From: Campylobacterota bacterium
GTDB lineage: Bacteria > Campylobacterota > Campylobacteria > Campylobacterales > Sulfurovaceae
NCBI GenBank assembly: GCA_003252535.1
Contig: QKDN01000002.1
Span: forward strand, 1-64,000
DNA: 64,000 nt
Direction: 5' to 3'
Under the pieces are notes generated by a model, which was not told where the DNA came from, ran no database searches, and saw only the letters and a program-made list of their open reading frames with translations. A program made the position numbers and the translations under genes. Shown in pieces: positions 1 through 64,000 of this stretch. Each line of letters opens with the position of its first letter. Positions within the stretch are counted from its first letter, which is position 1.

Positions 1-114
1 AATGAATTTAGTTTGACTGAAAAAGAAAAAAATGAATTTATATCTTTTTTGTATTTATTAAGTGAAATAATAGATAGGGGAGAAGATCAAAATATTTATT
101 TTGCTTTTGACTGA
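1..114 (+). CDS. C-terminal end of an unidentified protein (partial)
   Basis: An open frame enters from the left edge in frame 1 and stops with TGA at 112-114, giving 37 residues rich in Lys, Glu, Phe and Leu (for example LTEKEKNEFISFLYLLSE). The 'LTxxEKxxFxxFL' style ending is seen at the C-termini of several cytochrome c-like proteins, but 37 residues are too few for a family call. The stretch is AT-rich like the following restriction genes. The 167 bases between its stop and the next gene hold no convincing gene. Confidence 0.4.
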   Translation, partial: NEFSLTEKEKNEFISFLYLLSEIIDRGEDQNIYFAFD

Positions 115-281
115 ATTATCGCTCTCTCTACGACTTGAGTGTGAAATTATATACGGGAACCAAGCAGTCAAGTCCATATGCATTGCGCAACGCAGTTACG
201 CAACGAGAGGAAATCAAATAAATGAGTTATTTAGATAAGTTTTGATATTTTATTCCATTAAATTGATACAGGTAAACTATT

Positions 282-905
282 ATGGATATTGAGCAAACAA
301 TTATAGAACTAGCACAAAAGTACGCTGATAATTTAAAACTTCAAATAGATATTCGGATGGAAGAGATGGAAGGTGACGATAAGTCGCATTATCTCATTTA
401 TCAAGTCCTTGGCATTACTGACGAAGAGGGTCGTTTGATCGATTTGTATCAAAACAAAGGGAGGTTTTTATACAAGTATGCAGGCTCATTTTTGGAAGAA
501 GCTACAAAATTATGTTTCCTGTATAGCTTTCCCAAATCTGCCGCTATCAAAATTCCGAACACACTGGGACAAAGACCAAAAACATTCGAAATAGATTGTC
601 TGGAGGGGAATAATGCTATTGAGATCAAGTGGAGAGATGCCACGACCGACGGCGACCATATCACAAAAGAACATACCAGAATCCAGGTCATTCATCAAGC
701 AGGCTATATCCCAATAAGAGTAATGTTTTATTATCCCAATCGTACACAGGCAATCAAAATACAAAATACACTTGAAACTCTCTATAAAGGTATCGGAGGC
801 GAATACTACAGCGGTGAGAGAGCATGGGAATATGTAAAACAAAGAACGGGTGTAGACTTGAAAAATATTTTGGAAAAAATTGCCGGTAATAATTTCAGTG
901 GGTAA
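282..905 (+). CDS. ApaLI-type type II restriction endonuclease
   Basis: A 207-residue protein resembling the ApaLI restriction endonuclease family, whose prototype cuts GTGCAC. The visible signature is in the middle: FEIDCLEG followed by AIEIKWRDATTDGDH and the residues KEHTRI. An acidic residue followed by E-I-K is a PD-(D/E)XK-type catalytic core, and the W-R-D-A-T-x-D-G-D-H string is what I recognise as family-specific. The gene is AT-rich compared with the rest of the window. It sits directly upstream of a DNA methyltransferase, which fits a type II restriction-modification pair. No controller (C) gene is visible between or before them. The cleavage specificity is inferred from the family and was not read from the sequence. 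Confidence 0.85.
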   Translation: MDIEQTIIELAQKYADNLKLQIDIRMEEMEGDDKSHYLIYQVLGITDEEGRLIDLYQNKGRFLYKYAGSFLEEATKLCFLYSFPKSAAIKIPNTLGQRPKTFEIDCLEGNNAIEIKWRDATTDGDHITKEHTRIQVIHQAGYIPIRVMFYYPNRTQAIKIQNTLETLYKGIGGEYYSGERAWEYVKQRTGVDLKNILEKIAGNNFSG

Positions 906-909
906 AAGA

Positions 910-2097
910 ATGGAGAGGGTTATACAGGGTGATTGTCTGGATGTTTTGAAGGACTTTGAAGACGATAATATAGATTTGATCTACTTAGACCCACCGTTTT
1001 TTACCAACAAGGTTCAAAAACTTACGACAAGAGACGGCAACAAAGAGTTTTCCTACAGCGATATCTGGAAAAGCGATGAGGAATATGCAAAATTTTTGTA
1101 CTATAGATTGGTACAGTTAAGAAGGGTTTTAAAGGAGACGGGGAGTATTTTTGTCCATTGCGATAAAAACTCAACTCATATTGTCAAAGCGTTACTTGAT
1201 GATGTTTTCGGTTTCAGGCAGTTTCAGTCAGAAATCATCTGGTATTACAAGAGATGGTCCAATTCAAAAAAAGGACTTTTGCCCTCGCACCAAACGATCT
1301 ATTTTTATTCAAAATCATCGGATTTTGTCTTCAATACTCTCTATAATGACTACTCGATGACGACAAATATAGATCAAATATTACAAAAAAGAACAAGAGA
1401 CAAAAACGGCAAGACCGTCTATGCAAAAGATGAAAACGGGCAAATAATTAGTAGTGATATCAAAAAAGGAGTACCGCTTAACGATGTGTGGGAGATCCCC
1501 TATCTCAATCCAAAGGCAAAGGAGAGAGTTGGATATCCGACTCAAAAACCTGTTTTGTTGTTGGAGCGAATCATTGAAATCGCATCTAATGAAGGTGATA
1601 TTGTCCTCGATCCTTTTTGTGGAAGCGGTACGACACTCGTAGCGGGAAAGCTGAAAAACAGAGGAGTGATCGGTATCGATATATCGCAAGATGCCGTTGA
1701 GCTTAGTGAAAAAAGGCTCAGAAATCCGATCAAAAGCGAATCAAATCTGCTCAAAAACGGTAAAGAGACATACAATACCGTCGATGTCCTGGTAGAAAAA
1801 ATTTTGCATGATATCGACTATATACCCGTGCAGAGAAATAGTGGGATAGATGCTATACTCAAAGAGAAATATCAAGATAGTCCAATACTTATCCGTATAC
1901 AAAAGGAGCATGAGACACTCGAAGAGGCGATCAGGCAGCTCAGTAAAGCAGTAGATATAAAAAACTCTAAAAAGTCATTTTTGATAAGAACCAATGATAT
2001 CAAATCGCTCTTTGAATATGATGTGTATAGCAATAGAATCGAGATAATCAAGTCTACTGCTTACGGTCTCAAAGAGATTTTAAATCAGGTGAAATAG
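910..2097 (+). CDS. Beta-class DNA amino-methyltransferase of the ApaLI-like R-M pair
   Basis: A site-specific DNA methyltransferase that would protect the host from the upstream endonuclease. The catalytic motif DPPF lies near residue 28 (LIYLDPPFF). The S-adenosylmethionine motif comes late in the catalytic domain (LDPFCGSGTTLVAG), preceded by GYPTQKP. Motif IV before motif I defines the beta class of N6-A/N4-C methyltransferases. About 120 further residues follow (with NSGIDAIL), probably target recognition. The frame is open back to 880, but the ATG at 910 lies 4 bases after the endonuclease stop and gives the natural start MERVIQGDCLDVL. The gene is AT-rich like its partner. Which base it methylates cannot be told from sequence. 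Confidence 0.87.
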   Translation: MERVIQGDCLDVLKDFEDDNIDLIYLDPPFFTNKVQKLTTRDGNKEFSYSDIWKSDEEYAKFLYYRLVQLRRVLKETGSIFVHCDKNSTHIVKALLDDVFGFRQFQSEIIWYYKRWSNSKKGLLPSHQTIYFYSKSSDFVFNTLYNDYSMTTNIDQILQKRTRDKNGKTVYAKDENGQIISSDIKKGVPLNDVWEIPYLNPKAKERVGYPTQKPVLLLERIIEIASNEGDIVLDPFCGSGTTLVAGKLKNRGVIGIDISQDAVELSEKRLRNPIKSESNLLKNGKETYNTVDVLVEKILHDIDYIPVQRNSGIDAILKEKYQDSPILIRIQKEHETLEEAIRQLSKAVDIKNSKKSFLIRTNDIKSLFEYDVYSNRIEIIKSTAYGLKEILNQVK

Positions 2098-2166
2098 CAT
2101 TAGATTATATGATTAGCAAATATTTTTCTGCTTTTTATAGCTGTTTTTCTTATTTCATTGGCATTG

Positions 2167-2185
2167 GGCTGAAGCCGCCGAATCC
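2167..2185 (-). repeat. Repeat D copy 1 (GGATTCGGCGGCTTCAGCC)
   Basis: Read on the minus strand, this 19-base string matches the core of two other copies in the window at 31932-31958 and 38876-38930. It lies between the methyltransferase and the next gene. The partial palindrome GGCTTCAGCC / GGCTGAAGCC suggests a small dispersed palindromic element. Confidence 0.55.
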
Positions 2186-2306
2186 AAAATATCTGTGCTG
2201 ATCTTTTCCACTCATCCCAAAGCTTCCGGCCTTTCCATCGCTCCTCTTTGCCCCATGATATTCTTTGGATATAATGGAGTGCGAAAGCACAGTCCAAAGG
2301 AGTAGT

Positions 2307-2993
2307 ATGTCGATCAATACCGTTGTGCTGATCATCCTGATAGTATTTCTTGTCTATTATCTCTATCGTGTGGAGCAGAAAAGCAGGCAGCGAACCCAGT
2401 TGCAGTTCATCGCCGGGTATAAGTTCCCGCAGAGGGTCAGAGAGAGCGTACTCAAAAAATATCCCCATCTCAAAGAGAGCGATGTCGACCTGGTGATCCA
2501 GGGGCTGCGGGATTTTTTCCATATCTCCAACCAGGCCAAAGGGGAGATGGTCTCCATGCCCTCGCAGGTGGTCGATGTGGCATGGCACGAATTCATCCTC
2601 TTCACCAGAGCCTATCAGAAGTTCTCCCGGAAAGCTTTCGGGAAATTCTTCCACCACCACCCGGTCGAAGCGATGAGGAGCCAAACCGAGGCGCAGGAGG
2701 GTATCAAACGGGCATGGAAACTCTCATGTGAAAAGGAAGATATCCACATCGAAAGACCGGACAGGCTGCCGCTGCTCTTTGCCCTGGATAATCAGTTGGA
2801 TATCGAAGACGGCTTTCGGTATGCGCTCAATTGCCGAGCCTATGACTCTTCCGCTTCCTCGTCATTCTGCGCCAGCGATATAGCGTGCAGCGGCTCATCG
2901 AGCTGCGCAGGAGACTCACTGGGAGGTAATAGCAGCTGCTCCGGCTCAAGTTGCAGCGGAGGCGGATGTGGCGGCGGGTGCGGCGGAGCATAA
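2307..2993 (+). CDS. Single-pass membrane protein with GRDP-like domain and Gly/Ser/Cys-rich tail
   Basis: A 228-residue protein. The start is taken at ATG 2307, preceded by AAAGGAGTAGT; the frame is open further upstream, but that extension has no such site. Residues about 3-18 form one N-terminal membrane segment. The middle contains VVDVAWHEFILFTRAYQKF, resembling the 'VDxxWHxHIL' motif of glycine-rich-domain (GRDP-like) proteins. The last 45 residues are almost only Ser, Cys, Gly and Ala, with repeated CSGSSC and CGGGCGG. The function is unknown. The tail could bind metal or form cross-links, but that is conjecture. A possible micro-ORF and a zinc-ribbon membrane protein follow with overlapping start and stop codons, so the three may form one transcription unit. 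Confidence 0.75.
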   Translation: MSINTVVLIILIVFLVYYLYRVEQKSRQRTQLQFIAGYKFPQRVRESVLKKYPHLKESDVDLVIQGLRDFFHISNQAKGEMVSMPSQVVDVAWHEFILFTRAYQKFSRKAFGKFFHHHPVEAMRSQTEAQEGIKRAWKLSCEKEDIHIERPDRLPLLFALDNQLDIEDGFRYALNCRAYDSSASSSFCASDIACSGSSSCAGDSLGGNSSCSGSSCSGGGCGGGCGGA

Positions 2994-3064
2994 TGAGGTT
3001 TCGAAACAAGGGTATGTTCGCTGCCAAAATGCTGCAAACAGAGAAGGGTGAGATCAAAGCATGA
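2993..3064 (+). CDS. Possible 23-residue micro-ORF coupled to both neighbours
   Basis: The last base of the upstream TAA stop is the first base of an ATG (TAATG at 2991-2995). This frame runs 23 codons and stops with TGA in an ATGA overlap with the start of the next gene (3061-3064). GGAG precedes the ATG. The peptide is basic (R, K rich). Overlaps at both ends are typical of translationally coupled genes and can also arise by chance. I know no family for it. Confidence 0.3.
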   Translation: MRFRNKGMFAAKMLQTEKGEIKA

Positions 3065-3618
3065 TAGATCGAAATTTCGTCGTATGTAAAGTATGCGGCA
3101 CATACTATACCGCAAACATGGCCCGGTGTCCGAAGTGCAAGACCACGCACACCGGAGAGACAACCGATACAGGTCCGATCAATAGAGTCTATATGGGTAT
3201 CCTGCTGGTCATAGCGATCTTCCTGATAGCATTGTATCACCACCCACTTTTTCAGGAGATAATCCATGTATCGCACTACAGAGTGGCGAATCATCCGAAG
3301 ATCGGTCAAAAGGTCTCGTTTGCGCAGCCGATAGTGTATATCGTCAGGGAAACACCGTCTATCGTACCGATCGTGGAGGAGATAGGCAGGGAGATAGAGA
3401 GGCTTCATCCAAAACGCGATGACGAGACGGTCAACGGCTACATTCCGGTCAAAACAGTTTTCACTGTCGTTGATGTATACTACTATAAGAATGCATTCAA
3501 CCCACCCGCTTACTATTACATTCTCAGCGATGGAGGAGAGCTCTATATACTTTCTGAGGATTCATTGGAATATCTGCAAAAGCCTGTTAATGAAGGGGTT
3601 TCTGCGTACAATACATAA
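3061..3618 (+). CDS. Zinc-ribbon single-pass membrane protein, unknown function
   Basis: A 185-residue protein. Four cysteines at residues 9, 12, 23 and 26 (CKVC and CPKC) form a short N-terminal zinc ribbon. Residues about 44-60 are one hydrophobic membrane segment. The remaining 120 residues are soluble and mixed alpha/beta in character, with no motif I recognise. With the ribbon on the cytoplasmic side the C-terminal part would be periplasmic, but topology is not certain. It follows the Gly/Cys-rich membrane protein closely. The function is unknown. Confidence 0.7.
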   Translation: MIDRNFVVCKVCGTYYTANMARCPKCKTTHTGETTDTGPINRVYMGILLVIAIFLIALYHHPLFQEIIHVSHYRVANHPKIGQKVSFAQPIVYIVRETPSIVPIVEEIGREIERLHPKRDDETVNGYIPVKTVFTVVDVYYYKNAFNPPAYYYILSDGGELYILSEDSLEYLQKPVNEGVSAYNT

Positions 3619-3639
3619 CAGATATCTCAAGGGCACCTC

Positions 3640-3697
3640 TAAAAACCCATTCAAAATACAAATGTTCCTGCGCCATGCAAACGAAAGCAACCCGTCA
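3640..3697. repeat. Repeat A, degenerate half copy
   Basis: The string CCTCTAAAAACCC followed by TTCCTGCGCCATGC resembles the left half of the repeat A copies at 9435, 36586 and 44371. The right half (GCGCATGGCTTCTCGC) is missing. The copy ends at the stop codon of the minus-strand DUF1801 gene, so the intergenic region between two convergent genes is essentially this remnant. Confidence 0.5.
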
Positions 3698-4306
3698 CCC
3701 CTTCGCCGACGGCGGATGGGGCATCTTCATATAGAGACCACCACGGCGCAGTTCGTCGAGCATCTGGGCAAGGCGTTTTTGTCTGGTGGGTTCGGTTTTG
3801 GCGTTCTGTATCCATCCGAGATAGTCGTTGCGCTGGTATCCTGGTCTGTTGCGATACTCATCCATGAGCCCGTCGCGGATGAGTGCATCCCTGACGAACT
3901 CCTCCATCTCGTTTCGGGGTTTTGGAGCAGGTTTGGGCCTGGACGAGGCGGCGGTCAGGAGGGTGTGTACCCGGTCGGCGAGGATGTCGGCGATCACCTC
4001 TTCGGGGAAAGGTTTGTCATAGGGGAGGCGGAGCGTCGTACCGCTGATCGTGTAGCCTGTGAGCCGCGCTTCGTACCTCAGGAGGATATCGTGGTCGGTG
4101 GTGACGAAGCTGATGTGACTGGCTGCCGGGGAGTAGGTGACGATGGGGCGTTTGATATGGGGATACATGAAGGTCGGCAGGTTGTAGTATATGGTCTCTT
4201 CGACCTCTTCGGGGAGGTGCGAGGCGATGAGCCCGTGGAGCTCCCTCATCCGCTCGTATACCAACCCATCATAGTTCTCAAGCCAGGCGCTGATCTGTGC
4301 CGTCAT
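3695..4306 (-). CDS. DUF1801 / YdhG-like protein with YdeI-type C-terminus
   Basis: A 203-residue soluble protein. The N-terminal 100 residues match the DUF1801 (YdhG/frataxin-like fold) pattern: ELHGLIASHLPEEVEETIYY, then NLPTFMY, a PIVTYSPAASHISF strand, and LRLPYDKPFPEEVI. The C-terminal part after a proline-rich linker (RPKPAPKPR) has the YdeI/OmpD-associated style ending with NAKTEPTRQKRLAQMLDELRR. Some DUF1801 proteins have been called iron chaperones, but their biochemical role is unclear. It is transcribed alone on the minus strand, next to a convergent plus-strand gene and downstream of a lipoprotein gene. Confidence 0.75.
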   Translation of the reverse strand: MTAQISAWLENYDGLVYERMRELHGLIASHLPEEVEETIYYNLPTFMYPHIKRPIVTYSPAASHISFVTTDHDILLRYEARLTGYTISGTTLRLPYDKPFPEEVIADILADRVHTLLTAASSRPKPAPKPRNEMEEFVRDALIRDGLMDEYRNRPGYQRNDYLGWIQNAKTEPTRQKRLAQMLDELRRGGLYMKMPHPPSAKG

Positions 4307-4332
4307 GTCTGCTCCTTCCGCTTATTCCTCTC

Positions 4333-5346
4333 CTACTCTATCCCCGAAAGGTCCGCGAGGTTGATCTGGTCGGCGACACATTCGCCTGCGTAGATCGATG
4401 CGAGCCTTCGTGGGTGGTGTGCATCCTCTTCGAGCTCTTCCCTGTGGATCCTGGCGAGGTCGGGTCTGTGGACGCTGCCGTCGGTCGTCCACCAGTCCAC
4501 ATCGGGGAACGCATCGGTGGGCGTGTTGTCATGGAAAGGGGTCCACATATCGATCAGGCGTATCTTGCGCCCGTCGGTATTGAGCTCATTGACGACGCTC
4601 TGTGCGATATCGACATAGTAGGTCTTCTGGCGGGCGAGCCAGCTGTCGGCAGCGGTCTGGGTCGTCGGGAGGCTGCCCATCGCCGCCGCGTCGAGCATGT
4701 GTGCCGTGACATAGACGATGGGGTGGGTGCGGCAGTTCGAACCCTGGTCGAGGGCGAGGATAAGCTCGCGGAGCTTCTGGCGGTAGGTGTCGTCGGGGAC
4801 ATCGCCGTTGAGGTCGTTCCCGCCGCGCGCTGCAAAAGCGATATCATAGCAGTAGCTCTTGCTGGTGAGCTCGCTGCCGTGGATATTGATCCAGTCATCG
4901 ACCGTCGTACCGGCGATCGCCGATGTGTGACCGATGGAGGTGTTGGTGTAGGTCCCTGTCGAGCAGTCACTCGTATCGGGGTTGGTCCAGCAGCCCGACC
5001 CGACCCATGAGACGGTGAGCGCAGGCTCTCGCAGATTGAGCTTCTGGGCGAAGGGGACCATCCACCCCATCTCCTCGGTGATGTTCCCGGTGCCGTTGAG
5101 AGAACCGTCGGTATTGAACGGGAGAGAGTTCATATGGTTGAACTCTTCGATGCTCTCGCCCGCGACATAGACCCTGAGGGTGCTGGGATCGCCTGTGTAG
5201 GCTCCCGTTGTGTCGGTCGTATTCGTCGTGTCCGTTGTATCGGTCGTGTCCGTCGTTGTGCCTGAAGAGCCGCCCGAACTTCCGCATCCCAAAATACCCA
5301 GAGAGAGTACTGCTATAACGCTGTATGATATCACCTTTGAAAACAT
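4333..5346 (-). CDS. Lipoprotein with SGNH/GDSL-type hydrolase domain
   Basis: A 337-residue protein with a lipoprotein signal (LGILGC, lipidated Cys about residue 21). A Gly/Ser stretch and a threonine-rich linker of repeated D-T-T units (about 31-47) follow. The rest resembles SGNH hydrolases: block I GES with Ser about residue 65, a GGND block (block III), and a C-terminal DxxH block ending in HP (Asp308, His311). It is therefore probably an envelope-anchored esterase or deacetylase facing the periplasm or the surface. The substrate is unknown. It stands alone between the DUF1801 gene and the C39-like membrane protein. Confidence 0.72.
   Translation of the reverse strand: MFSKVISYSVIAVLSLGILGCGSSGGSSGTTTDTTDTTDTTNTTDTTGAYTGDPSTLRVYVAGESIEEFNHMNSLPFNTDGSLNGTGNITEEMGWMVPFAQKLNLREPALTVSWVGSGCWTNPDTSDCSTGTYTNTSIGHTSAIAGTTVDDWINIHGSELTSKSYCYDIAFAARGGNDLNGDVPDDTYRQKLRELILALDQGSNCRTHPIVYVTAHMLDAAAMGSLPTTQTAADSWLARQKTYYVDIAQSVVNELNTDGRKIRLIDMWTPFHDNTPTDAFPDVDWWTTDGSVHRPDLARIHREELEEDAHHPRRLASIYAGECVADQINLADLSGIE
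5208..5259 (-). repeat. Short tandem repeat encoding the D-T-T linker
   Basis: Nine-base units related to GTCGTGTCC/GTTGTATCG repeat several times and encode Asp-Thr-Thr steps in the lipoprotein linker. Because the unit is a multiple of three, copy-number change would alter linker length without breaking the frame. Confidence 0.55.
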
Positions 5347-5462
5347 CGCTTCTCCTTCCTGATCTGCACTTCGCTGTTTTGTTGCGAGATTTCACAACGC
5401 CTCATGATATTTTGTATTATAACCATATTTTGCGCTGTGAAGATAGAGAAGGTGGGAATTTT

Positions 5463-6287
5463 TTACCTGTAGACCCGTATCCCGTTGCCGTGCCACCGTT
5501 TGGCGATCTCAGCTGCACTGAGGAGCAGGTCGCCGTCCATGGGGTCGAGGATGCGGTACCGGTCGCCGGCTTTGCCCCAGTAGGCTACGGCGTGGTTCTC
5601 GTATCCGTCGCGGCGGTCGATGAAGAGGATCGCCCTTGGCTCTACATCACCCAGGCTCTCGTATCTGCCGTTCAGTGTCTCGTATCCGAAGCCGAGCTGA
5701 TCGAGGGCATAGCGCAGCTGCCCGGCAGTGGTGCCGTAGCGGGTCGTCCCTGTCATGCGCGCAGCATCGTATTCGTTGAGCTCTTTCCCGTAGGATCGGA
5801 TGATCGTCGAGAGAGAGGCTGGAGCGCAGGTGTAGAGGGTGGTCTGGAAAGTGACGGGGGTCCTTTTGGGCCGGAGGGGGACGATCTCGCGGTAGACCGG
5901 GGTGTTGCGGTCGTATGCCAGATCGAGGAAGAAGAGGTCGAGGAGGATCACCGCCGCAAAGAAGATACGTCTCTTCTCTTTCGCAAGCACGGAGAGGACA
6001 TAGCCGCTGAAGAGCGGGAGGAAGAGCCCGATGAGCATCCAGACAAAAAGGACCGTATATCTCTGGAGTAGGAGCGGAAATGTCTGTGCGAGGGTGTCGA
6101 ACTTGAGCGAGGCGAGGAGTATGACGGTCATCACCGCCGCTGCTCCCCCGATCATGCCGATAGCCCCGGTATGGCGGTGGGCCGTGTGGAGCTCCATATC
6201 GGGATGTACTTTGCGGCTATGTGCACCTTGCGCCCATCCAGCGGCCAGGAGGAGCAGGAAGAGCGTTGTGGCTGCTGCGGCTTCCAT
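5463..6287 (-). CDS. Membrane protein with C-terminal C39-like cysteine peptidase domain
   Basis: A 274-residue protein. Residues 1-125 contain about four hydrophobic membrane segments. Residues about 140-270 resemble the C39 (papain-like) peptidase fold: Gln148 in the oxyanion position, Cys154 in YTCAPASL, His232 in ENHAVAYW and Asp248 in ILDPMDG. These are the four expected catalytic positions at C39 spacing. C39 domains cleave leader peptides after double glycine in bacteriocin exporters; here the domain is joined to plain membrane segments and not to an ABC transporter. Its ATG lies two bases after the stop of the upstream RND permease, so the two are almost certainly co-translated. The substrate is unknown. 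Confidence 0.72.
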   Translation of the reverse strand: MEAAAATTLFLLLLAAGWAQGAHSRKVHPDMELHTAHRHTGAIGMIGGAAAVMTVILLASLKFDTLAQTFPLLLQRYTVLFVWMLIGLFLPLFSGYVLSVLAKEKRRIFFAAVILLDLFFLDLAYDRNTPVYREIVPLRPKRTPVTFQTTLYTCAPASLSTIIRSYGKELNEYDAARMTGTTRYGTTAGQLRYALDQLGFGYETLNGRYESLGDVEPRAILFIDRRDGYENHAVAYWGKAGDRYRILDPMDGDLLLSAAEIAKRWHGNGIRVYR

Positions 6288-6288
6288 G

Positions 6289-9200
6289 CTACGCCTCCTG
6301 CTTGAACCTGCCTTTGTAGAGGTAGGTATAGAGGATAGGGAGGTAGAGGAGGTTGAGGACCGTACCCCATGCGAGGCCGAATCCCAGCGCGACCGCCAGC
6401 GGCTGGAAGATCACCGCCTGCCCGACCGGGAAGAAGATCAGTGTCGCCAGCCCCACAAGGGTCGTCACCGAAGTGAGGACGATAGGGCGGAAACGCTTGG
6501 CGGCGAGGCGGTAGACGTCGTCGATGGTTTGCGCGCTTTTGAGGGTGACGAGCATGATGATCCCGTCGTTGATGACGACACCGCTGAGTCCCAGCGTCCC
6601 GATGAGGGTCGGCATACCGATGTTGAGCCCCAGCAACAGGTGTCCCACCATGACCCCGAGGATCGAGAAGGGGATCACCGAGAGGAGGATCAGCGACTCA
6701 CGGTAGGAGTTGAGCAGGTAGAGCAGCGAGAGGAGGATCAGCAGCAGGGCGGCAGAGGCAGCCGAGAGCATATCGGAGCGAAGCTCTTCTTTCTTCTCTT
6801 TTTCCCCTTTCTTGACCACTCGGATACCCTCTTTGGAGAGGGCTTTGAGATCGGGTTCGAGGAGCTCGAGCACCTCGTCGGCGGTGATGATCTTCGGGTC
6901 TACGTTGGCGAAGATGTAGAAGTTCTTGACCCCTCTGTCCTTGGTCACTTTCTCGAAGTTCCTGATCGTTTCGAATGTCGTCACCTCACGCAGCGACACG
7001 CTCCGTCCGTCCGCGAGGAGGATGGGGAGCTCCTCGAGCTCCTGGAGATTGTCCTTCTGCCGCCCTTCGACCTTCACCTCCAGGAGTCCTTCGCGGTTGA
7101 AGGTGGAGGAGACCTTGCGGGTGAGGTAGAGATTGGAGAGGGCCTTGCCGATCATCTGCTCGTCGACCCCGAGCGATTCGCCGTAGGGGTTGATATGGAG
7201 CTTGATCTCGTCGATCCCCAGCTGCACCGTATCGGCGACGGAGGTGATGCCACCCATCGCTGAGAGCTTCTTCTCGAGCATCTGTGCCGCTTCGATGATG
7301 GCACGGTTGTCGTTGCCTATGAGACCGAGCATGATATCGGACTTGATGGGGCCTACCTTCTTCTGGACGACGCTGATCTCTTTAAGACCGTACTTTTCCT
7401 TGTAATGCTGCGCGTCGATGAACTTCGCCAGCTTTTTGGATATCCTGTCGGACTGGAGGTCCCTCGTGCGCCCCTCTTCGTCGTAATAGAACGAGAGATA
7501 GGGGGTGATATACTCATCGACGGCGTTCTGTGCCTTGAGCTTGGTCAGCTCGACGGTGATATCGCCGACATAGGGGTAGTTCTCGCTGTTGTTGGCGCTG
7601 TCTTTGCGGTAGCCTGCGACCGAGCCGACATGGTCGATGGAGAACTTCTCTTTGTTGGCATAGAGGTCGCGCTGTATCTCGAGGAGGATAGCGTCCATCT
7701 CCTCGACGCTCGTGTCGACATTCGATTTGAGGGCGATATGGATCGTGGTGGAGTCGAACTGTGGGAACATCTGGAACTTGCTGGTCTTGATCAGCAGGAA
7801 GCTCAGCAGCGGCACGACGATAATGAACGTGAAGAGGAAGCTCTTTTTGTGCTTCATCAGGTGGTGGATAATGCGGCTGTAGAGTTCGTTGGCCTTTTCC
7901 CATGAGCGCACCGGGTGTTTGGTATCGAGGGTGTGGGCGGCATGGATGGGGAGGAAGAGGAACGCTTCGAGCAGCGAAGCGATCACCAGTGCAGAGACGG
8001 CGATGGGGACGAGCTTCATCACCTCTCCCATCGTCCCGGAGATCATCAGCGCGGGGATGAAGGCAAAGAGGGTCGTCACCGAGGCTATCGTCACAGGGAG
8101 GGCCATCTCTTTGGTACCGACGATGGCGGCAGTGATGGAGTCGTACCCCTCCTCGATCTTCTGCTGGATATTCTCGCTCACCACGATGGCGTCGTCGACG
8201 ATGATCCCCAGGGCGAGCAGTACCCCGATCAGGGAGATCATATTGATCGTATAGCCGCTGAGGTAAAAGACGAACGCCCCGATGAGGAACGAAGTGGGGA
8301 TACCAAGCGTGATGATGAACGCCATCCGCATATTGATCAGCCAGGCCACCAGCAGGGCGATGATGATGAGCCCGAGGAGGATATTGGAGATGACGATATT
8401 GAGCCTGTCCTTGATCTTTTCGGTATTGTCATCATGGATGAAGACCTCCACGTCGGGGTTCCTCTCATGGAACTCCTCGAGCACTTTCTGTATCTGTCCC
8501 CCCAGCACCATGGCGTTCCCCTTCTGGTCCTGCTTGAGGACGATGTTGAGGGCGGGTTTGGCATCCATGTGGTAGAGGGTGAGGGAGTCCTCGTAGCGTT
8601 TGGAGACGGCGGCGATATCCTTGAGATAGAGGGTGTACTCTCCCACTTTGATGAGGGTGTTGCCCCAATCTTCGGCATTTTTCTTGCCGTTGGCGGTGGA
8701 GAGGTAGAAGAACCCCCGTTTCTGGTCCTCTATCTTGCCCAGCGGGAAGATGTAGGAGAGCTTGGCCAGAGCGGTGGCCACACTGTCGAAGTTGAGCCCC
8801 AGTGCGGCGATCCGCTCGGTATCGAGCTCAACATGGTAGTAGAGATCAGAATCGCCGAATATCTCGATGTCGTTGATATACTTGATCTTGGCCAGCCTCT
8901 CCTTGAGCTTCTGGGCCAGGGGTTTGAGCTGCGATATATCCAGGGTCGATGAGGTGACGGCGATATCAAGGAGGTCCCTTCGGGTCTCCTGCACGCTGAC
9001 GACGGGGTCGTCCATATCTTCGGGGAAATCCTTTTTGGCGATGGCGAGGGCATCCTTGACCTTGTCGGCGGTGTTGTATTTATCGATCCCTTTCTCCAGC
9101 TCGAGGACGACGGTGAAGCGTCCCGAGGTGATGACGGTGGTGAGCTCCTTGATCCCGTCGAGGTTCACAAGCTCCTCTTCGAGCGGGGTGACCGCCATCT

Positions 9201-9387
9201 TGTCGATGACATCGAGGGATGCGCCGTTGTAGACGCCTGTGACCGAGACCATGTCGAGCTCGAAGGAGGGGAATATCTCCTTGGGTATCCTGGCATAGGA
9301 GTAGATACCTACGGCGATTATGAGGAAGAAAAGTGTATAATTTATCCTGCTGTTGAGGGTGAAAAATCGAACAAGGTTCTCGAACAT
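6289..9387 (-). CDS. RND-family efflux transporter permease
   Basis: A 1032-residue inner-membrane proton-driven transporter of the AcrB/HME/HAE type. The N-terminus has the usual membrane helix followed by a porter domain. The TM4 region LGIIVDDAIVVSENI carries the two aspartates of the proton relay. The second half repeats the pattern, with GVVINDGIIMLVTL in the TM10 region. The length is normal for the family. No membrane-fusion protein or outer-membrane channel gene flanks it; instead it is followed immediately by the C39-like membrane protein. The substrate cannot be predicted. It is transcribed leftward, away from the BatD gene, across an intergenic region holding repeat A copy 1. Confidence 0.9.
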   Translation of the reverse strand: MFENLVRFFTLNSRINYTLFFLIIAVGIYSYARIPKEIFPSFELDMVSVTGVYNGASLDVIDKMAVTPLEEELVNLDGIKELTTVITSGRFTVVLELEKGIDKYNTADKVKDALAIAKKDFPEDMDDPVVSVQETRRDLLDIAVTSSTLDISQLKPLAQKLKERLAKIKYINDIEIFGDSDLYYHVELDTERIAALGLNFDSVATALAKLSYIFPLGKIEDQKRGFFYLSTANGKKNAEDWGNTLIKVGEYTLYLKDIAAVSKRYEDSLTLYHMDAKPALNIVLKQDQKGNAMVLGGQIQKVLEEFHERNPDVEVFIHDDNTEKIKDRLNIVISNILLGLIIIALLVAWLINMRMAFIITLGIPTSFLIGAFVFYLSGYTINMISLIGVLLALGIIVDDAIVVSENIQQKIEEGYDSITAAIVGTKEMALPVTIASVTTLFAFIPALMISGTMGEVMKLVPIAVSALVIASLLEAFLFLPIHAAHTLDTKHPVRSWEKANELYSRIIHHLMKHKKSFLFTFIIVVPLLSFLLIKTSKFQMFPQFDSTTIHIALKSNVDTSVEEMDAILLEIQRDLYANKEKFSIDHVGSVAGYRKDSANNSENYPYVGDITVELTKLKAQNAVDEYITPYLSFYYDEEGRTRDLQSDRISKKLAKFIDAQHYKEKYGLKEISVVQKKVGPIKSDIMLGLIGNDNRAIIEAAQMLEKKLSAMGGITSVADTVQLGIDEIKLHINPYGESLGVDEQMIGKALSNLYLTRKVSSTFNREGLLEVKVEGRQKDNLQELEELPILLADGRSVSLREVTTFETIRNFEKVTKDRGVKNFYIFANVDPKIITADEVLELLEPDLKALSKEGIRVVKKGEKEKKEELRSDMLSAASAALLLILLSLLYLLNSYRESLILLSVIPFSILGVMVGHLLLGLNIGMPTLIGTLGLSGVVINDGIIMLVTLKSAQTIDDVYRLAAKRFRPIVLTSVTTLVGLATLIFFPVGQAVIFQPLAVALGFGLAWGTVLNLLYLPILYTYLYKGRFKQEA

Positions 9388-9434
9388 TCTATTTTATTTT
9401 TACCTTTACTTGAATGGGCAGCCCCTAAGAACTG

Positions 9435-9521
9435 CCTCCATAGAGAGCGCTCCTGCGCCATGCGAACGCAGGCGCCCATTGCATGGGTTTGGCGCATGGC
9501 TTCTCGCACTCTCTGTGGAGG
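9435..9521. repeat. Repeat A copy 1, palindromic element between divergent genes
   Basis: Outer arms CCTCCATAGAGAG and CTCTCTGTGGAGG pair over 13 bases with one G.U position. Inside lies a core shared with copies at 36586 and 44371: CTCCTGCGCCATGCGAACGC, a small CCCAT/ATGGG hairpin, and GCGCATGGCTTCTCGC. GCCATGCG and CGCATGGC also pair. It occupies the gap between the start of the RND permease (minus) and the start of the BatD gene (plus). Confidence 0.8.
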
Positions 9522-9607
9522 AAGAGTTATAGTGTTTAGTGAGGCTCTTATATGATCTTGCGATTATAACCAAAAAAAAGAGAAATTGACCAAAATGAGA
9601 GGTAGCA

Positions 9608-10693
9608 GTGAAGTTTGTTAGATTTATACTGGGGATGCTTCTGGTCTCCCTGCTCGGCGCCGAGGATTTCAGCTACAAGTTCGATCTTTCGGCCACGCGC
9701 CTCTATGTGAAGGAGCCGCTCGTCCTCAAGCTCAACATCGAGCAGACCGACAAGAGCAAAGTGCTCCTCTTCAGGTTCGATCTCAAAAAGAGCGATGCCT
9801 ACGAGTTCCACCGGATCGATATGCGCTCTTATGGCGCCCACCATGCCGCCAGACTCGAATACACCTACCTCGTCTACCCGCTCAGAGCCGGCAGGATCGA
9901 CCTGGAGTTCGACCTCACCAAGATGGTCACGACCGACGAGAGCGTCGCCTACAGCTTTTCGGGCGACAGGGACAATGTCCGTGACCTGCACAAGGACGAG
10001 TACCCCATATCCCTCCCGCCACTCGGTCTCGATGTGCAGGCCATCCCGGAGGGGACCGACCTGGTCGGGGATTTCAGCCTTTCTTACGATATCCCCGCCA
10101 AAAAGTTCGGCTCCTACGAGCCTATCCCGATCAAAGTAACCCTGGAGGGGAACGGCTACCCGCCGCTGCTGGAGAAGCTCTACCCGGAGTCGAAAGAGTA
10201 CAGGGTATTCGAAGGGGAGCGCGAGGAGAAGATGCTCCGCTCCGTCAAAGGGACGGCCAATACCGTCATCTACCCCCTCGCGCTGAGCGCCGAGAAGAGC
10301 TTCACCCTCCCGCCCCTCACCTTGAACGTCTTCGATCCGAAGAGAGGGAAAAGCTACACTCTCACCATCGGCAAACATAGCTTCGAGATAGAGAAGCCCG
10401 ATATCGCCACGCTCGTCGACAGCAGGGACGATCCCAAACCGCTGGAGAGCGACAGCGGCTACTGGGGGACGATCTTCAGTTACCTGATCGTCTTCGCTGC
10501 CGGGTATCTGAGTGCGGTCGCCATGGCCAACCGGCTGCCAAAGCGGATCATCCCACAAAGTGCGGAGGACGAGACGGAGCGACGTATCAGTGAGACCAAA
10601 GACCCCAAAAAGCTCCTCGCCCTCCTCATGGCCACCGACAGGGTCAGGTACAAAGACGAGATAGAGAAGCTGGAGAAGAAGCTTTTCAAGTAA
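9608..10693 (+). CDS. BatD-like (oxygen tolerance) membrane protein
   Basis: A 361-residue protein starting with GTG at 9608 behind AGAGG. A signal peptide (residues 1-17, ending in LLGA) is followed by beta-rich extracytoplasmic domains, a C-terminal membrane segment (about residues 287-305, YWGTIFSYLIVFAAGYLSAV) and a charged cytoplasmic tail. This layout and the position upstream of a MoxR ATPase and a DUF58 protein match BatD of the Bat/MoxR systems, which are linked to envelope protein maturation and stress tolerance. The usual von Willebrand A proteins BatA and BatB are absent from this cluster. A compound hairpin (10754-10841) separates it from moxR. Confidence 0.72.
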   Translation: MKFVRFILGMLLVSLLGAEDFSYKFDLSATRLYVKEPLVLKLNIEQTDKSKVLLFRFDLKKSDAYEFHRIDMRSYGAHHAARLEYTYLVYPLRAGRIDLEFDLTKMVTTDESVAYSFSGDRDNVRDLHKDEYPISLPPLGLDVQAIPEGTDLVGDFSLSYDIPAKKFGSYEPIPIKVTLEGNGYPPLLEKLYPESKEYRVFEGEREEKMLRSVKGTANTVIYPLALSAEKSFTLPPLTLNVFDPKRGKSYTLTIGKHSFEIEKPDIATLVDSRDDPKPLESDSGYWGTIFSYLIVFAAGYLSAVAMANRLPKRIIPQSAEDETERRISETKDPKKLLALLMATDRVRYKDEIEKLEKKLFK

Positions 10694-10753
10694 GGCTCTC
10701 TTGAGCCGGGGCGGTTTCATTTTGAAGCAATATTTGTGTACGATACCTTCTAT

Positions 10754-10841
10754 CTACTTTTTTAGAAAAAAGTAGGCAAAAAAGCGTCACCGCTCTCGAA
10801 TCGCTCAGCTTTGCTTCGCTTTCAAGGTCGTTCGCGGTGAC
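10754..10841. repeat. Compound inverted repeat between BatD and MoxR genes
   Basis: Two hairpins lie in the 172-base gap. CTACTTTTTT-AG-AAAAAAGTAG (10754-10775) is a perfect 10-bp stem. GTCACCGC (10786-10793) pairs with GCGGTGAC (10834-10841) around a 40-base loop. The first could terminate or attenuate the BatD transcript; the pair together also resembles a dispersed palindromic element. Either way moxR may have its own control. Confidence 0.5.
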
Positions 10842-10865
10842 ATACCGACTATATAGAGTAGAGCA

Positions 10866-11813
10866 ATGAACAAAAAAATAGAAGAACTCAAAAAAGAACT
10901 CTCCAAGGCCATCGTCTCCCAGGAGTATATGATCGAGGGGCTGCTGATCGGGCTGCTCTGCGAGGGGCATATCCTCGTCGAGGGGGTGCCGGGTCTGGCC
11001 AAGACAACGACGGTCAATGCCCTCTCAAGGGCCCTCTCCCTCGCCTTCAAGCGTATCCAGTTCACCCCCGACCTGCTCCCGAGCGATATCACCGGGACGC
11101 AGATATACGACCCGCAGAGCAACGACTTCAGGGTCAAGAAAGGGCCCCTCTTCGCCAATCTGCTGCTGGCCGACGAGATCAACAGGGCCCCGTCGAAGGT
11201 GCAGTCGGCCCTGCTCGAGGCGATGCAGGAGCGGCAGGTGACCATCGGCGACGAGAGCTTCCCGCTCGAGCAGCCTTTCCTGGTGATGGCGACGCAGAAC
11301 CCCATCGAGCAGGAGGGGGTCTATACCCTCCCCGAAGCGCAGCTCGATCGGTTCATGATGAAGCTCGTGGTGGGGCACAACAAACCCGAGGACGAGCTGC
11401 TGATCATGCGCAAGGCGGCGACAAAGAGTTTCGGGAAGGTTGAGAGCATCATGGGGAGAGAAGATATCCTCGAGCTCCAGGGGGAGCTGGAGAAGGTGCA
11501 TATCGACACGCAGCTCGAGCGCTATATCATCGACCTCATCGTCGCCACGAGGGAGCCTGAGAAGTTCGGCCTTGCAGGCATCAAAGAGCTGATCTTCTTC
11601 GGCGCGTCGCCGAGAGCCTCGATCGATCTCTACCGGGCTTCGCGTGCCAAGGCCTTCCTCCGGGGCAAGAGCCATGTCACCCCTGCCGATATCGGCTTCG
11701 TGATCCACGATGTCCTCAGGCACCGTATCGTCCTCAGCTACGAGGCGAGGGCCAAGGGGACCACCAGCGACGAGGTGATCTCGCAGATACTCAAAGCGGT
11801 GCCGATCCCCTGA
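10866..11813 (+). CDS. MoxR-family AAA+ ATPase
   Basis: A 315-residue AAA+ ATPase. Walker A is GVPGLAKTTTV (about residues 41-51). Walker B is LLADEINRAP. The sensor region reads MATQNPIEQEGVYTLPEAQLDRFMM, whose QNPxEQxGxYxLPEAQLDRF pattern is diagnostic of MoxR. MoxR proteins act as chaperone-like ATPases with VWA or DUF58 partners. The stop codon overlaps the start of the DUF58 gene (TGATG), so the two are translationally coupled. Confidence 0.92.
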   Translation: MNKKIEELKKELSKAIVSQEYMIEGLLIGLLCEGHILVEGVPGLAKTTTVNALSRALSLAFKRIQFTPDLLPSDITGTQIYDPQSNDFRVKKGPLFANLLLADEINRAPSKVQSALLEAMQERQVTIGDESFPLEQPFLVMATQNPIEQEGVYTLPEAQLDRFMMKLVVGHNKPEDELLIMRKAATKSFGKVESIMGREDILELQGELEKVHIDTQLERYIIDLIVATREPEKFGLAGIKELIFFGASPRASIDLYRASRAKAFLRGKSHVTPADIGFVIHDVLRHRIVLSYEARAKGTTSDEVISQILKAVPIP

Positions 11814-12658
11814 TGCAGCCCATCAGCAATTTCACACTGCTGCAGCTCAAGGCCAGAAGCCAGGTCTATACACTGCTGAGCGGCAACTCCCTCTCTAAGA
11901 GACACGGGGAGGGGTATGACTTCAGCGAGATACGCGAGTACCAGCTCGGCGATGATGTCCGCAAGATCAACTGGAACATCACCGCCAGGATGGGGAGACC
12001 CTATATCAAGGAGCTCTACGCGGTGCGGGAGCTCTCCGTATGTGTCGCCGCGCTCCTCACCCCGAGCCTCCTTTTCGGCGCAGAGGGGAGGGAGAATATC
12101 CGTCTCAAGCACGATCTCATCACCCATATCACGATGCTGCTGGGGTATGCTGCGCACCACAACGGCGATCTCTTCCGCGGTGTCTGCTACCACGGCGGCC
12201 GCTCCCATGCCACGCCGCCGACCAAGCAGCTCTATACGATCGATACATTCTGCAAAGAGCTTCACGGGCGCGATGTGCGCGAGGGGCAGACCGACTACGC
12301 CGGGGCTGTGACCGACCTCTTCGCGCAGCTCTCCCGCCCCTCGCTGCTGATCATCGTCGGCGACTTCCTCCAGCTCCCCGACCTCTCGATGCTCTCACAG
12401 AAGCACGAGGTGGTCGCCGTGATCGTCCGCCACCACCACGAGAGAGACTTCCCCTCCATCGGCGAAGTGCTCGCCAAAGAGCCCGGAGGCGGCACCAAAC
12501 ACCTTTACGGAGGCTCACGGACGGCGCAGAGCTTCAAAGCCGCACTCGCAGCGCACGATGCCAAACTCGCCGAACACTTCGGCCGCTACAATATCCGCCA
12601 TACCGTTATCTATACCGACGAGGAGCCGCTGGGGAAACTGGCGAGGGTTTTGGGGTAA
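11813..12658 (+). CDS. DUF58 domain protein, MoxR partner
   Basis: A 281-residue soluble protein beginning at the ATG inside the moxR TGATG overlap. It shows the DUF58 core EIREYQLGDDVRKINWNITARMG followed by KELYAVRELSVCVAAL and a VWA-like C-terminal half (SLLIIVGDFLQLPDLSML). DUF58 proteins are nearly always encoded next to MoxR and are thought to be its substrate-presenting partners. No membrane segments or transglutaminase gene are seen here, unlike many DUF58 clusters. Confidence 0.88.
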   Translation: MQPISNFTLLQLKARSQVYTLLSGNSLSKRHGEGYDFSEIREYQLGDDVRKINWNITARMGRPYIKELYAVRELSVCVAALLTPSLLFGAEGRENIRLKHDLITHITMLLGYAAHHNGDLFRGVCYHGGRSHATPPTKQLYTIDTFCKELHGRDVREGQTDYAGAVTDLFAQLSRPSLLIIVGDFLQLPDLSMLSQKHEVVAVIVRHHHERDFPSIGEVLAKEPGGGTKHLYGGSRTAQSFKAALAAHDAKLAEHFGRYNIRHTVIYTDEEPLGKLARVLG

Positions 12659-12749
12659 GCATTTGATCCATGATATATTATTCCTTTGTTCTGTGATTTT
12701 TATCTGATATGATAAATCTACTTTTTCATAGAACAAAAAAGGGGTGATG

Positions 12750-14438
12750 ATGAATATCTATAAACTAGGTACACTTTGGGAATATAAATATTACTATCCC
12801 AAAAAAATTGAAAAAATAGCAGACGATAAACTCTATGATGCAGGAGAAAGCTACTTTTGTAATTTTAAAGGGCAGCTCTCTTTTGATCCTCAAAAGGATT
12901 GGTGTGATATACAGCTGCAGACTCTGATCGACAGAGGGTATCATACAGCTGATGATGAAGAGGGTGATCTTCACCAACTCCAACCTAATAACCTGGTCAG
13001 CTGCAATTCCATAGTTCTCAGTCAGAATATGGTCAATAGAGTAGGAGTGATACTCGAACAATATGGAATACTGCTGCCATTAAGCATTCCCGAAAGACAA
13101 AATGAGGGTAATTTCTATTTCTACTGGGTCACCAATGAACTTGAGTGTATCGATTATCAAAAAAGTAAATTACAACCACGATACATAGGTGACAATACAC
13201 CACCTCCTTTCTATTCACTGGAACAACAGAAATTCAATCCAAAAGATTATTATAATATTGAGAGATTGATAATCGATGAAACCAAATATGATCACTCAAT
13301 GATCTTTAGAGTAAATAATGATTTTCATTCAACGATATTTGTCTCTGAAGAGTTCGTAGAACTTATCAAACGAAATGGATTAACCGGAATCAAGTTGATA
13401 CCACATAAGGATGTTTATGAGGGTTCTGAAGAGTTGGATAAAAAATTCTATGATAAACTCTCTTCATCGATGAGACCATACAAAGAGGGATCGAACGGCA
13501 AGTTCATGCTCAATGACGGAGGCTCATACGGTGACTGGCTCTACTATATCATCAAGCTTGAGAGCAAAACCCTAAGAGCTCTCGGCAAGGCTCTCGATAA
13601 ACTGATAGAATATACAGCCGATATGGATACATTCCTCTCATACAAGACCAATAAAAAGAGTCCTGTAAGACATGAAGTAGAGATGTATCTGATCCGCTTC
13701 AACCTCAAACAAGAGCTAATCGAGGAGAAAGAGTTTTTTGAGATGTGTGCAGAGTATCCTGAACTGCACGCAAAAATGATCCAATATATTCACAATATCA
13801 CAGCTAGAGAGATGCACGAAGATACATCGTGGCAGAATGATATGCACCATAGAGGCTTTTATGCTATAGCCCCTTTGGTATTTTCCGATGAAAAGTACAG
13901 TGATCTCTTCGGCAGCCTGTTCAACAAATGGCATATGGGTGGAGAACTCTACCAAAGCGAACTGCTCCAGTATGCTTTTGCCAAGCATGGCTTGACAAAA
14001 AACACTATGAAACTGTTAGCCTGGAGAATACTGTGTGATGGACAGGCTATCTATGAGGATATCAATGCCGTACTCTTTGCATTGGGCATCAAAGAACAAC
14101 TTGATATCAATGAGTTTTTACAATGTATCGATGAGATTATCACAACTCAAAATGATCTCAAGGTACATCTTGTCTATTCATTGGTTGACTTTATTGGTTA
14201 TTATTCTGACACAAAAGAGGAAGCCGATCAACTCTATCAAGCTATACAAACATTCTATAACACACTTGAAGGACTGGAAGAGGAGTACAATTACTCCGCT
14301 GAAAAGATCAAGAAGCAAAGAGTTACTCCTCATAAATATAGCATTGAAGTAGAAAAGAACTGGGATAAAGATCCAATAGAGAGTTTATCTATCGGAGAGG
14401 CTCTCGAGGATATTTCGAATATAAAGATTTGCGTTTAA
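12750..14438 (+). CDS. Large Imm11-like (polymorphic toxin immunity) protein, orphan
   Basis: A 563-residue soluble protein of unusual, AT-rich composition. Starts are possible at GTG 12744, ATG 12747 and ATG 12750; the last has the best spacing to AAAAAAGGGG. Residues about 165-217, ending in HSTIFVSEEFVELIKRNGLTGIKLI-like sequence, resemble the C-terminal end of Imm11/DUF1629 immunity proteins (a 'hifvSeefvexikxxgltGi' pattern). The remaining 340 residues are mostly helical and I do not recognise them. Immunity proteins neutralise a cognate toxin, but no toxin, secretion gene or repeat array is adjacent. Transfer is suggested by composition and by its isolation between GC-rich operons. The function is inferred from a short match only. 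Confidence 0.55.
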   Translation: MNIYKLGTLWEYKYYYPKKIEKIADDKLYDAGESYFCNFKGQLSFDPQKDWCDIQLQTLIDRGYHTADDEEGDLHQLQPNNLVSCNSIVLSQNMVNRVGVILEQYGILLPLSIPERQNEGNFYFYWVTNELECIDYQKSKLQPRYIGDNTPPPFYSLEQQKFNPKDYYNIERLIIDETKYDHSMIFRVNNDFHSTIFVSEEFVELIKRNGLTGIKLIPHKDVYEGSEELDKKFYDKLSSSMRPYKEGSNGKFMLNDGGSYGDWLYYIIKLESKTLRALGKALDKLIEYTADMDTFLSYKTNKKSPVRHEVEMYLIRFNLKQELIEEKEFFEMCAEYPELHAKMIQYIHNITAREMHEDTSWQNDMHHRGFYAIAPLVFSDEKYSDLFGSLFNKWHMGGELYQSELLQYAFAKHGLTKNTMKLLAWRILCDGQAIYEDINAVLFALGIKEQLDINEFLQCIDEIITTQNDLKVHLVYSLVDFIGYYSDTKEEADQLYQAIQTFYNTLEGLEEEYNYSAEKIKKQRVTPHKYSIEVEKNWDKDPIESLSIGEALEDISNIKICV

Positions 14439-14440
14439 TG

Positions 14441-15715
14441 CTAGATGAATAGCAGGCTCCCGTAGACATACCCCGCAAACCCCAAAGCCACAAAAATAGT
14501 CACTATAAACGCCCACCGATACCGCATTGCCGCCAGAGAAATGAGAAGATAGCCGTAGAAGCGCCAGAGGGGTGTTGTGATCTCTCTCACGGCGCCTTTG
14601 AGTCCGAAGAGCCACCTGAGGGCTCCGTCGAAGATGTCGCCATACCCGATGAGATGCGCGGCTATCGCGGCGGGGTAGAAGGGGGCGAAGAGGAGGGAGA
14701 GGAACGGGGAGGCGAGCTGCCGGAGGCTGGCAGTCCCGAAGAAGCTGTGGACGACGGGGAGCATCAGGATATAGATGCCGAAAGGGATGATGACGAGCTT
14801 GCGCCAGAGAGACTCGCCGCCGCTGTAGCGGAGGATCAGGAAGATATAGTAGACCCCTCCCACCGAGAGCCAGAACCCTATCGAGACCAGGAGCGGCGGG
14901 AAGAAGGCGAGGAGGAGCAGGGCGGTGAACCATAGCAGGGAGAAGCTCAGCAGCTCTATCCCGCTCACCAGCGCGACCCACCCGACGATCAGCATCGCAT
15001 AGGAGCGCACCAGTGATGGCGGGGCTCCCACGCTCCAGACATAGAGTCCCAGCACGGCGATGGCGATGAACCCCAGGTCGATCATACTGTAGCGGTAGGG
15101 GAAGTACCGCTGCTGCATCGGCCTGTAGAGGAGATGGAGCACCCCGAAGAGGACGCCCCAGAGGATACCGAGGTGAAAGCCGCTGAGCGCCACGAGGTGG
15201 CTCACCCCGAGCGATGCGATCCTCTCCCTGAGATCATAGGGGAGAGCGGTGGCCAGGAAGATGGAGCGGTAGAACGAAGCGATCGCGGGGTCTTCGTGTT
15301 GCGCGTCGATCATGGGTGAGAAGGTACTCTGTGGTGAGCTTCGTGGCTCTTTGATCGACCTGACCGTCGCTTTGATATAGGGTGCGCCGAGATAGTCGGT
15401 GAAAGAGAGGGAGTCGTCCGGCTCGAGTCTGACCCGCACGAGCCATCCCGTGAGATTGCTCTTCTGGTCTGCGGCGGTGTAGAACTCCATGCCGGATGTG
15501 GTGCGGAGCTTCAGCACCTCGAATGTACGATCCTGTTTTGTCTTGGTCATCTGTGAGAGGACGAGGGCATCGGTATAGTAGAAGGGGGTGGCGGTGAACC
15601 CGCGGTATTCGCCGTAGGCGACCCAGAGGCGCGCGGCAAGGATGAGGAGGAGAAACGCCGCTACCGCTGCAAACTCAGCGGTACTTCGAAAGAGGGGCGG
15701 TTTCTCGAAAGGCAT
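14441..15715 (-). CDS. comEC: ComEC/Rec2-family competence membrane protein (short form)
   Basis: A 424-residue polytopic membrane protein of the DNA-uptake channel family. An N-terminal membrane region is followed by an OB-like soluble segment (about 50-130) and then the ComEC core, with HLVALSGFHLGILWG matching the signature H-L-x-A-x-S-G-x-H-x-G. About eight further membrane helices follow. The C-terminal metallo-beta-lactamase nuclease domain of longer ComEC proteins is absent, as in many epsilonproteobacterial ComE3 proteins. Its ATG overlaps the dnaB stop (ATGA at 15712-15715 on the minus strand), so it is translated with dnaB. It would move single-stranded DNA through the inner membrane. 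Confidence 0.87.
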   Translation of the reverse strand: MPFEKPPLFRSTAEFAAVAAFLLLILAARLWVAYGEYRGFTATPFYYTDALVLSQMTKTKQDRTFEVLKLRTTSGMEFYTAADQKSNLTGWLVRVRLEPDDSLSFTDYLGAPYIKATVRSIKEPRSSPQSTFSPMIDAQHEDPAIASFYRSIFLATALPYDLRERIASLGVSHLVALSGFHLGILWGVLFGVLHLLYRPMQQRYFPYRYSMIDLGFIAIAVLGLYVWSVGAPPSLVRSYAMLIVGWVALVSGIELLSFSLLWFTALLLLAFFPPLLVSIGFWLSVGGVYYIFLILRYSGGESLWRKLVIIPFGIYILMLPVVHSFFGTASLRQLASPFLSLLFAPFYPAAIAAHLIGYGDIFDGALRWLFGLKGAVREITTPLWRFYGYLLISLAAMRYRWAFIVTIFVALGFAGYVYGSLLFI

Positions 15716-17148
15716 CAGATCGGCGGGAGCTCGATATTCCCCGGGCGCATATCTATACTGTTATCTTCGTAGACGATCTCGAAGGCTGCATGAGGCGAGG
15801 CGTCGACGAAGCGGGTGTAGTTCTTCTGGAAGATCAGGTCGACCGTCCCGGTGGGGCCGTTCCTCTGCTTGCCGATGATGATCTCGGCTTCTTCCTCGGA
15901 CTTTTTCTTGAACTCGCTTCTGTACTCTTTCCCCTCGGCCTTGGCCTTCATCTCTTTCTCTTTCTCCTTGGCTTCGCGGTAGACATCGTCGCGGTAGACG
16001 AAGAGGATGATGTCGGCATCCTGCTCGATCGCCCCCGATTCACGGAGGTCGGAGAGCATCGGGCGCTTGTTCTCGCGCGCTTCGAGCGAGCGGTTGAGCT
16101 GGGAGAGGGCGATGATGGGGAGGCCGAGCTCACGGGCGAGCTGCTTGAGACCCCTCGATATCTCCGATATCTCCTGCTGTCTCCCCTCTCTGCCCCCCTC
16201 GCCGCTCATCAGCTGGAGGTAGTCGATGATGGCGACGGTGATCTCGGGGTGACGTGCCTTGAGCTTGCGGAGCTTCGAACGGACATGGTGGATGGTGGCG
16301 TAGCCGCCGTCGTCGACGAAGAGCTTCTTTTTGGAGATATCATCGACCGCAGCCGAGAGCTGGCTCCACTGATCATCCTTGAGATCGCCGACCCTGAGCG
16401 CCTGGAGCGGTATCGAGGTCTTGGCGGCGAGCATACGGAGCATCAGCTGCTCGGCGGGCATCTCCAGCGAGAAGAAGGCGACCCCCTCGTCGCGCTCGAG
16501 CGCTTTGAGGGCGATATTGAGGACGAAGGCGGTCTTCCCCATCGCGGGTCTGGCGGCGACGATGACGAGGTCCCCCTTGCCGAAACCGCTGGTCTTTTCG
16601 TTGAGGTTGCGGAAGCCGGTATCGGTACCGATGAGACGGGAGTTCCCCAGGGCCTTGAGCCTCTCGATCTCGTCCATCATCGAGACAGTGATCTCTTGCG
16701 ATTCCCTGAAGTCCTCGGCGGTACTGTTCTGGGTGATCTCGTAGAGCTTCTTCTCGACGAGGTTCATGATGTCGGCCGCGGGGAGGTCGTCCTCGATGGT
16801 GACCTTCTTGATCTCGGTAGCGAGGGTTGCGAGGGCCCGTTTGCTCGACTTGGCCTTGATCTCCGCGAGGTAGGCGGCGGTGTTGGAGATGGGGTTGGCC
16901 GCGAGGACATCGAGCATCCCCACCTCGTCGTAGTGCCCGGCGGAGATGAGCCTGGAGCGGAGGAACTCCTCGTCTATGGGCTTCTCATCGGCAGCCAGGC
17001 TCTCGATGGCGGCAAAGAGGTGCTGGTGGAAGGGGTAGTAGAAGTCGTGGGACTTGAGCTTGGAAGCGACCTCTTCGAATATCTGCGGATCGAAGATGAT
17101 CGCCGAGAGGACGGCACGCTCGATATTGAGGTTGTACATATTATCCAT
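15715..17148 (-). CDS. dnaB: Replicative DNA helicase DnaB
   Basis: A 477-residue hexameric helicase of the replisome. The N-terminal domain ([20 protein letters not shown]) binds primase. The RecA-like domain has Walker [18 protein letters not shown] and Walker [13 protein letters not shown], then [24 protein letters not shown] and [20 protein letters not shown], all DnaB signatures. No intein is present. The frame is open upstream, but ATG 17148 is preceded by GGAGG at good spacing and overlaps the ispG stop region by a few bases. It is coupled to comEC downstream. Confidence 0.96.
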
Positions 17149-18211
17149 TGGCTTCTGCCTCCTTCGCGAACTTCTCCACCTCTTCGATGAACCGCTCGAC
17201 AAGCTTGTCCTGCGGGAGCTTGGCGACCACTTCGCCCCCTACCATTACGAGGCCACTCCCCTTGCCGTAGGCGATGGCGACATCGGCGTGCTTCGCCTCC
17301 CCGATAGCATTGACGACGCACCCCATCACCGAGACGTTCATAGGGGTTTTGATATGGGATGTGAGCTGCTCCACCTCCCGTACAGCCGAGACGAGGTCCG
17401 CCTCGATACGGCCGCAGGTGGGGCAGGAGATGATATTGAGCCCGTCTTTGGCGCGGCCGCTGTCCTTGATGATGGCGCGGGCGACGTTGATCTCCTCCTC
17501 GAGCTCCCCGGTGATCGAGACGCGCATCGTATCGCCGATCCCATCAAGCAGCAGGGCACCCAGCCCGATAGCCGACTTGACCGTCGCGTGGAAGAGCGTC
17601 CCCGCCTCGGTGACGCCGAGGTGGAAGGGGTAATCGTTGCGCGGACGGAGCATCCGGTAGGCGTCGACGGTGCGCGCCACGTCGCTCGCCTTGAGGGAGA
17701 CCTTGATATCGGTGAAGTCGAGGTCTTCGAGGAACTTGATATTGTACTCCGCCGAGGCGACCATTCCCTCCGCCGTCGCGCCGTAGCGGTCCTCGAACTG
17801 CTTTTCGAGCGAGCCCGCATTGACACCGATACGGATGGGGAGATTGCGCTCCTTGCACGCTTTGACGATCTCCTTGATACGGTTCTGTTCCCCGATATTG
17901 CCGGGGTTGAAGCGGATGCAGTCGACCCACTTGGCGGCTTCGAGGGCAAGGCGGTAGTTGAAGTGGATATCGGCGACGAGGGGGATGGAGATGCGTTCTT
18001 TGATCTCTTTGAGCGCCAGCGCATCCTCCATCGCCGGGACAGCGACGCGGACGATATCGCACCCGGCGAGGTGGAGGCGGTTGATCTGCTCGACCGTCGC
18101 CTCGACGTCATGGGTATTGGAGAATGTCATCGACTGTACCGAGATGGGGGCGTCGCCCCCGACGGCGACATCGCCGACGAATATTTTCCTTGTAGGGTAT
18201 CTCTCTTTCAC
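17141..18211 (-). CDS. ispG: 4-hydroxy-3-methylbut-2-enyl diphosphate synthase (flavodoxin/ferredoxin)
   Basis: A 356-residue [4Fe-4S] enzyme of the MEP isoprenoid pathway that reduces MEcPP to HMBPP. It shows [18 protein letters not shown] near the N-terminus, the TIM-barrel pattern with [10 protein letters not shown] and DIHFNY, and the cluster-binding residues in [13 protein letters not shown] and [16 protein letters not shown]. It starts with GTG at 18211, overlapping the TGA of the upstream kinase-like gene (GTGA), and its stop overlaps the start of dnaB. Translational coupling along this whole run is likely. Confidence 0.96.
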
Positions 18212-19965
18212 TGCTTTGCCTTTGGTTCTTTATTGAGTCTGATCCTGAACAGGATGGTGTGGTCGGGATTGGCGGCTTCGAGCGTCCCGTTGCAGAACTT
18301 CTCGACGATACTCCTGGATATATGGAGCCCCATAGCGCTGCTGCGGCTCTCTCCCGGTGAGGGGGTGTAGGGGTCGAAAAGCTGCCGTATAGAGCTCTCG
18401 TTGATATTCACAGCATTGCCCGAGATATCGAGAATATGTTCTTCGGGACTTTCGTAGCTCCTGATCGTGATCGCCGGGTTGTGTACCTTCTGTTCCGCAA
18501 GGGTGTGCTGGATATGCTTGATGAGGTTGAGGACCACCTGCCGCAGCTCGCCGGGGAGGTTCTCGAACGTCCCCCTGTCGCCGTACTGTTCCGTCACGGC
18601 GATACTTTCGTACCTGAGTTGCGGTTCGATGATCTTCAGCACATCGGAGACGATCTGCGGGAAAGTGATGTGCTCTCTCTTCCGGCCTGAACGAAAAAAG
18701 TTCCTGAAGTCATCGATGGTGTCGCTGATGTGTTTGACGAACGAGGAGATATTGGCCGTCTGTCGGATCACCCCCTCTTTGTCGCACTGGTCAAGCTGCG
18801 TTTTGAGCTCGATCGACATGGAAGCTGCGGAGATGCCCGAGAGGGGCTGTCTCCACTGGTATGCCATCATATTGATCATCTCCCCCATCTGGGCAAGCCG
18901 CGACTGGTTGAAGAGCATTTCGTCCTTGTCACGGTTCTTCTTTACCTCGTCGTGTATCTTCCCCTGAAGGGAGCTGTTGAAGAGTTCGAGCTCTTTCTGC
19001 CTCTTGTAGAGCTCGGCATCCTTGGTGTGGTTGAGACGGAGGCTCCTGAACAGGTAGAAAAAAAGGACAGAAAGCAATAACAGCAGGAAGATAAACTCTC
19101 CCTTGTAGAGGCGGACCGCGTAGTGCAGCGTGCTCTCTTCGATCTCGAAAAGGTTGTTGAAATGGCTGTCGACCCTCCACTCAAGCTTTTGGGAGAGTTG
19201 CTGCATCGTATCGATGAGCTTTTTGTAGATATCGACTGATGCGGTGGAGAAGTCTTCTGATGGTCTGAGGAGGGCAAAGGTCTTTTTCATCTCTGCGACA
19301 AGGTAGGTAAGCTCGGTATATTTCCCCTCGGCACTGAGGATCCGGACGAGGTGCTCTATCTCTACAAGGCTCTTTTCGACCGGGGCGATGTGCCAGGTGA
19401 ACATCTCGCGGTTATTCTGTGTGAGCGAGTCGTTGGTGTCGGCCGGGAGCATACTCTTCAGGTATGCCAGATCATAGCTGAGCTCCGGGATGAAATAGGT
19501 GCTGAGGATACTGAAAAAATAGCTCTCTTTATCTTCATAGAAGTGGATGTCGTAAGTGCCGACCGCTTTGAACCCTTCCAGGGCAATGGGATCGAGAATC
19601 TCTTCGAGAAGTTCCGTAGGGTAGTTGTGCTTTTTTAGGTGCGACAGCTTCGCCTGGAGCGCAGGCTGTGTGATCTTCTGGGTCTCGAGGAGCCTGCCGA
19701 CGCTCCGGTCGAGCTCTTTTTTGTCCGCACTATTGCCGTCACGGGCAAAGAGCTCTTTGTAGTGTACGATCCGGAGGCGGGTATCGTCAAGGGCTTTGAG
19801 GTACTCGAGCCCCGCAACCTGTCTTTTCTGGCGCTGGAGCTCCTTCTCCTTCTGTTCAAGCAGATCGGTATATATCCCGGCGACCAGGAGTACGACGACA
19901 AGATACCCTGCCAGCAGCAGGATCATGCTTTTGGATGTTCTTTTGCGTGCGGCGCTTGGATACAT
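18208..19965 (-). CDS. Sensor histidine kinase-like protein with degenerate catalytic motifs
   Basis: A 585-residue membrane protein. Helices at about 13-31 and 291-308 bracket a mostly helical extracytoplasmic sensor of 255 residues (possibly a DAHL-type domain). A coiled-coil region, a HisKA-like region and a HATPase-like domain follow. The dimerisation box reads [19 protein letters not shown]: Tyr369 stands where the family has the phospho-accepting His (AHQWRQPL). In the N-box, LNLIKHIQH replaces LNLINNAKD. In the G1 box, SGNAVNI replaces SDNGGGI. All three features needed for autophosphorylation therefore look lost, although the fold and a [11 protein letters not shown]2 region remain. 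No response regulator is adjacent. It is probably a pseudokinase signalling by conformation. Confidence 0.75.
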
Positions 19966-19989
19966 ACTTTTTGGGTGCTCCCGGATAGG

Positions 19990-20457
19990 TTATTTGGACG
20001 CTGCATCCCGTACGCACATGGCGTGGAAGGGACGGTCGTACTTTTCGGTATTGTAACGCCCTAAGTCATAGTCGATATACCAGGCGTTTTCGTATCTGTC
20101 CGGGGTACTGGTCCAGTAGATCCCCTTTTGGGTATTGTGGAAACTGTTCCTGATCGAGACGGGACGGCGGGTGAAATCGAAAAGGGACTTGAGCTCCTCG
20201 AGGGAGGGGAGTCTCCAGTCGCTGTATCCCCCGTGTCTGAGCCCTTTGCAGTACTCTGTCGCCTCATGAAAGGTATATTTCCGGGCGTTGGGGATATCGG
20301 TGTAGAGTTTGCCTCCGCGGATATCCCTGACGGTATTCTCTTTGGCATCGCGTACGAAGTTTGGATCATCTTTGCCGTTGCCGCCGCCGAACTGCGGAAT
20401 GAAAGAACCCCATGCGAGCATCGTGGCCGACAGCAATACCGTAACACTCTTTTTCAT
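19990..20457 (-). CDS. Secreted DUF1566 (Lcl C-terminal-like) protein
   Basis: A 155-residue protein with a signal peptide (MKKSVTVLLSATMLAWG). The DUF1566 pattern follows: FHEATEYCKGLRHGGYSDWRLPSLEEL, then GIYWTSTPD, AWYIDYDLG and PFHAMCVRD. The domain is found in many exported bacterial proteins with a C-type-lectin-like or FGE-like fold; its role is unknown. The two cysteines (in EYCKG and AMCVRD) could form a disulfide. It lies 24 bases upstream of the kinase-like gene on the same strand, so it may form part of that sensor's operon. Confidence 0.78.
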   Translation of the reverse strand: MKKSVTVLLSATMLAWGSFIPQFGGGNGKDDPNFVRDAKENTVRDIRGGKLYTDIPNARKYTFHEATEYCKGLRHGGYSDWRLPSLEELKSLFDFTRRPVSIRNSFHNTQKGIYWTSTPDRYENAWYIDYDLGRYNTEKYDRPFHAMCVRDAASK

Positions 20458-20526
20458 TCCCGCTCCCCCTCACTAGATAGTCTCATATTATAACATCAAA
20501 TTCATTTGCTTTGGGAGGGAGCAAAT

Positions 20527-21363
20527 CTATATCTTTTCGATCGCTATCCCCTTGTCGAGGAGGTAGCAAAAGCGCAACCCGTGCAAAAAGATTGCCCAGG
20601 AGATGTATATCCAGAGGAAAAAGAAGAGGAGGATGCTGATACTCCCGTAGATACTCGCATAGGTGTGGTTGTGCATGACATAGTAGACAAAACCGCTTTT
20701 AGCCAGGTACCAGATCATCGAAGCGATGAATGAGCTTGTCCCGGCGGCTGTTTTGGATATGCTCTTCTGCGATGAGAACTGGTAGGCGATATAGAAAACG
20801 CTCCAGATGATGAGATAGGGGAGGAAGTAGTAGATATGGATCGCACTTGTGATCTCATGCCTGTCGAGATATCCCTGGATCAGAGAAGAGAGGTAGAACG
20901 ACACCCCCAGCATCGAAGGGACGATGATCACAAGCCCGAGGTAGGTCCTGATCGCAGCGAGTATCCCCCGCTGCGGCGTCTCGAAGATATCGTTGACGAT
21001 ATAGTCGTAGGTCTTGAAGAACATGATCGCTGCGAATGTCACATAGAATACCCCTACCATCCCGAGCTTCCCGGAGTTGGCGACGAAGGCGTCGATATAT
21101 TTCATGATCTCGGCGGAGTCGGTGGGCATGAGATTGGAGAAGATGAGGTCGTGGAGCTTCCCGTAGTATGATTCGAAAATAGGCAGTGATGTGAATACCG
21201 AGAGGAGGATCACCAGCATCGGGATAATCGAAAAAAGGGTGTTCCAGCTGAGGCTCGAAGCGTAGTATCCCAGGCGGTCATCGAGGAGGTCGATGAAAAA
21301 ATCACGGACGAAGAGGTAGTAGTTCCGGAGGATGGTTCGGGTGGATTGGGAGATATTCATCAT
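20527..21363 (-). CDS. YihY/BrkB (UPF0761) family inner-membrane protein
   Basis: A 278-residue protein with about six membrane helices. Family marks are YYASSLSWNTLFSIIPMLVILLS, matching the 'xAaaLaYytllSliPll' signature near the N-terminus, then NDIFETPQRG, and a C-terminal YGSISILLFFFLWIYISWAIFLHG matching the conserved 'YGslagxixlllWlyxsxxxlLxGaexn' end. The family was once mis-assigned as RNase BN; its transport or structural function is unknown. It lies downstream of glcD, separated by a repeat B element. Confidence 0.9.
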   Translation of the reverse strand: MMNISQSTRTILRNYYLFVRDFFIDLLDDRLGYYASSLSWNTLFSIIPMLVILLSVFTSLPIFESYYGKLHDLIFSNLMPTDSAEIMKYIDAFVANSGKLGMVGVFYVTFAAIMFFKTYDYIVNDIFETPQRGILAAIRTYLGLVIIVPSMLGVSFYLSSLIQGYLDRHEITSAIHIYYFLPYLIIWSVFYIAYQFSSQKSISKTAAGTSSFIASMIWYLAKSGFVYYVMHNHTYASIYGSISILLFFFLWIYISWAIFLHGLRFCYLLDKGIAIEKI

Positions 21364-21392
21364 CTGACCTTTCAGAGCAGGCTGGGGTTATC

Positions 21393-21507
21393 CGTAGGGT
21401 GTTGTGCCAGACAACACCTTGAATCGCATAGTTCCTTATATTTCAAATAACCGGTACGATTTTTTACCGTCGCCGTTTTCGGTGTTGTGAGGGCACAACA
21501 CCCTACG
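21393..21507. repeat. Repeat B copy 1 (CGTAGGGTG...CACCCTACG)
   Basis: The element begins CGTAGGGTGTTGTG and ends CACAACACCCTACG, so its ends are inverted. Each end also folds alone: GGTGTTGT...ACAACACC on both sides. The 62-base middle does not match the other copies. It fills the gap between glcD and the YihY gene. Confidence 0.8.
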
Positions 21508-21512
21508 AAATA

Positions 21513-22907
21513 CTATGCAGGGTTCGGCAGTCCCATTTTCCCCGGGTTGAGGATATTGTTGGGGTCGAACGCCAGTTTGATATCCCTGAAGAGCGCGAGC
21601 TCCTCGTCGTTGAACGCTATGTTCATGAAGGGAGCCTTGCTCATCCCGATGCCGTGCTCGCCGCTGAGGGTTCCTCCCATACTCACCACGAGCTCGAATA
21701 TCTCTTCGATCGCCTCGTGCCCTTTGTGGAGCTCGGCGGGGTTGGAGCCGTCGACCATGACATTGACATGGATATTCCCGTCGCCTGCGTGACCGAAGCA
21801 CGGTACCTTGAGACCGTACTTGGCGCCGATGGCGTATATCTTCTCAAGCGCCTCGGGGAGCTTGCTGCGGGGTACCGAGATATCCTCGTTGAGCTTCTTG
21901 GAGCCGTAGATCGTGATGACCGGGGAGGCGTTGCGTCTGGCGTACCAGAGCTTTTTCCCCTCTTCGGCGTTCTGAGCGACTGTGAACCCTATCGCGCCAT
22001 TGGCCTTGAACGACTCGTCGAGCTTGTGGAGCTGGTACTCCACCTCTTCGGCGACATTCCCGTCGACATCCCCTACGAGAAGTGCGCCCGCCTCTTCGGG
22101 GAGCTCGATGCCGAGCTTCTCTTTGAGCGCATGGACGACGAGGCTGTCGAGGAACTCCATCGCTACTGGGTTCGCACCCGCCGCGAGGGACTTGAACACG
22201 GCGTTCATCGCATCCTCGACCGACGGGAAGATACCCATGTAGGATTTGGTGAACTGCGGCATCGGGAGGAGCTTGACGGTGATCTCGGTGATCACCGCGA
22301 GGGTCCCTTCGCTGGCGATCAGGATACCGGCGATATTGTACCCCGCGACATCCTTGATCGTTCTCTTCCCTGCGCGGATGATATCGCCGTTGGCTCTCAC
22401 CGCCCTGAGCGCCATGACATAGTCCTTGGTGATGCCGTACTTGGCTGCGCGCATACCACCTGCGTTCTCGCTGACATTGCCGCCGATGCTCGAGTACTCT
22501 TCGCTGGCAGGATCGGGCGGGTAGAAGAGCCCTGCGGCGGCAGCCGCCTTCTGGAGCTCCATGTTGACCACGCCCGGCTGTACCACCGCGACCATGTTCT
22601 CGATATCGATCTCGAGGATACGGTTCATGTGCTTTTCCATCGCCAGCAGGATGCCGCCGTTGGCAGGGAGGGCGCCGCCTGTGAAGCCCGAACCTGCGCC
22701 GCGCGGCGTGATGACGATCCTGTGTTCGTTGCAGTACCTGAGGATATTGCTCACATCCTCCTCGTGGCGGGGGAAGACCACCGCGTCGGGCTCGTAGCGG
22801 GTGCGCGTGGCATCATAGCTGTAGGCGATGAGATGGGCTTTGTCGCTGTAGACATTTTCGGTGCCGACGATCCCCTTCAGGGCTTCGATATGTTTCGGGT
22901 CCAACAC
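21513..22907 (-). CDS. glcD: Glycolate oxidase subunit GlcD-like FAD-linked dehydrogenase
   Basis: A 464-residue flavoprotein of the FAD-binding PCMH / GlcD family that oxidises 2-hydroxy acids such as glycolate or D-lactate. The FAD domain shows VFPRHEEDVSNILRYC, TPRGAGSGFTGGALP, NAGGMRAAKYG and GTLAVITEITVKLLP. The C-terminal FAD-oxidase domain has PCFGHAGDGNIHVNVM and SGEHGIGMSKAPFM. It begins with GTG at 22907, sharing one base with the stop of the PgbA-like gene (TAGTG). No glcE or glcF is adjacent, so substrate and electron partner are uncertain. Confidence 0.88.
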   Translation of the reverse strand: MLDPKHIEALKGIVGTENVYSDKAHLIAYSYDATRTRYEPDAVVFPRHEEDVSNILRYCNEHRIVITPRGAGSGFTGGALPANGGILLAMEKHMNRILEIDIENMVAVVQPGVVNMELQKAAAAAGLFYPPDPASEEYSSIGGNVSENAGGMRAAKYGITKDYVMALRAVRANGDIIRAGKRTIKDVAGYNIAGILIASEGTLAVITEITVKLLPMPQFTKSYMGIFPSVEDAMNAVFKSLAAGANPVAMEFLDSLVVHALKEKLGIELPEEAGALLVGDVDGNVAEEVEYQLHKLDESFKANGAIGFTVAQNAEEGKKLWYARRNASPVITIYGSKKLNEDISVPRSKLPEALEKIYAIGAKYGLKVPCFGHAGDGNIHVNVMVDGSNPAELHKGHEAIEEIFELVVSMGGTLSGEHGIGMSKAPFMNIAFNDEELALFRDIKLAFDPNNILNPGKMGLPNPA

Positions 22908-23602
22908 TACAATGCACCCATGATCTGATAGTAGTTGCCTTTGGCCTCGCCGGAGAACCAGCCGCTGTCGATATTGCCTACCCTTGAGTAGAACGGTACC
23001 TGTCCGGTACCGGGGAGAGAGTCGAGTGATTTTTTGGAGACATAGGCGCGGCTGACCGGATCATAGAGGACGGCGCTCCCCTGTTTGACGATATAGACAA
23101 GCCCTACCTGGTGGATGCTCGCGAACTTGGCAAGATTTTCCCTTGTCGGGTAAGTATCACCCTCCTGTGCAAGGAAGAGGGCGAAAAGGTCGGGGTGTAT
23201 CCAGTTCTTGGAGGCGCTTGCAGTGATCTTGTTGTAGGTGTCGGCATTCGGGGCAAGGAGGAGGATATTCTGATAGAGGTATCCGCCGACGACCCTGTCA
23301 CCTGTGCTTACCTGCGGGCTGACTGCCGGGAGGTTGGCATGCTGGGTCGGCTCGAAGCTCACAAGTGCGGCGCTGCTGCCGCCATCGTATCTGATAAAGG
23401 TGCTGATCGCCTTGAGCTCGTCGTTGTAGCGGTGGACGACTATGCCGCTCATCCCTTTGGCCGGGAGAGGCTTGGAGAGGGTGACCCCTTTGCCGGAAAC
23501 GGCAGCGACCGATGTCTCCGTCGTGGCAGGGTAGAAATCTGCGAGGAGCGGGGTGAACAGAACACCTGTGACCGAGAGAATCCTGATAATAACTTTACGC
23601 AT
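22907..23602 (-). CDS. PgbA-like (plasminogen-binding N-terminal domain) exported protein
   Basis: A 231-residue protein with a signal peptide (MRKVIIRILSVTGVLFTPLLA). The first 170 residues resemble the N-terminal domain of the Helicobacter surface proteins PgbA/PgbB: a TTETSVAAVSGKGVTLSKPL start, GMSGIVVHRY, and VSTGDRVVGGYLYQNILLLAPN. The C-terminal lysine-rich plasminogen-binding tail of the Helicobacter proteins is missing, so plasminogen binding should not be assumed. The domain is common in free-living epsilonproteobacteria. It overlaps glcD by one base and is divergent from mgtE. Confidence 0.65.
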   Translation of the reverse strand: MRKVIIRILSVTGVLFTPLLADFYPATTETSVAAVSGKGVTLSKPLPAKGMSGIVVHRYNDELKAISTFIRYDGGSSAALVSFEPTQHANLPAVSPQVSTGDRVVGGYLYQNILLLAPNADTYNKITASASKNWIHPDLFALFLAQEGDTYPTRENLAKFASIHQVGLVYIVKQGSAVLYDPVSRAYVSKKSLDSLPGTGQVPFYSRVGNIDSGWFSGEAKGNYYQIMGAL

Positions 23603-23640
23603 TCAAATCCTTTATCGTAAGCAAGTCGATTTATTAGCAG

Positions 23641-23646
23641 ATTATA
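23641..23646 (-). promoter_or_regulatory. -10 element for the PgbA-like gene
   Basis: A perfect TATAAT on the minus strand, about 40 bases upstream of the ATG at 23602. A TTTGGG about 16 bases further upstream could act as -35. It lies in the divergent region shared with mgtE. Confidence 0.45.
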
Positions 23647-23688
23647 CTGATGCAAGATTAAACCCAAATTATGCTCCGGGGGCTGTAA

Positions 23689-23717
23689 TTGGGGTTAAAT
23701 CGAATTTATGCGATAAT
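23689..23717 (+). promoter_or_regulatory. Sigma70-type promoter for mgtE
   Basis: TTGGGG (23689-23694) and GATAAT (23712-23717) are separated by 17 bases, 24 bases upstream of the mgtE start. I see no magnesium (M-box) riboswitch-like leader; the leader is too short for one. Confidence 0.45.
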
Positions 23718-23740
23718 CTCGAAACCAAGGGGGAGAGCCG

Positions 23741-25111
23741 ATGTCTCAAGAAAATCTGCATTTAGAAGAATCAAAACTATTACTCGAATCGCTGATAGAA
23801 AATCCCGAAGGGTTCGAGGAGTACCATGAGAACGAGATCGCCAAGATACTCAAGGAGATCCACGGGCACGAAGGGACCGAGGCCTTCATCGAATATGCCA
23901 GCGCGATCCCGGAGGAATACCTGGGGGAGGTCCTCCTCGAGCTGCCCGAGAACATCAAGGATGAGGCGCTCAGCGAACTCCCCGTCGAGAAACTCGTAGA
24001 GATCATCGACGAGCTCGACTCGGACGACGCCGCCGACCTGATGCAGGATATCAGTGATGTGGATGTCGAAAAAGAGCAGGAAGTCCTCTCCAACCTCGAC
24101 AAAGAGTATATCAATGAGATCAAGCTCCTCAAGAAATACGAGTACGAAGAGGCGGGTGCATGGATGCAGACCGAGCTCTTCTCCGCCACCCTCGACGAAA
24201 AGCTCAGCGATGCTGTCGCGAGGCTCAAGAGGATGAAGGACGAAGAGGACCTGAACAATGTCCACCAGGTCTTTTTGCTCGACAAGTTCGGTATGCTCGT
24301 GGGGGCGATACAGCTCGAGGAGCTCATCACACTCGACTTTACCAAGAGCTTTGATGAGTATTTCGACAAGTACCACACGATGATCAAGACGGTCAAGGCG
24401 CGCGATTCGATCCATGAAGTGGTCAAGCTCTTCGAGGACTACAACCTCGTCGTCCTCCCCGTCATCGACGACCAGTACAGACTTGTCGGGCGTATCACTT
24501 CGGACGACGTCTACGACATCATCGAAGAGCGGGCGACCGACCAGATCTATAAAATGGCCGGGGTTCACGACGATACCGAAGAGGACCACGATATCGCCTC
24601 GATCACCAAGAAGCGGGGCACCTGGCTGGGGATCAACCTTGTCACCGCGATCCTCGCTTCCTTCGTCATCGCGATCTTCGACGAGACGATCCAGAAGTTC
24701 GTTGCGCTGGCGGTACTGATGCCTATCGTCGCTTCGATGGGGGGCAATGCAGGGACGCAGACCCTGACGATCATGGTGCGTCAGATAGCGCTCGGAGAGA
24801 TGAACTGGATCGATGCGAAAGACTCGATCAGGCGGGAGATCATCGTCTCCCTGCTCAATGGTCTGGTGTTTGCCCTGGTGATGGGGGTGATCGCCTACCT
24901 GTGGTTCAGCGACGGGCGGCTGGGTCTGGTTATAGGGCTTGCGATGGTGGTCAACCTCCTCGCCGCAGGTTTCTTCGGTGCCATCATCCCGCTGATGCTC
25001 AAGCGTGTGGGCACCGATCCGGCAGTGGCGAGCTCGGTACTGCTCACCACCGTCACCGACGTGCTCGGATTCTTCGCCTTCCTGGGGCTGGCAGCGATGA
25101 TGCTGGTGTAG
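23741..25111 (+). CDS. mgtE: Magnesium transporter MgtE
   Basis: A 456-residue Mg2+ channel. The acidic N-terminal helical domain (residues 1-130, many E/D; LPVEKLVEIIDELDSDDAADLMQDI) and two CBS domains (about 135-260; SIHEVVKLFEDYNLVVLPVID, GRITSDDVYDII) form the Mg2+-sensing gate. Five membrane helices follow (about 290-456), with the family motif PIVASMGGNAGTQTLTIMVR lining the pore and TDPAVASSVLLTTVTDVLGF at the end. ATG 23741 follows AAGGGGGAGAG. The NUDIX gene starts three bases after its stop, so they are co-transcribed. Confidence 0.96.
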   Translation: MSQENLHLEESKLLLESLIENPEGFEEYHENEIAKILKEIHGHEGTEAFIEYASAIPEEYLGEVLLELPENIKDEALSELPVEKLVEIIDELDSDDAADLMQDISDVDVEKEQEVLSNLDKEYINEIKLLKKYEYEEAGAWMQTELFSATLDEKLSDAVARLKRMKDEEDLNNVHQVFLLDKFGMLVGAIQLEELITLDFTKSFDEYFDKYHTMIKTVKARDSIHEVVKLFEDYNLVVLPVIDDQYRLVGRITSDDVYDIIEERATDQIYKMAGVHDDTEEDHDIASITKKRGTWLGINLVTAILASFVIAIFDETIQKFVALAVLMPIVASMGGNAGTQTLTIMVRQIALGEMNWIDAKDSIRREIIVSLLNGLVFALVMGVIAYLWFSDGRLGLVIGLAMVVNLLAAGFFGAIIPLMLKRVGTDPAVASSVLLTTVTDVLGFFAFLGLAAMMLV

Positions 25112-25114
25112 CCG

Positions 25115-25693
25115 ATGAAGCATACGATCACGAATTTCACCCTTGTCCCCCTTGAGGATGCCGCTTTCATCCAGACCGCCCGGGCCACCTACGAACAGGA
25201 TGGCGTCCCCAAGAGCTGGGAGGTGGTACAGGCGCACGACAGCGTGGCAATCCTCATCTACCATACAGAGATGAACGCTTTCGTACTGGTCAGGCAGTTC
25301 CGCCCGGCAGTCTATATCCGCAACAAAGAGGGGATCACCCTCGAGCTGTGTGCTGGGATCGTTGACAAGGAGCTGAGTCTCGAAGAGATCGCCCGCGAGG
25401 AGATCATGGAGGAGTGCGGCTACGATATCGAAAGCGGTACGATAGAGAAGGTCACGTCGTTCTACACTTCCGTGGGATTTGCAGGGAGCAGGCAGACCCT
25501 CTACTATGCCGAGGTCGACGAGAGTATGCGCGTAGGCGAAGGGGGTGGTATCGACGACGAGTTCATCGAAGTGGTCACGCTGGACGTAAATGAAGCGAGG
25601 GATATGCTCTTCGATGAAAGGATCGTCAAGACCACGGGACTGATGTTCGCGTTCTACTGGTGGTTCGAGAACAAAAAGACGGCAAAACAGTGA
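25115..25693 (+). CDS. NUDIX hydrolase (ADP-ribose/UDP-sugar pyrophosphatase-like)
   Basis: A 192-residue protein. The NUDIX box reads CAGIVDKELSLEEIAREE followed by IMEECGY; the catalytic E-x-x-E-E core is kept, while the Arg of the usual R-E pair appears one place early. The preceding strand (AFVLVRQFRPAVY) and the domain layout resemble the NudF/NUDT14 group that splits ADP-ribose or nucleotide sugars into phosphates. The exact substrate is open. It is cotranscribed behind mgtE. Confidence 0.85.
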   Translation: MKHTITNFTLVPLEDAAFIQTARATYEQDGVPKSWEVVQAHDSVAILIYHTEMNAFVLVRQFRPAVYIRNKEGITLELCAGIVDKELSLEEIAREEIMEECGYDIESGTIEKVTSFYTSVGFAGSRQTLYYAEVDESMRVGEGGGIDDEFIEVVTLDVNEARDMLFDERIVKTTGLMFAFYWWFENKKTAKQ

Positions 25694-25744
25694 TCTGCCG
25701 ACCCTTCAGGAATCCCGCAGGAACGGCGCATAAGGCCCCGTTAA

Positions 25745-25773
25745 TTCACACCTAACCAAAAATAAGATAATAT
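25745..25773 (+). promoter_or_regulatory. Promoter of the DUF465 gene
   Basis: TTCACA (25745-25750) and TAATAT (25768-25773) are spaced by 17 bases, 32 bases upstream of the ATG, with CAGGAG as ribosome binding site. With the terminator at 26039 this makes the small gene a self-contained unit. Confidence 0.5.
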
Positions 25774-25804
25774 ATCAAAAACAAAAACCATCAGGAGCTT
25801 ACCT

Positions 25805-26032
25805 ATGCTACATGAATACAGAGAAGAGATATCACACCTCAAACAAGAAAATGCACACTTCGCAAAGATCTTCGACAGACACAACGAACTCGATCAAAAA
25901 GCGAAAGATGTTGACGAGGGTAGACTTCACCTCAGCGATGCAGAGCTTGAGACGATCAAAAAAGAGAAACTTCTCCTCAAAGACGAAGCGCTCAGAGAGA
26001 TCCTCGCATACAAAAAATCACTCGAGTCGTAA
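25805..26032 (+). CDS. YdcH-like DUF465 small coiled-coil protein
   Basis: A 75-residue, highly charged helical protein. The pattern HLKQENAHFAKIFDRHNELDQ, then DEGRLHLSDAELETIKKEKL and LKDEALREILAYKKS matches the DUF465/YdcH family, often abundant small proteins of unknown function. The gene has its own promoter and a strong terminator, which fits high independent expression. Confidence 0.88.
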   Translation: MLHEYREEISHLKQENAHFAKIFDRHNELDQKAKDVDEGRLHLSDAELETIKKEKLLLKDEALREILAYKKSLES

Positions 26033-26038
26033 CTCGCC

Positions 26039-26057
26039 GCGGGGTTTCCCCGCTTTT
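26039..26057 (+). terminator. Rho-independent terminator after the DUF465 gene
   Basis: GCGGGG-TTT-CCCCGC followed by TTTT, seven bases after the stop codon. It is a perfect GC-rich stem with a three-base loop. Confidence 0.8.
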
Positions 26058-26101
26058 CCAAACTTCCTCTTTTACCCAATTTTTTTCACTGAAGACACAC
26101 T

Positions 26102-27463
26102 ATGAAACCCTTTGATACCATCCCCAAACTCGATAAAGCTCTCATTGACAATCTCGCCAAACTCGGTTTCACTGCCATGCGTCCCATCCAGGAGCAGAGC
26201 ATCCCGCACCTGCTGGACGGCAAAGACATCATCGCACAGGCCAAGACAGGTTCCGGCAAGACCCTCGCTTTCGGCATCCCGACCATCGCCCGTATCGACA
26301 TCAGCCGTCTCGAACCCCAGGCGATCATCCTCGCTCCCGTCAGGGAACTGGCTGACCAGATCGCGCTCGAACTGCGCAAGGCAGCCGCCTACCGCCCCAA
26401 CCTCAAGATCATCACCCTCTGCGGCGGTGCGTCGCTGACCAAACAGGCTGCATCGCTGGAGAAGGGAGCGCACATCATCGTCGGCACGCCGGGGAGGATA
26501 GAGGACCACCTCTACCGTGAGACACTTACCCTCGATAAGATCAGGATGCTTGTACTCGATGAGGCCGACAGGATGCTCGATATGGGGTTCTACGATGCGA
26601 TCACCAAGATCGCGGGGCAGATCACCGGCGAGCGGCAGAGTATGCTCTTCTCCGCTACCTTCCCCCCGAAGATAGAGAAGATAGCAGCCGAGCTGCTGAA
26701 CGACCCGCTGCGCATCACGGTCGACAGCGAGCACGGTGAGGAGACATTCAGCGAGTACGGCTACGAATGCGGGAGCGGTGAGAGGGACGAGGCGCTCATC
26801 GCGCTGCTCCAGGGCTACCGCCCCCGCTCTGCTGCGATCTTCTGCAATACCAAGGAGCAGGTCGCCAATGTCACCGTGTACCTCCTCGACCATGACTTCG
26901 ACGCGATCGATCTCCAGGGTGACCTTGACCAGCGCGAGCGTACCGAGACGCTGATACAGTTCGCCAACGGCTCGATCCCCATCCTCGTAGCCACCGATGT
27001 CGCATCGAGAGGTCTGGATATCAAGGATATAGAGCTCATCGTCAACTACGATCTCCCGTTCTCCGCCGAGACCTACACCCACCGCAAAGGGCGGAGCGGA
27101 CGGAGCGGGGCACAGGGGACCATCCTCTCGCTCTACGAGGGGGGACAAAAAGGGAAATTAAAAGAGTTCGGCAATATAGAACTGCGCTCCCTCGATACAC
27201 TGGAGTGTGACAGTTCCTTCAGGGCACAATCGACCCTCCGTACCGTCACTATCAACGGCGGCAAGAAGAACAAGCTCCGCGCAGGCGATATCCTCGGATG
27301 CCTCGGCAAGGATATCGGGATAGAGGGGAAACAGATCGGCAAGATCGATATCACCGATCAGCGAAGCTATGTTGCCCTCGACAAAAAAGTCCTCTCAAAA
27401 GCCCTCAAAGGACTGGCGAAAGTGAAGATAAAAGGGAAGATGTATAAGGGATGGGAGCTGTAG
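26102..27463 (+). CDS. dbpA: DEAD-box RNA helicase, DbpA-like
   Basis: A 453-residue RNA helicase. The Q motif and motif I (AQAKTGSGKT), PVRELADQ, TPGRIED, motif II VLDEADRMLDMGF, motif III FSAT, ATDVASRGLDI and motif VI HRKGRSGRSG are all in order. The last 75 residues (RTVTINGGKKNKLRAGDILG, then IGKIDITDQRSYVAL) match the RRM-like DbpA C-terminal domain that binds hairpin 92 of 23S rRNA, so a role in large-subunit assembly is likely. It follows the DUF465 terminator and is convergent with the globin gene. Confidence 0.9.
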   Translation: MKPFDTIPKLDKALIDNLAKLGFTAMRPIQEQSIPHLLDGKDIIAQAKTGSGKTLAFGIPTIARIDISRLEPQAIILAPVRELADQIALELRKAAAYRPNLKIITLCGGASLTKQAASLEKGAHIIVGTPGRIEDHLYRETLTLDKIRMLVLDEADRMLDMGFYDAITKIAGQITGERQSMLFSATFPPKIEKIAAELLNDPLRITVDSEHGEETFSEYGYECGSGERDEALIALLQGYRPRSAAIFCNTKEQVANVTVYLLDHDFDAIDLQGDLDQRERTETLIQFANGSIPILVATDVASRGLDIKDIELIVNYDLPFSAETYTHRKGRSGRSGAQGTILSLYEGGQKGKLKEFGNIELRSLDTLECDSSFRAQSTLRTVTINGGKKNKLRAGDILGCLGKDIGIEGKQIGKIDITDQRSYVALDKKVLSKALKGLAKVKIKGKMYKGWEL

Positions 27464-27480
27464 CTCCCTCACGCAGACGC

Positions 27481-27957
27481 TTAGAGCGCTGCGTAGTACT
27501 TGCTGCCGTCAGGGAAGCTGTTGACGGTGAGCTTGGAGAAGGTGTCGAGGTACTCCCAGAAATCTTCGATGAGCTTCTCGTCGACCCCTTCGAGTTCGCC
27601 CAGCGCTTCTGCCATCGTGCCGAGCCAGATGGTCCTTGACTTCTCATAGATAGAGAAATCGTCATGGAGTCTGACCATGAACTCGTTGAGCTCGACCCCT
27701 TTGGCGATCTCGTCGTAGACCTTCGGACCGCCGCAGATCTGTACGAAGAACTTGGTGTTCTTCTTCTTGACCTCTTCGAACTCGTGCTCGTCCTGCGGGA
27801 AGAAATGGGCGATATCGCTCTCATAAATCTTGTCGTAGAAGCTGTACATGAGCTTCCTGACACCCTCTTCACCACCTATAGCTTCGTAGAACTCGGGGGA
27901 AGGATTCGTGAAGTGTACTTTTTCACCCTTGACATAGGGACTGATCTTTAATTCCAT
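27481..27957 (-). CDS. Truncated (2/2) haemoglobin
   Basis: A 158-residue globin. YEAIGGEEGVRKLMYSFYDKIYESDIAHFFP contains the B-helix Phe/Tyr pair of truncated globins, and EFMVRLHDDFSIYEKSRTIWL contains the likely proximal haem-binding His (in RLHDDF) followed by the typical R-x-x-W-L. It is a little longer than usual at the N-terminus. Such globins bind O2 or NO and often serve NO detoxification or microaerobic respiration. AGAGGA precedes the ATG. It is transcribed alone. Confidence 0.85.
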   Translation of the reverse strand: MELKISPYVKGEKVHFTNPSPEFYEAIGGEEGVRKLMYSFYDKIYESDIAHFFPQDEHEFEEVKKKNTKFFVQICGGPKVYDEIAKGVELNEFMVRLHDDFSIYEKSRTIWLGTMAEALGELEGVDEKLIEDFWEYLDTFSKLTVNSFPDGSKYYAAL

Positions 27958-28083
27958 ACTTTATCCTCTGATATTCATTTCTTACTATTCTAGCAGATTA
28001 TTATATAGATAAATCTTGAGTAGAGCTGAGAGCAAAGAGCGAAGAGTTCAGAGTGTAGAGAATTGAGTCTGTCGACTGGTTTT

Positions 28084-28110
28084 TGTCATCCAGACTTGAT
28101 CGGGAGTCCC
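28084..28110 (-). repeat. Repeat C copy 1 (TCCCGATCAAGTCTGGATGACA)
   Basis: Read on the minus strand it matches the string at 45112-45137 (TCCGGGTCAAGCCTGGAATG). This 'TCCCGATCAAG...GGAATGACA' type of short palindromic repeat is widespread in proteobacteria. It lies in the 195-base gap between the globin and aguB genes. Confidence 0.5.
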
Positions 28111-28122
28111 AGTCAAATCTTT

Positions 28123-28147
28123 CGCAGGGTGGATTTCATCCACCCTA
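28123..28147. repeat. Repeat B-type single hairpin
   Basis: AGGGTGGAT-TTC-ATCCACCCT is a perfect 9-bp hairpin ending in ACCCTAC, like one end of the larger repeat B elements. It sits just before the end of aguB. Confidence 0.55.
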
Positions 28148-28153
28148 CATCTC

Positions 28154-29026
28154 TTAGTCGCAGTAGCGTTTGGTGAGGTCGCCGTAGTTCTCGATACGTC
28201 GATCACGCAGGAACGGCCAGATATCTCTCACCTCCTTGGTGCGCTCGTGGCTGATCTCGGCGTAGAGTATCTCTTCGTGGGTGGAGTCGGCCTGGGCGAT
28301 CATCTCCCCCTGGGCGCCGCATACGAAGCTGTTGCCCCAGAACCTGATCCCCTCCATGATTCCCGAGCTGTCCGGCTCGTGTCCCACGCGGTTGCAGGCC
28401 GCTACGGGGATGCCGTTGGCGATGGCGTGGGAGCGCTGGATGGTGATCCAGCTCTGGAGCTGTCGCTGTTTCTCTTCGACACAGTCACCGTCGAACCAGC
28501 CGATAGCCGTAGGGTAGATCAGCATCTGCGCCCCTTTGAGGGTCATGAGGCGCGCCGCTTCGGGGTACCACTGATCCCAGCACACCAGTACGCCGAGTCT
28601 CCCCACGCTCGTATCGATCGGCTCGAACCCGAGGTCCCCCGGGGTGAAGTAGAACTTCTCGTAGAAGCCCGGGTCGTCGGGGATATGCATCTTGCGGTAT
28701 TTGCCCGCTACCGTCCCATCTTTCTCGAAGACGACGGCGGTGTTGTGGTAGAGTCCCGAAGCCCGCTTCTCGAAGAGCGAAGTGACCAGCACGACGCCGC
28801 TCTCCTTGGCGATATTGCTCCAGTAGGCGACATCGGCCTTGAAGTTGGCTGCATAGTCGAAGAACCTGGTGTCTTCGCTCTGGCAGAAATATTCGTTCTG
28901 GTGGAGTTCCTGGAGGATGACGAGCTTCGCGCCGTTTTTGGCCGCCTGGATGATATGGGAGGTGGTGGATTTGAGGGTAGCCTCTTTGCTGCCTAGGTAG
29001 GCTTGTTGGACAAGTGCTATTTTCAT
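28154..29026 (-). CDS. aguB: N-carbamoylputrescine amidase
   Basis: A 290-residue nitrilase-superfamily enzyme that hydrolyses N-carbamoylputrescine to putrescine. The catalytic triad is visible: Glu in LVILQELHQNEYFC, Lys in GKYRKMHIPDDPGFYEKFYF and Cys in LGVLVCWDQWYPEAARL. QNEYFCQ and the PGFYEKFYF string are typical for AguB. AguA, the enzyme of the preceding step, is encoded 780 bases away on the same strand, on the far side of a plus-strand CAP-domain gene. Confidence 0.93.
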   Translation of the reverse strand: MKIALVQQAYLGSKEATLKSTTSHIIQAAKNGAKLVILQELHQNEYFCQSEDTRFFDYAANFKADVAYWSNIAKESGVVLVTSLFEKRASGLYHNTAVVFEKDGTVAGKYRKMHIPDDPGFYEKFYFTPGDLGFEPIDTSVGRLGVLVCWDQWYPEAARLMTLKGAQMLIYPTAIGWFDGDCVEEKQRQLQSWITIQRSHAIANGIPVAACNRVGHEPDSSGIMEGIRFWGNSFVCGAQGEMIAQADSTHEEILYAEISHERTKEVRDIWPFLRDRRIENYGDLTKRYCD

Positions 29027-29169
29027 TATTTTTCCATCTTTGTACTGAAATTTGGTGTATATTATAGTAATTTATTTTATAGTTGGCTATAATTTTTAAA
29101 GTCACCCGTATAAATTTTGGCATAAACAGGGATTTTTGGGTGAAGATCGATATTCCAAAAAGGTGGAAA

Positions 29170-29781
29170 ATGCAAAATCAACTCAAAGGTATGCTCTTTG
29201 CCGGAGCCACAATGCTCTTTATCGGATGTGGTGGCGGTGGCGGCGGTATGACGACAACAACGACGACCGATACCAACACGACGACCTGTGTGCTGAGCGC
29301 CCCGGAGCTCCCGGCGGCAACGATACAGGAGTATCTCGACGCTATCAATGCAGCCAGGAGCGTCGAGCAGGATTGCGGCAGCGAGGGTATTTTCCCTCCG
29401 GCTGATCCCCTCACATGGAACGAAAGTCTCTACAATGCAGCCTATGAGCACAGCCGCGATCTGGCTCTCAGCGATACCTTTTCACACGAAGGGTCGGGCA
29501 CTCTCAGCGATATCACCGCGACGGACATGGGACTTGACTACAGTATGCCGCCGGATCGTATAGAACACAGCTGCTATACCGGGTATGTTACTGTCGGTGA
29601 GAATGTTGCCGCCGGTACGGCCATGGATACGCCGCAGAAAGCCGTAGTGTCATGGCTCGATAGTCCGAGCCATTGTGCTGCGCTGATGAATCCAGACTTC
29701 AAAGAGGTGGGGATGGGGCACTACGAAGATGCAGAAGCGCTCTACACCCACTACTGGACACAGAACTTCGGCGCGAAATAG
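29170..29781 (+). CDS. CAP/SCP-domain (PR-1-like) lipoprotein
   Basis: A 203-residue protein. ATG 29170 is chosen because AGGTGG precedes it and it gives a proper lipoprotein signal (FAGATMLFIGC). A Gly and Thr-rich linker follows the lipidated Cys. The CAP domain carries the usual marks: FSHEGSG, VGENVAAG and SPSHCAALMNPDFKEVGMG, with the His/Glu positions of the CAP cavity. CAP proteins in bacteria are exported; their function is mostly unknown. It faces the opposite direction from the two agmatine genes between which it lies. Confidence 0.85.
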   Translation: MQNQLKGMLFAGATMLFIGCGGGGGGMTTTTTTDTNTTTCVLSAPELPAATIQEYLDAINAARSVEQDCGSEGIFPPADPLTWNESLYNAAYEHSRDLALSDTFSHEGSGTLSDITATDMGLDYSMPPDRIEHSCYTGYVTVGENVAAGTAMDTPQKAVVSWLDSPSHCAALMNPDFKEVGMGHYEDAEALYTHYWTQNFGAK

Positions 29782-29809
29782 TATCTCTTTGCCGTTCTGG
29801 GCTTGACGC

Positions 29810-30808
29810 CTAGCGTCTCACCTGCATCGTGGAGCAGTGGAGCGAGCCCCCCTGTTCGATAAGTTTGCTGCACTCGATGGGGATGATCTCGCGGTCAGGG
29901 AATGTAGCTTTGAATATTTCGTGAGCTTCTTTATCGGTCGGAACGCTATAAGTAGGATAGACCACTGATTTATTAGTGATAAGGAAATTCGCGTAGGTGG
30001 CACCGAGGCGGTTCCCCTCCTCATCGTATTTCGGAGTGCTCATCGGGAGAGGGACAAGGTTGTATGGGTTCCCCTCGGCGGTGCGGAAGCTCCTGAGCTG
30101 TTCTTCCATCTTTTTGAGCTCTTCGTAGTGCTCGTCTTCGGGGTCTTCGCACGATACATAGGCGATGGTGTCCCTGGTCACGAGTCTCGCCAGGGTATCG
30201 ACATGGCTGTCGGTATCGTCTCCGGCGAGGTAGCCGTGATCGAGCCAGAGGATGCGGGTTGCCCCAAGCTGCTCTTTGAGTACCGTTTCCACCTCTTCTT
30301 TCGTCTTGCCGCCGTTACGGTTGGGGTTGCAGAGGCATTCGCTGGTGGTGAGGATCGTCCCCTCGCCGTCGCTCTCTATCGATCCCCCTTCGAGGACATA
30401 GTCGACCGTACGCATCGGTGTCGTGCCGAGGTATCCTTTGGCATGGAGGAGCTTGTTGACCCCATTGTCAAGCGAAGCTTCGAACTTCCCGCCCCATCCG
30501 TCGAAGGTGAAGTCGAGCAGTTTCGTCTCGCCATCCTCTTCGATCGAGATATACCCGTAGTCCCGTATCCATGTGTCGTTGGTGGGGAGCTCGATGAAGC
30601 TCATATTGGTGTGTGAGCAGAAGAGCTCTTTGATCGCCTCCTTGTCCTTGCAGACGATATAGACGGGCTGGCTGTAGGCGATCGCCTGGGCGAGGCGGAT
30701 GAATGGGGTGAGGGCCTTCTGGAGGTCGTCGGCCCAGTCGCTGTTCTCATGGGGGAAGGAGAGGAGGACGGCTCTCTGGTCTTCCCATTCTGCTGGCATA
30801 CGTATCAT
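29810..30808 (-). CDS. aguA: Agmatine deiminase
   Basis: A 332-residue guanidino-modifying enzyme that converts agmatine to N-carbamoylputrescine. MPAEWEDQRAVLLSFPHENSDW at the start, NDTWIRDYG, LEGGSIESDGEGTILTTSECL, DSHVDTLARLV and the C-terminal GGSLHCSTMQ with the nucleophilic Cys are all family signatures. With aguB it completes a two-step route from agmatine to putrescine. It reads leftward, away from alr. Confidence 0.94.
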   Translation of the reverse strand: MIRMPAEWEDQRAVLLSFPHENSDWADDLQKALTPFIRLAQAIAYSQPVYIVCKDKEAIKELFCSHTNMSFIELPTNDTWIRDYGYISIEEDGETKLLDFTFDGWGGKFEASLDNGVNKLLHAKGYLGTTPMRTVDYVLEGGSIESDGEGTILTTSECLCNPNRNGGKTKEEVETVLKEQLGATRILWLDHGYLAGDDTDSHVDTLARLVTRDTIAYVSCEDPEDEHYEELKKMEEQLRSFRTAEGNPYNLVPLPMSTPKYDEEGNRLGATYANFLITNKSVVYPTYSVPTDKEAHEIFKATFPDREIIPIECSKLIEQGGSLHCSTMQVRR

Positions 30809-30896
30809 TTTAATCCTTGTTTGAATAGTGATTTCGACCTGTAGTGTACCGACTGAGCAAGCGATTCCAACACATAATCAGGGTATAATGCCTCTT

Positions 30897-31907
30897 ATGG
30901 CAACTATAACTATCAGTAAATCGAATTTTTATCACAATCTTAACCAAATTGCCCTAAAGGTAGGCTCTAAAGAGAAGATCGCCGTCGTCCTGAAAGACAA
31001 CGCCTACGGGCATGGGCTGGGTATCATTGCGGAGCTTGCGAGCGAATACGGCATCCTCCACGCTGTTGTGCGCAATCTCGCCGAGGCCAGGGAGATCGAA
31101 GGGCTTTTCGAGTCGATCCTGATCCTCGGCAGCAGGGAGTATGAGGTAAACGAAAAGTTCAACTTTGCCGTCAATTCTCTCGAAGAGATACCGAAGATAC
31201 CGCGGGGGTGCAGGGTCGAACTGAAGAACGATACGGGGATGCACCGCAACGGCATAGCTTGTGAGCAGATCGGCGAGGCGCTGGAGCTGATAGAGAAGCA
31301 CGGCCTTGTGCTGAGCGGAGCATTTACCCACTACCGCAGTGCCGATGTCCTCAGCAGCGAGCTCTTTTGGCAGCAGAAGAACTTTGAAAAGGTCAAAGAG
31401 AAGTTGCGAAGTTCCGGTTTTGACCATATCCGCTTCCACGGGTGTAACTCTGCCGCGGCACTGCGCGCCTGCCGGAGCGACGAGGCGATCGTACGGGCAG
31501 GGATCGGCATCTACGGGTACAATGAACTTCCTTTCCCTTTTGACGATACCATGCTCAAGCCCGTCCTTGCCCTCTATGCCTCCAGGGTCGCCACGCGGGT
31601 ACTGCGGAAGGGGCAGCGGGTCGGTTACGGCGGGGACCTTACCGCCCCGCACGATATGACCATCGCCACCTACGATCTCGGGTACGGTGACGGGTGGTGC
31701 CGCGGTGACAGTATGCGCCCTTATACCACCGCTGAAGGACTCCCGATCCTCGGGCGCGTCTCGATGGACCTGATCTCGCTGGAGTCCGACAAAGAGCAGG
31801 TGTGTATCATGGACGATGCCAAAGCTGCCGCGAAGCACTTCGGTACCATCAGCTACGAGATGACTACGGCACTTTCACCTTTTATCAAAAGGATCGTGGT
31901 CGAATAG
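30897..31907 (+). CDS. alr: Alanine racemase
   Basis: A 336-residue PLP enzyme that makes D-alanine for peptidoglycan. The PLP lysine lies in [11 protein letters not shown], the second catalytic residue is the Tyr of [11 protein letters not shown], and GRVSMDLI precedes the C-terminal beta domain. The frame is open upstream, but [18 protein letters not shown] is the natural N-terminus; ATG 30888 is a possible alternative with AGGG before it. TATAAT at 30884-30889 is so close that the transcript may have almost no leader, unless transcription begins further upstream. The enzyme is slightly short for the family. Confidence 0.92.
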
Positions 31908-31931
31908 CTTCAGAGAAGATGTCGGATCGGA

Positions 31932-31958
31932 AACAGGCATCGGCGGCTTCAGCCACGG
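31932..31958. repeat. Repeat D copy 2
   Basis: AACAGGCATCGGCGGCTTCA followed by GCCACGG closely matches 38876-38902 and, in reverse, 2167-2185. It lies between alr and the convergent tRNA genes. Confidence 0.6.
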
Positions 31959-32041
31959 ACAATAGAAAACAGTACTTTGAGGATAAGAGAGGTCGGAATA
32001 ATGATTTGTATTGTTGAGGTTGATGAATGTATGATAGGAAG

Positions 32042-32116
32042 TGGTGACCCCACGGAGACTCGAACTCCGGTAACCAGGATGAAAACCTGGGATCCTAACC
32101 GCTAGACGATGGGGCC
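32042..32116 (-). tRNA. tRNA-Glu (anticodon TTC), copy 1
   Basis: A complete cloverleaf on the minus strand: acceptor GGCCCCA with TGGGGTC, D-arm TCTAGCGGTTAGGA, anticodon stem CCAGG/CCTGG around loop TTTTCAT (anticodon TTC), and T-arm CCGGAGTTCGAGTCTCCG. CCA is encoded. It is identical over its 75 bases to the tRNA 32 bases upstream. Confidence 0.97.
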
Positions 32117-32148
32117 ACATGTGGATAAAAAGAAAACAAGTTTTTAAG

Positions 32149-32223
32149 TGGTGACCCCACGGAGACTCGAACTCCGGTAACCAGGATGAAAACCTGGGAT
32201 CCTAACCGCTAGACGATGGGGCC
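32149..32223 (-). tRNA. tRNA-Glu (anticodon TTC), copy 2
   Basis: Identical in sequence to copy 1, with encoded CCA. It is the promoter-proximal member of the tandem pair, so both are probably cut from one precursor. Confidence 0.97.
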
Positions 32224-32242
32224 TTAACAACTTGTGGACGGA

Positions 32243-32248
32243 ATTATA
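32243..32248 (-). promoter_or_regulatory. -10 element of the tRNA-Glu pair
   Basis: TATAAT on the minus strand, 20 bases before the 5' end of the first tRNA. No good -35 is seen, which is usual for epsilonproteobacterial promoters. Confidence 0.5.
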
Positions 32249-32356
32249 ATAAGTTGTCACTTAAATAATGCTTAAATAAAGTCGAATTTTTGGATAAATA
32301 TTCGAATATCAAAGAGAAATTGGGGTAAACTTTAATATAGCAAAGAGGAGAACGTC

Positions 32357-32851
32357 ATGAAAAAGATCATAACAGCTTCGGTCGCAGCCCTTCTGGGGCT
32401 GGCCGGATGTGTCGGTGTGACACCGGTGCCACCTCAGGAAGTCACACATACAAGCGCACTCATCGTATGGAAGACACCGCAGATGAAATATGCCGATATG
32501 GGCTTCATAGAAGATGACGGTAGCACGCTCAAAGTGGAGATATACAGCTCCGGGACAGCGCTGATGCGTCTGAACGTCGGCAGATCGCAGATATGCATGA
32601 GCACGTTCGAGTGTCTGGGCAAGGCAGAGTTCAACCGCAGGGCACTGAGCGGCGACTATCCTCCGGCTATCATCGAGAATATCTTCAGAGGGAAGCCTCT
32701 CTACGGCGGTGAGGGGCTGGTCAGGAACGGTAATGGCTTCACCCAGAAGATCGTCCACGCTACCCATGAGATCGAGTACAGTGTCGACGGGCAGACGATC
32801 GACTTCATGGATATACGCAACAATATACATATAAAGGTGACAAAGATATGA
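32357..32851 (+). CDS. Small lipoprotein of unknown function
   Basis: A 164-residue protein with a lipoprotein signal (LLGLAGC, Cys18), preceded by GAGGAG. The mature part is beta-rich, with phrases such as [18 protein letters not shown] and [15 protein letters not shown]. It has two further cysteines in [11 protein letters not shown] do not recognise a family; similar small lipoproteins occur in epsilonproteobacteria. Its stop overlaps the start of endonuclease IV (ATGA), so the two are coupled, although no functional link is obvious. Confidence 0.7.
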
Positions 32852-33738
32852 AATTCGTAGGAGCGCACGTAAGCGCGAGCGGCGGTGTATTCAATGCCCC
32901 GCTGAACGCAATGGAGATAGGGGCGAAGGCTTTCGCTCTCTTTACCAAGAACCAGAAACAGTGGAAGGCCAAAGAGCTTGATGAGGAGACGATCGCGAAG
33001 TTCAAGGAGAATCTCGCGCTGAGTGGCATCGCCCCCAGACATGTACTGCCCCATGACAGCTACCTCATCAACCTCGGACACCCCGAGCCCGAACAGCTTC
33101 AGAAGTCCCGCGATGCCTTCATCGACGAGATCGAGCGGTGCGAACAGCTGGGGCTTGAGAAGCTCAATTTCCACCCCGGCAGCCACCTCGCCAAGATCGC
33201 CAAGAAAGACCCCGAAGCGGAGCAGAAGAGAGAGGCGGCAGAGTACGAGTGCCTCGACCGCATCGCCGAGTCGATGAACCTCGCGATAGAAGCGACCAAA
33301 GGGATGGGCGTCAAGCTCGTGATCGAGAACACCGCCGGGCAGGGGAGCAATATGGGCTACAGGTTCGAGCACCTGGGATACCTCATCGGCAAGGTAGAGG
33401 ACAAATCCCGCGTGGGCGTCTGTCTCGATACCTGCCACACCTTCACCGCCGGTTACGACCTGCGCACCCGCGAGGCCTATGAGGAGACGATGAGCGAGTT
33501 TGAGCGCATCGTGGGATTTGAGTACCTCATGGGGATGCATATCAACGACTCCAAGCCGCCGCTGGGGAGCAAGGTCGACAGACACCACTCCCTCGGTCAG
33601 GGAGAGATAGGCTGGGATGCTTTCAGGTTCATCATGAACGACAGCAGGATGGACGATATCCCCCTCGTCCTCGAGACGATAGATGAGTCGATCTGGGCAC
33701 AAGAGATAAAAGAGCTGTATGATCTGGTGGAGGGGTAG
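32848..33738 (+). CDS. nfo: Endonuclease IV (AP endonuclease)
   Basis: A 296-residue TIM-barrel metalloenzyme of base-excision repair that cleaves 5' of abasic sites. Metal ligands are visible in [41 protein letters not shown] and [16 protein letters not shown], the Nfo signatures. The start overlaps the lipoprotein stop. The TAG stop lies inside a GTAGGG motif belonging to a repeat B-type hairpin. Confidence 0.96.
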
Positions 33739-33760
33739 GGCGGATTTTCCATCCGATCGG
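33735..33760. repeat. Repeat B-type hairpin overlapping the nfo stop codon
   Basis: GTAGGGCGGAT-TTTCC-ATCCG has the GTAGGG start of the repeat B family and a short stem (CGGAT/ATCCG). The stop codon of nfo is supplied by its first bases. Confidence 0.45.
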
Positions 33761-33770
33761 TAAAATTTGG

Positions 33771-33848
33771 CAGGGTATTGTCCCCCGACAACACCGTAAT
33801 GTTACAATCCGATGAAAATACTGGTGTTGTGAGGGCACAACACCCTAC
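33771..33848. repeat. Repeat B copy 2
   Basis: Begins CAGGGTATTGTCCCCCGACA and ends GGGCACAACACCCTAC. The middle (GTAATGTTACAATCCGATGA and AAATACT) is nearly the reverse complement of the middle of copy 3 at 42246, so these two are the same element in opposite orientation. It lies between the convergent nfo and argJ genes. Confidence 0.75.
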
Positions 33849-33857
33849 AATCATACG

Positions 33858-33878
33858 GTAGGGATCAAAATCCCTTAC
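33858..33878 (-). terminator. Hairpin at the argJ stop codon
   Basis: AGGGAT-TTTG-ATCCCT on the minus strand starts at the TAA stop of argJ. It may end argJ transcription; no clear T-run follows. It also resembles the end hairpins of repeat B. Confidence 0.4.
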
Positions 33879-35065
33879 GTTCTATACTCCGCATTGATCT
33901 TCACATACTCATAGCTCAGATCGCAGCCGTATGAGACATACGAAGCATCTCCCATTCCCAGCTCACAGGTGACGGTGAACCGCTCCTGCTTCATGACTGC
34001 ATAGGCTTTCTCCTCGCGCTCTTTGTCAAGCTCCCTGAACTCGTCGGAGTAGATCAGGAGGTCGTCGTAGTGGATGACGAGCTTGCTGTCGTCGCACGCT
34101 ACGCCGCTGGCGCCGATCGTCGAGGCGATACGCCCCCAGTTGGGATCTTCGCCGAAGAGGGCAGTCTTGACCAGCAGCGAGTTGCTGAGCGCACGACTGG
34201 CGGTGATGGCATCATCGAGAGTCGCAGCCCCTTTGACCTCGAAGGCGACCACTTTGTTGGCTCCTTCGCCGTCACGGACAATCAGCATTGCCAGCTCGAA
34301 GGTGATGCGATTGAGCGCTTCGGCGAACGCTTCTTTGTCGTACGCGGTGTTCGTCTGGTTGGCCAGGAGCATGATCGTGTCGTTGGTCGAGGTGTCGCCG
34401 TCAACCGAGATACGGTTGAATGACTGCTCGGTCGCCTCTTCGAGGAGCTCCTTCATATCTTCTCTGGGGATGGCGGCATCGGTGGTGACGAAGCAGAGCA
34501 TCGTCGCCATCGCCGGGTTGATCATCCCTGCACCCTTGCAGATCGCTGCGATATGGAAGCTCTCTCCGTTCTCGAGCTCTACTTTGAAGGCGCGCTCTTT
34601 TTTGAAGCTGTCGGTCGTCATGATCGCACGGGCGGTCTTCTCGGCGTTACGTGCGTTGAGATCGAACATGTCGAACGCGCTGGTGATCTTCTCCTGGTTG
34701 AGACGGTATCCGATGACCCCTGTCGAGCTCATGATGGGGTTGAGCAGTTCGATCTTTTGTGAGAGCTTTCCGAATATCTCGTCGATATCGGCTATCCCAC
34801 GCTCGCCCGTCATCGCATTGGCGTTCTTGGCGTTGATGAGGAGGAAGTTGGTCTTGAACCCTTCCGGGTAGCGCAGGTAGTGTTTGAGCGGGGCCGCCTG
34901 GAATTTATTGGTCGTGAAGCGCGCTTCGACATCGCACGGGACGTCGCTGCGGATGAAAGCGACGTCGCCATCCTCCGAGTTCTTGCGCATACCGACATTG
35001 ACGGCATCATAGCAGAAGCCAGGGACGTTGTCGAGTCCGTTCTCTACAGGGATGATCTTATACAT
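33875..35065 (-). CDS. argJ: Glutamate N-acetyltransferase / amino-acid acetyltransferase (ArgJ)
   Basis: A 396-residue enzyme of arginine biosynthesis that transfers acetyl from N-acetylornithine to glutamate. It is made as a precursor that cuts itself before a Thr: the site is in CKGAGMINPAMATMLCF (A-T-M-L). Other marks are STGVIGYRL, SVDGDTSTNDT and GEDPNWGRI. Its start overlaps the end of the upstream potassium channel gene by eight bases. Whether it is mono- or bifunctional cannot be judged. Confidence 0.95.
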   Translation of the reverse strand: MYKIIPVENGLDNVPGFCYDAVNVGMRKNSEDGDVAFIRSDVPCDVEARFTTNKFQAAPLKHYLRYPEGFKTNFLLINAKNANAMTGERGIADIDEIFGKLSQKIELLNPIMSSTGVIGYRLNQEKITSAFDMFDLNARNAEKTARAIMTTDSFKKERAFKVELENGESFHIAAICKGAGMINPAMATMLCFVTTDAAIPREDMKELLEEATEQSFNRISVDGDTSTNDTIMLLANQTNTAYDKEAFAEALNRITFELAMLIVRDGEGANKVVAFEVKGAATLDDAITASRALSNSLLVKTALFGEDPNWGRIASTIGASGVACDDSKLVIHYDDLLIYSDEFRELDKEREEKAYAVMKQERFTVTCELGMGDASYVSYGCDLSYEYVKINAEYRT

Positions 35066-36188
35066 AGTTTATCTCCTCGGGTTTTTCTTTTTTGCGGATG
35101 ATCTTTTTGGCTGCGAGGATACCTTTGCTTGTACCGATCAGCAGCAGTTTACTCTCGGGGAGGATGATGGTATCCCCTTTGGGCATCGGGATGAAATGGC
35201 CGTCCTTCTGGCGGATACCGATCACGGTGACATTGGCCACATCTCTGAACCTCGCCACTTTGATCTTCTTGAGGGCCAGCCAGCTGGTCTTGGAGACCTT
35301 CGCCTCCTCCATATCGAGTGGCGTATCCTTCTTATAGAGGAACTCCTGGAGGAGGTTCTCCATCTCGGGGCGGATCGCCATGGCGTTGATACGCTGCGCC
35401 ATCAGCTTGGTGGCGGTGACGACCTTGTCGGCTCCGAGCTTGATGAGTTTCTGTTCATCCTCGTAGCTCTTGGCGTTGGCGATGAGGAGGAACTTCCGGA
35501 GCCTGCCGATCTCCTGCTCGTAGAGTCTTGCCGAAACGATGGTGGCGATATTGTCGGCCATATTATCGGCAAGGGTGATGACCCCTTTGGCAGAGGAGAG
35601 GTGGGATTTGAGGATACCCGCCTCGGTATGGGGCTCTTCGTTGACGAAGTAGGGATAGCGGTACTTCTTGGCTATCTCCTCAAGGTCTTCTCTGGGGTCT
35701 ACGACGACGAAAGGGACATGGTTGGCACGCAGCTGCTGTGTCACCTGGATGGTAAAGTCGTTGTGGTAACAGACCACGAAATGCTGCTTGAGTCTTGCTA
35801 TTTCATAAAGCATTCGACGCTCCTTTGAGATTTTGTTGAGCTCTCCCTTCTTGATAACCTCTACGATAATACCCACGGCGATGGAAAAGACCACGAACCC
35901 GAAGATGATCAGGGTGATCGTGAAGATACGCCCCAGGTCGGAGATGGGACTGATCTCCCCGAATCCCACGGTCGTGAATGTGATCCCCGTCTGGTAGATC
36001 GCATCCATCAGCTTGAAATTATCGATGGTCATATAGCCGATCGTACCGATGAGCATCGTCATAACGGTAAGTATCAGGGGGAGCCTGAAAGGGGCTAACT
36101 GGGCGTAATATTCGTCGTTAAGGGTAATGTGGGGTTTTGGGGAGCTTTTCCAGCCGATGTATTTTTGTAGTTCTTGAATGGCATTCAA
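35058..36188 (-). CDS. Potassium channel with RCK (TrkA-N/TrkA-C) domain, HpKchA-like
   Basis: A 376-residue membrane protein: two membrane helices (about 34-53 and 86-110) flank a pore loop with the selectivity filter TTVGFGE (72-78). TrkA-N (about 136-260) and TrkA-C (to the end) domains follow. The Rossmann glycine motif normally found at the start of TrkA-N (GxGxxG) reads FVVCYHNDFT here, so NAD binding is probably lost, as reported for the Helicobacter channel HpKchA. The start is TTG at 36188 with no clear ribosome site. It lies downstream of rpmB, from which a hairpin separates it. Confidence 0.83.
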   Translation of the reverse strand: MNAIQELQKYIGWKSSPKPHITLNDEYYAQLAPFRLPLILTVMTMLIGTIGYMTIDNFKLMDAIYQTGITFTTVGFGEISPISDLGRIFTITLIIFGFVVFSIAVGIIVEVIKKGELNKISKERRMLYEIARLKQHFVVCYHNDFTIQVTQQLRANHVPFVVVDPREDLEEIAKKYRYPYFVNEEPHTEAGILKSHLSSAKGVITLADNMADNIATIVSARLYEQEIGRLRKFLLIANAKSYEDEQKLIKLGADKVVTATKLMAQRINAMAIRPEMENLLQEFLYKKDTPLDMEEAKVSKTSWLALKKIKVARFRDVANVTVIGIRQKDGHFIPMPKGDTIILPESKLLLIGTSKGILAAKKIIRKKEKPEEINYV

Positions 36189-36193
36189 TGCCG

Positions 36194-36217
36194 AAGTCCA
36201 AAAGAGGTTTTGGACTT
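36194..36217 (-). terminator. Hairpin after rpmB
   Basis: AAGTCCAAAA-CCTC-TTTTGGACTT is a perfect 10-bp stem with a four-base loop, overlapping the rpmB stop and lying just before the TTG start of the channel gene. It may terminate rpmB or hide the channel's start site. There is no strong T-run beyond the stem. Confidence 0.5.
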
Positions 36218-36425
36218 AGTTGGCTACTGAAGCTTGAGCAGCTTTTTTCTTCATAGTTCTGAGTTCTGAAGCAGCTACTTTGATCTTGGCTGTTGTACCG
36301 TCTTCGAGAGTCACTCTGAGTGTTCTGAGGTTTGGTAGTTGTCTTCTCTTTGTTCTGTTGTTCGCGTGGCTCACGTTGTAAGCTGAAAGCGGACCTTTAC
36401 CGCTGATAGCGCATCTTCTTGCCAT
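36216..36425 (-). CDS. rpmB: 50S ribosomal protein L28
   Basis: A 69-residue basic protein with [27 protein letters not shown] at the start, matching L28, and [13 protein letters not shown] further on. The frame is open 15 codons upstream, but ATG 36425 is preceded by AAGGAA and gives the conserved N-terminus. Only one N-terminal cysteine is present, so it is a zinc-free type. It is divergent from rpe across repeat A copy 2. Confidence 0.97.
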
Positions 36426-36535
36426 GGTAATTCCTTCTTGATGATATAATTTCCCGGTGCGATAGGGCACAGTGAATAATTTTGTGCGATTTTATCTTAA
36501 AAAGTATAAAAAGATGCTTTAAATCTCCATCATGC

Positions 36536-36541
36536 TATAAT
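36536..36541 (+). promoter_or_regulatory. Extended -10 promoter of the rpe operon
   Basis: TGCTATAAT is a full extended -10 (TGnTATAAT), 179 bases upstream of rpe. Transcription from here would place repeat A copy 2 (36586-36652) inside the 5' leader of the rpe-trpF-exonuclease transcript. Confidence 0.5.
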
Positions 36542-36585
36542 CCAATCGAAACAGAAGGGAATCCTGAAGAATCCTGTCCCAAATA

Positions 36586-36652
36586 TGCGCGCTCCTGCGC
36601 TATGCGAACGCTTTTCCCCGTTTCACGGGTCGAGCGCATGGCTTCTCGCGCA
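36586..36652. repeat. Repeat A copy 2, palindromic element between rpmB and rpe
   Basis: Same core as copies 1 and 3: CTCCTGCGCTATGCGAACGC and GCGCATGGCTTCTCG around a CCCGT/ACGGG hairpin with loop TTC. The inner stem differs from CCCAT/ATGGG in the other copies by a compensated base pair. The arms begin TGCGCG/CGCGCA. Weaker pairing continues outward (AGGGAATCC near 36556 with GGGATTCCT near 36682). Confidence 0.75.
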
Positions 36653-36719
36653 CTTTTCGGAGCAATACGGGGACTTTTGCAGGGATTCCTACGCCAGAAA
36701 ATAAAAGAGAGAAACCATT

Positions 36720-37361
36720 ATGCTAGTAGCGCCAAGTATCCTGTCGGCCGATTTCGGTCATCTTGCCGAAGATGTCAGAGCCATTTGCGAAGGGGGCTGC
36801 GACCTCGTCCATGTCGATGTGATGGACGGCCACTTCGTCCCCAACCTCACCATCGGTCCCGTCGTTGTCGAAGCGGTCGCCAAAGCCGCGACTAAACCGC
36901 TCGATATCCACCTGATGGTACAGAACAACACCTTTTTCGTCGAGCTTTTCGCACCGCTCAAGCCGGGGTATATCTCTTTCCATATAGAAGAGGAAAAACA
37001 CCCCCACCGCCTCATCCAAAAGATCAGGTCGTACGGCATCAAGCCCGCTATCACCCTCAACCCCCACACGCCGCCCGAAGCGATCGAGTTCCTCCTCGAA
37101 GACCTCGATATGGTGCTCCTGATGTCGGTCAACCCTGGGTTCGGCGGGCAGAGCTTCATCCCGTCGGTGATCGAAAAGGCCAAAAGACTTAAAGCGATGA
37201 TCGAAAAAAGAAACCCTGACTGCCTTATCGAAGTGGACGGCGGCGTGAACGACAAGAATGTCCGCGAGCTCGAAGCGGCAGGGGTCGATATCGTCGTCGC
37301 GGGCTCCTATGTCTACAAGCACCCCGTGAGCGTCGAAGCGGCGATCGCATCGCTGAAGTAG
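36720..37361 (+). CDS. rpe: Ribulose-phosphate 3-epimerase
   Basis: A 213-residue TIM-barrel enzyme interconverting ribulose 5-phosphate and xylulose 5-phosphate. VAPSILSADFGHL, HVDVMDGHFVPNLTIGP, LDIHLMVQN, LLMSVNPGFGGQSFIP and IEVDGGVN are the expected motifs with metal-binding His and Asp residues. It is first gene of a run with trpF (four-base gap) and a DnaQ-like exonuclease gene. Confidence 0.97.
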   Translation: MLVAPSILSADFGHLAEDVRAICEGGCDLVHVDVMDGHFVPNLTIGPVVVEAVAKAATKPLDIHLMVQNNTFFVELFAPLKPGYISFHIEEEKHPHRLIQKIRSYGIKPAITLNPHTPPEAIEFLLEDLDMVLLMSVNPGFGGQSFIPSVIEKAKRLKAMIEKRNPDCLIEVDGGVNDKNVRELEAAGVDIVVAGSYVYKHPVSVEAAIASLK

Positions 37362-37365
37362 TCCG

Positions 37366-37956
37366 ATGCGAGTCAAGATCTGCGGCATCACCAACCTCGC
37401 CGATGCGCTGCTCGCCATCGAGCACGGCGCGGACGCGCTGGGATTCGTCTTCTATTCCCCCTCGCCGCGCTCTATCAGCGTCGAGGATACGAAAGCCATC
37501 ATCGAGCAGCTCCCACCGTTTATCCAGACGGTAGGGCTCTTCGTCAACGAGACCAAAGAGGCGATAGAGGATGGGGTGCGCAAAAGCGGGGTCGATATCG
37601 CCCAGATACATTTCGATATCGACGACGAGTTCCTGGGTGCCCTCGAAGTACGCGCTCTGCCGGTCGTCAGGGCTGCGTGCCGTGAGGATGTGATGCAGTT
37701 CGCAGACCGCTACCGCCTCGTCGACGCCTACTGCGAAGCGTATGGCGGCAGCGGCAAGAGGCTCAACCTCGAGTGGTTCGACGGGGTCGACTGCTCCAGG
37801 ATCATCCTTGCCGGCGGCCTTGACGCCTCCAACCTCCACGAGCTGAGCGGCTACGGCTTCTACGGCGTCGATGTGAGCTCGGGTACCGAGGCATCAAAAG
37901 GGCGCAAAGACCCTGCAAAAGTCCAAAAGTTCATAGCCAATGCGAAAAGTCTTTGA
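37366..37956 (+). CDS. trpF: Phosphoribosylanthranilate isomerase
   Basis: A 196-residue TIM-barrel enzyme of tryptophan biosynthesis. MRVKICGITNLADAL has the catalytic Cys, then GADALGFVFYSPSPRSIS, VGLFVNE, VDIAQIHFD, and ILAGGLDASN with GVDVSSGTEASKGRKDP at the end. The usual LHG(D/N)E appears as IHFDIDDE. It overlaps the next gene by 17 bases and is not near other trp genes in this window. Confidence 0.95.
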   Translation: MRVKICGITNLADALLAIEHGADALGFVFYSPSPRSISVEDTKAIIEQLPPFIQTVGLFVNETKEAIEDGVRKSGVDIAQIHFDIDDEFLGALEVRALPVVRAACREDVMQFADRYRLVDAYCEAYGGSGKRLNLEWFDGVDCSRIILAGGLDASNLHELSGYGFYGVDVSSGTEASKGRKDPAKVQKFIANAKSL

Positions 37957-38749
37957 GGAGCTTACCAACGCCTTTCGCGACAACGGCGGGTCGCTGACGC
38001 ACGAGCAGTTCGAGTCGGTCGCCTCGCGCAATACGACCCTCTTCGAGGATAGCGATATGATCTTCATCCTTTTGCAGGCGAGCGGCTACCCCATCAGCCT
38101 GGAGGATGGGCTCTACCGGCTCGATACCTACACCATCCCATACCAGCAGCAGCGCTACTGCATCGTCGATATCGAGACCAACGGCAGCAAACCGGGCTCG
38201 TCGCAGGTGATCGAGATCGGCGCGGTGATGGTGGAGGATTTTCAGATCGTCGACAGGTTCGAGAGCTTCGTAGCGTGCGCCTTCGTCCCCGAGTATATCA
38301 CCAAGGTCACGGGGATAGAGCAGAGCGACCTCATCGGCGCCCCGTCGCTCACCGAGGTGCTGCACCGCTTCAGGGAGTTCATGGAGGATGCAGTCTTCGT
38401 CGCCCACAACGCCTCGTTCGATTTCGGTTTCCTCAATGAATCGTTCAACCGTATCGGCCTCGGGGACATCGGCAACCAGCGTCTCTGCACCATCGACCTC
38501 GCCAAACGCACCTTCGAGAGCGAGCGGTACGGTCTTGCCTATCTCAATGAGTTCCTCGGGATTGAGACCGCCACCCACCACAGGGCGCTCAGCGATGCGA
38601 TCAGCGCCTACCATGTGATGCACTACAGCCTGCACGGTATCCCCGACTATGTCAGGACAGCCGACGAACTGCTGCGCTTTTCGGTCTCGAGCAAGAAGGA
38701 GCGGGGTGAGAAGAAAAGGGAGTTGGAGAAGGGAACAGGTTCTTTTTGA
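37940..38749 (+). CDS. DnaQ-like 3'-5' exonuclease
   Basis: A 269-residue protein. A helical N-terminal part of about 70 residues is followed by a DEDDh exonuclease domain: YCIVDIETNG (Exo I), FVAHNASFDFGFLN (Exo II), and HHRALSDAISAYHV (Exo III with the catalytic His). It may be the proofreading epsilon subunit of DNA polymerase III or a related repair exonuclease; the extra N-terminal domain is typical of epsilonproteobacterial DnaQ proteins. The C-terminus is strongly basic. It overlaps the end of trpF by 17 bases. Confidence 0.88.
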   Translation: MRKVFEELTNAFRDNGGSLTHEQFESVASRNTTLFEDSDMIFILLQASGYPISLEDGLYRLDTYTIPYQQQRYCIVDIETNGSKPGSSQVIEIGAVMVEDFQIVDRFESFVACAFVPEYITKVTGIEQSDLIGAPSLTEVLHRFREFMEDAVFVAHNASFDFGFLNESFNRIGLGDIGNQRLCTIDLAKRTFESERYGLAYLNEFLGIETATHHRALSDAISAYHVMHYSLHGIPDYVRTADELLRFSVSSKKERGEKKRELEKGTGSF

Positions 38750-38768
38750 GAGGGATGCTACATCACCG

Positions 38769-38857
38769 CGTAGGGTGCAATTTATTGCACCGTTCATTTC
38801 GAATACCGCGATATTTCATGTAGTTGGAAAATTTGGTGCAATAAATTGCACCCTACG
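38769..38857. repeat. Repeat B copy 4 (CAAT-stem variant)
   Basis: Starts CGTAGGGTGCAATTTATTGC and ends GCAATAAATTGCACCCTACG. Each end is its own hairpin (GGTGCAAT/ATTGCACC), and the two ends are inverted repeats of each other. The stem CAAT/ATTG replaces TTGT/ACAA of copies 1-3, while the outer CGTAGGGTG is kept. It lies between two convergent genes. Confidence 0.8.
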
Positions 38858-38875
38858 AAATGCAGTGTAAAATAT

Positions 38876-38930
38876 AACAGGAATCGGCGGCTTCAGCCCC
38901 GAAAAAGCGAAGCTGAAGCTTTCGGTTCCA
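38876..38930. repeat. Repeat D copy 3, with palindromic extension
   Basis: AACAGGAATCGGCGGCTTCA continues into an inverted half: GGCTTCAGC pairs with GCTGAAGC at 38911-38918, and GGAATCG with CGGTTCC. This is the fullest copy of repeat D. It touches repeat B copy 4. Confidence 0.6.
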
Positions 38931-38933
38931 AAA

Positions 38934-39590
38934 CTACTTCTTTCCCAGTATCGAATGCAAAAAGAGTATCTGCCCGAACAGCGGGGCGAAGATGTTGAGC
39001 AGCGGGATGTAGTTCGGCAGTGAGGCGATGATGGCGATGAGGCGGGAGCTTTTGGCGCTGATCTCCTTTTTGTCCCTGATGAAGAGCGAACCGACATCGT
39101 AGGTGGTGGGTTCTTTGACGAGGATCGACCAGAGCCAGAGGAGCCACAGCTGCCCGACCACGGGGACGAATATCAGCGGCAGCGTCAGGAGGAAGAGTCC
39201 GAGGAACACGGCCGAGCTTTTGACGGTCAGATAGAGTGACCATGTGACAGACGGGGCGCCGACCACGGGGGAGTCGGGGTAGTGCTTTTGCGCCAGTTTG
39301 ATGAGGATCGATTCGCTCAGGAGCGATGTGAGGATCGAAACGGTGATGATGATCAGCATATACCCCGACGCGAGCGCCGAGACGAAGCTCCCTGTGGTCT
39401 GGAACCACTCCCACTCTCCGACAAAAGGTATCTTCGAGATCAGACCCCCTATCAGCGCGCTGTAGCTCCCCCAGAATAACCCCAGCACTACGATCCACAG
39501 GGCGATGGAGCCCAGTCCCACCTTGAGGACGAAGCCGAGGACGAGTGGACTCAGGATATCCTGCAACGATCTTTTGATAATGGCAGTCAT
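38934..39590 (-). CDS. EI24-domain (CysZ-like) membrane protein
   Basis: A 218-residue inner-membrane protein with about four to six hydrophobic helices. The pattern SLQDILSPLVLGFVLKVGLGS, the amphipathic hairpin in the middle, PLIFVPVVGQLWLLWLWS and the C-terminal LPNYIPLLNIFAPLFGQILF match EI24 domain proteins. Some members (CysZ) transport sulfate; for this group the substrate is unknown. It begins three bases after the carbonic anhydrase-like gene. Confidence 0.82.
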   Translation of the reverse strand: MTAIIKRSLQDILSPLVLGFVLKVGLGSIALWIVVLGLFWGSYSALIGGLISKIPFVGEWEWFQTTGSFVSALASGYMLIIITVSILTSLLSESILIKLAQKHYPDSPVVGAPSVTWSLYLTVKSSAVFLGLFLLTLPLIFVPVVGQLWLLWLWSILVKEPTTYDVGSLFIRDKKEISAKSSRLIAIIASLPNYIPLLNIFAPLFGQILFLHSILGKK

Positions 39591-39593
39591 GGC

Positions 39594-40118
39594 TTAGAGG
39601 TACTCGTTCTTGAACTTCACATAGCGGCTGGCAGAGGCGTAGAGCTCCGCTACTTCGGCGTCGGTGAGCTCCCTGACCACCTTGGCGGGGCTCCCCATGA
39701 TGAGAGAGCGGGGCGGGAAGACCTTGTTCTTGGTCACGAGCGCGCCTGCGCCTACGATCGACTCCTTCCCTATCACCGCGCCGTCGAGGATCGTCGCGCT
39801 CATCCCGATGAGGCAGGCATCCTCGATCGTGCAGCCGTGGAGCATCACGCGGTGCCCAACGGTGACATCGTTGCCGATGATGGTCGGGTTGCCGTCGCTC
39901 ATGTCGTCTTTTTTGTGATGGGTGACATGGATCATGCTGAGGTCCTGGATATTGCTGCGGTCTCCTATAGTGATGTAGTGGACATCGCCGCGCACGACGC
40001 AGCCGAACCATACCGCGCTGTCCTCTCCCATCGTGACCCTTCCGATCACGCTCGCCCCTTCAGCGATCCATGCATTGCGCCCCAGTTTCGGCGTCCATTC
40101 TTTAAATCGTATCAGCAT
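39594..40118 (-). CDS. Gamma carbonic anhydrase-like left-handed beta-helix protein
   Basis: A 174-residue protein made of hexapeptide repeats (VIGRVTMGEDSAVWFGCVVRGDVHYITIGDRS). The three zinc-ligand histidines of the gamma-CA family appear in MIHVTHHKKDD and TVGHRVMLHGC. The RGDVxxIxIGxxxNIQD string is diagnostic for the YrdA/PaaY/CaiE-like group. True carbonic anhydrase activity is not assured, because many members lack it. It lies between ppk1 and the EI24 gene on the minus strand. Confidence 0.92.
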   Translation of the reverse strand: MLIRFKEWTPKLGRNAWIAEGASVIGRVTMGEDSAVWFGCVVRGDVHYITIGDRSNIQDLSMIHVTHHKKDDMSDGNPTIIGNDVTVGHRVMLHGCTIEDACLIGMSATILDGAVIGKESIVGAGALVTKNKVFPPRSLIMGSPAKVVRELTDAEVAELYASASRYVKFKNEYL

Positions 40119-40127
40119 TGTTTTTCC

Positions 40128-42212
40128 TTATTTGTTCTTGAGTATCTGGTGTGTGAGCTTGTTGATATATTCCGGCGTCGATTTGCGCGTCTTATTATAT
40201 AGTTTCGCGGCATAATTTTCCAGGATTGTGTGGTTGTTGATCACCTTGTTGGTCGGTTTGCTCCTTGAGTACTCACCGTCGCTGTCCAGTTCCCAGCGCA
40301 GCTGGTTGTCGCTCAGCTGCAGCTGGAGTATCTGCTCGACCTTCTGGGCGAGGGCAGGCTCCTCGATCGGGGTCATCAGTTCGACACGGCGTACGAGGTT
40401 GCGCGGCATGAGGTCGGCGCTGGAGATATAGCAGCCGGGGGTCTCGTGCTTGAAGCAGTAGATACGCGGATGCTCGAGGTATTTGCCGATGATCGAGTGT
40501 ACCCGGATGTTTTCGCTGACACCCTCGACGCCTGGGCGCAGGCAGCATATCCCACGGATGATGAGGTCGACCTTCGTTCCCCGTCGGGAGGCTTTGTAGA
40601 GCGCCTTGATGATCCCGGGATCGACGAGGGAATTGGCCTTGAGGATGATATGCCCCTCTTTGCCTCTCTGGCTCTCGCGGTCGATGAGCTTGAGGAGCTT
40701 CGGTTTGATCTGTGTAGGGGACATAGAGAGTCTGTCCAGTTCGATGTGGGCGGCAAACCCGGTGAGGTAGTGGAAAAATCTCGTCGCATCGCTGTTGTAT
40801 TCGCTGCCCGTGGTGAAATAGCTGATATCGGTGTATATCTTCGCCGTGGATGGGTTGTAGTTGCCCGTGGCGAGATGGAGGTAGCCGCGGAGCTTCTCTT
40901 TTTCGCGCCGGATCACCTGGGCGATCTTGGCATGTACTTTGAGATTGGGGATACCGTAGACGACATGCGCCCCCGCATCTTCGAGGGCTTTGGCCCAGTG
41001 GAGGTTGTTCTCTTCGTCGAACCTCGCTTTGAGCTCGACGAGGACAGTGACCTGCTTGCCATCCCTCGCTGCATCGATGAGCGCCCTGACGATGGGCGAC
41101 TGCGAGCCTACGCGGTAGAGGGTCATCCGGATGGCGAGCACCTGCGGGTCTTTGGAGGCCTGCGTGATGAACTTGACGACGGGGTCGAAGCTGTCGTACG
41201 GGTGGTTGAGGAGGATCGACTGTTTCCCGATCACTTCGAAGATATCGTCATTGTCGAGCGGAGGCATCGTTTTGGGTGCGAAAGTGGGGAGGATGAGGTG
41301 GGAGAGGGCTTTGTCTCCTACGATCTGCCAGAAGCTCCCGAGATTGAGAGGGATCCCTTTGTAATAGTAGGTATCCTCATGGTAGAGTTTGAGATGGGAG
41401 GTGAGGAAGGCGAGGAGGTTCTCGTCGGCACCTTCGGTGAGCTCGAGGCGTACCAGCGAGCCTTTGTTCCTCGCCCTGAGCCCCTCTTCGAGTATCTCGA
41501 GGAAATCGTCGGCTTCGTGCTCGGTGATATCGATATCGGCATTCCGTGTGACCCGGAAGGGGGCAGAAGCGATCTTGGTGTATCCCGGGAAGAGTTCGCC
41601 GATGAAGTTCTCGACGATACTTTCGATGGGTACGAATGTCTGATCGACCGTAAAGAAGCGCGGCAGGATGCGCGGTATCCTGATGAGACCGTGTTTGATA
41701 TTCCCCTGCGAATCGGACAGTGTGAGGGCGAGGGCGAAACTGAGGTTGTTGAGGTGCGGGAAGGGGTGGGTCGCATCGGTGGCGATAGGGATGATGACGG
41801 GGTATATCTGTTCCCAGAACTGGAGGGCGATATTTTCCTGCTGTGCATCGCCCAGTTCGGGATATGATCTGATGTACACCCCTTTCCCTTCAAGTTCTTC
41901 AAGGATACTGCTGTAGCACGACTCCAGGAGACGCTGTTCGTCGTGGAGGTAACCGTGGATAGCGTCGAGCTGTTCGCGCGGGGTCATCTGGTCCGGCCCG
42001 GTCTGCTGGATACGCGCCTTGTAGAGAGCCTTGAGCCCGGCGACACGGATCATATAGAACTCGTCGAGGTTGGTGCCGTAGATGGCGAGGAACTTGAGCT
42101 TTTCCAGCGGCGGGAGAGTCTTGTCCATCGCCTGCGCGAGCACCCTGGTATTGAAACGGAGCCAGGAGAGTTCCCTGTTGAAATAGAGGTTCGGGCTATT
42201 GAGGTCTGTCAT
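40128..42212 (-). CDS. ppk1: Polyphosphate kinase 1
   Basis: A 694-residue enzyme that builds polyphosphate from ATP. NRELSWLRFNTRVLAQA is the conserved N-terminus. The phosphorylated His lies in NLKVHAKIAQVIRRE, and HLATGNYNPSTAKIYTD carries the second catalytic His. GSQSPIVRALIDAARDGKQV and the RIYCFKH, ISSADLMPRNLVRRVELMTP region are typical. The length is normal. It follows uvrB on the same strand with repeat B copy 3 between them. Confidence 0.97.
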   Translation of the reverse strand: MTDLNSPNLYFNRELSWLRFNTRVLAQAMDKTLPPLEKLKFLAIYGTNLDEFYMIRVAGLKALYKARIQQTGPDQMTPREQLDAIHGYLHDEQRLLESCYSSILEELEGKGVYIRSYPELGDAQQENIALQFWEQIYPVIIPIATDATHPFPHLNNLSFALALTLSDSQGNIKHGLIRIPRILPRFFTVDQTFVPIESIVENFIGELFPGYTKIASAPFRVTRNADIDITEHEADDFLEILEEGLRARNKGSLVRLELTEGADENLLAFLTSHLKLYHEDTYYYKGIPLNLGSFWQIVGDKALSHLILPTFAPKTMPPLDNDDIFEVIGKQSILLNHPYDSFDPVVKFITQASKDPQVLAIRMTLYRVGSQSPIVRALIDAARDGKQVTVLVELKARFDEENNLHWAKALEDAGAHVVYGIPNLKVHAKIAQVIRREKEKLRGYLHLATGNYNPSTAKIYTDISYFTTGSEYNSDATRFFHYLTGFAAHIELDRLSMSPTQIKPKLLKLIDRESQRGKEGHIILKANSLVDPGIIKALYKASRRGTKVDLIIRGICCLRPGVEGVSENIRVHSIIGKYLEHPRIYCFKHETPGCYISSADLMPRNLVRRVELMTPIEEPALAQKVEQILQLQLSDNQLRWELDSDGEYSRSKPTNKVINNHTILENYAAKLYNKTRKSTPEYINKLTHQILKNK

Positions 42213-42245
42213 GGTTGCTCCTGTTATCTTTTTGTGTTTACCTGT

Positions 42246-42332
42246 CGTGTAGGGTGTTGTGTCCTCACAACACCAGTATTTTCATCGGATCGAAACATTA
42301 ACGGTGTTGTCGGGGGGACAACACCCTACACG
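42246..42332. repeat. Repeat B copy 3
   Basis: Starts CGTGTAGGGTGTTGTGTCCT and ends GGGACAACACCCTACACG. Both ends form GGTGTTGT/ACAACACC hairpins, and the outer ends pair over 15 bases. The middle is the reverse complement of that of copy 2. It fills most of the gap between the start of ppk1 and the end of uvrB. Confidence 0.8.
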
Positions 42333-42337
42333 AAATA

Positions 42338-44311
42338 TTATAGTTTTTTTATCTTCGCTATCTCGTCCCGTAGCCTTGCAGCCTCCTCGAACTCGAGCTT
42401 CTTGGCCGCTTCGAGCATCCTTGCTTTGAGCTCCCCTACGAGTCTCTGGCGCTCTTTGGCGGGCATCTTATCGAGCTTGGACTGCTTGTTGTAGAGCTCT
42501 CCGGCATCCTCTACCTTGAGGTTGGTATCGAGCTCGCGAATGGTGGTTCTGGGGGTGATGCCGTGCTCTTTGTTGTAGGCGATTTGCTTCTCCCGCCTCG
42601 CCTGCGTGGTGTCGATACACGCCTGCATCGAGCGGGTCACGCGCTTGGCGTACATCAGCACGATGCCGTTGGAGTTTCTTGCTGCCCGTCCGGCTGTCTG
42701 GATGAGGGCTGTTTCGCTCCTGAGGAACCCCTCCTTGTCGGCGTCGAGGATCGCTACGAGGCTCACCTCTGGGAGGTCAAGCCCTTCCCTGAGGAGGTTG
42801 ATCCCCACGAGGACATCGAATTCACCTAATCTCAAACTACGGATGATCTGGTTGCGCTCGATCGCGTCGAGGTCGGAGTGCATATACTTCACCTTGAGCC
42901 CGAGGTCGTTGTAGTAGGTGGTGAGCTCTTCGGCCATTTTCTTGGTGAGGACAGTCACCAGCACCCTCTCGCCCCGTTCCACCACCTTCTTGATACGGTC
43001 GTGGAGGTTGGCGACCTGATCGGTGGAGTCGATCACCTCGATCACGGGGTCGAGGAGCCCGGTGGGGCGTACTACCTGCTCGGCGACGACGGGGGAGAGA
43101 TCGAGCTCCAGCTCGGCGGGGGTGGCAGAGACGAAGAGGTAGCGTGGAGCCTTGCCGATGAACTCGTCGAACTTCAGCGGCCTGTTGTCGAGAGCCGAGG
43201 GGAGGCGGAAACCGTGCTCGACCAGCACCTCCTTGCGGCTGCGGTCGCCTGCGTACATCCCGCGGAACTGCGGGAGGCTCACATGGGATTCGTCGACGAT
43301 GACGAGGTAGTTCTCATGCATCGCCGCGAAGTAGTCCTGCATCGAGTAGGGGGTCTCTCCCGCTTTTTTCCCCGTCAGGTGGCGGGAGTAGTTCTCTATC
43401 CCCTTGCACATCCCGGTCGATTCGAGCATCTCGAGGTCGAACTCGGTGCGCTGCTTGAGGCGGTTGTACTCCACCATCCGCCCCTCTCTCTGATAGTAGG
43501 CGAGCCTTTCCCCCAGTTCCTCCTCGATGCTCTTGATAGCGAGGGCGAGCTTCTCCTTGCCGACGATGAACTGGTTGGCGGCGTAGATGGTGATCTCTTT
43601 TTTATCCTTCCCCTTCTCCCCCGTGAGGGAGTCGAAAGGGTAGATACGCTCTATCTCGTCGCCGAAGAACTCGATCCGGAGCGCCTCCTCCTCGCTGTAG
43701 GCGGGGTAGATGTCGATCACATCACCGCTGACGCGGAAGTCGCCGCGGTCGAAGTAGGCGTCGTTGCGCTTGTAGCCCATGTCGACGAGGCGCAGCAGCA
43801 GGTCCTTCTGCCTGTACTCGTCACCCACACGGAGGTTCTGCACGACCGAGCGGTAGTCCTCGGGGGAACCGAGACCGTAGTTGGCAGAGACCGAGGCGAT
43901 GACGATGACATCGTCGTAGCTCAGCAGGCTGGCGGTGGCGCTGAGCCTGAGGCGTTCGAGCTCCTGGTTGGTCGAGCTGTCCTTCTCGATGAAGAGATCC
44001 TGTCTGGGGAGGTAGGCCTCGGGCTGGTAGTAGTCGTAGTAGGAGATGAAGTACTCGACGTGGTTGTTGGGGAAGAAGCTCTTGAACTCGCTGTAGAGCT
44101 GGGCGGCGAGGGTTTTGTTGTGGGTCATGATGAGGGTGGGCATCGCCACTTTCTCGATCACTTTGGCCATCGTATAGGTCTTGCCGCTCCCGGTGACCCC
44201 CAGGAGCGTCTGGTACTGGTGACCCTCCATGATGGAGCGGCTCAGCTCCTCTATCGCCTGCGGCTGGTCGCCCGAGGGGCTGTATGGACTCGAAACTTCA
44301 AATTGTGACAT
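42338..44311 (-). CDS. uvrB: Excinuclease ABC subunit B
   Basis: A 657-residue helicase-like subunit of nucleotide excision repair. [16 protein letters not shown], Walker [15 protein letters not shown], the beta-hairpin region [63 protein letters not shown] and a C-terminal UvrC-binding UVR helix ([16 protein letters not shown]) are all present. It is divergent from the ZapB-like gene across repeat A copy 3. Confidence 0.98.
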
Positions 44312-44370
44312 ATTACCCTGCTTGTATTCTCAGATTTCTGGTATCGGACACCCCTAAAAACCATCAGGTA

Positions 44371-44456
44371 CTCCAAAAGCGGGCGCGACAAGCCATGCGC
44401 CAACCCATGAAATGGGCGCTTGCGTTCGCATGGCGCAGGAGCGCCCGCTTTTGGAG
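44371..44456. repeat. Repeat A copy 3, with perfect 16-bp arms
   Basis: CTCCAAAAGCGGGCGC and GCGCCCGCTTTTGGAG are perfect arms that other copies do not share. The core is the repeat A core in inverted orientation: GCCATGCGCC, CCCAT-GAA-ATGGG and GCGTTCGCATGGCGCAGGAG. Beyond the arms CTAAAAACC and GGTTTTATAG pair again. It lies between divergent uvrB and the ZapB-like gene. Confidence 0.85.
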
Positions 44457-44576
44457 CAGGTTTTATAGAAGTGCTCTATTATACCGAAGTATGATTAAGA
44501 TATTTTCCCGGAATTCATTTGAGCTTAGAGATTGTTACGCTATCATTTCGGTACGATACCAAAACCGGAGCCCCGT

Positions 44577-44789
44577 ATGAGCGCCATAGCCAGACTGCAA
44601 GCCAAGATCGAACAGCTCAAGAACAAGTATGAGACCGTCAAAGCCGAGAACGAGAAGCTCAAAGCGAGGCTGGAGGGGATCAGCGGCGGCGATCAGCAGG
44701 AGACCATCGAGAGACTCCGCAACGAACTCGAAGAGAGAGACCGCGAGATAGAGAAGATCGTAGCCAGGGTCGAAGCGCTGCTTGCATAA
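44577..44789 (+). CDS. Small coiled-coil protein, ZapB-like
   Basis: A 70-residue protein that is one long heptad-repeat helix (IARLQAKIEQLKNKYETVKA, LRNELEERDREIEKIVARVE). ATG 44577 gives a natural start; the open frame upstream is not needed. Length and composition resemble ZapB-type division coiled coils, but no sequence signature proves it. It is followed 19 bases later by a ZapA-like gene, which supports the idea. Confidence 0.55.
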   Translation: MSAIARLQAKIEQLKNKYETVKAENEKLKARLEGISGGDQQETIERLRNELEERDREIEKIVARVEALLA

Positions 44790-44808
44790 TTTTAAAGAAG
44801 GAGAATGA

Positions 44809-45030
44809 ATGAAAAAAGTGTCACTGAGTCTGTTGGGTAAAAGATACGAGGTCAACCTCGAGGACGATTTCGCCGAGTATGTCATCACCGATATGGAAGC
44901 GTCGGGGCTGTCGCTCCAGAAGGACAACAACCCATCGGTCCTCCTCAAGGCCTACCTCAAGCTCGCCCACAAGAACCGCAGCTACGAGGAGGAGATCGAC
45001 CTCCTGATCGATACCCTCGAGGGTTTCTAG
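44809..45030 (+). CDS. Small protein, possibly ZapA-like
   Basis: A 73-residue protein beginning MKKVSLSLLGKRYEVNLEDD, which resembles the N-terminal beta strand pair of ZapA (a 'vxvxIlGkxYxi' pattern). A helical C-terminus follows (LLKAYLKLAHKNRSYEEEID). ZapA stabilises the FtsZ ring. The C-terminal coiled coil is shorter than in typical ZapA, so the call is tentative. AAGGAGAATGA precedes the start. Confidence 0.5.
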   Translation: MKKVSLSLLGKRYEVNLEDDFAEYVITDMEASGLSLQKDNNPSVLLKAYLKLAHKNRSYEEEIDLLIDTLEGF

Positions 45031-45111
45031 ACCTCTTCCGGTCTCTTCCCGTAGCCTCATGCCGGATTGGGTCGGCATCCATCAAGCTCTGAGATATTAC
45101 CTCCCGAAGTC

Positions 45112-45150
45112 GATTCCGGGTCAAGCCTGGAATGACAGGCTTGATTTATA
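45112..45150 (+). repeat. Repeat C copy 2 with terminator-like hairpin
   Basis: GATTCCGGGTCAAGCCTGGA and ATGACA match the copy at 28084. CAAGCCTG (45122-45129) pairs with CAGGCTTG (45136-45143), followed by ATTTATAAT. It could end transcription of the ZapA-like gene. The remainder of the 250-base gap holds an inverted repeat CTAGT-TATTGA-ACTAG just before the first pseudopilin. Confidence 0.45.
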
Positions 45151-45281
45151 ATACAAAATTACAAAAATAAATACAAAAGTAACGATTACTCAAACAATTT
45201 ATGTTTTCTGTAAGCTGAAAAGGTGTATGATTCGAATAGGCTAGTTATTGAACTAGTACTAACAATTTTCAGGAGTTTATC

Positions 45282-45824
45282 ATGACAAACATGAGACGCG
45301 GTTTTACAATGATCGAATTGATCTTCGTTATCGTTATTATCGGTATTTTGGCAGCGGTTGCTGTACCTAAATTGGCAGCTACAAGAGATGACGCGGAAGC
45401 GACAAAATGTTCTAGCGAAGTTGGTCAGCTTATCAGTGAGGTTACTGCTGCGTGGACAAAACACGGTAATAAACTTGCTCAGAATGCAACACCGCTTTCA
45501 CAGGTGACAGGTGTACCTCTTATTGATACGACAGCCAACGCTGTAGGTGATGGTTCACACGGTATTAATACTACTGATGCTTTTGCTGCCGCTACACCTT
45601 TCCTAAGCATCACATACGAATGTGATGGTGAACCGCTTGCAGCTCTCACTATCACTCCAGCGGTAAGAACGGTTGCCGGTTCGACTGAGAATGTATATGA
45701 ATTGAATGCAACACTCCTGGTAGCTACTACACCTATCAGTACAAAAGCTGCAAGAGATCTTAACAATACCGGTAACTACGGTAATCTTGTAAATGGTGCT
45801 CAAACACTCTCTACACAGCTCTAA
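45282..45824 (+). CDS. Type IV pilin-like / pseudopilin protein 1
   Basis: A 180-residue protein with a type III (prepilin) signal: MTNMRRG cut before FTMIELIFVIVIIGILAAVAVPK, with Glu5 of the mature chain. The C-terminal domain has two cysteines (TKCSS and YECDG) and is rich in Thr, Ala and Asn. CAGGAG precedes the start. It would be processed by PilD and assembled in a type IV pilus or type II-secretion-like filament. No assembly ATPase or peptidase gene is adjacent. Confidence 0.88.
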   Translation: MTNMRRGFTMIELIFVIVIIGILAAVAVPKLAATRDDAEATKCSSEVGQLISEVTAAWTKHGNKLAQNATPLSQVTGVPLIDTTANAVGDGSHGINTTDAFAAATPFLSITYECDGEPLAALTITPAVRTVAGSTENVYELNATLLVATTPISTKAARDLNNTGNYGNLVNGAQTLSTQL

Positions 45825-45837
45825 TATCTAGATGCTG

Positions 45838-45870
45838 ATATACTTACTGCTTTTTGGGCAGTAGGTATAT
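45838..45870 (+). terminator. Terminator after pseudopilin 1
   Basis: ATATACTTACTGC pairs with GCAGTAGGTATAT (13 bp, one G.T) around a seven-base loop, followed by a T-rich tract. It separates the two pilin-like genes into different transcripts. Confidence 0.65.
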
Positions 45871-46009
45871 GTAAGAATCTTTCTTTTTTCTACTCCGTAT
45901 AACTTGTTTCTTCTCTCTTTTGATTTAAATTCTCTCACTTCTTCTATATGACTTGTTTCATTATGTATTTTATGATATAGTAGTGTCATAAATCAAAGGA
46001 GCTTACAAG

Positions 46010-46417
46010 ATGAATAGAGCTGGTTTTACAATGGTCGAATTGATCTTCGTTATCGTTGTGATAGGGATACTCAGCGCCATTGCTGTCCCCAAATTCGCTG
46101 TCACCAGAACTGATGCTGAGATCACCAAGGCAAAAGCCGTACTTGGATCGGTCAGAAGTGCACTTGCGACCACAAAACAAAAAAATATACTCAGTGGGAA
46201 TTTTACCCCGGTCACTGATCTGGGTGACGCTACCTATGCATTTGGAGAGACAGTACTGCAAACTCCTGTCAAAAGCTGCAGCGATGCCGGATGCTGGGAA
46301 AGAGTGAATGCTCTTCATTATAAATATCACCATCCTGTATCCGGAACAGCTGACTTTAACCTCACCAACAGTATGCTCGTCTGCGAGAATGACAACTGCG
46401 CGTTCCTTGAGGATTGA
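46010..46417 (+). CDS. Type IV pilin-like / pseudopilin protein 2
   Basis: A 135-residue protein: MNRAG cut before FTMVELIFVIVVIGILSAIAVPK, closely like the N-terminus of its neighbour. The C-terminal domain differs and has four cysteines (KSCSDAGCW, LVCENDNC), probably two disulfides. GGAG precedes the start. Its TGA overlaps the TTG start of priA, an odd coupling between an envelope protein and a replication-restart helicase. Confidence 0.88.
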   Translation: MNRAGFTMVELIFVIVVIGILSAIAVPKFAVTRTDAEITKAKAVLGSVRSALATTKQKNILSGNFTPVTDLGDATYAFGETVLQTPVKSCSDAGCWERVNALHYKYHHPVSGTADFNLTNSMLVCENDNCAFLED

Positions 46418-48267
46418 AGATAGTCCATTACTACGAGGTGGCGCTGCTGCGTGTGAACGCACCGCTGCTTACCTATTCTCATTTTGAGCCATTTGAACCC
46501 GGACAGTTGGTGAGCGTAGCCCTGAGGGGGAAGCAGAGACTGGCAGCAGTTCTCAGAGAGACAGAGAAGCCTGAAGCCTTCGAAACTGAACCTGTCACCG
46601 AGGTACTGGAGGGGTGCTACACACCTGTCCAGATGAAGATCGCCTCTTTTATCTCCCAATACTACTTTTCAGGGATCGGTGAAGCGCTCTCGCTGATCCA
46701 TCCCTATATCGTACGGCAAAATACCAAAGAGCCCCTGCCTTTTCCCACGGAAAAGAGACCCCTCCTCACCGATATCCAGAACGATGCCCATGGTAAAATA
46801 CTTGGCAACGATACGACGCTGCTGTTCGGTGTGACAGGATCGGGGAAGACGGAGATATTCATCTCGCTGATCTACAAGATGCTTGAAGAGGGGAAGAGCA
46901 TCATCTTCCTGATGCCCGAGATATCGCTGACGCCGCAGATGGAGAAGAGGCTGCGGAAATTCTTCGGTGAACGGGTGGCTATGTGGCATTCGGGTCTGGC
47001 CAAAGGGAAAAAGGAGAAGATACTCGAAGGTATCCGGAACGGAACCATCGATATCGTGGCGGGGGCGAGGTCGGCGCTCTTCGTACCGCTGGAGAACCTT
47101 GGGTTGATCATCGTCGACGAGGAGCACGACGACAGCTACAAATCGATGACAAGGCCCCGTTACCACGCAAGGGACCTGGCCGTTCTTATGGCCAAAGAGC
47201 ACGGCGCGAAACTGCTGCTCGCTTCTGCCACCCCCTCACCTTCATCGTACCACAAGTATCCCGTGGTGAAACTGGGAAAACCGTACATTGAGACTACCAA
47301 AAGCTACCGCTTCATCGGCGGCGACAGTGTCAACGACGCGATCCTCTCGGAGATAGGGGCTGCATATGCCAGGGGGGAGCAGTCCCTCCTCTTCGTCCCT
47401 ACGCGCGGGAACTTCAAGTATCTCTACTGCGAGAGCTGCGGCTATACGCATAAGTGTCCCTACTGCTCCGTAGGGATGACGCTCCACCGCAGCTACCGCC
47501 ACCTCCGCTGCCACTACTGCGGATTCACCGAACCTATCAGGGAGTCGTGCGCGCAGTGCGGCCACTCGCCGCTGCGCAGCCACCGCATGGGGACCAGCGA
47601 GGCGGTAGAGATCATCAAGGGACATATCCCGGGTCTGAGGATAGAGAAGTTCGACAAGGACACCATCACCACACCCAAAAAGCTCAAAGAGGCGCTGGGA
47701 CGCTTCGAGCGGCATGAGAGCGACCTGCTGCTGGGGACCCAGATGCTCTCCAAAGGGCACGACTATGCCAATATCACACTGAGTATCATCATGGGGATCG
47801 ACCATATCCTCGGGCTGGCCGACTACAGGGCAAGGGAGAAGGCGATGAGCCTCCTCGTACAGATCGCCGGGCGCTCGGGGAGGGCCAAGGAGGCCAGGGT
47901 AGTGATCCAGACCAATAACCACGAGCTTTTCGAACCTTACCTTGGGGACTATGAAGCATTTCTCAGGGACGAGCTCGGGTTTGCCGAGGGGCTTTATCCC
48001 CCGTTCGTATCGCTGGCACGCATACTCATAGCGGACAAAAGCCGCGAAAAGGCAAAAAAGATCACCGGGGATGTCACAGGAGAGCTGGAGACGATGCAGG
48101 GGATAGAGATCGTCGGTACCGGGAGTGCACCGGTGGAGATGATCGCAGGGAAATACCGCTTTCAGATACTGCTGCGCTCAAAGGAACGGATCCCCCTGCT
48201 GCGCGCCCTGCATGCGGTCAACCGGCAGGGGATAGAGATAGATATGGACCCTGTGGATTTCAGCTAG
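46414..48267 (+). CDS. priA: Primosomal protein N' (PriA helicase)
   Basis: A 617-residue superfamily 2 helicase for replication restart. The N-terminal DNA-binding domain begins VHYYEVALLRVNAPLLTY. Helicase motifs are [28 protein letters not shown] (DEEH), ATPSPSSY, and GTQMLSKGHDY with AGRSGRAKEARV. Eight zinc cysteines lie in CESCGYTHKCPYCS, CHYCGF and CAQCGH. The start is taken at TTG 46414, overlapping the pilin stop (TTGA), because it gives the conserved N-terminus and no ATG is near. It is somewhat shorter than E. coli PriA (732). Confidence 0.95.
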   Translation: MKIVHYYEVALLRVNAPLLTYSHFEPFEPGQLVSVALRGKQRLAAVLRETEKPEAFETEPVTEVLEGCYTPVQMKIASFISQYYFSGIGEALSLIHPYIVRQNTKEPLPFPTEKRPLLTDIQNDAHGKILGNDTTLLFGVTGSGKTEIFISLIYKMLEEGKSIIFLMPEISLTPQMEKRLRKFFGERVAMWHSGLAKGKKEKILEGIRNGTIDIVAGARSALFVPLENLGLIIVDEEHDDSYKSMTRPRYHARDLAVLMAKEHGAKLLLASATPSPSSYHKYPVVKLGKPYIETTKSYRFIGGDSVNDAILSEIGAAYARGEQSLLFVPTRGNFKYLYCESCGYTHKCPYCSVGMTLHRSYRHLRCHYCGFTEPIRESCAQCGHSPLRSHRMGTSEAVEIIKGHIPGLRIEKFDKDTITTPKKLKEALGRFERHESDLLLGTQMLSKGHDYANITLSIIMGIDHILGLADYRAREKAMSLLVQIAGRSGRAKEARVVIQTNNHELFEPYLGDYEAFLRDELGFAEGLYPPFVSLARILIADKSREKAKKITGDVTGELETMQGIEIVGTGSAPVEMIAGKYRFQILLRSKERIPLLRALHAVNRQGIEIDMDPVDFS

Positions 48268-48273
48268 CGCTTC

Positions 48274-48687
48274 CTAGTGGTTGACCACGAGAGGTAGACC
48301 CTCTTTCTTCCATTCAAGCAGTCCTCCATCGAGATTGACAGGGACAAATCCCTCTGCTTTGAGCAGACGCGCGGCACGAATACTCCTTGAGCCGCTGTGG
48401 CAATAGACGATGATCTTCTTGCTTTTGAGCGGCTGTAGCTGTGCGATATTGTCAGAGAGTTCCGAAAGTGGGATGAGTTTCGCATCGGCGATATGTTCCC
48501 TCTCGAACTCCAGGGCACTTCTCACATCAAGGAGCGTGACATTGTCATCTTCTCTGAGCATCGTCTCGATCTTCTTTGCATCGAGGGATTTGAAATCGAC
48601 CAGGATCCATCCTCTCATGTAGGCATAGGAGAGGATGAGCAGCAGCATTGCGAGCCAGTAGAGGTAATTGATATAGTTCTTAGTCAT
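48274..48687 (-). CDS. Membrane-anchored rhodanese-domain protein
   Basis: A 137-residue protein with one N-terminal membrane helix (about residues 7-25) and one rhodanese domain. The active-site loop is VYCHSGSRS with the persulfide-forming Cys, and LLDVRSALEFEREHIADAKLIPL is the usual front half. Such proteins carry sulfane sulfur, which suits a sulfur-oxidising lifestyle, though the partner is unknown. It is convergent with priA with only six bases between the stops. Confidence 0.9.
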   Translation of the reverse strand: MTKNYINYLYWLAMLLLILSYAYMRGWILVDFKSLDAKKIETMLREDDNVTLLDVRSALEFEREHIADAKLIPLSELSDNIAQLQPLKSKKIIVYCHSGSRSIRAARLLKAEGFVPVNLDGGLLEWKKEGLPLVVNH

Positions 48688-48812
48688 TTCCGAACCTCAT
48701 TTTTTCGTAATTGTATCTCCTTTTTCTTTTGTTTTCTTGTTTCACATAGTTACAAAGAAAAAACTAATCTTTAATCATTAATCCAATCAAAACATTTTAA
48801 CCAAAATTCTGT

Positions 48813-48818
48813 TATTAT
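48813..48818 (+). promoter_or_regulatory. Likely -10 element of the nuo operon
   Basis: TATTAT, about 50 bases upstream of nuoA, in a T/A-rich region without a clear -35, as is usual in epsilonproteobacteria. AGGAAAGGGG is the nuoA ribosome binding site. Confidence 0.4.
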
Positions 48819-48866
48819 GAATCCAAATTCTCTAAAGAATATTCTTGTTTAGGAAAGGGGCTATAT

Positions 48867-49256
48867 ATGACTCATGTGATAACAGAGCACCCGTATTTCG
48901 GTGTATTTTTTCTGTTTGCATTAACCGCGATTGCCTTCCCGGCAACATTGGCAGCTGCCAGATTCGTCAGCCGCAAGCTGGCACGACTCGATACGCAGAA
49001 GCTGAAGCTATCGATCTACGAGTGTGGACCTGAGGTAACAAAACAACCGAACGTTATTTCTGCTCAATTCTATTTGATCGCACTATTGTTCATTCTGTTC
49101 GATGTGGAGATCATCTTCATGTTCCCGTGGGCGATCGACTTCAAGTTGTTGGGATGGTTCGGCTTTGCAGAGATGATTCTGTTTATACTACTTTTGGCGA
49201 TTGGTTTCGTATATGCATGGAAAAAAGGAGCACTTGAATGGCACAGCATCAGGTAA
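48867..49256 (+). CDS. nuoA: NADH-quinone oxidoreductase subunit A (complex I)
   Basis: A 129-residue membrane subunit with three helices. [18 protein letters not shown] is the family loop (YECG), followed by [19 protein letters not shown] with the conserved FDVE. It is the first gene of the complex I operon. It overlaps nuoB by 19 bases. Confidence 0.97.
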
Positions 49257-49750
49257 ATTATGCCTCGGCAGCAGGCCTACCGATAGCGTTGACTACGGTA
49301 GATCATCTTGTAAACTGGGGTAGATCGAACTCTCTCTGGCCATTGACATACGGACTGGCGTGCTGCGCTATCGAGATGATGGCTTCGGGTGCGAGCCGCT
49401 ACGACTTCGACAGGCTCGGTACGATCTTCAGGGCTTCTCCGAGACAGGCCGATGTCATGGTACTTGCCGGGACACTCTCCAAAAAACATGCCGAGTTCGC
49501 AAGAAGGCTTTATGACCAGATGGCAGAGCCCAAATGGGTCATCTCTATGGGTTCATGCGCCAACACCGGCGGTATGTTCAACACTTACGCGACGGTACAG
49601 GGTGTCGACAGGATCATCCCCGTGGATATCTATCTCCCTGGATGTGCACCAAGACCTGAGACGCTCCAATACGCGATGATGATGCTTCAGAAGAAGATCA
49701 GAAGAGAGTCTGCTGATATGAAGAAAAATACAAAGCAGAGGATAGTGTAA
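49238..49750 (+). CDS. nuoB: NADH-quinone oxidoreductase subunit B
   Basis: A 170-residue peripheral-arm subunit that holds cluster N2, the last iron-sulfur cluster before quinone. Ligands are the tandem Cys pair in [10 protein letters not shown], the Cys of [10 protein letters not shown] and that of PGCAPRPE. It overlaps nuoA at its start and nuoC by one base (TAATG) at its end. Confidence 0.98.
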
Positions 49751-50541
49751 TGAGAAAATATACTCCAAAAGACAATGTACAGAAAAAAGCCTACTACACA
49801 GACCGCTTCTGGGTAGCGCCCCGCGTACCTACGAGCGATGTGGAAGCAGGCAGTCATTATGCCAAAGTGGTAGAGACTGTCTCGAAATACACAACCGTCA
49901 CCAACAGCCGTATAGAGATCGGTCAGCTTGTCGTGCAGATCGAAGCAAAAGATAATTTCACAGTGATCAAAGCCCTCCGTGACGAGTGTGGCTATGCAAT
50001 GTGCTCCGAGATCAGTGCGGTCGACTACCTGGCGCAGGATGGTGAGTTCGAAGTGTTCTACCAGTTGCTCAACCTGAACGAAGCGAAGAGAATGAGAGTC
50101 GTGTGCCGTATCGGAGAGAACGAAGCGGTCGAAAGTATCGTACCACTTTTCAAGAGCGCGAACTTCGCTGAGAGAGAGATGTTCGATATGTTCGGTATCA
50201 AGGCCAACAACCATCCTTTCCTCAAACGTATCCTTATGCCGGACGATTGGGTGGGGCATCCGCTCCGCAAGACCTATCCGCTCCACGGTGATGAAGCGGC
50301 AGCATGGTACGAGGTAGACAAGATATTCGGTAAAGAGTACCGCGATATCGTCGGACCTGAGAACAGAGACCAGTCAAGGGTCGACAGATACGATTCGCAG
50401 AGATTTGCCAGAGTAGGCTATGAAGTACCGTTCGGTGCCGAGATCGATCCTGAGAACGAGCAGAAGACTCCGATCGAGTACAGTACGACGTTCATGACCG
50501 ATTACAATGCCGGCTCTACACAGCTGAAGAAGAGAAAGTAG
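49750..50541 (+). CDS. nuoC: NADH-quinone oxidoreductase subunit C
   Basis: A 263-residue subunit of the hydrophilic connecting arm. The conserved 30-kDa motif reads ANFAEREMFDMFGIKANNHPFLKRILMPDDWVGHPLRKTYPL. An N-terminal extension (about 25 residues, PKDNVQKKAYYTDRFWV) and a C-terminal tail make it longer than the minimal family length, as usual in this phylum. It is separate from NuoD, not fused. Confidence 0.97.
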   Translation: MRKYTPKDNVQKKAYYTDRFWVAPRVPTSDVEAGSHYAKVVETVSKYTTVTNSRIEIGQLVVQIEAKDNFTVIKALRDECGYAMCSEISAVDYLAQDGEFEVFYQLLNLNEAKRMRVVCRIGENEAVESIVPLFKSANFAEREMFDMFGIKANNHPFLKRILMPDDWVGHPLRKTYPLHGDEAAAWYEVDKIFGKEYRDIVGPENRDQSRVDRYDSQRFARVGYEVPFGAEIDPENEQKTPIEYSTTFMTDYNAGSTQLKKRK

Positions 50542-50551
50542 GGAGAGATAG

Positions 50552-51778
50552 ATGCAAGTAACCAATAAACTAACCCCGTTCTTTGAGAACCTCAATTTCG
50601 AGCGTGACGACAACACGATGGTGATCAACTTCGGTCCCCAGCACCCGTCGGCACACGGTCAGCTGAGACTGGTCCTCGAACTCGACGGCGAACTTGTCGT
50701 CAAAGCCTACCCTGATATCGGCTACCTCCACAGAGGGATCGAGAAGATGGGCGAGAACATGACATACAACGAGTTCCTCCCTACGACGGACAGACTTGAC
50801 TATATCGCTTCGACTGCCAACAACTACGCCTATGCACTGGCAGTAGAAAAGCTCCTCGATATCCAGGCTCCGAGACGCGCGCAGGTGATCAGGACAATGC
50901 TCCTCGAGCTCAACCGTATCATCTCGCACCTCTTCTTCCTCGCGACACACGCGCTCGATGTCGGTGCGATGTCGGTATTCCTCTATGCTTTCCGTGAGAG
51001 AGAGTTCGCAATGGACCTCATGGAGGATTACTGCGGTGCGAGGCTAACCCACTCAGCGGTCAGGATCGGCGGTGTACCTCTCGATCTCCCGGCGGGATGG
51101 CTTGAAAATCTCTCGAAGTTCCTTGCGAAGCTTCCTGAAGAGATCCAGACATACGAAGACCTCCTCACAGAGAACAGGATATGGAAGATGCGTCTCGAAG
51201 ATGTGGGCGTACTCGCTCCCGAAGAAGCCCTTTCATGGGGATGTACAGGTCCTATGCTGAGAGGTTCGGGGATCAAGTACGATATCAGGAAGGAAGAGCC
51301 GTACGAGCTCTACGGAGAACTTGACTTCGATATCCCGGTAGCCGATACCAACGACAGCTACGGAAGATACCGACTCTATATGGAAGAGATGAAACAGTCT
51401 GCAAGGATCATCAAGCAGCTTATCCCGATGTATGCCAAAACAGAGCCGCAGCTCATGGCACATGCACCGAAATATATCTCTGCTCCGAAAGAGGAGATCA
51501 TGACGCAGAACTATGCCCTTATGCAGCATTTCGTCCTCGTTACACAGGGGATGAGACCGCCAAAAGGTGAGGTCTATGCACCGACAGAATCACCCAAAGG
51601 TGAGCTTGGATTCTATATCAAGTCCGAGGGGGAACCGTATGCCTACAGACTCAAGTGCAGGGCGCCAAGCTTCTTCCACACAGGGCTGTTGCAGGAGCTT
51701 CTTGTAGGGACATACCTTGCGGATGTTGTAACGATAATCGGTAGTACGAATATCGTATTTGGTGAAGTTGACCGCTAA
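50552..51778 (+). CDS. nuoD: NADH-quinone oxidoreductase subunit D
   Basis: A 408-residue subunit related to the large subunit of [NiFe] hydrogenases; with NuoB it forms the quinone site. [54 protein letters not shown] and the C-terminal [19 protein letters not shown]-like stretch are present (KCRAPSFFH). The length is normal. Confidence 0.98.
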
Positions 51779-51787
51779 GGAGGGACG

Positions 51788-52093
51788 ATGCAACGATATG
51801 ATTTAAGACACCTGAAAGAAAATTTCTATACAAGAATGACAGAGATCATCAATAATGAGCTCAAAAGCGGAGAGGTGGGTATATTCCTCTTTGAGATAGG
51901 CGACTTCTCACATATACAAAAGAGCGCTGATCTTATCAAATCCGAAGGTCACGATCTGATGAACTCTCTGAAGTTCAATGAAGTGGACTGGACGATCGTC
52001 GTCAAAAAAGCCGATGCTGCACTGGCTCAGGCACGTAAAGCACAGCTTGCCGGTACCGGGTCTGGACAGGGCGAAGAAGAGAAGGTTCAATAA
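51788..52093 (+). CDS. NuoE-position protein, HP1264-like
   Basis: A 101-residue protein in the nuoE position. It lacks the four cysteines of true NuoE (it has none), so it cannot hold the N1a [2Fe-2S] cluster. Sequence such as RHLKENFYTRMTEIINNELK, EVGIFLFEIGDFSHIQKSAD and FNEVDWTIVVKKA resembles the small protein found at this place in Helicobacter (HP1264) and Campylobacter complex I operons. It is coupled to the next gene (TAATG at 52091-52095). Its role may be docking of a non-NADH electron donor. Confidence 0.8.
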   Translation: MQRYDLRHLKENFYTRMTEIINNELKSGEVGIFLFEIGDFSHIQKSADLIKSEGHDLMNSLKFNEVDWTIVVKKADAALAQARKAQLAGTGSGQGEEEKVQ

Positions 52094-54102
52094 TGTCACA
52101 GGTTGTTTTCTCTACTTGGGGCGGCGAGTTTATCGATAACCGCGGTAAATCGTCTGAAGAGTGGGGGCAGTCAGCATTCAAACTTCCTGAGACATACACA
52201 GCCGACAGACGCTCGAAGGCGTTCATCGGCTGGGATGGTGTGGCTATTTTCCAGGAAGATGTCGATGCTGTGAGATTGGCTACAGAGTATGCTGCTCAGT
52301 ACCAGGTCTACTCGGAAGCGTGCGGCAGATGTGCGCCAGGGAGATGGGGCGGAAGGATACTTTACGACCTGCTTGACAAGATCGCCAGGGGTGAGGGGAC
52401 GCATGAAGATGTGGCACACCTCAGAGAGGTCAGCCAGACCATGATGCTCACCTCGAAATGCGAGATAGGCAAGACGGTACCGAAACCGATCCTCGATCTG
52501 ATGGAACACTACAAAGAGGAATTTGAGACCTGTATCAACAGTAAAAAACCCTCGAAACATTACGGCCAGGAGATCGACTATATCGCCAAGGTGACCGCAC
52601 CGTGTACCGATATGTGCCCTGCGCATGTCGATATCCCTGCCTATATCGAAGGTGTGAGGGATATGCTTTTCGGAGATTCTCTGGCAGCGACAAGGCAGAC
52701 GATGCCGCTGGCACATACCTGTGGCCGCGTATGCCCGCACCCGTGTGAAGATGCATGCCGCAGGACCAACCTCGACGAGCCGATCGCGATCATGGAGCTC
52801 AAGCGTCTCGGCGCAGATTATGAGACCGATCACAGTATGGGATGGTTCCATCCGTACCAGCCGAAACCGCTCAGGAACGATGGCAAAAAAGTGGCGATCA
52901 TCGGGGCTGGACCTGCGGGTCTGACAGCAGCGTATTATCTCGCACTGGAAGGTATCCAGGTTGATATCTTCGAAGAACTTCCCGTCCTTGGCGGCGAGGT
53001 AGCTGTAGGTGTACCCGAATACCGTATGCCTATCGACAAGTATAACAAGGATATCGAACTTGTCACCTCTATGGAGGCTGTCACGGTCTATACCAACCAC
53101 AGGGTCGATGCTGAACGTCTCAAAGAGATCGATGCAGAGTACGACGCTACACTTCTGGCATTCGGTACAAGACTCTCCAAGAAGGTCTATGCGGAGAACG
53201 AAAGAGCCGATATGGAAGGGTACTGGGGTGCCATCGCGATGCTTGACAAGGTCAACCTCTGGAGCAAATACGGTATTGGAAGTCCGGCGAGCAATGAGCT
53301 CGCAGGCAAGACGGTCGTATGTGTCGGTGGTGGATTCACCTCTATGGACGTTGTCAGATGTTCGGTGAGAGAAGGTGCGAAGAAGGTCTACATGCTCTAC
53401 AGAAGGGATGAAAAGACCATCATCGCCAACACAACCTACGAAGAGTACCATGAAGCGGTAGAAGAGGGTGTCGAGTTCATCTTCTACTCAGCAGTAGAAC
53501 GTATCTATGATGAGGACAACAAGCTCACCAAGCTTCTGGTCAACAAGTTCGAGCTTGTCCCTGATCCCAACGGTGGCCGGGCACAGCTGGTCAAGATCGA
53601 AGGTGGTGACATCGAGATCGATTGCGATTACCTGATCCCGGCGGTCTCCCAGGCAGCTGATCTCCAGATACTTCCAAAAGACTGGAACCTGGAGCTCACT
53701 TCCTGGAATACACTGCTGACGAACGGCAAGGACTATATGACAAGCAGACCGGGGCTCTTTGCGGCCGGTGACTGTGAGTACGGCCCGATGACGATCGTCA
53801 ATGCTGTCGGTCAGGCAAAAAGGGCGGCTTCTGTGATCGGCAGATATATCTACGAGGGGAAAGTATCCCTTACCGATGACGAGATCATGGAAGACCACCT
53901 CCAAAAGCTCAAAGTCTATAATAAAAAAGAGAAGATCACAGGCTGGATGCCCGGAATAGCGAGAGCCAACAGTGAAAAGCTCGGAGTAGATGAGAGAATA
54001 GATAACAACAAAGAGGTCAATCTCGGTTTCACGGGTGAAGAAGCCCTGGCAGAAGCAGAGAGATGTATGCGTTGTTATTATATTTCGATGGTGGCGGTGT
54101 GA
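52093..54102 (+). CDS. NuoF-replacing flavoprotein: NuoF-like Fe-S segment joined to GltD-type oxidoreductase
   Basis: A 669-residue protein in the nuoF position. Residues about 70-150 resemble the C-terminal cluster domain of NuoF: ACGRCAPGRWGGRILYDLLDKI and SKCEIGKTVPKPILDLMEHY, but the third N3 cysteine is Gly83 (CxxCxxG, plus Cys123). Residues about 165-240 match the GltD/DPD Fe-S domain: Cys171, 175, 210, 214, 218 and 222. Residues 266-660 are a GltD-like FAD/NAD(P)H module: IIGAGPAGLTAAYYLA, a second dinucleotide motif VGGGFTSMDVV followed by YRRDE, and FAAGDCEYGP. It has no NuoF FMN/NADH domain. It probably feeds electrons from NAD(P)H or a carrier into complex I. Confidence 0.83.
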   Translation: MSQVVFSTWGGEFIDNRGKSSEEWGQSAFKLPETYTADRRSKAFIGWDGVAIFQEDVDAVRLATEYAAQYQVYSEACGRCAPGRWGGRILYDLLDKIARGEGTHEDVAHLREVSQTMMLTSKCEIGKTVPKPILDLMEHYKEEFETCINSKKPSKHYGQEIDYIAKVTAPCTDMCPAHVDIPAYIEGVRDMLFGDSLAATRQTMPLAHTCGRVCPHPCEDACRRTNLDEPIAIMELKRLGADYETDHSMGWFHPYQPKPLRNDGKKVAIIGAGPAGLTAAYYLALEGIQVDIFEELPVLGGEVAVGVPEYRMPIDKYNKDIELVTSMEAVTVYTNHRVDAERLKEIDAEYDATLLAFGTRLSKKVYAENERADMEGYWGAIAMLDKVNLWSKYGIGSPASNELAGKTVVCVGGGFTSMDVVRCSVREGAKKVYMLYRRDEKTIIANTTYEEYHEAVEEGVEFIFYSAVERIYDEDNKLTKLLVNKFELVPDPNGGRAQLVKIEGGDIEIDCDYLIPAVSQAADLQILPKDWNLELTSWNTLLTNGKDYMTSRPGLFAAGDCEYGPMTIVNAVGQAKRAASVIGRYIYEGKVSLTDDEIMEDHLQKLKVYNKKEKITGWMPGIARANSEKLGVDERIDNNKEVNLGFTGEEALAEAERCMRCYYISMVAV

Positions 54103-54103
54103 T

Positions 54104-56377
54104 ATGAGTGCAAGAATAACGACAAAAAACGAACTGACGATAACCATTGACGGGAAGGTATGCCACGGGATACAGGGTGATACGATCCTGCAGATAGCCA
54201 GGGCGAACAGTATCTATATACCTACGATGTGCTACCTGACCAAGGTACAGCCTATCGCGTCATGCCGTATGTGCGTGGTCAATGTGGAGGGCGTCGACGG
54301 GATGATCCTCTCATGCCAGGAGAAGGCCGTGGACGGTGCGGTCATCACGACACACAACGAAGCGCTTTACAAAGAACGCCAGAATATCATGAAGCTCTAC
54401 AATGTCAACCACCCACTCGAGTGCGGCGTATGCGACAAGAGCGGCGAATGCGACCTCCAGAACAAAACAATGGAGTTCGCGGTGGCTTCGCAGAGCTTCA
54501 CAGCCAGGGATATGCATCGACCGGTAGAGAACTGGGGATTCATCTCGTATGACCCTGCGCTCTGTATAATGTGCGAGAAGTGTGTTCATGTCTGCAACGA
54601 AGTAGTGGGTGACAATATACTTGCGATCAGTGTCGGCGGATACAAGTCAACGATCATCAATACCAGACCGGGAGAAGAGTGCAGCAGCTGTGGCGAATGT
54701 ATGTCCGTATGTCCGGTAGGAGCTCTTGTAAGTACCGATTTCAAGTATACGAGCAATGCATGGGAGCTTCAGAAGATCCCCTCGAGCTGTGCTCACTGCA
54801 GCAGTGCCTGTTCGCTCAGCTACGAGGTCAAGCACAGTGGTATCGGCAACCATGAGAAGAAGATATACCGTGTTACCAACAACTACGAGTTCACTTCGCT
54901 TTGTGGTGCCGGAAGATTCGGATATGATTTCGCCAATACAGGGGCGAAAAGAGACAGGGCGCTCTTTACGAGTGCAGTAGAAGCACTGAAAAAGGCCGAA
55001 GTGATCCGCTTTGGAGCGACGATCACCAATGAAGAGGCGTCGATACTCCAGCATATCAAGGAGTCGTACGGCACTGCGCTGGTATGTGACGAGGCGAGGG
55101 GCTACCAGAAGTTCCTCGAAGCTTACAGCAGTGTCAGCGGCAAGAGCCTCTACAGCGGGAGTCTGAAGAACCTTTCCAAGTCAAGAGGTATCATTGTCCT
55201 CGGATCGAAGATCAACGACGATAATCCTATGGTCAAGTATCATATCACGATGGCAAGCCGCAGAGAGCGTGCGAGGGTAGTCTATATGCATCCTATCGAG
55301 GATGCCGCTATGCAGAGTATCGTGACGCAGTTCATCAAGTATGAAGCGGGGAGTGAAGAGGGTGCAGCCGCACTTTTGGCAAAGACTTTGATCGACACTA
55401 AGAAAGTACCGTCAGAGATCGCTGCCTATCTCGATGATCTCGATATCGGTAATCTCAGTGCTGAGAGCAATATCGGTGAAGATGAACTTGAGAAACTTTC
55501 CAAATCGCTTATCAAGAAATCCGGCTTTACACTGGTGGCAGGGAGTGACCTCTACAACCATCCGAGAGCCGAAAGCATCGCAAAACTGTTGGCTGCTATA
55601 GAGCTCTACGGCGATTTCGAGCTTATCCTTGTACCGCCTGCGACGAATGCCCTCGGTGTATCACTTATCTGTGATCTCGACGAGGACAAAGACGGCTACA
55701 GCGTAGGGTACAATGCTCCGGGTGATTTTGTGCTCAGTGCAATGGGCAGTGGTGATATCGATATGCCGGCGCTCAACCAGCAGGAGGGGACACTGACATC
55801 TGTAGACAAGAGAGTCGTACCGATCAATGCAGCACTTGCCTATGATGGTTATACGCTCAATAATCTTGCCTGTGGACTTGGTGTGGAAGCCAAGTATACC
55901 ATCGATTATACGGAGCATCTTCCGGTGGTAAAAGGATATGAAGCTGTTGCATTCGATGATCTTCCCGACTACTTTGATGCGAGCGGCAACGAGCACAGGG
56001 GATACCTGCTTCACAGCCTTGATGCAGAACAAACAGGTACGCTTGAAGAAGTGGCTGATCTCCCTACCTATGATGGAGGGGTTGTATATCAATGCAACAG
56101 CGGCAATCAGTTCACATCCTTTACAAACAAGAGCAAAAAGCTCGGGACAGACGACAAACTCAGAGGTTCTCAACAGTTCGCGACCCTATCCAAGCTCAAT
56201 GACGGGCAGAAAGTACGGTTCGAAATCAACGGTGTTGTTTATGAGAGAGTGTTTATGATTGACACATCAATGAAGGGAACGATCGCGATTAATCCATACG
56301 CGGACATGGGATTAAGTAGCACTACGGTATCCTATTATCGATTCAATCAGCCCAAATTAGAAGTAATGGATAGTTAA
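54104..56377 (+). CDS. nuoG: NADH-quinone oxidoreductase subunit G, first copy
   Basis: A 757-residue Fe-S subunit. ATG 54104 gives a natural start just after the upstream stop; the frame is open further back. The [2Fe-2S] ligands are Cys43, 54, 57 and 71. The N5-type cluster has His103, Cys107, 110 and 116. Two ferredoxin-type [4Fe-4S] sets are at 154-164 and 193-203, and another set at 229, 232, 236 and 267 (N7-like). So all clusters of an extended NuoG are kept. The C-terminal half is the degenerate molybdopterin-oxidoreductase fold without cofactor motifs I can recognise. A second NuoG gene follows two bases after its stop. Confidence 0.92.
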   Translation: MSARITTKNELTITIDGKVCHGIQGDTILQIARANSIYIPTMCYLTKVQPIASCRMCVVNVEGVDGMILSCQEKAVDGAVITTHNEALYKERQNIMKLYNVNHPLECGVCDKSGECDLQNKTMEFAVASQSFTARDMHRPVENWGFISYDPALCIMCEKCVHVCNEVVGDNILAISVGGYKSTIINTRPGEECSSCGECMSVCPVGALVSTDFKYTSNAWELQKIPSSCAHCSSACSLSYEVKHSGIGNHEKKIYRVTNNYEFTSLCGAGRFGYDFANTGAKRDRALFTSAVEALKKAEVIRFGATITNEEASILQHIKESYGTALVCDEARGYQKFLEAYSSVSGKSLYSGSLKNLSKSRGIIVLGSKINDDNPMVKYHITMASRRERARVVYMHPIEDAAMQSIVTQFIKYEAGSEEGAAALLAKTLIDTKKVPSEIAAYLDDLDIGNLSAESNIGEDELEKLSKSLIKKSGFTLVAGSDLYNHPRAESIAKLLAAIELYGDFELILVPPATNALGVSLICDLDEDKDGYSVGYNAPGDFVLSAMGSGDIDMPALNQQEGTLTSVDKRVVPINAALAYDGYTLNNLACGLGVEAKYTIDYTEHLPVVKGYEAVAFDDLPDYFDASGNEHRGYLLHSLDAEQTGTLEEVADLPTYDGGVVYQCNSGNQFTSFTNKSKKLGTDDKLRGSQQFATLSKLNDGQKVRFEINGVVYERVFMIDTSMKGTIAINPYADMGLSSTTVSYYRFNQPKLEVMDS

Positions 56378-56379
56378 AG

Positions 56380-58836
56380 ATGAGTAATGAAATAACAATA
56401 AAGATCGACGGTATAGAGTATAAGACGAAGGAAGGGGAATATATCCTCAACGCTGCCCGGGCAAACAACGTCTTTATTCCTGCTATCTGCTATTTGACTC
56501 GCTGCTCACCAACGCTTGCCTGCCGTATCTGTCTTGTGGAAGCAGACGGCAAGAGGGTCTACGCCTGTAACGCAAAAGCCAAAGAGGGGATGGAGATCAC
56601 AACATCGACTCCGGATATCCTCGAAGAGCGCAGAGCGATCATGGAGGTTTACGATGTCAATCACCCCCTCCAGTGTGGTGTGTGTGACCAGAGCGGTGAA
56701 TGTGAGCTCCAGAATTATACTCTGGAGATCGGTGTCGATTCGCAAAGCTATGCGATACCGGATACCAAAAGAGAGACAAAAGACTGGAGTTCCGTACTCC
56801 ATTACGATGCAGGGCTGTGTATAGTATGTGAGAGATGTGTGACCGTCTGTAAGGATATGATCGGTGATGCCGCTATCAAGACAGGACCAAGAGGCGGTGA
56901 AGCACTTCCGAAAGAGTACAAGGAGAGTATGCCAAAAGATGCATACGCCATGTGGAACAAGCTCCAGAAGTCTATCATCGTGCCGAGCAACGGCAGCGAA
57001 TTCACCAACTGTAGCGACTGCGGCGAATGTACGGCGGTATGTCCGGTAGGTGCGCTTGTGAGCAGGGACTTCATCTACAAGTCGAATGCATGGGAACTTG
57101 AGCAGATCCCTGCGACATGTGCACATTGCAGCAACGGTTGTCAGATATTCTACGAAGTGAAGCACACTTCCATCACTGACCCTACACCGAAGATATACAG
57201 GGTCACGAACGAGTGGAACTATGTGTCGCTGTGCGGGTCGGGAAGATTTGCGTACGATTTCGAGAATCGCGTAGAGGGTAAGGATGCAGAGGCGTTCGCA
57301 AGAGCAGTCGAAGCCCTTCAAAAGGCCGATACGATCAGATTCAATTCGGTCATTACCAACGAAGAGGCCCTGATGCTCCAGACGCTCAAGGAGAAGTTCG
57401 GGAAGAAACTTGTCAACAACGATGCGTATGCATTCGGCAAGTTCCTCAGCACTTACGGTAAGGCTGCGGGCAAAATGCTTTATGGCAGTGACCTCAAAAG
57501 CATTACCAGCAGCGACTTTGTGATCAGTGTCGGAGCAGCACTTCGCAATGACAACCCGAACGCAAGATATGCCTTCAACAATATCCAGAAGATGAATAAA
57601 GGGGCAGGTCTCTATTTCCACCCGGTCGCAGACACAGTGATCAGTGATCTCGGGAAGAATGTCATGAGTATGATCCACAAGCCTGGTCTTGAGGAAGCAG
57701 CACTCTATCTTGTACTTGACCTCTTCTCTGACAAAGAGAAGCTTCCGGAGGCAACGAGATCATATCTTGAATCGTTTCACAAAAAAGGGACCAGGACCGT
57801 CACTGAGAAAGTGATGGAAGAGGTAACCGAGACTGTTGTTGACGAAGCAACGGGCGAGAGCAAAGAGGTGACCAAGAAAGTACCGAAGAGCGTTTCGAAA
57901 GAGGTTGAGTTCGAGATCAACGAGCTGGCTTCAATGCTCGGAGGCAGTGATGATTTCGCTGATGCCTTTGAGAAGATGATGGCAAAAAAAGAGTCGTTCT
58001 CCCTGATCGTAGGAGAGGACCTCTACTTCCATCCGAAAGCAGAGAACCTTGCCCGTCTTGTAGCCTTGATCGAGAGTACTAGCGCGATCAACATCGTAAT
58101 GATCCCGCCCAAGACCAACTCCCTGGGCGTAGCGCTCATCTGCGATCTTGACGATGCGGCAGAGGGATACACCGTAGGATACAATGAGAACGGTGACTTC
58201 AGACTCTCCGCACTTGGCAACGGCGATCTCGATATGCCGGCGCTCAACCAGCAGGAGGGTACCCTTACCAATATCAACAAGCTGGTCGTACCTACCAATG
58301 CGGCCCTTGGATATAACGGGTATGTACTCAATGACCTGATGAACGCACTTGGCTGCGGCGAAGAGCTCACGGTAGCATGGACACCGAAACTTGCTTCGAA
58401 AAGAGGCTTCGAAGCACACTGCTTCGATGATCTTCCGAACGGCTACACCAACAGTGGTGCCGAACAGAGAGGCTACGCGCTTGTAGATCTTCACAGAAGA
58501 GCGGGAGAAGAGGGTGTCGAAGAGTTCGACGGCTCGATCGCTCTTGAAGGGGAGATCGCCTACAGATGCAACCCGCAAAGACAGTTCAATGACTTTACCG
58601 ACAAGTCACACGAGATATTTGAAGCCTTCGCTCTTTATGCCAGCAGCACCAAAGCAGAAGAGCTAGGAGCAAAAGTGGAAGTGGACTTCGGAAGTGAGAG
58701 GAGGGTCTTTGATGTAGTTGCCGATGAGAGAATGGAAGGCAACATCGTCAAGGTGCCCGACTTTAGAAGCGCGGATGATATCTATGGTCTCTTCGGTGAG
58801 AACAGATTTAAAAACGTAACAATAAGAAAGGTGTAG
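56380..58836 (+). CDS. nuoG: NADH-quinone oxidoreductase subunit G, second copy
   Basis: An 818-residue paralogue of the preceding subunit. The cluster ligands again are complete: Cys37, 48, 51, 63; His95, Cys99, 102, 108; Cys147, 150, 153, 157; Cys211, 214, 217, 221; and Cys247, 250, 254, 285. Differences from copy one are an insert between the two ferredoxin sets (about 165-205) and a lysine/glutamate-rich insert near residue 470-510 (VTETVVDEATGESKEVTKKV). Phrases such as NQQEGTLTNINKLVVPTNAAL match copy one (NQQEGTLTSVDKRVVPINAAL), proving common origin. One copy may replace the other or both may sit in one complex. Confidence 0.92.
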   Translation: MSNEITIKIDGIEYKTKEGEYILNAARANNVFIPAICYLTRCSPTLACRICLVEADGKRVYACNAKAKEGMEITTSTPDILEERRAIMEVYDVNHPLQCGVCDQSGECELQNYTLEIGVDSQSYAIPDTKRETKDWSSVLHYDAGLCIVCERCVTVCKDMIGDAAIKTGPRGGEALPKEYKESMPKDAYAMWNKLQKSIIVPSNGSEFTNCSDCGECTAVCPVGALVSRDFIYKSNAWELEQIPATCAHCSNGCQIFYEVKHTSITDPTPKIYRVTNEWNYVSLCGSGRFAYDFENRVEGKDAEAFARAVEALQKADTIRFNSVITNEEALMLQTLKEKFGKKLVNNDAYAFGKFLSTYGKAAGKMLYGSDLKSITSSDFVISVGAALRNDNPNARYAFNNIQKMNKGAGLYFHPVADTVISDLGKNVMSMIHKPGLEEAALYLVLDLFSDKEKLPEATRSYLESFHKKGTRTVTEKVMEEVTETVVDEATGESKEVTKKVPKSVSKEVEFEINELASMLGGSDDFADAFEKMMAKKESFSLIVGEDLYFHPKAENLARLVALIESTSAINIVMIPPKTNSLGVALICDLDDAAEGYTVGYNENGDFRLSALGNGDLDMPALNQQEGTLTNINKLVVPTNAALGYNGYVLNDLMNALGCGEELTVAWTPKLASKRGFEAHCFDDLPNGYTNSGAEQRGYALVDLHRRAGEEGVEEFDGSIALEGEIAYRCNPQRQFNDFTDKSHEIFEAFALYASSTKAEELGAKVEVDFGSERRVFDVVADERMEGNIVKVPDFRSADDIYGLFGENRFKNVTIRKV

Positions 58837-58838
58837 CA

Positions 58839-59867
58839 ATGGAAGTAACAGTATTACCGGAAGTGACCTGGTTAGGTGTTGTAATCAAAGCGGTTATAAT
58901 TCTGGCTATTATCTCCGCGATAGCAGGTTTCGGTACCTACCTTGAAAGGAAGGTACTGGCATTTATGCAAAGAAGGCTCGGACCCATGCATGTGGGTCCG
59001 TACGGTCTTCTCCAGATCCTGGCGGACGGTATCAAACTCTTCACAAAAGAGGATATCGTTCCACAGAACGCGAACAAGCTGATCTTTCAGGTTGCACCAG
59101 CGATCACGGCAGCAACGGCGTTTATCGCCCTCTCTGCCGTACCGGTGTTCCCTGACTTCACTATCCCGGAATTCATCCCGCTTCTTGGGGGTACGTTCGT
59201 ACCATCCATGGCGGCAGACCTGAATATCGGTGTCCTTTTCATACTCGGTATGATGGCAGCAGGTCTCTACGGACCGCTCCTTGCCGGTATGGCACAGGCG
59301 AACAAGTGGGGTATCCTCGGTTCAGCCAGAACGGCGATCCAGTTCCTCAGCTACGAGGTCGTGACAGGTCTTTCTATCCTGGCTCCGATCATGCTCGTCG
59401 GTTCGCTCTCTCTGATAGAGTTCAATGACTACCAGGCAGGCGGCATCGGATCATGGATGATGTGGCAGCAGCCGGTTGCTCTGATCCTGTTCCTTATCGC
59501 AGGTTTTGCAGAGACCAACAGAACACCGTTCGACCTTCTTGAACATGAGGCAGAGGTCGTTTCAGGATATGCAACAGAGTATTCGGGTATGAGATGGGGT
59601 ATGTTCTTCATCGGCGAATATGCGAACATGATCACGATCTCTGTCCTGGCAGCAGTTATATTTGCAGGTGGATACAACGATCTCGGATTCCTTGCCGGAT
59701 GGTTCGTGATCATACTCAAGATCGCGTTCTTCTTCTTCCTCATGTTGTGGGTAAGGGCTGCATGGCCGCATGTAAGACCTGATCAATTGATGTGGCTGTG
59801 CTGGAAAGTACTTATGCCTATCGCAGTAATAAATGTAGTTATCACCGGTTTCGTGATGATGGCATAA
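58839..59867 (+). CDS. nuoH: NADH-quinone oxidoreductase subunit H
   Basis: A 342-residue membrane subunit with about eight helices, forming the quinone entrance and the junction to the peripheral arm. TYLERKVLAFMQRRLGPMHVG, GPYGLLQILADGIKLFTKED and FAETNRTPFDLLEHEAEVVSGY carry the conserved charged residues, and LMWLCWKVLMPIAVINVV ends the protein. The length is normal. Confidence 0.98.
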   Translation: MEVTVLPEVTWLGVVIKAVIILAIISAIAGFGTYLERKVLAFMQRRLGPMHVGPYGLLQILADGIKLFTKEDIVPQNANKLIFQVAPAITAATAFIALSAVPVFPDFTIPEFIPLLGGTFVPSMAADLNIGVLFILGMMAAGLYGPLLAGMAQANKWGILGSARTAIQFLSYEVVTGLSILAPIMLVGSLSLIEFNDYQAGGIGSWMMWQQPVALILFLIAGFAETNRTPFDLLEHEAEVVSGYATEYSGMRWGMFFIGEYANMITISVLAAVIFAGGYNDLGFLAGWFVIILKIAFFFFLMLWVRAAWPHVRPDQLMWLCWKVLMPIAVINVVITGFVMMA

Positions 59868-59878
59868 GGGAGGAAGAG

Positions 59879-60502
59879 ATGAGTTTAGAAGAATTCAAAA
59901 ACAGAAACATAGGTAAACAAAATTATGTAAAGCTCGATCTTGAGCATACGCCGCAGACACCACTCGGACGCTTTTCCAGGGTTGTCAGAAGAACACTCAA
60001 GGGTGAACTGTTCGTAGGTCTTTATGTAACGCTCAGAGAGATGATCAATGCCCTTTTCAGAGGAGAGATGCATACGGTCAAGTATCCGCTTGAAAAACTG
60101 CCGATCTCCCCGAGATACAGAGCGATCCACGATATGCTCAGACTTCTCGAAAGCGGTCACTACAGATGTATCGGATGCGGACTTTGCGAGAAGATTTGTA
60201 TCTCCAACTGTATCAGGATGGATACAAGGTATGATGAAAACCAGCGAAAAGAGGTTTCGGAATATACCATCAACTTCGGTAGATGTATATTCTGCGGATA
60301 CTGTGCAGAGGTGTGTCCAGAGTTGGCTATCGTCCACGGCGGCAGATACGAGACTGCATCGGAGCAGAGAGCGAGCTTCTCGATTTTCGAAGATATGCTT
60401 ACTCCTGTCGATGCCCTCAAACAGCAAAAAGAGTATGACGGTTTTGGTGCGGTGAGTCCGAATGCGGATGAGAACATCAAAAAGACGCCGCTAGCATACT
60501 AA
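59879..60502 (+). CDS. nuoI: NADH-quinone oxidoreductase subunit I
   Basis: A 207-residue subunit with two ferredoxin-type [4Fe-4S] clusters (N6a, N6b): CIGCGLCEKICISNCI and CIFCGYCAEVCPELAI. ATG 59879 follows GGGAGGAAGAG; the longer open frame upstream overlaps nuoH and is not needed. It carries electrons from NuoG to NuoB. The N-terminal amphipathic region binds the membrane arm. Confidence 0.97.
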   Translation: MSLEEFKNRNIGKQNYVKLDLEHTPQTPLGRFSRVVRRTLKGELFVGLYVTLREMINALFRGEMHTVKYPLEKLPISPRYRAIHDMLRLLESGHYRCIGCGLCEKICISNCIRMDTRYDENQRKEVSEYTINFGRCIFCGYCAEVCPELAIVHGGRYETASEQRASFSIFEDMLTPVDALKQQKEYDGFGAVSPNADENIKKTPLAY

Positions 60503-60514
60503 AAGGGAGAGAAG

Positions 60515-61069
60515 ATGTACGAGCAAATAGCCTTTTATCTATTTTCGGCTCTAACCGTAGGGCTCTTTATGGTAACGGTATTAAGTAAGAATATCCTGTA
60601 TTCAATGACTTCATTGGCAGCAGGTATGGTTTTGATCTCAGGATTCTTCTTCCTCCTTGGAGCTGACTTCCTGGGCGTGGTGCAACTCATCGTCTATGTG
60701 GGTGCCGTCATGGCACTTTATGCATTTGCGATGATGTTCTTTGATGCTACAAGAGATATCAAGGAGAAGAATACGAGTTCGGCACTGGTATTCCTCCTTG
60801 GCGGTATGGCAGCGCTTCTCCTGGTAGTTGTTTTTGCGGCACCTATCATGGGTGAGAACATTCAGGCATCATACCCGGTCATCGAGGGTGTGGGGAATGC
60901 TGAATCGGTCGGTATGGTACTCTTCACAAAGTACCTTGTTCCGTTCGAAGTAGCGGCGGTTATGCTCCTCGTTGCAATGATAGCGGGTATCATACTTGCA
61001 GGCAAGAAGATGGATCACAGCCTTACAACTGTGGATGATCCTATCAATGTACAGGAGGAGACAAAATGA
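60515..61069 (+). CDS. nuoJ: NADH-quinone oxidoreductase subunit J
   Basis: A 184-residue membrane subunit with five predicted helices. SKNILYSMTSLAAGMVLISGFF, then GADFLGVVQLIVYVGAVMALYAFAMMFFD is the family signature, including the pi-bulge helix. It overlaps nuoK by four bases (ATGA). Confidence 0.96.
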   Translation: MYEQIAFYLFSALTVGLFMVTVLSKNILYSMTSLAAGMVLISGFFFLLGADFLGVVQLIVYVGAVMALYAFAMMFFDATRDIKEKNTSSALVFLLGGMAALLLVVVFAAPIMGENIQASYPVIEGVGNAESVGMVLFTKYLVPFEVAAVMLLVAMIAGIILAGKKMDHSLTTVDDPINVQEETK

Positions 61070-61368
61070 TCGGTTTGAGTCATTATCTGATTATATCGGG
61101 AATTCTTTTCGCGATCGGTCTGGTGGGTGTACTGAGAAGGAAGAACCTGTTGATGCTGTTTTTTGCAACTGAGATCATGCTCAATGCAGCCAATGTCGCT
61201 TTCGCAGCGGTATCAAACTATTATCATGATCTTACGGGGCAAATGTTCGCTTTCTTCATTATCGCAGTAGCGGCAAGTGAAGTTGCGGTTGGCCTCGGTC
61301 TCTTGATTGTACTTTATAAGAAATTCGGAACGCTTGATCTTGATGATTTGGCATCGATGAAAGGGTAG
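61066..61368 (+). CDS. nuoK: NADH-quinone oxidoreductase subunit K
   Basis: A 100-residue membrane subunit with three helices. RRKNLLMLFFATEIMLNAANV and FFIIAVAASEVAVGLGLLIVLYKK carry the two conserved membrane glutamates used in proton pumping. It begins in the nuoJ stop and is followed by nuoL after two bases. Confidence 0.97.
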   Translation: MIGLSHYLIISGILFAIGLVGVLRRKNLLMLFFATEIMLNAANVAFAAVSNYYHDLTGQMFAFFIIAVAASEVAVGLGLLIVLYKKFGTLDLDDLASMKG

Positions 61369-61370
61369 TA

Positions 61371-63272
61371 ATGGAAAAGTATGTCTATATTGCACTTTTT
61401 GCACCGTTAGTGAGTTCAATATTCGCTGCACTTTTCGGTATGAGCAGTAAAAAGAATTTTGTTGGAGTGATCGCATCGCTCCTTCTGGCTACATCGTTCA
61501 TGGCGTCGGCTACATTGGCGTCATACATCGCCGAGGGTGGTGCTGCGATCCATGTCACAATGATGGAATGGATCGGCGCAGGTGACCTGATGATCCCGTT
61601 CGGTTTCATGGTCGACCATGTGAGCGTGACGATGATGGTGGTGGTGACACTCGTATCGACAGTAGTTCACATCTATTCTATCGGGTATATGGACCACGAT
61701 AAGAGCTTCAACAGATTCTTCTCGTATCTGTCGGCGTTCGTTTTCTCGATGCTCGTACTTGTCATGAGTGACAACTTCGCGGGTCTCTTCATCGGATGGG
61801 AAGGGGTCGGTGTCTGTTCATGGCTCCTGATCGGTTTCTGGTACCACAAAGAGGACGTCTCTCCCGAGGTCAACCCTTCGATCTCCCCTTCATGGGCAGC
61901 GAACGAGGCATTCATCGTCAACCGTATCGCCGACCTTGCGATGCTCGTCGGTATCTTCGTCCTTTACTGGAACACAGGTTCTCTCCAATACGATGTAGTG
62001 TTCGCAGAACTGCCACATCTCGATACGGCTATCCTTACGACAGCTGCTATCGCGCTCTTTATCGGTGCGATGGGTAAATCGGCTCAGTTCCCGCTCCATA
62101 CATGGCTTACCGATGCGATGGAAGGTCCTACGCCTGTTTCTGCTCTTATCCACGCAGCGACGATGGTTACGGCTGGTGTCTTCCTCGTCATACGTGCCAA
62201 CCCGCTCTACTCTATGGATGCGGTCAGTGACGTAAGCTATTTCATCGCAGCACTCGGTACGTTCGTAGCGTTCTTCGCTGCATCGATGGCACTGGTCAAC
62301 AGGGATCTCAAAAGGATCATTGCATACTCTACCCTTTCACAGCTGGGATATATGTTCGCAGCGGCTGGTCTTGGTGCATACTGGATCGCACTCTTCCACC
62401 TTGCGGCCCACGCGTTCTTCAAAGCGTTGCTCTTCCTTGGTGCCGGTAACGTAATGCACGCAATGCACGACGAACTGGATATCTTCAAGATGGGTGGACT
62501 CAAACAGTCCATGAGAGCGACCTATTACTATATGGGTATCGCATCGATCGCGCTTGCAGGTATCCCTCCGTTCGCGGGCTTCTTCTCCAAAGATGCCATC
62601 ATCGAGACGGCGTTCAATGAAGGTACGCTTATCCTCTGGATCATGCTCGTGGTGACTGCCGGGATGACGGCATTCTACAGCTTCAGACAGGTATTCCTCA
62701 CATTCAATGGTGACCACAGATACAAAGAGTTCGGTATCCATCCGCATGAAATGTACAAATTCGTCCTTGTGGCAATGTCGCCGCTCGCGCTCCTTGCGAT
62801 GATCGCAGGTTTCTTCCAGGGAAGTTTCCAGGAGTTCATCACGAAACTCCTTCCAAACTACGAGATGAGCCATCATACACATGAGCTGGTATATTATCTC
62901 GGTGGGCTTGTGCTGGTGGTCGCAGTGAGCGGTATCGCCCTGGCATGGAAGAAATACGGCAACGGGCTCAAGAGAGATGAGAAATGTGAGAACTCTTTCA
63001 TCTACCAACTCTTGAAAAACCAGTACTATATTCCTCATTTCTACGCGGAATTCATCTCCAGACCATATGCTTTGGTCTCAGAGATGATGTGGAGGAACGT
63101 GGATATGAAGATCGTGGATGCTACTGTCGATGCAATAGCACACATCCTATACTTCAGCGGCGATAAGACTAGAAAAATGCAGACCGGTAACCTTTCACAC
63201 TATCTCAACTGGATGGGTGTCGGTTTTGTACTACTTCTGATCGTAGCTGCCATTACGACGGTTATCGGTTAA
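61371..63272 (+). CDS. nuoL: NADH-quinone oxidoreductase subunit L
   Basis: A 633-residue antiporter-like proton-pumping subunit. FVDHVSVTMM-like (FMVDHVSVTMMVVVTLVS), LFIGWEGVGVCSWLLIGFW, AFIVNRIADLAM, GAMGKSAQFPLHTWLTDAMEGPTPVSALIHAATMVTAGVFL and LKRIIAYSTLSQLGYM are the expected motifs with the pump Glu and Lys residues. The C-terminal lateral helix is present. The length is normal. Confidence 0.98.
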   Translation: MEKYVYIALFAPLVSSIFAALFGMSSKKNFVGVIASLLLATSFMASATLASYIAEGGAAIHVTMMEWIGAGDLMIPFGFMVDHVSVTMMVVVTLVSTVVHIYSIGYMDHDKSFNRFFSYLSAFVFSMLVLVMSDNFAGLFIGWEGVGVCSWLLIGFWYHKEDVSPEVNPSISPSWAANEAFIVNRIADLAMLVGIFVLYWNTGSLQYDVVFAELPHLDTAILTTAAIALFIGAMGKSAQFPLHTWLTDAMEGPTPVSALIHAATMVTAGVFLVIRANPLYSMDAVSDVSYFIAALGTFVAFFAASMALVNRDLKRIIAYSTLSQLGYMFAAAGLGAYWIALFHLAAHAFFKALLFLGAGNVMHAMHDELDIFKMGGLKQSMRATYYYMGIASIALAGIPPFAGFFSKDAIIETAFNEGTLILWIMLVVTAGMTAFYSFRQVFLTFNGDHRYKEFGIHPHEMYKFVLVAMSPLALLAMIAGFFQGSFQEFITKLLPNYEMSHHTHELVYYLGGLVLVVAVSGIALAWKKYGNGLKRDEKCENSFIYQLLKNQYYIPHFYAEFISRPYALVSEMMWRNVDMKIVDATVDAIAHILYFSGDKTRKMQTGNLSHYLNWMGVGFVLLLIVAAITTVIG

Positions 63273-63283
63273 GGAGCGGATTT

Positions 63284-64000
63284 ATGGATAATATTTTAAG
63301 TGTACTAGTATTTTTCCCTGCTATAGCGGGATTACTCGGTTTTGTTGTCGACAAAGGGAGTGCGAGGGTATACGGTATCAGCGTTGCTACCGTAGAGCTT
63401 CTGCTCGCTCTCTGGCTATGGATGAGCTTTGATACTGCCAATGCAGGTATGCAGTATGTTGAGTTGATCCCACTCGTACCTGATTTCGGTATCAACTACT
63501 ACGTAGGTGTTGACGGTATCAGCCTCTTCATCGTCGTTATGACGGCATTGATGACGCTTCTTGGTATGATCGGTATGAGTATCGAAAAAGAGATCAAGAA
63601 CATGATCATTTCGCTTCTTTTCCTTGAGATGACGATGATCGGTGTATTCGTTGCTCTTGATGCGATTGTATTCTACCTTTTCTGGGAACTCTCTCTTGTC
63701 CCGATGCTCTATATCATCGGTGCATGGGGTGGACCGCTCAGAATATACGCGTCGGTCAAATTCTTCCTCTATACCTTCACGGGTTCGCTTATCATGCTCG
63801 TCGGTATGCTCTTCATGGCGTACCTTTACAACAGTGTGTCAGGCGTATGGAGTTTCTCTCTTACAGACTGGTATGCTCTTGTATTGCCGGAAAACTACCA
63901 GATATGGCTCTTCCTCGCATTCTTTGCAGGTTTTGCGATCAAGGTACCGATGTTCCCGTTCCATACATGGCTTCCGTACGCTCACGGACAGGCACCGACT
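63284..64000 (+). CDS. nuoM: NADH-quinone oxidoreductase subunit M (cut by window end)
   Basis: The first 239 codons of a second antiporter-like subunit, starting at ATG 63284 behind AAGGAG. YYVGVDGISLFIVVMTALM, FYLFWELSLVPMLYIIGAWGG and IKVPMFPFHTWLPYAHGQAPT are NuoM signatures, including the conserved Glu in FWELSL and the Lys in AIKVPMFPFH. The gene continues past the right edge. Confidence 0.97.
   Translation, partial: MDNILSVLVFFPAIAGLLGFVVDKGSARVYGISVATVELLLALWLWMSFDTANAGMQYVELIPLVPDFGINYYVGVDGISLFIVVMTALMTLLGMIGMSIEKEIKNMIISLLFLEMTMIGVFVALDAIVFYLFWELSLVPMLYIIGAWGGPLRIYASVKFFLYTFTGSLIMLVGMLFMAYLYNSVSGVWSFSLTDWYALVLPENYQIWLFLAFFAGFAIKVPMFPFHTWLPYAHGQAPT

Follow-up and report, generated by a model that had tools for sequence, protein, structure and literature searches.

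Copies of the element in the window

The window analysed here, a stretch of 64,000 nucleotides at the start of contig QKDN01000002.1 from a member of the Sulfurovaceae, contains three copies of a hairpin-bearing repeat and a truncated fourth. Copy 1 is located between the start of a gene of the AcrB family (6289-9387, minus strand; Pfam ACR_tran) and an open reading frame at 9608-10693 on the plus strand, copy 2 in the presumed 5' UTR of rpe (36720-37361, plus strand; Pfam Ribul_P_3_epim), and copy 3 upstream of uvrB (42338-44311, minus strand; UvrB domains in Pfam). The features are listed below, where R1 is a covariance model of the whole element and R2 a model of the hairpin.

3631..3690, plus strand: truncated fourth copy, with the left TIR, the left arm and the 5' half of the core (R1 search, sequence)
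9416..9547, plus strand: copy 1, whole element from TIR to TIR (R1 match 1-131, 132 bits)
9436..9520, plus strand: copy 1, three-way-junction hairpin with P1 arms, loops, P2 and tips (R2 match, E=3e-23)
36536..36541, plus strand: TATAAT, -10-like box just upstream of copy 2 (sequence)
36557..36688, plus strand: copy 2, whole element (R1 match, 91 bits)
36578..36662, plus strand: copy 2, hairpin with degraded outer arms (R2 match, E=7e-15; several non-standard P1 pairs)
44346..44476, minus strand: copy 3, whole element (R1 match, 133 bits)
44372..44455, minus strand: copy 3, hairpin (R2 match, E=1e-24)
44478..44483, minus strand: TATAAT, -10-like box beside the left end of copy 3 (sequence)
44462..44476, minus strand: copy 3, left TIR GAGCACTTCTATAAA, decayed (alignment A1)
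44443..44455, minus strand: copy 3, P1 left arm (R2 structure)
44435..44442, minus strand: copy 3, 5' side of the conserved internal loop, GCTCCTGC (near-invariant columns of alignment A3)
44385..44391, minus strand: copy 3, 3' side of the conserved internal loop, TTGTCGC (near-invariant columns of A3)
44372..44384, minus strand: copy 3, P1 right arm (R2 structure)
44346..44360, minus strand: copy 3, right TIR TTTTTAGGGGTGTCC, decayed (alignment A1)

The initial annotation had described a repeat at these three places, and the hairpin model recovers all of them; copy 3 folds with a DNA z of -7.2. The core that it described, which we find to span about 58 bases, and the compensated changes in the tip hairpin (CCCAT/ATGGG, CCCGT/ACGGG) are confirmed. 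The repeat had been delimited too narrowly, however, as the TIRs just outside the arms were overlooked. The arms were further said to pair with each other at every copy and to be unrelated between copies. The pairing holds at copies 1 and 3, whereas only the inner ~6 bp pair well at copy 2; the lack of relatedness applies between genera, but copies 1 and 3 have arms that are variants of a family consensus, CTCCAAAAGnGAG, shared by the arms in this genome.

Architecture, mobility and distribution

In the alignment of copies from the genome to which the window belongs (2.92 Mb in 77 contigs; hereafter the own genome), conservation continues past the arms out to the TIRs GGGCAYCTCTAAAAA and TTTTTAGAGRTGCCC, and the locus-specific arms lie inside the element, between these TIRs. 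The element, GGGCAYCTCTAAAAA...TTTTTAGAGRTGCCC, is about 130 bp long (~131 bp), non-coding and dispersed in intergenic DNA. Young copies with intact TIRs bear 4-bp direct repeats on both sides, as would be produced by target duplication: ATCA, AAAA, AAAC, TTCC and TTGA at own copies L006, L007, L016, L032 and L037, and ATCT, ATAA, ATCC, ATCA and TAAA at the further copies L046, L047, L053, L116 and L117. Duplications of 4 bp were also read by eye in relatives with GAGTNCTCTGAAAAA TIRs, and none is visible at the three window copies, the TIRs of which are decayed. The TIRs, together with the direct repeats around TIR-intact copies, identify the unit as a ~130-bp MITE: short, non-coding and TIR-bounded, with target duplication, and multicopy with empty orthologous sites. 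At both rpe and uvrB, the element is present in the own genome only and absent in relatives.

The copies were probably moved by a DDE-type transposase recognising the TIRs. An autonomous transposase with matching TIRs was not found among the PF01609 loci and TIR pairs of the genomes sampled, and no open reading frame resembling a transposase lies within a 1.76-kb TIR pair in G126. Of 120 genomes of the family, 25 contain the TIR of the element; the reversed control pattern gave no matches. Several small, unrelated elements of 37 bp, 50 bp and ~265 bp in the family (L141, L143-L146, L150-L152) are likewise bounded by the TIR GGGCACCTCTAAAAA, and the 37-bp one has TTAT at both sides (L152); for this reason, one transposase probably serves many MITEs. 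One copy of the hairpin element (L142, G032:C48:4066-4267) has intact TIRs and about 80 extra bases in the tip region.

A whole-genome search for the core, as suggested by the initial annotation, gave 61 core matches in the own genome, and R1 places the number of element copies there at about 65. R1 matches were also obtained in 16 of 80 relatives, representing nine genera. Among named genomes, the tip pattern was found in Sulfurovum, Nitratifractor and other Campylobacterales MAGs, as well as in two Anaerolineales contigs, and the hosts of the element are deep-sea vent bacteria. The same loops recur in the Sulfurovum- and Nitratifractor-type genomes (Sulfurovaceae), with unrelated arms. In the two Anaerolineales (Chloroflexota) MAG contigs, L249 and L255, the context of the tip pattern is a different, near-identical one, and we regard these matches as chance or an unrelated motif. 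The exact 28-base core pattern, which is too specific, has no match in GTDB 220 contigs; the tip pattern has none in viral contigs, where 16-mer matches were excluded as probable chance matches, and phages and plasmids gave no match. In other families of the Campylobacterales, the tip motif GCRAACGCAAGCGCCC..GGGTTRRGYGC also forms the apex of different palindromic elements of greater length (L205, L208, L212, L230, L296, L297, L308).

The hairpin shows no bias relative to gene direction, with 12 sense and 13 antisense copies in the own genome, 11 of each in the named relatives, and 2 sense and 3 antisense in G043/G081. The element is situated directly behind the -10-like box of both rpe and uvrB in the own genome, and copies adjoin TAYAAT boxes more often than expected, 16 of 58 copies being located no more than 26 nt downstream of a box pointing at the copy (11 sense, 5 antisense). 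Since some copies thus follow a -10-like box within ~26 nt, the element may have a role in transcription or in 5' UTRs. An excess of divergent gene contexts (27 versus 16.5 expected) is not claimed here, since it depends on crude open reading frame calls and varied between two methods. Inspection of the consensus revealed no T-run after P1, as would mark an intrinsic terminator.

Fold, loop conservation and replication polarity

The body of the element folds into a three-way-junction hairpin, consisting of the P1 arms, an internal loop with the conserved halves ACTCYKGC / TTGTCGC, P2, AA-TT, and two tip hairpins, P3a and P3b; the internal loop and the junction are kept across genera. The structure was tested on alignment A3, which contains 40 diverse copies, with shuffling and sliding of the pairing partners as controls. 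Standard pairs made up 90.7% in A3 as compared to 67.7% after shuffling, double-change cells numbered 273 versus 80, and the covariation score was 0.59 versus 0.16, while the structure vanished when partners were slid. All 13 P1 pairs change on both sides, nearly always from one Watson-Crick pair to another. Over 107 copies, the fourth tip pair is AT in 51, GC in 29, CG in 15, TA in 11 and a wobble in one; P3a is a hairpin that varies independently (CGCAAGCG, CGGCAAAGCCG, TGGCAAAGCCA, CACCTGCGGTG), and the R-Y pair of P2 in the relatives is A-T 39 times, G-C 21 times and never mismatched. Between genera the arms are unrelated yet mutually complementary, as in TTTTTTGCCCGAT/ATCGGGCAAAAAA, TTCTTTGGGTCAAGC/ACTTGACCCAAAGAA and GTGTGGTGAAGCAAAGC/ACTTTACTTCACCACAC. 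Beyond the innermost pair, the arms comprise 727 Watson-Crick, 9 G.T and 16 C.A pairs in the own copies and 871, 5 and 19 in the relatives, so that more than 90% are Watson-Crick and G.T, at about 1%, is rarer than C.A. An RNA helix on the hairpin strand should favour G.U over C.A, but no such wobble preference is seen.

The unpaired loops look conserved in place, because the core does not diverge as the TIRs decay and because of one site shared between genomes. Over quartiles of TIR divergence, from ~10 to ~60%, core divergence stays flat at 9.6, 8.3, 9.2 and 10.3% (Spearman 0.13, p = 0.36, 56 own copies), although the copies were found through the core, such that strongly decayed cores are under-sampled, and TIR decay is only a proxy for age. 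Even so, an intact core beside a TIR that has diverged by 40-60% would be very unlikely under equal rates. The Sulfurovum genomes G047 and G031 share a hairpin site between two small heat-shock-protein (sHsp) genes, at which P1, P2 and P3a all differ and the internal loop is conserved on both sides.

The orientation of the hairpin follows the replication strand. In five other genomes, 36 of 38 copies are on the G-rich (leading) strand (p = 5e-9), which makes the hairpin strand the template of the lagging strand. In G027, a single contig of 2,101,285 bp for which GC skew puts the origin near 0 and the terminus near 1.05 Mb, 8 of 9 hairpins are on the G-rich strand; the counts are 15/15 in G043 and 7/8 in G081 by the GC skew of the 10-20 kb around each copy, and 4/4 in G047 and 2/2 in G031 agree if the origin is at 0, the skew having been checked at only one G047 region. 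In the own genome, where strands were assigned by the GC skew of draft contigs, 46 of 63 copies are on the G-rich strand (p = 3e-4), and the fraction increases with TIR decay, from 6/14 in TIR-intact copies through 17/22 to 17/20 in TIR-decayed ones (Mann-Whitney p = 0.014). The lack of polarity among intact copies and its presence among decayed ones would fit retention of correctly oriented copies. Alternatively, the polarity could stem from an insertion bias instead of a function, because the copies in G043 with TIRs still recognisable are already polarised, 15 out of 15.

Competing explanations and related repeats

We favor, with a probability of roughly 60%, the reading that the element is a non-autonomous, TIR-bounded MITE family with a conserved three-way-junction hairpin as its body, the fold of which would be recognised as single-stranded DNA. 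The observations joined by this reading are the mobility recorded in TIRs and target duplications, the branched fold, the free complementary arms, the conserved loops and the replication polarity. As part of the lagging-strand template, the hairpin strand would become accessible as single-stranded DNA and fold, a trans-acting protein, either of the host or a transposase, may recognise the folded strand through its loops, and correctly oriented copies would be inserted or kept preferentially. A hairpin-binding protein was not found in the genomes sampled. The complementarity of the arms would be kept by structural need, helped by hairpin-templated repair; template switching can keep hairpin arms complementary, as described for RNA hairpins (PMC8794818), but it cannot conserve unpaired loops.

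According to a less probable explanation, the MITE is neutral: the hairpin has no function after insertion, template-switch (quasipalindrome) repair keeps the arms, and the transposase prefers lagging-strand targets in one orientation. Double changes that are Watson-Crick only are the expected product of template switching (PMC8794818), and the TIR and target-duplication anatomy and the polarised copies with recognisable TIRs in G043 fit such an account, whereas the loops kept beside decayed TIRs and at the site shared by G047 and G031, together with the unpolarised TIR-intact copies of the own genome, argue against it. We think it unlikely that the hairpin is a cis-acting RNA element of 5' UTRs or operon spacers, serving mRNA stability or processing or as a protein-binding RNA. 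The strong RNA-like covariation and the position of copies behind TAYAAT boxes would suit such a role, as would the Sulfurovum hairpins between hslV-hslU and between the two sHsp genes, all in sense (L305 of G047; L295/L293), but there is no overall sense-strand preference, G.U pairs are very few, the replication polarity is unrelated to gene direction, and Rfam gave no match to the element at the gathering threshold in the window or at E<=1 at 17 loci. A role in heat-shock operons was rejected, as the hslV-hslU hairpin is absent from the same spacer in relatives.

The polarity would also be explained if the element were REP-like and a Y1 (RAYT/IS200-like) transposase moved it as single-stranded DNA; the combination of a hairpin, conserved unpaired bases and lagging-strand polarity resembles IS200/IS605 and REP biology, and Y1_Tnp genes are common in the genomes examined. 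Yet none of 30 Y1 loci has a hairpin nearby, G081 contains 8 copies and no Y1_Tnp, a GTAG or CGTC foot is missing, and the copies have TIRs and also 4-bp target duplications, which Y1 elements are not known to make, so that this explanation is largely refuted and highly improbable. Least credible of all is the model put forward in the initial annotation, in which a palindromic core is inserted into the loops of existing hairpins and the arms are host sequence. It would account for arms that are unrelated between genera and still complementary, but it is refuted for TIR-bearing copies by TIRs and target duplications outside the arms and by the arm consensus of the own genome. Empty sites already holding an arm hairpin would have supported it; the rpe promoter region of the same-genus genomes G003 and G005, however, has neither the element nor an arm hairpin, and for copy 2 the idea of a hairpin that existed before the insertion is thereby refuted. 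The other option offered there, in which structural constraint acts on the whole stem and its sequence is free, is well supported by the covariation and the G047/G031 site.

Few bacterial repeats combine a conserved branched structure with stems that drift freely and an almost complete polarity relative to the replication strand. Should the fold act on single-stranded DNA, as in the reading that we favor, a transposon would have given rise to a polar chromosomal signal of a new kind; otherwise, the family is a clean natural system in which to study fork-directed DDE transposition and hairpin-templated repair. One tentative and rather doubtful extension is that these are domesticated or co-opted, replication-polar chromosomal hairpins, DNA structures of the lagging-strand template with conserved unpaired loops. 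A TIR transposon would have spread them, after which only one orientation was retained, and they would serve replication restart, priming or chromosome organisation in the Sulfurovaceae.

No description of the hairpin element was found in the literature searched, and the initial annotation was right that no named family fits as far as Rfam and REP/RAYT are concerned, although the element is of the MITE kind. Like bacterial MITEs such as Correia, RUP, ERIC/RU-1 and Nezha, it is short, non-coding, TIR-bounded, multicopy and intergenic, folds into a hairpin and duplicates its target; it differs in the three-way-junction core with unpaired motifs, the free complementary arms and the strong replication polarity, and no autonomous partner was found. 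An orientation bias tied to the lagging-strand template is shared with insertion of the IS200/IS605 and Tn7 TnsE type, and hairpin recognition with IS200/IS605, but no such enzyme is linked to the element here. Integron attC sites likewise consist of a folded single strand recognised by its structure, with free stem sequence and conserved unpaired bases; in contrast, inspection of the hairpin foot revealed no R-box pair (RYYYAAC/GTTRRRY), and the element is not in a cassette array. Some bacterial MITE families are listed in PMC3733652, which also reports GTAG- and CGTC-tagged repeats in Sulfurovum NBC37-1 that are distinct from the element described here. Such tagged repeats and the REP/REPIN sequences with RAYT (PMC3733652, PMC3116915) are dispersed palindromic repeats too, but the consensus of our element has no GTAG/CGTC tag at the hairpin foot, it has TIRs and a 4-bp target duplication, its branched hairpin is 85 nt long as compared to 20-40 nt, and it has no Y1 gene nearby.

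The window also contains a second palindromic repeat, GGTGTTGTGAGGGCACAACACC, at 21481-21502, 33797-33849 and 42248-42300, for which no occurrence is expected by chance; two of its copies have ~50 bp in common, and it represents another small repeat family. Furthermore, two identical tRNA genes are arranged in tandem on the minus strand at 32045-32116 and 32152-32223.
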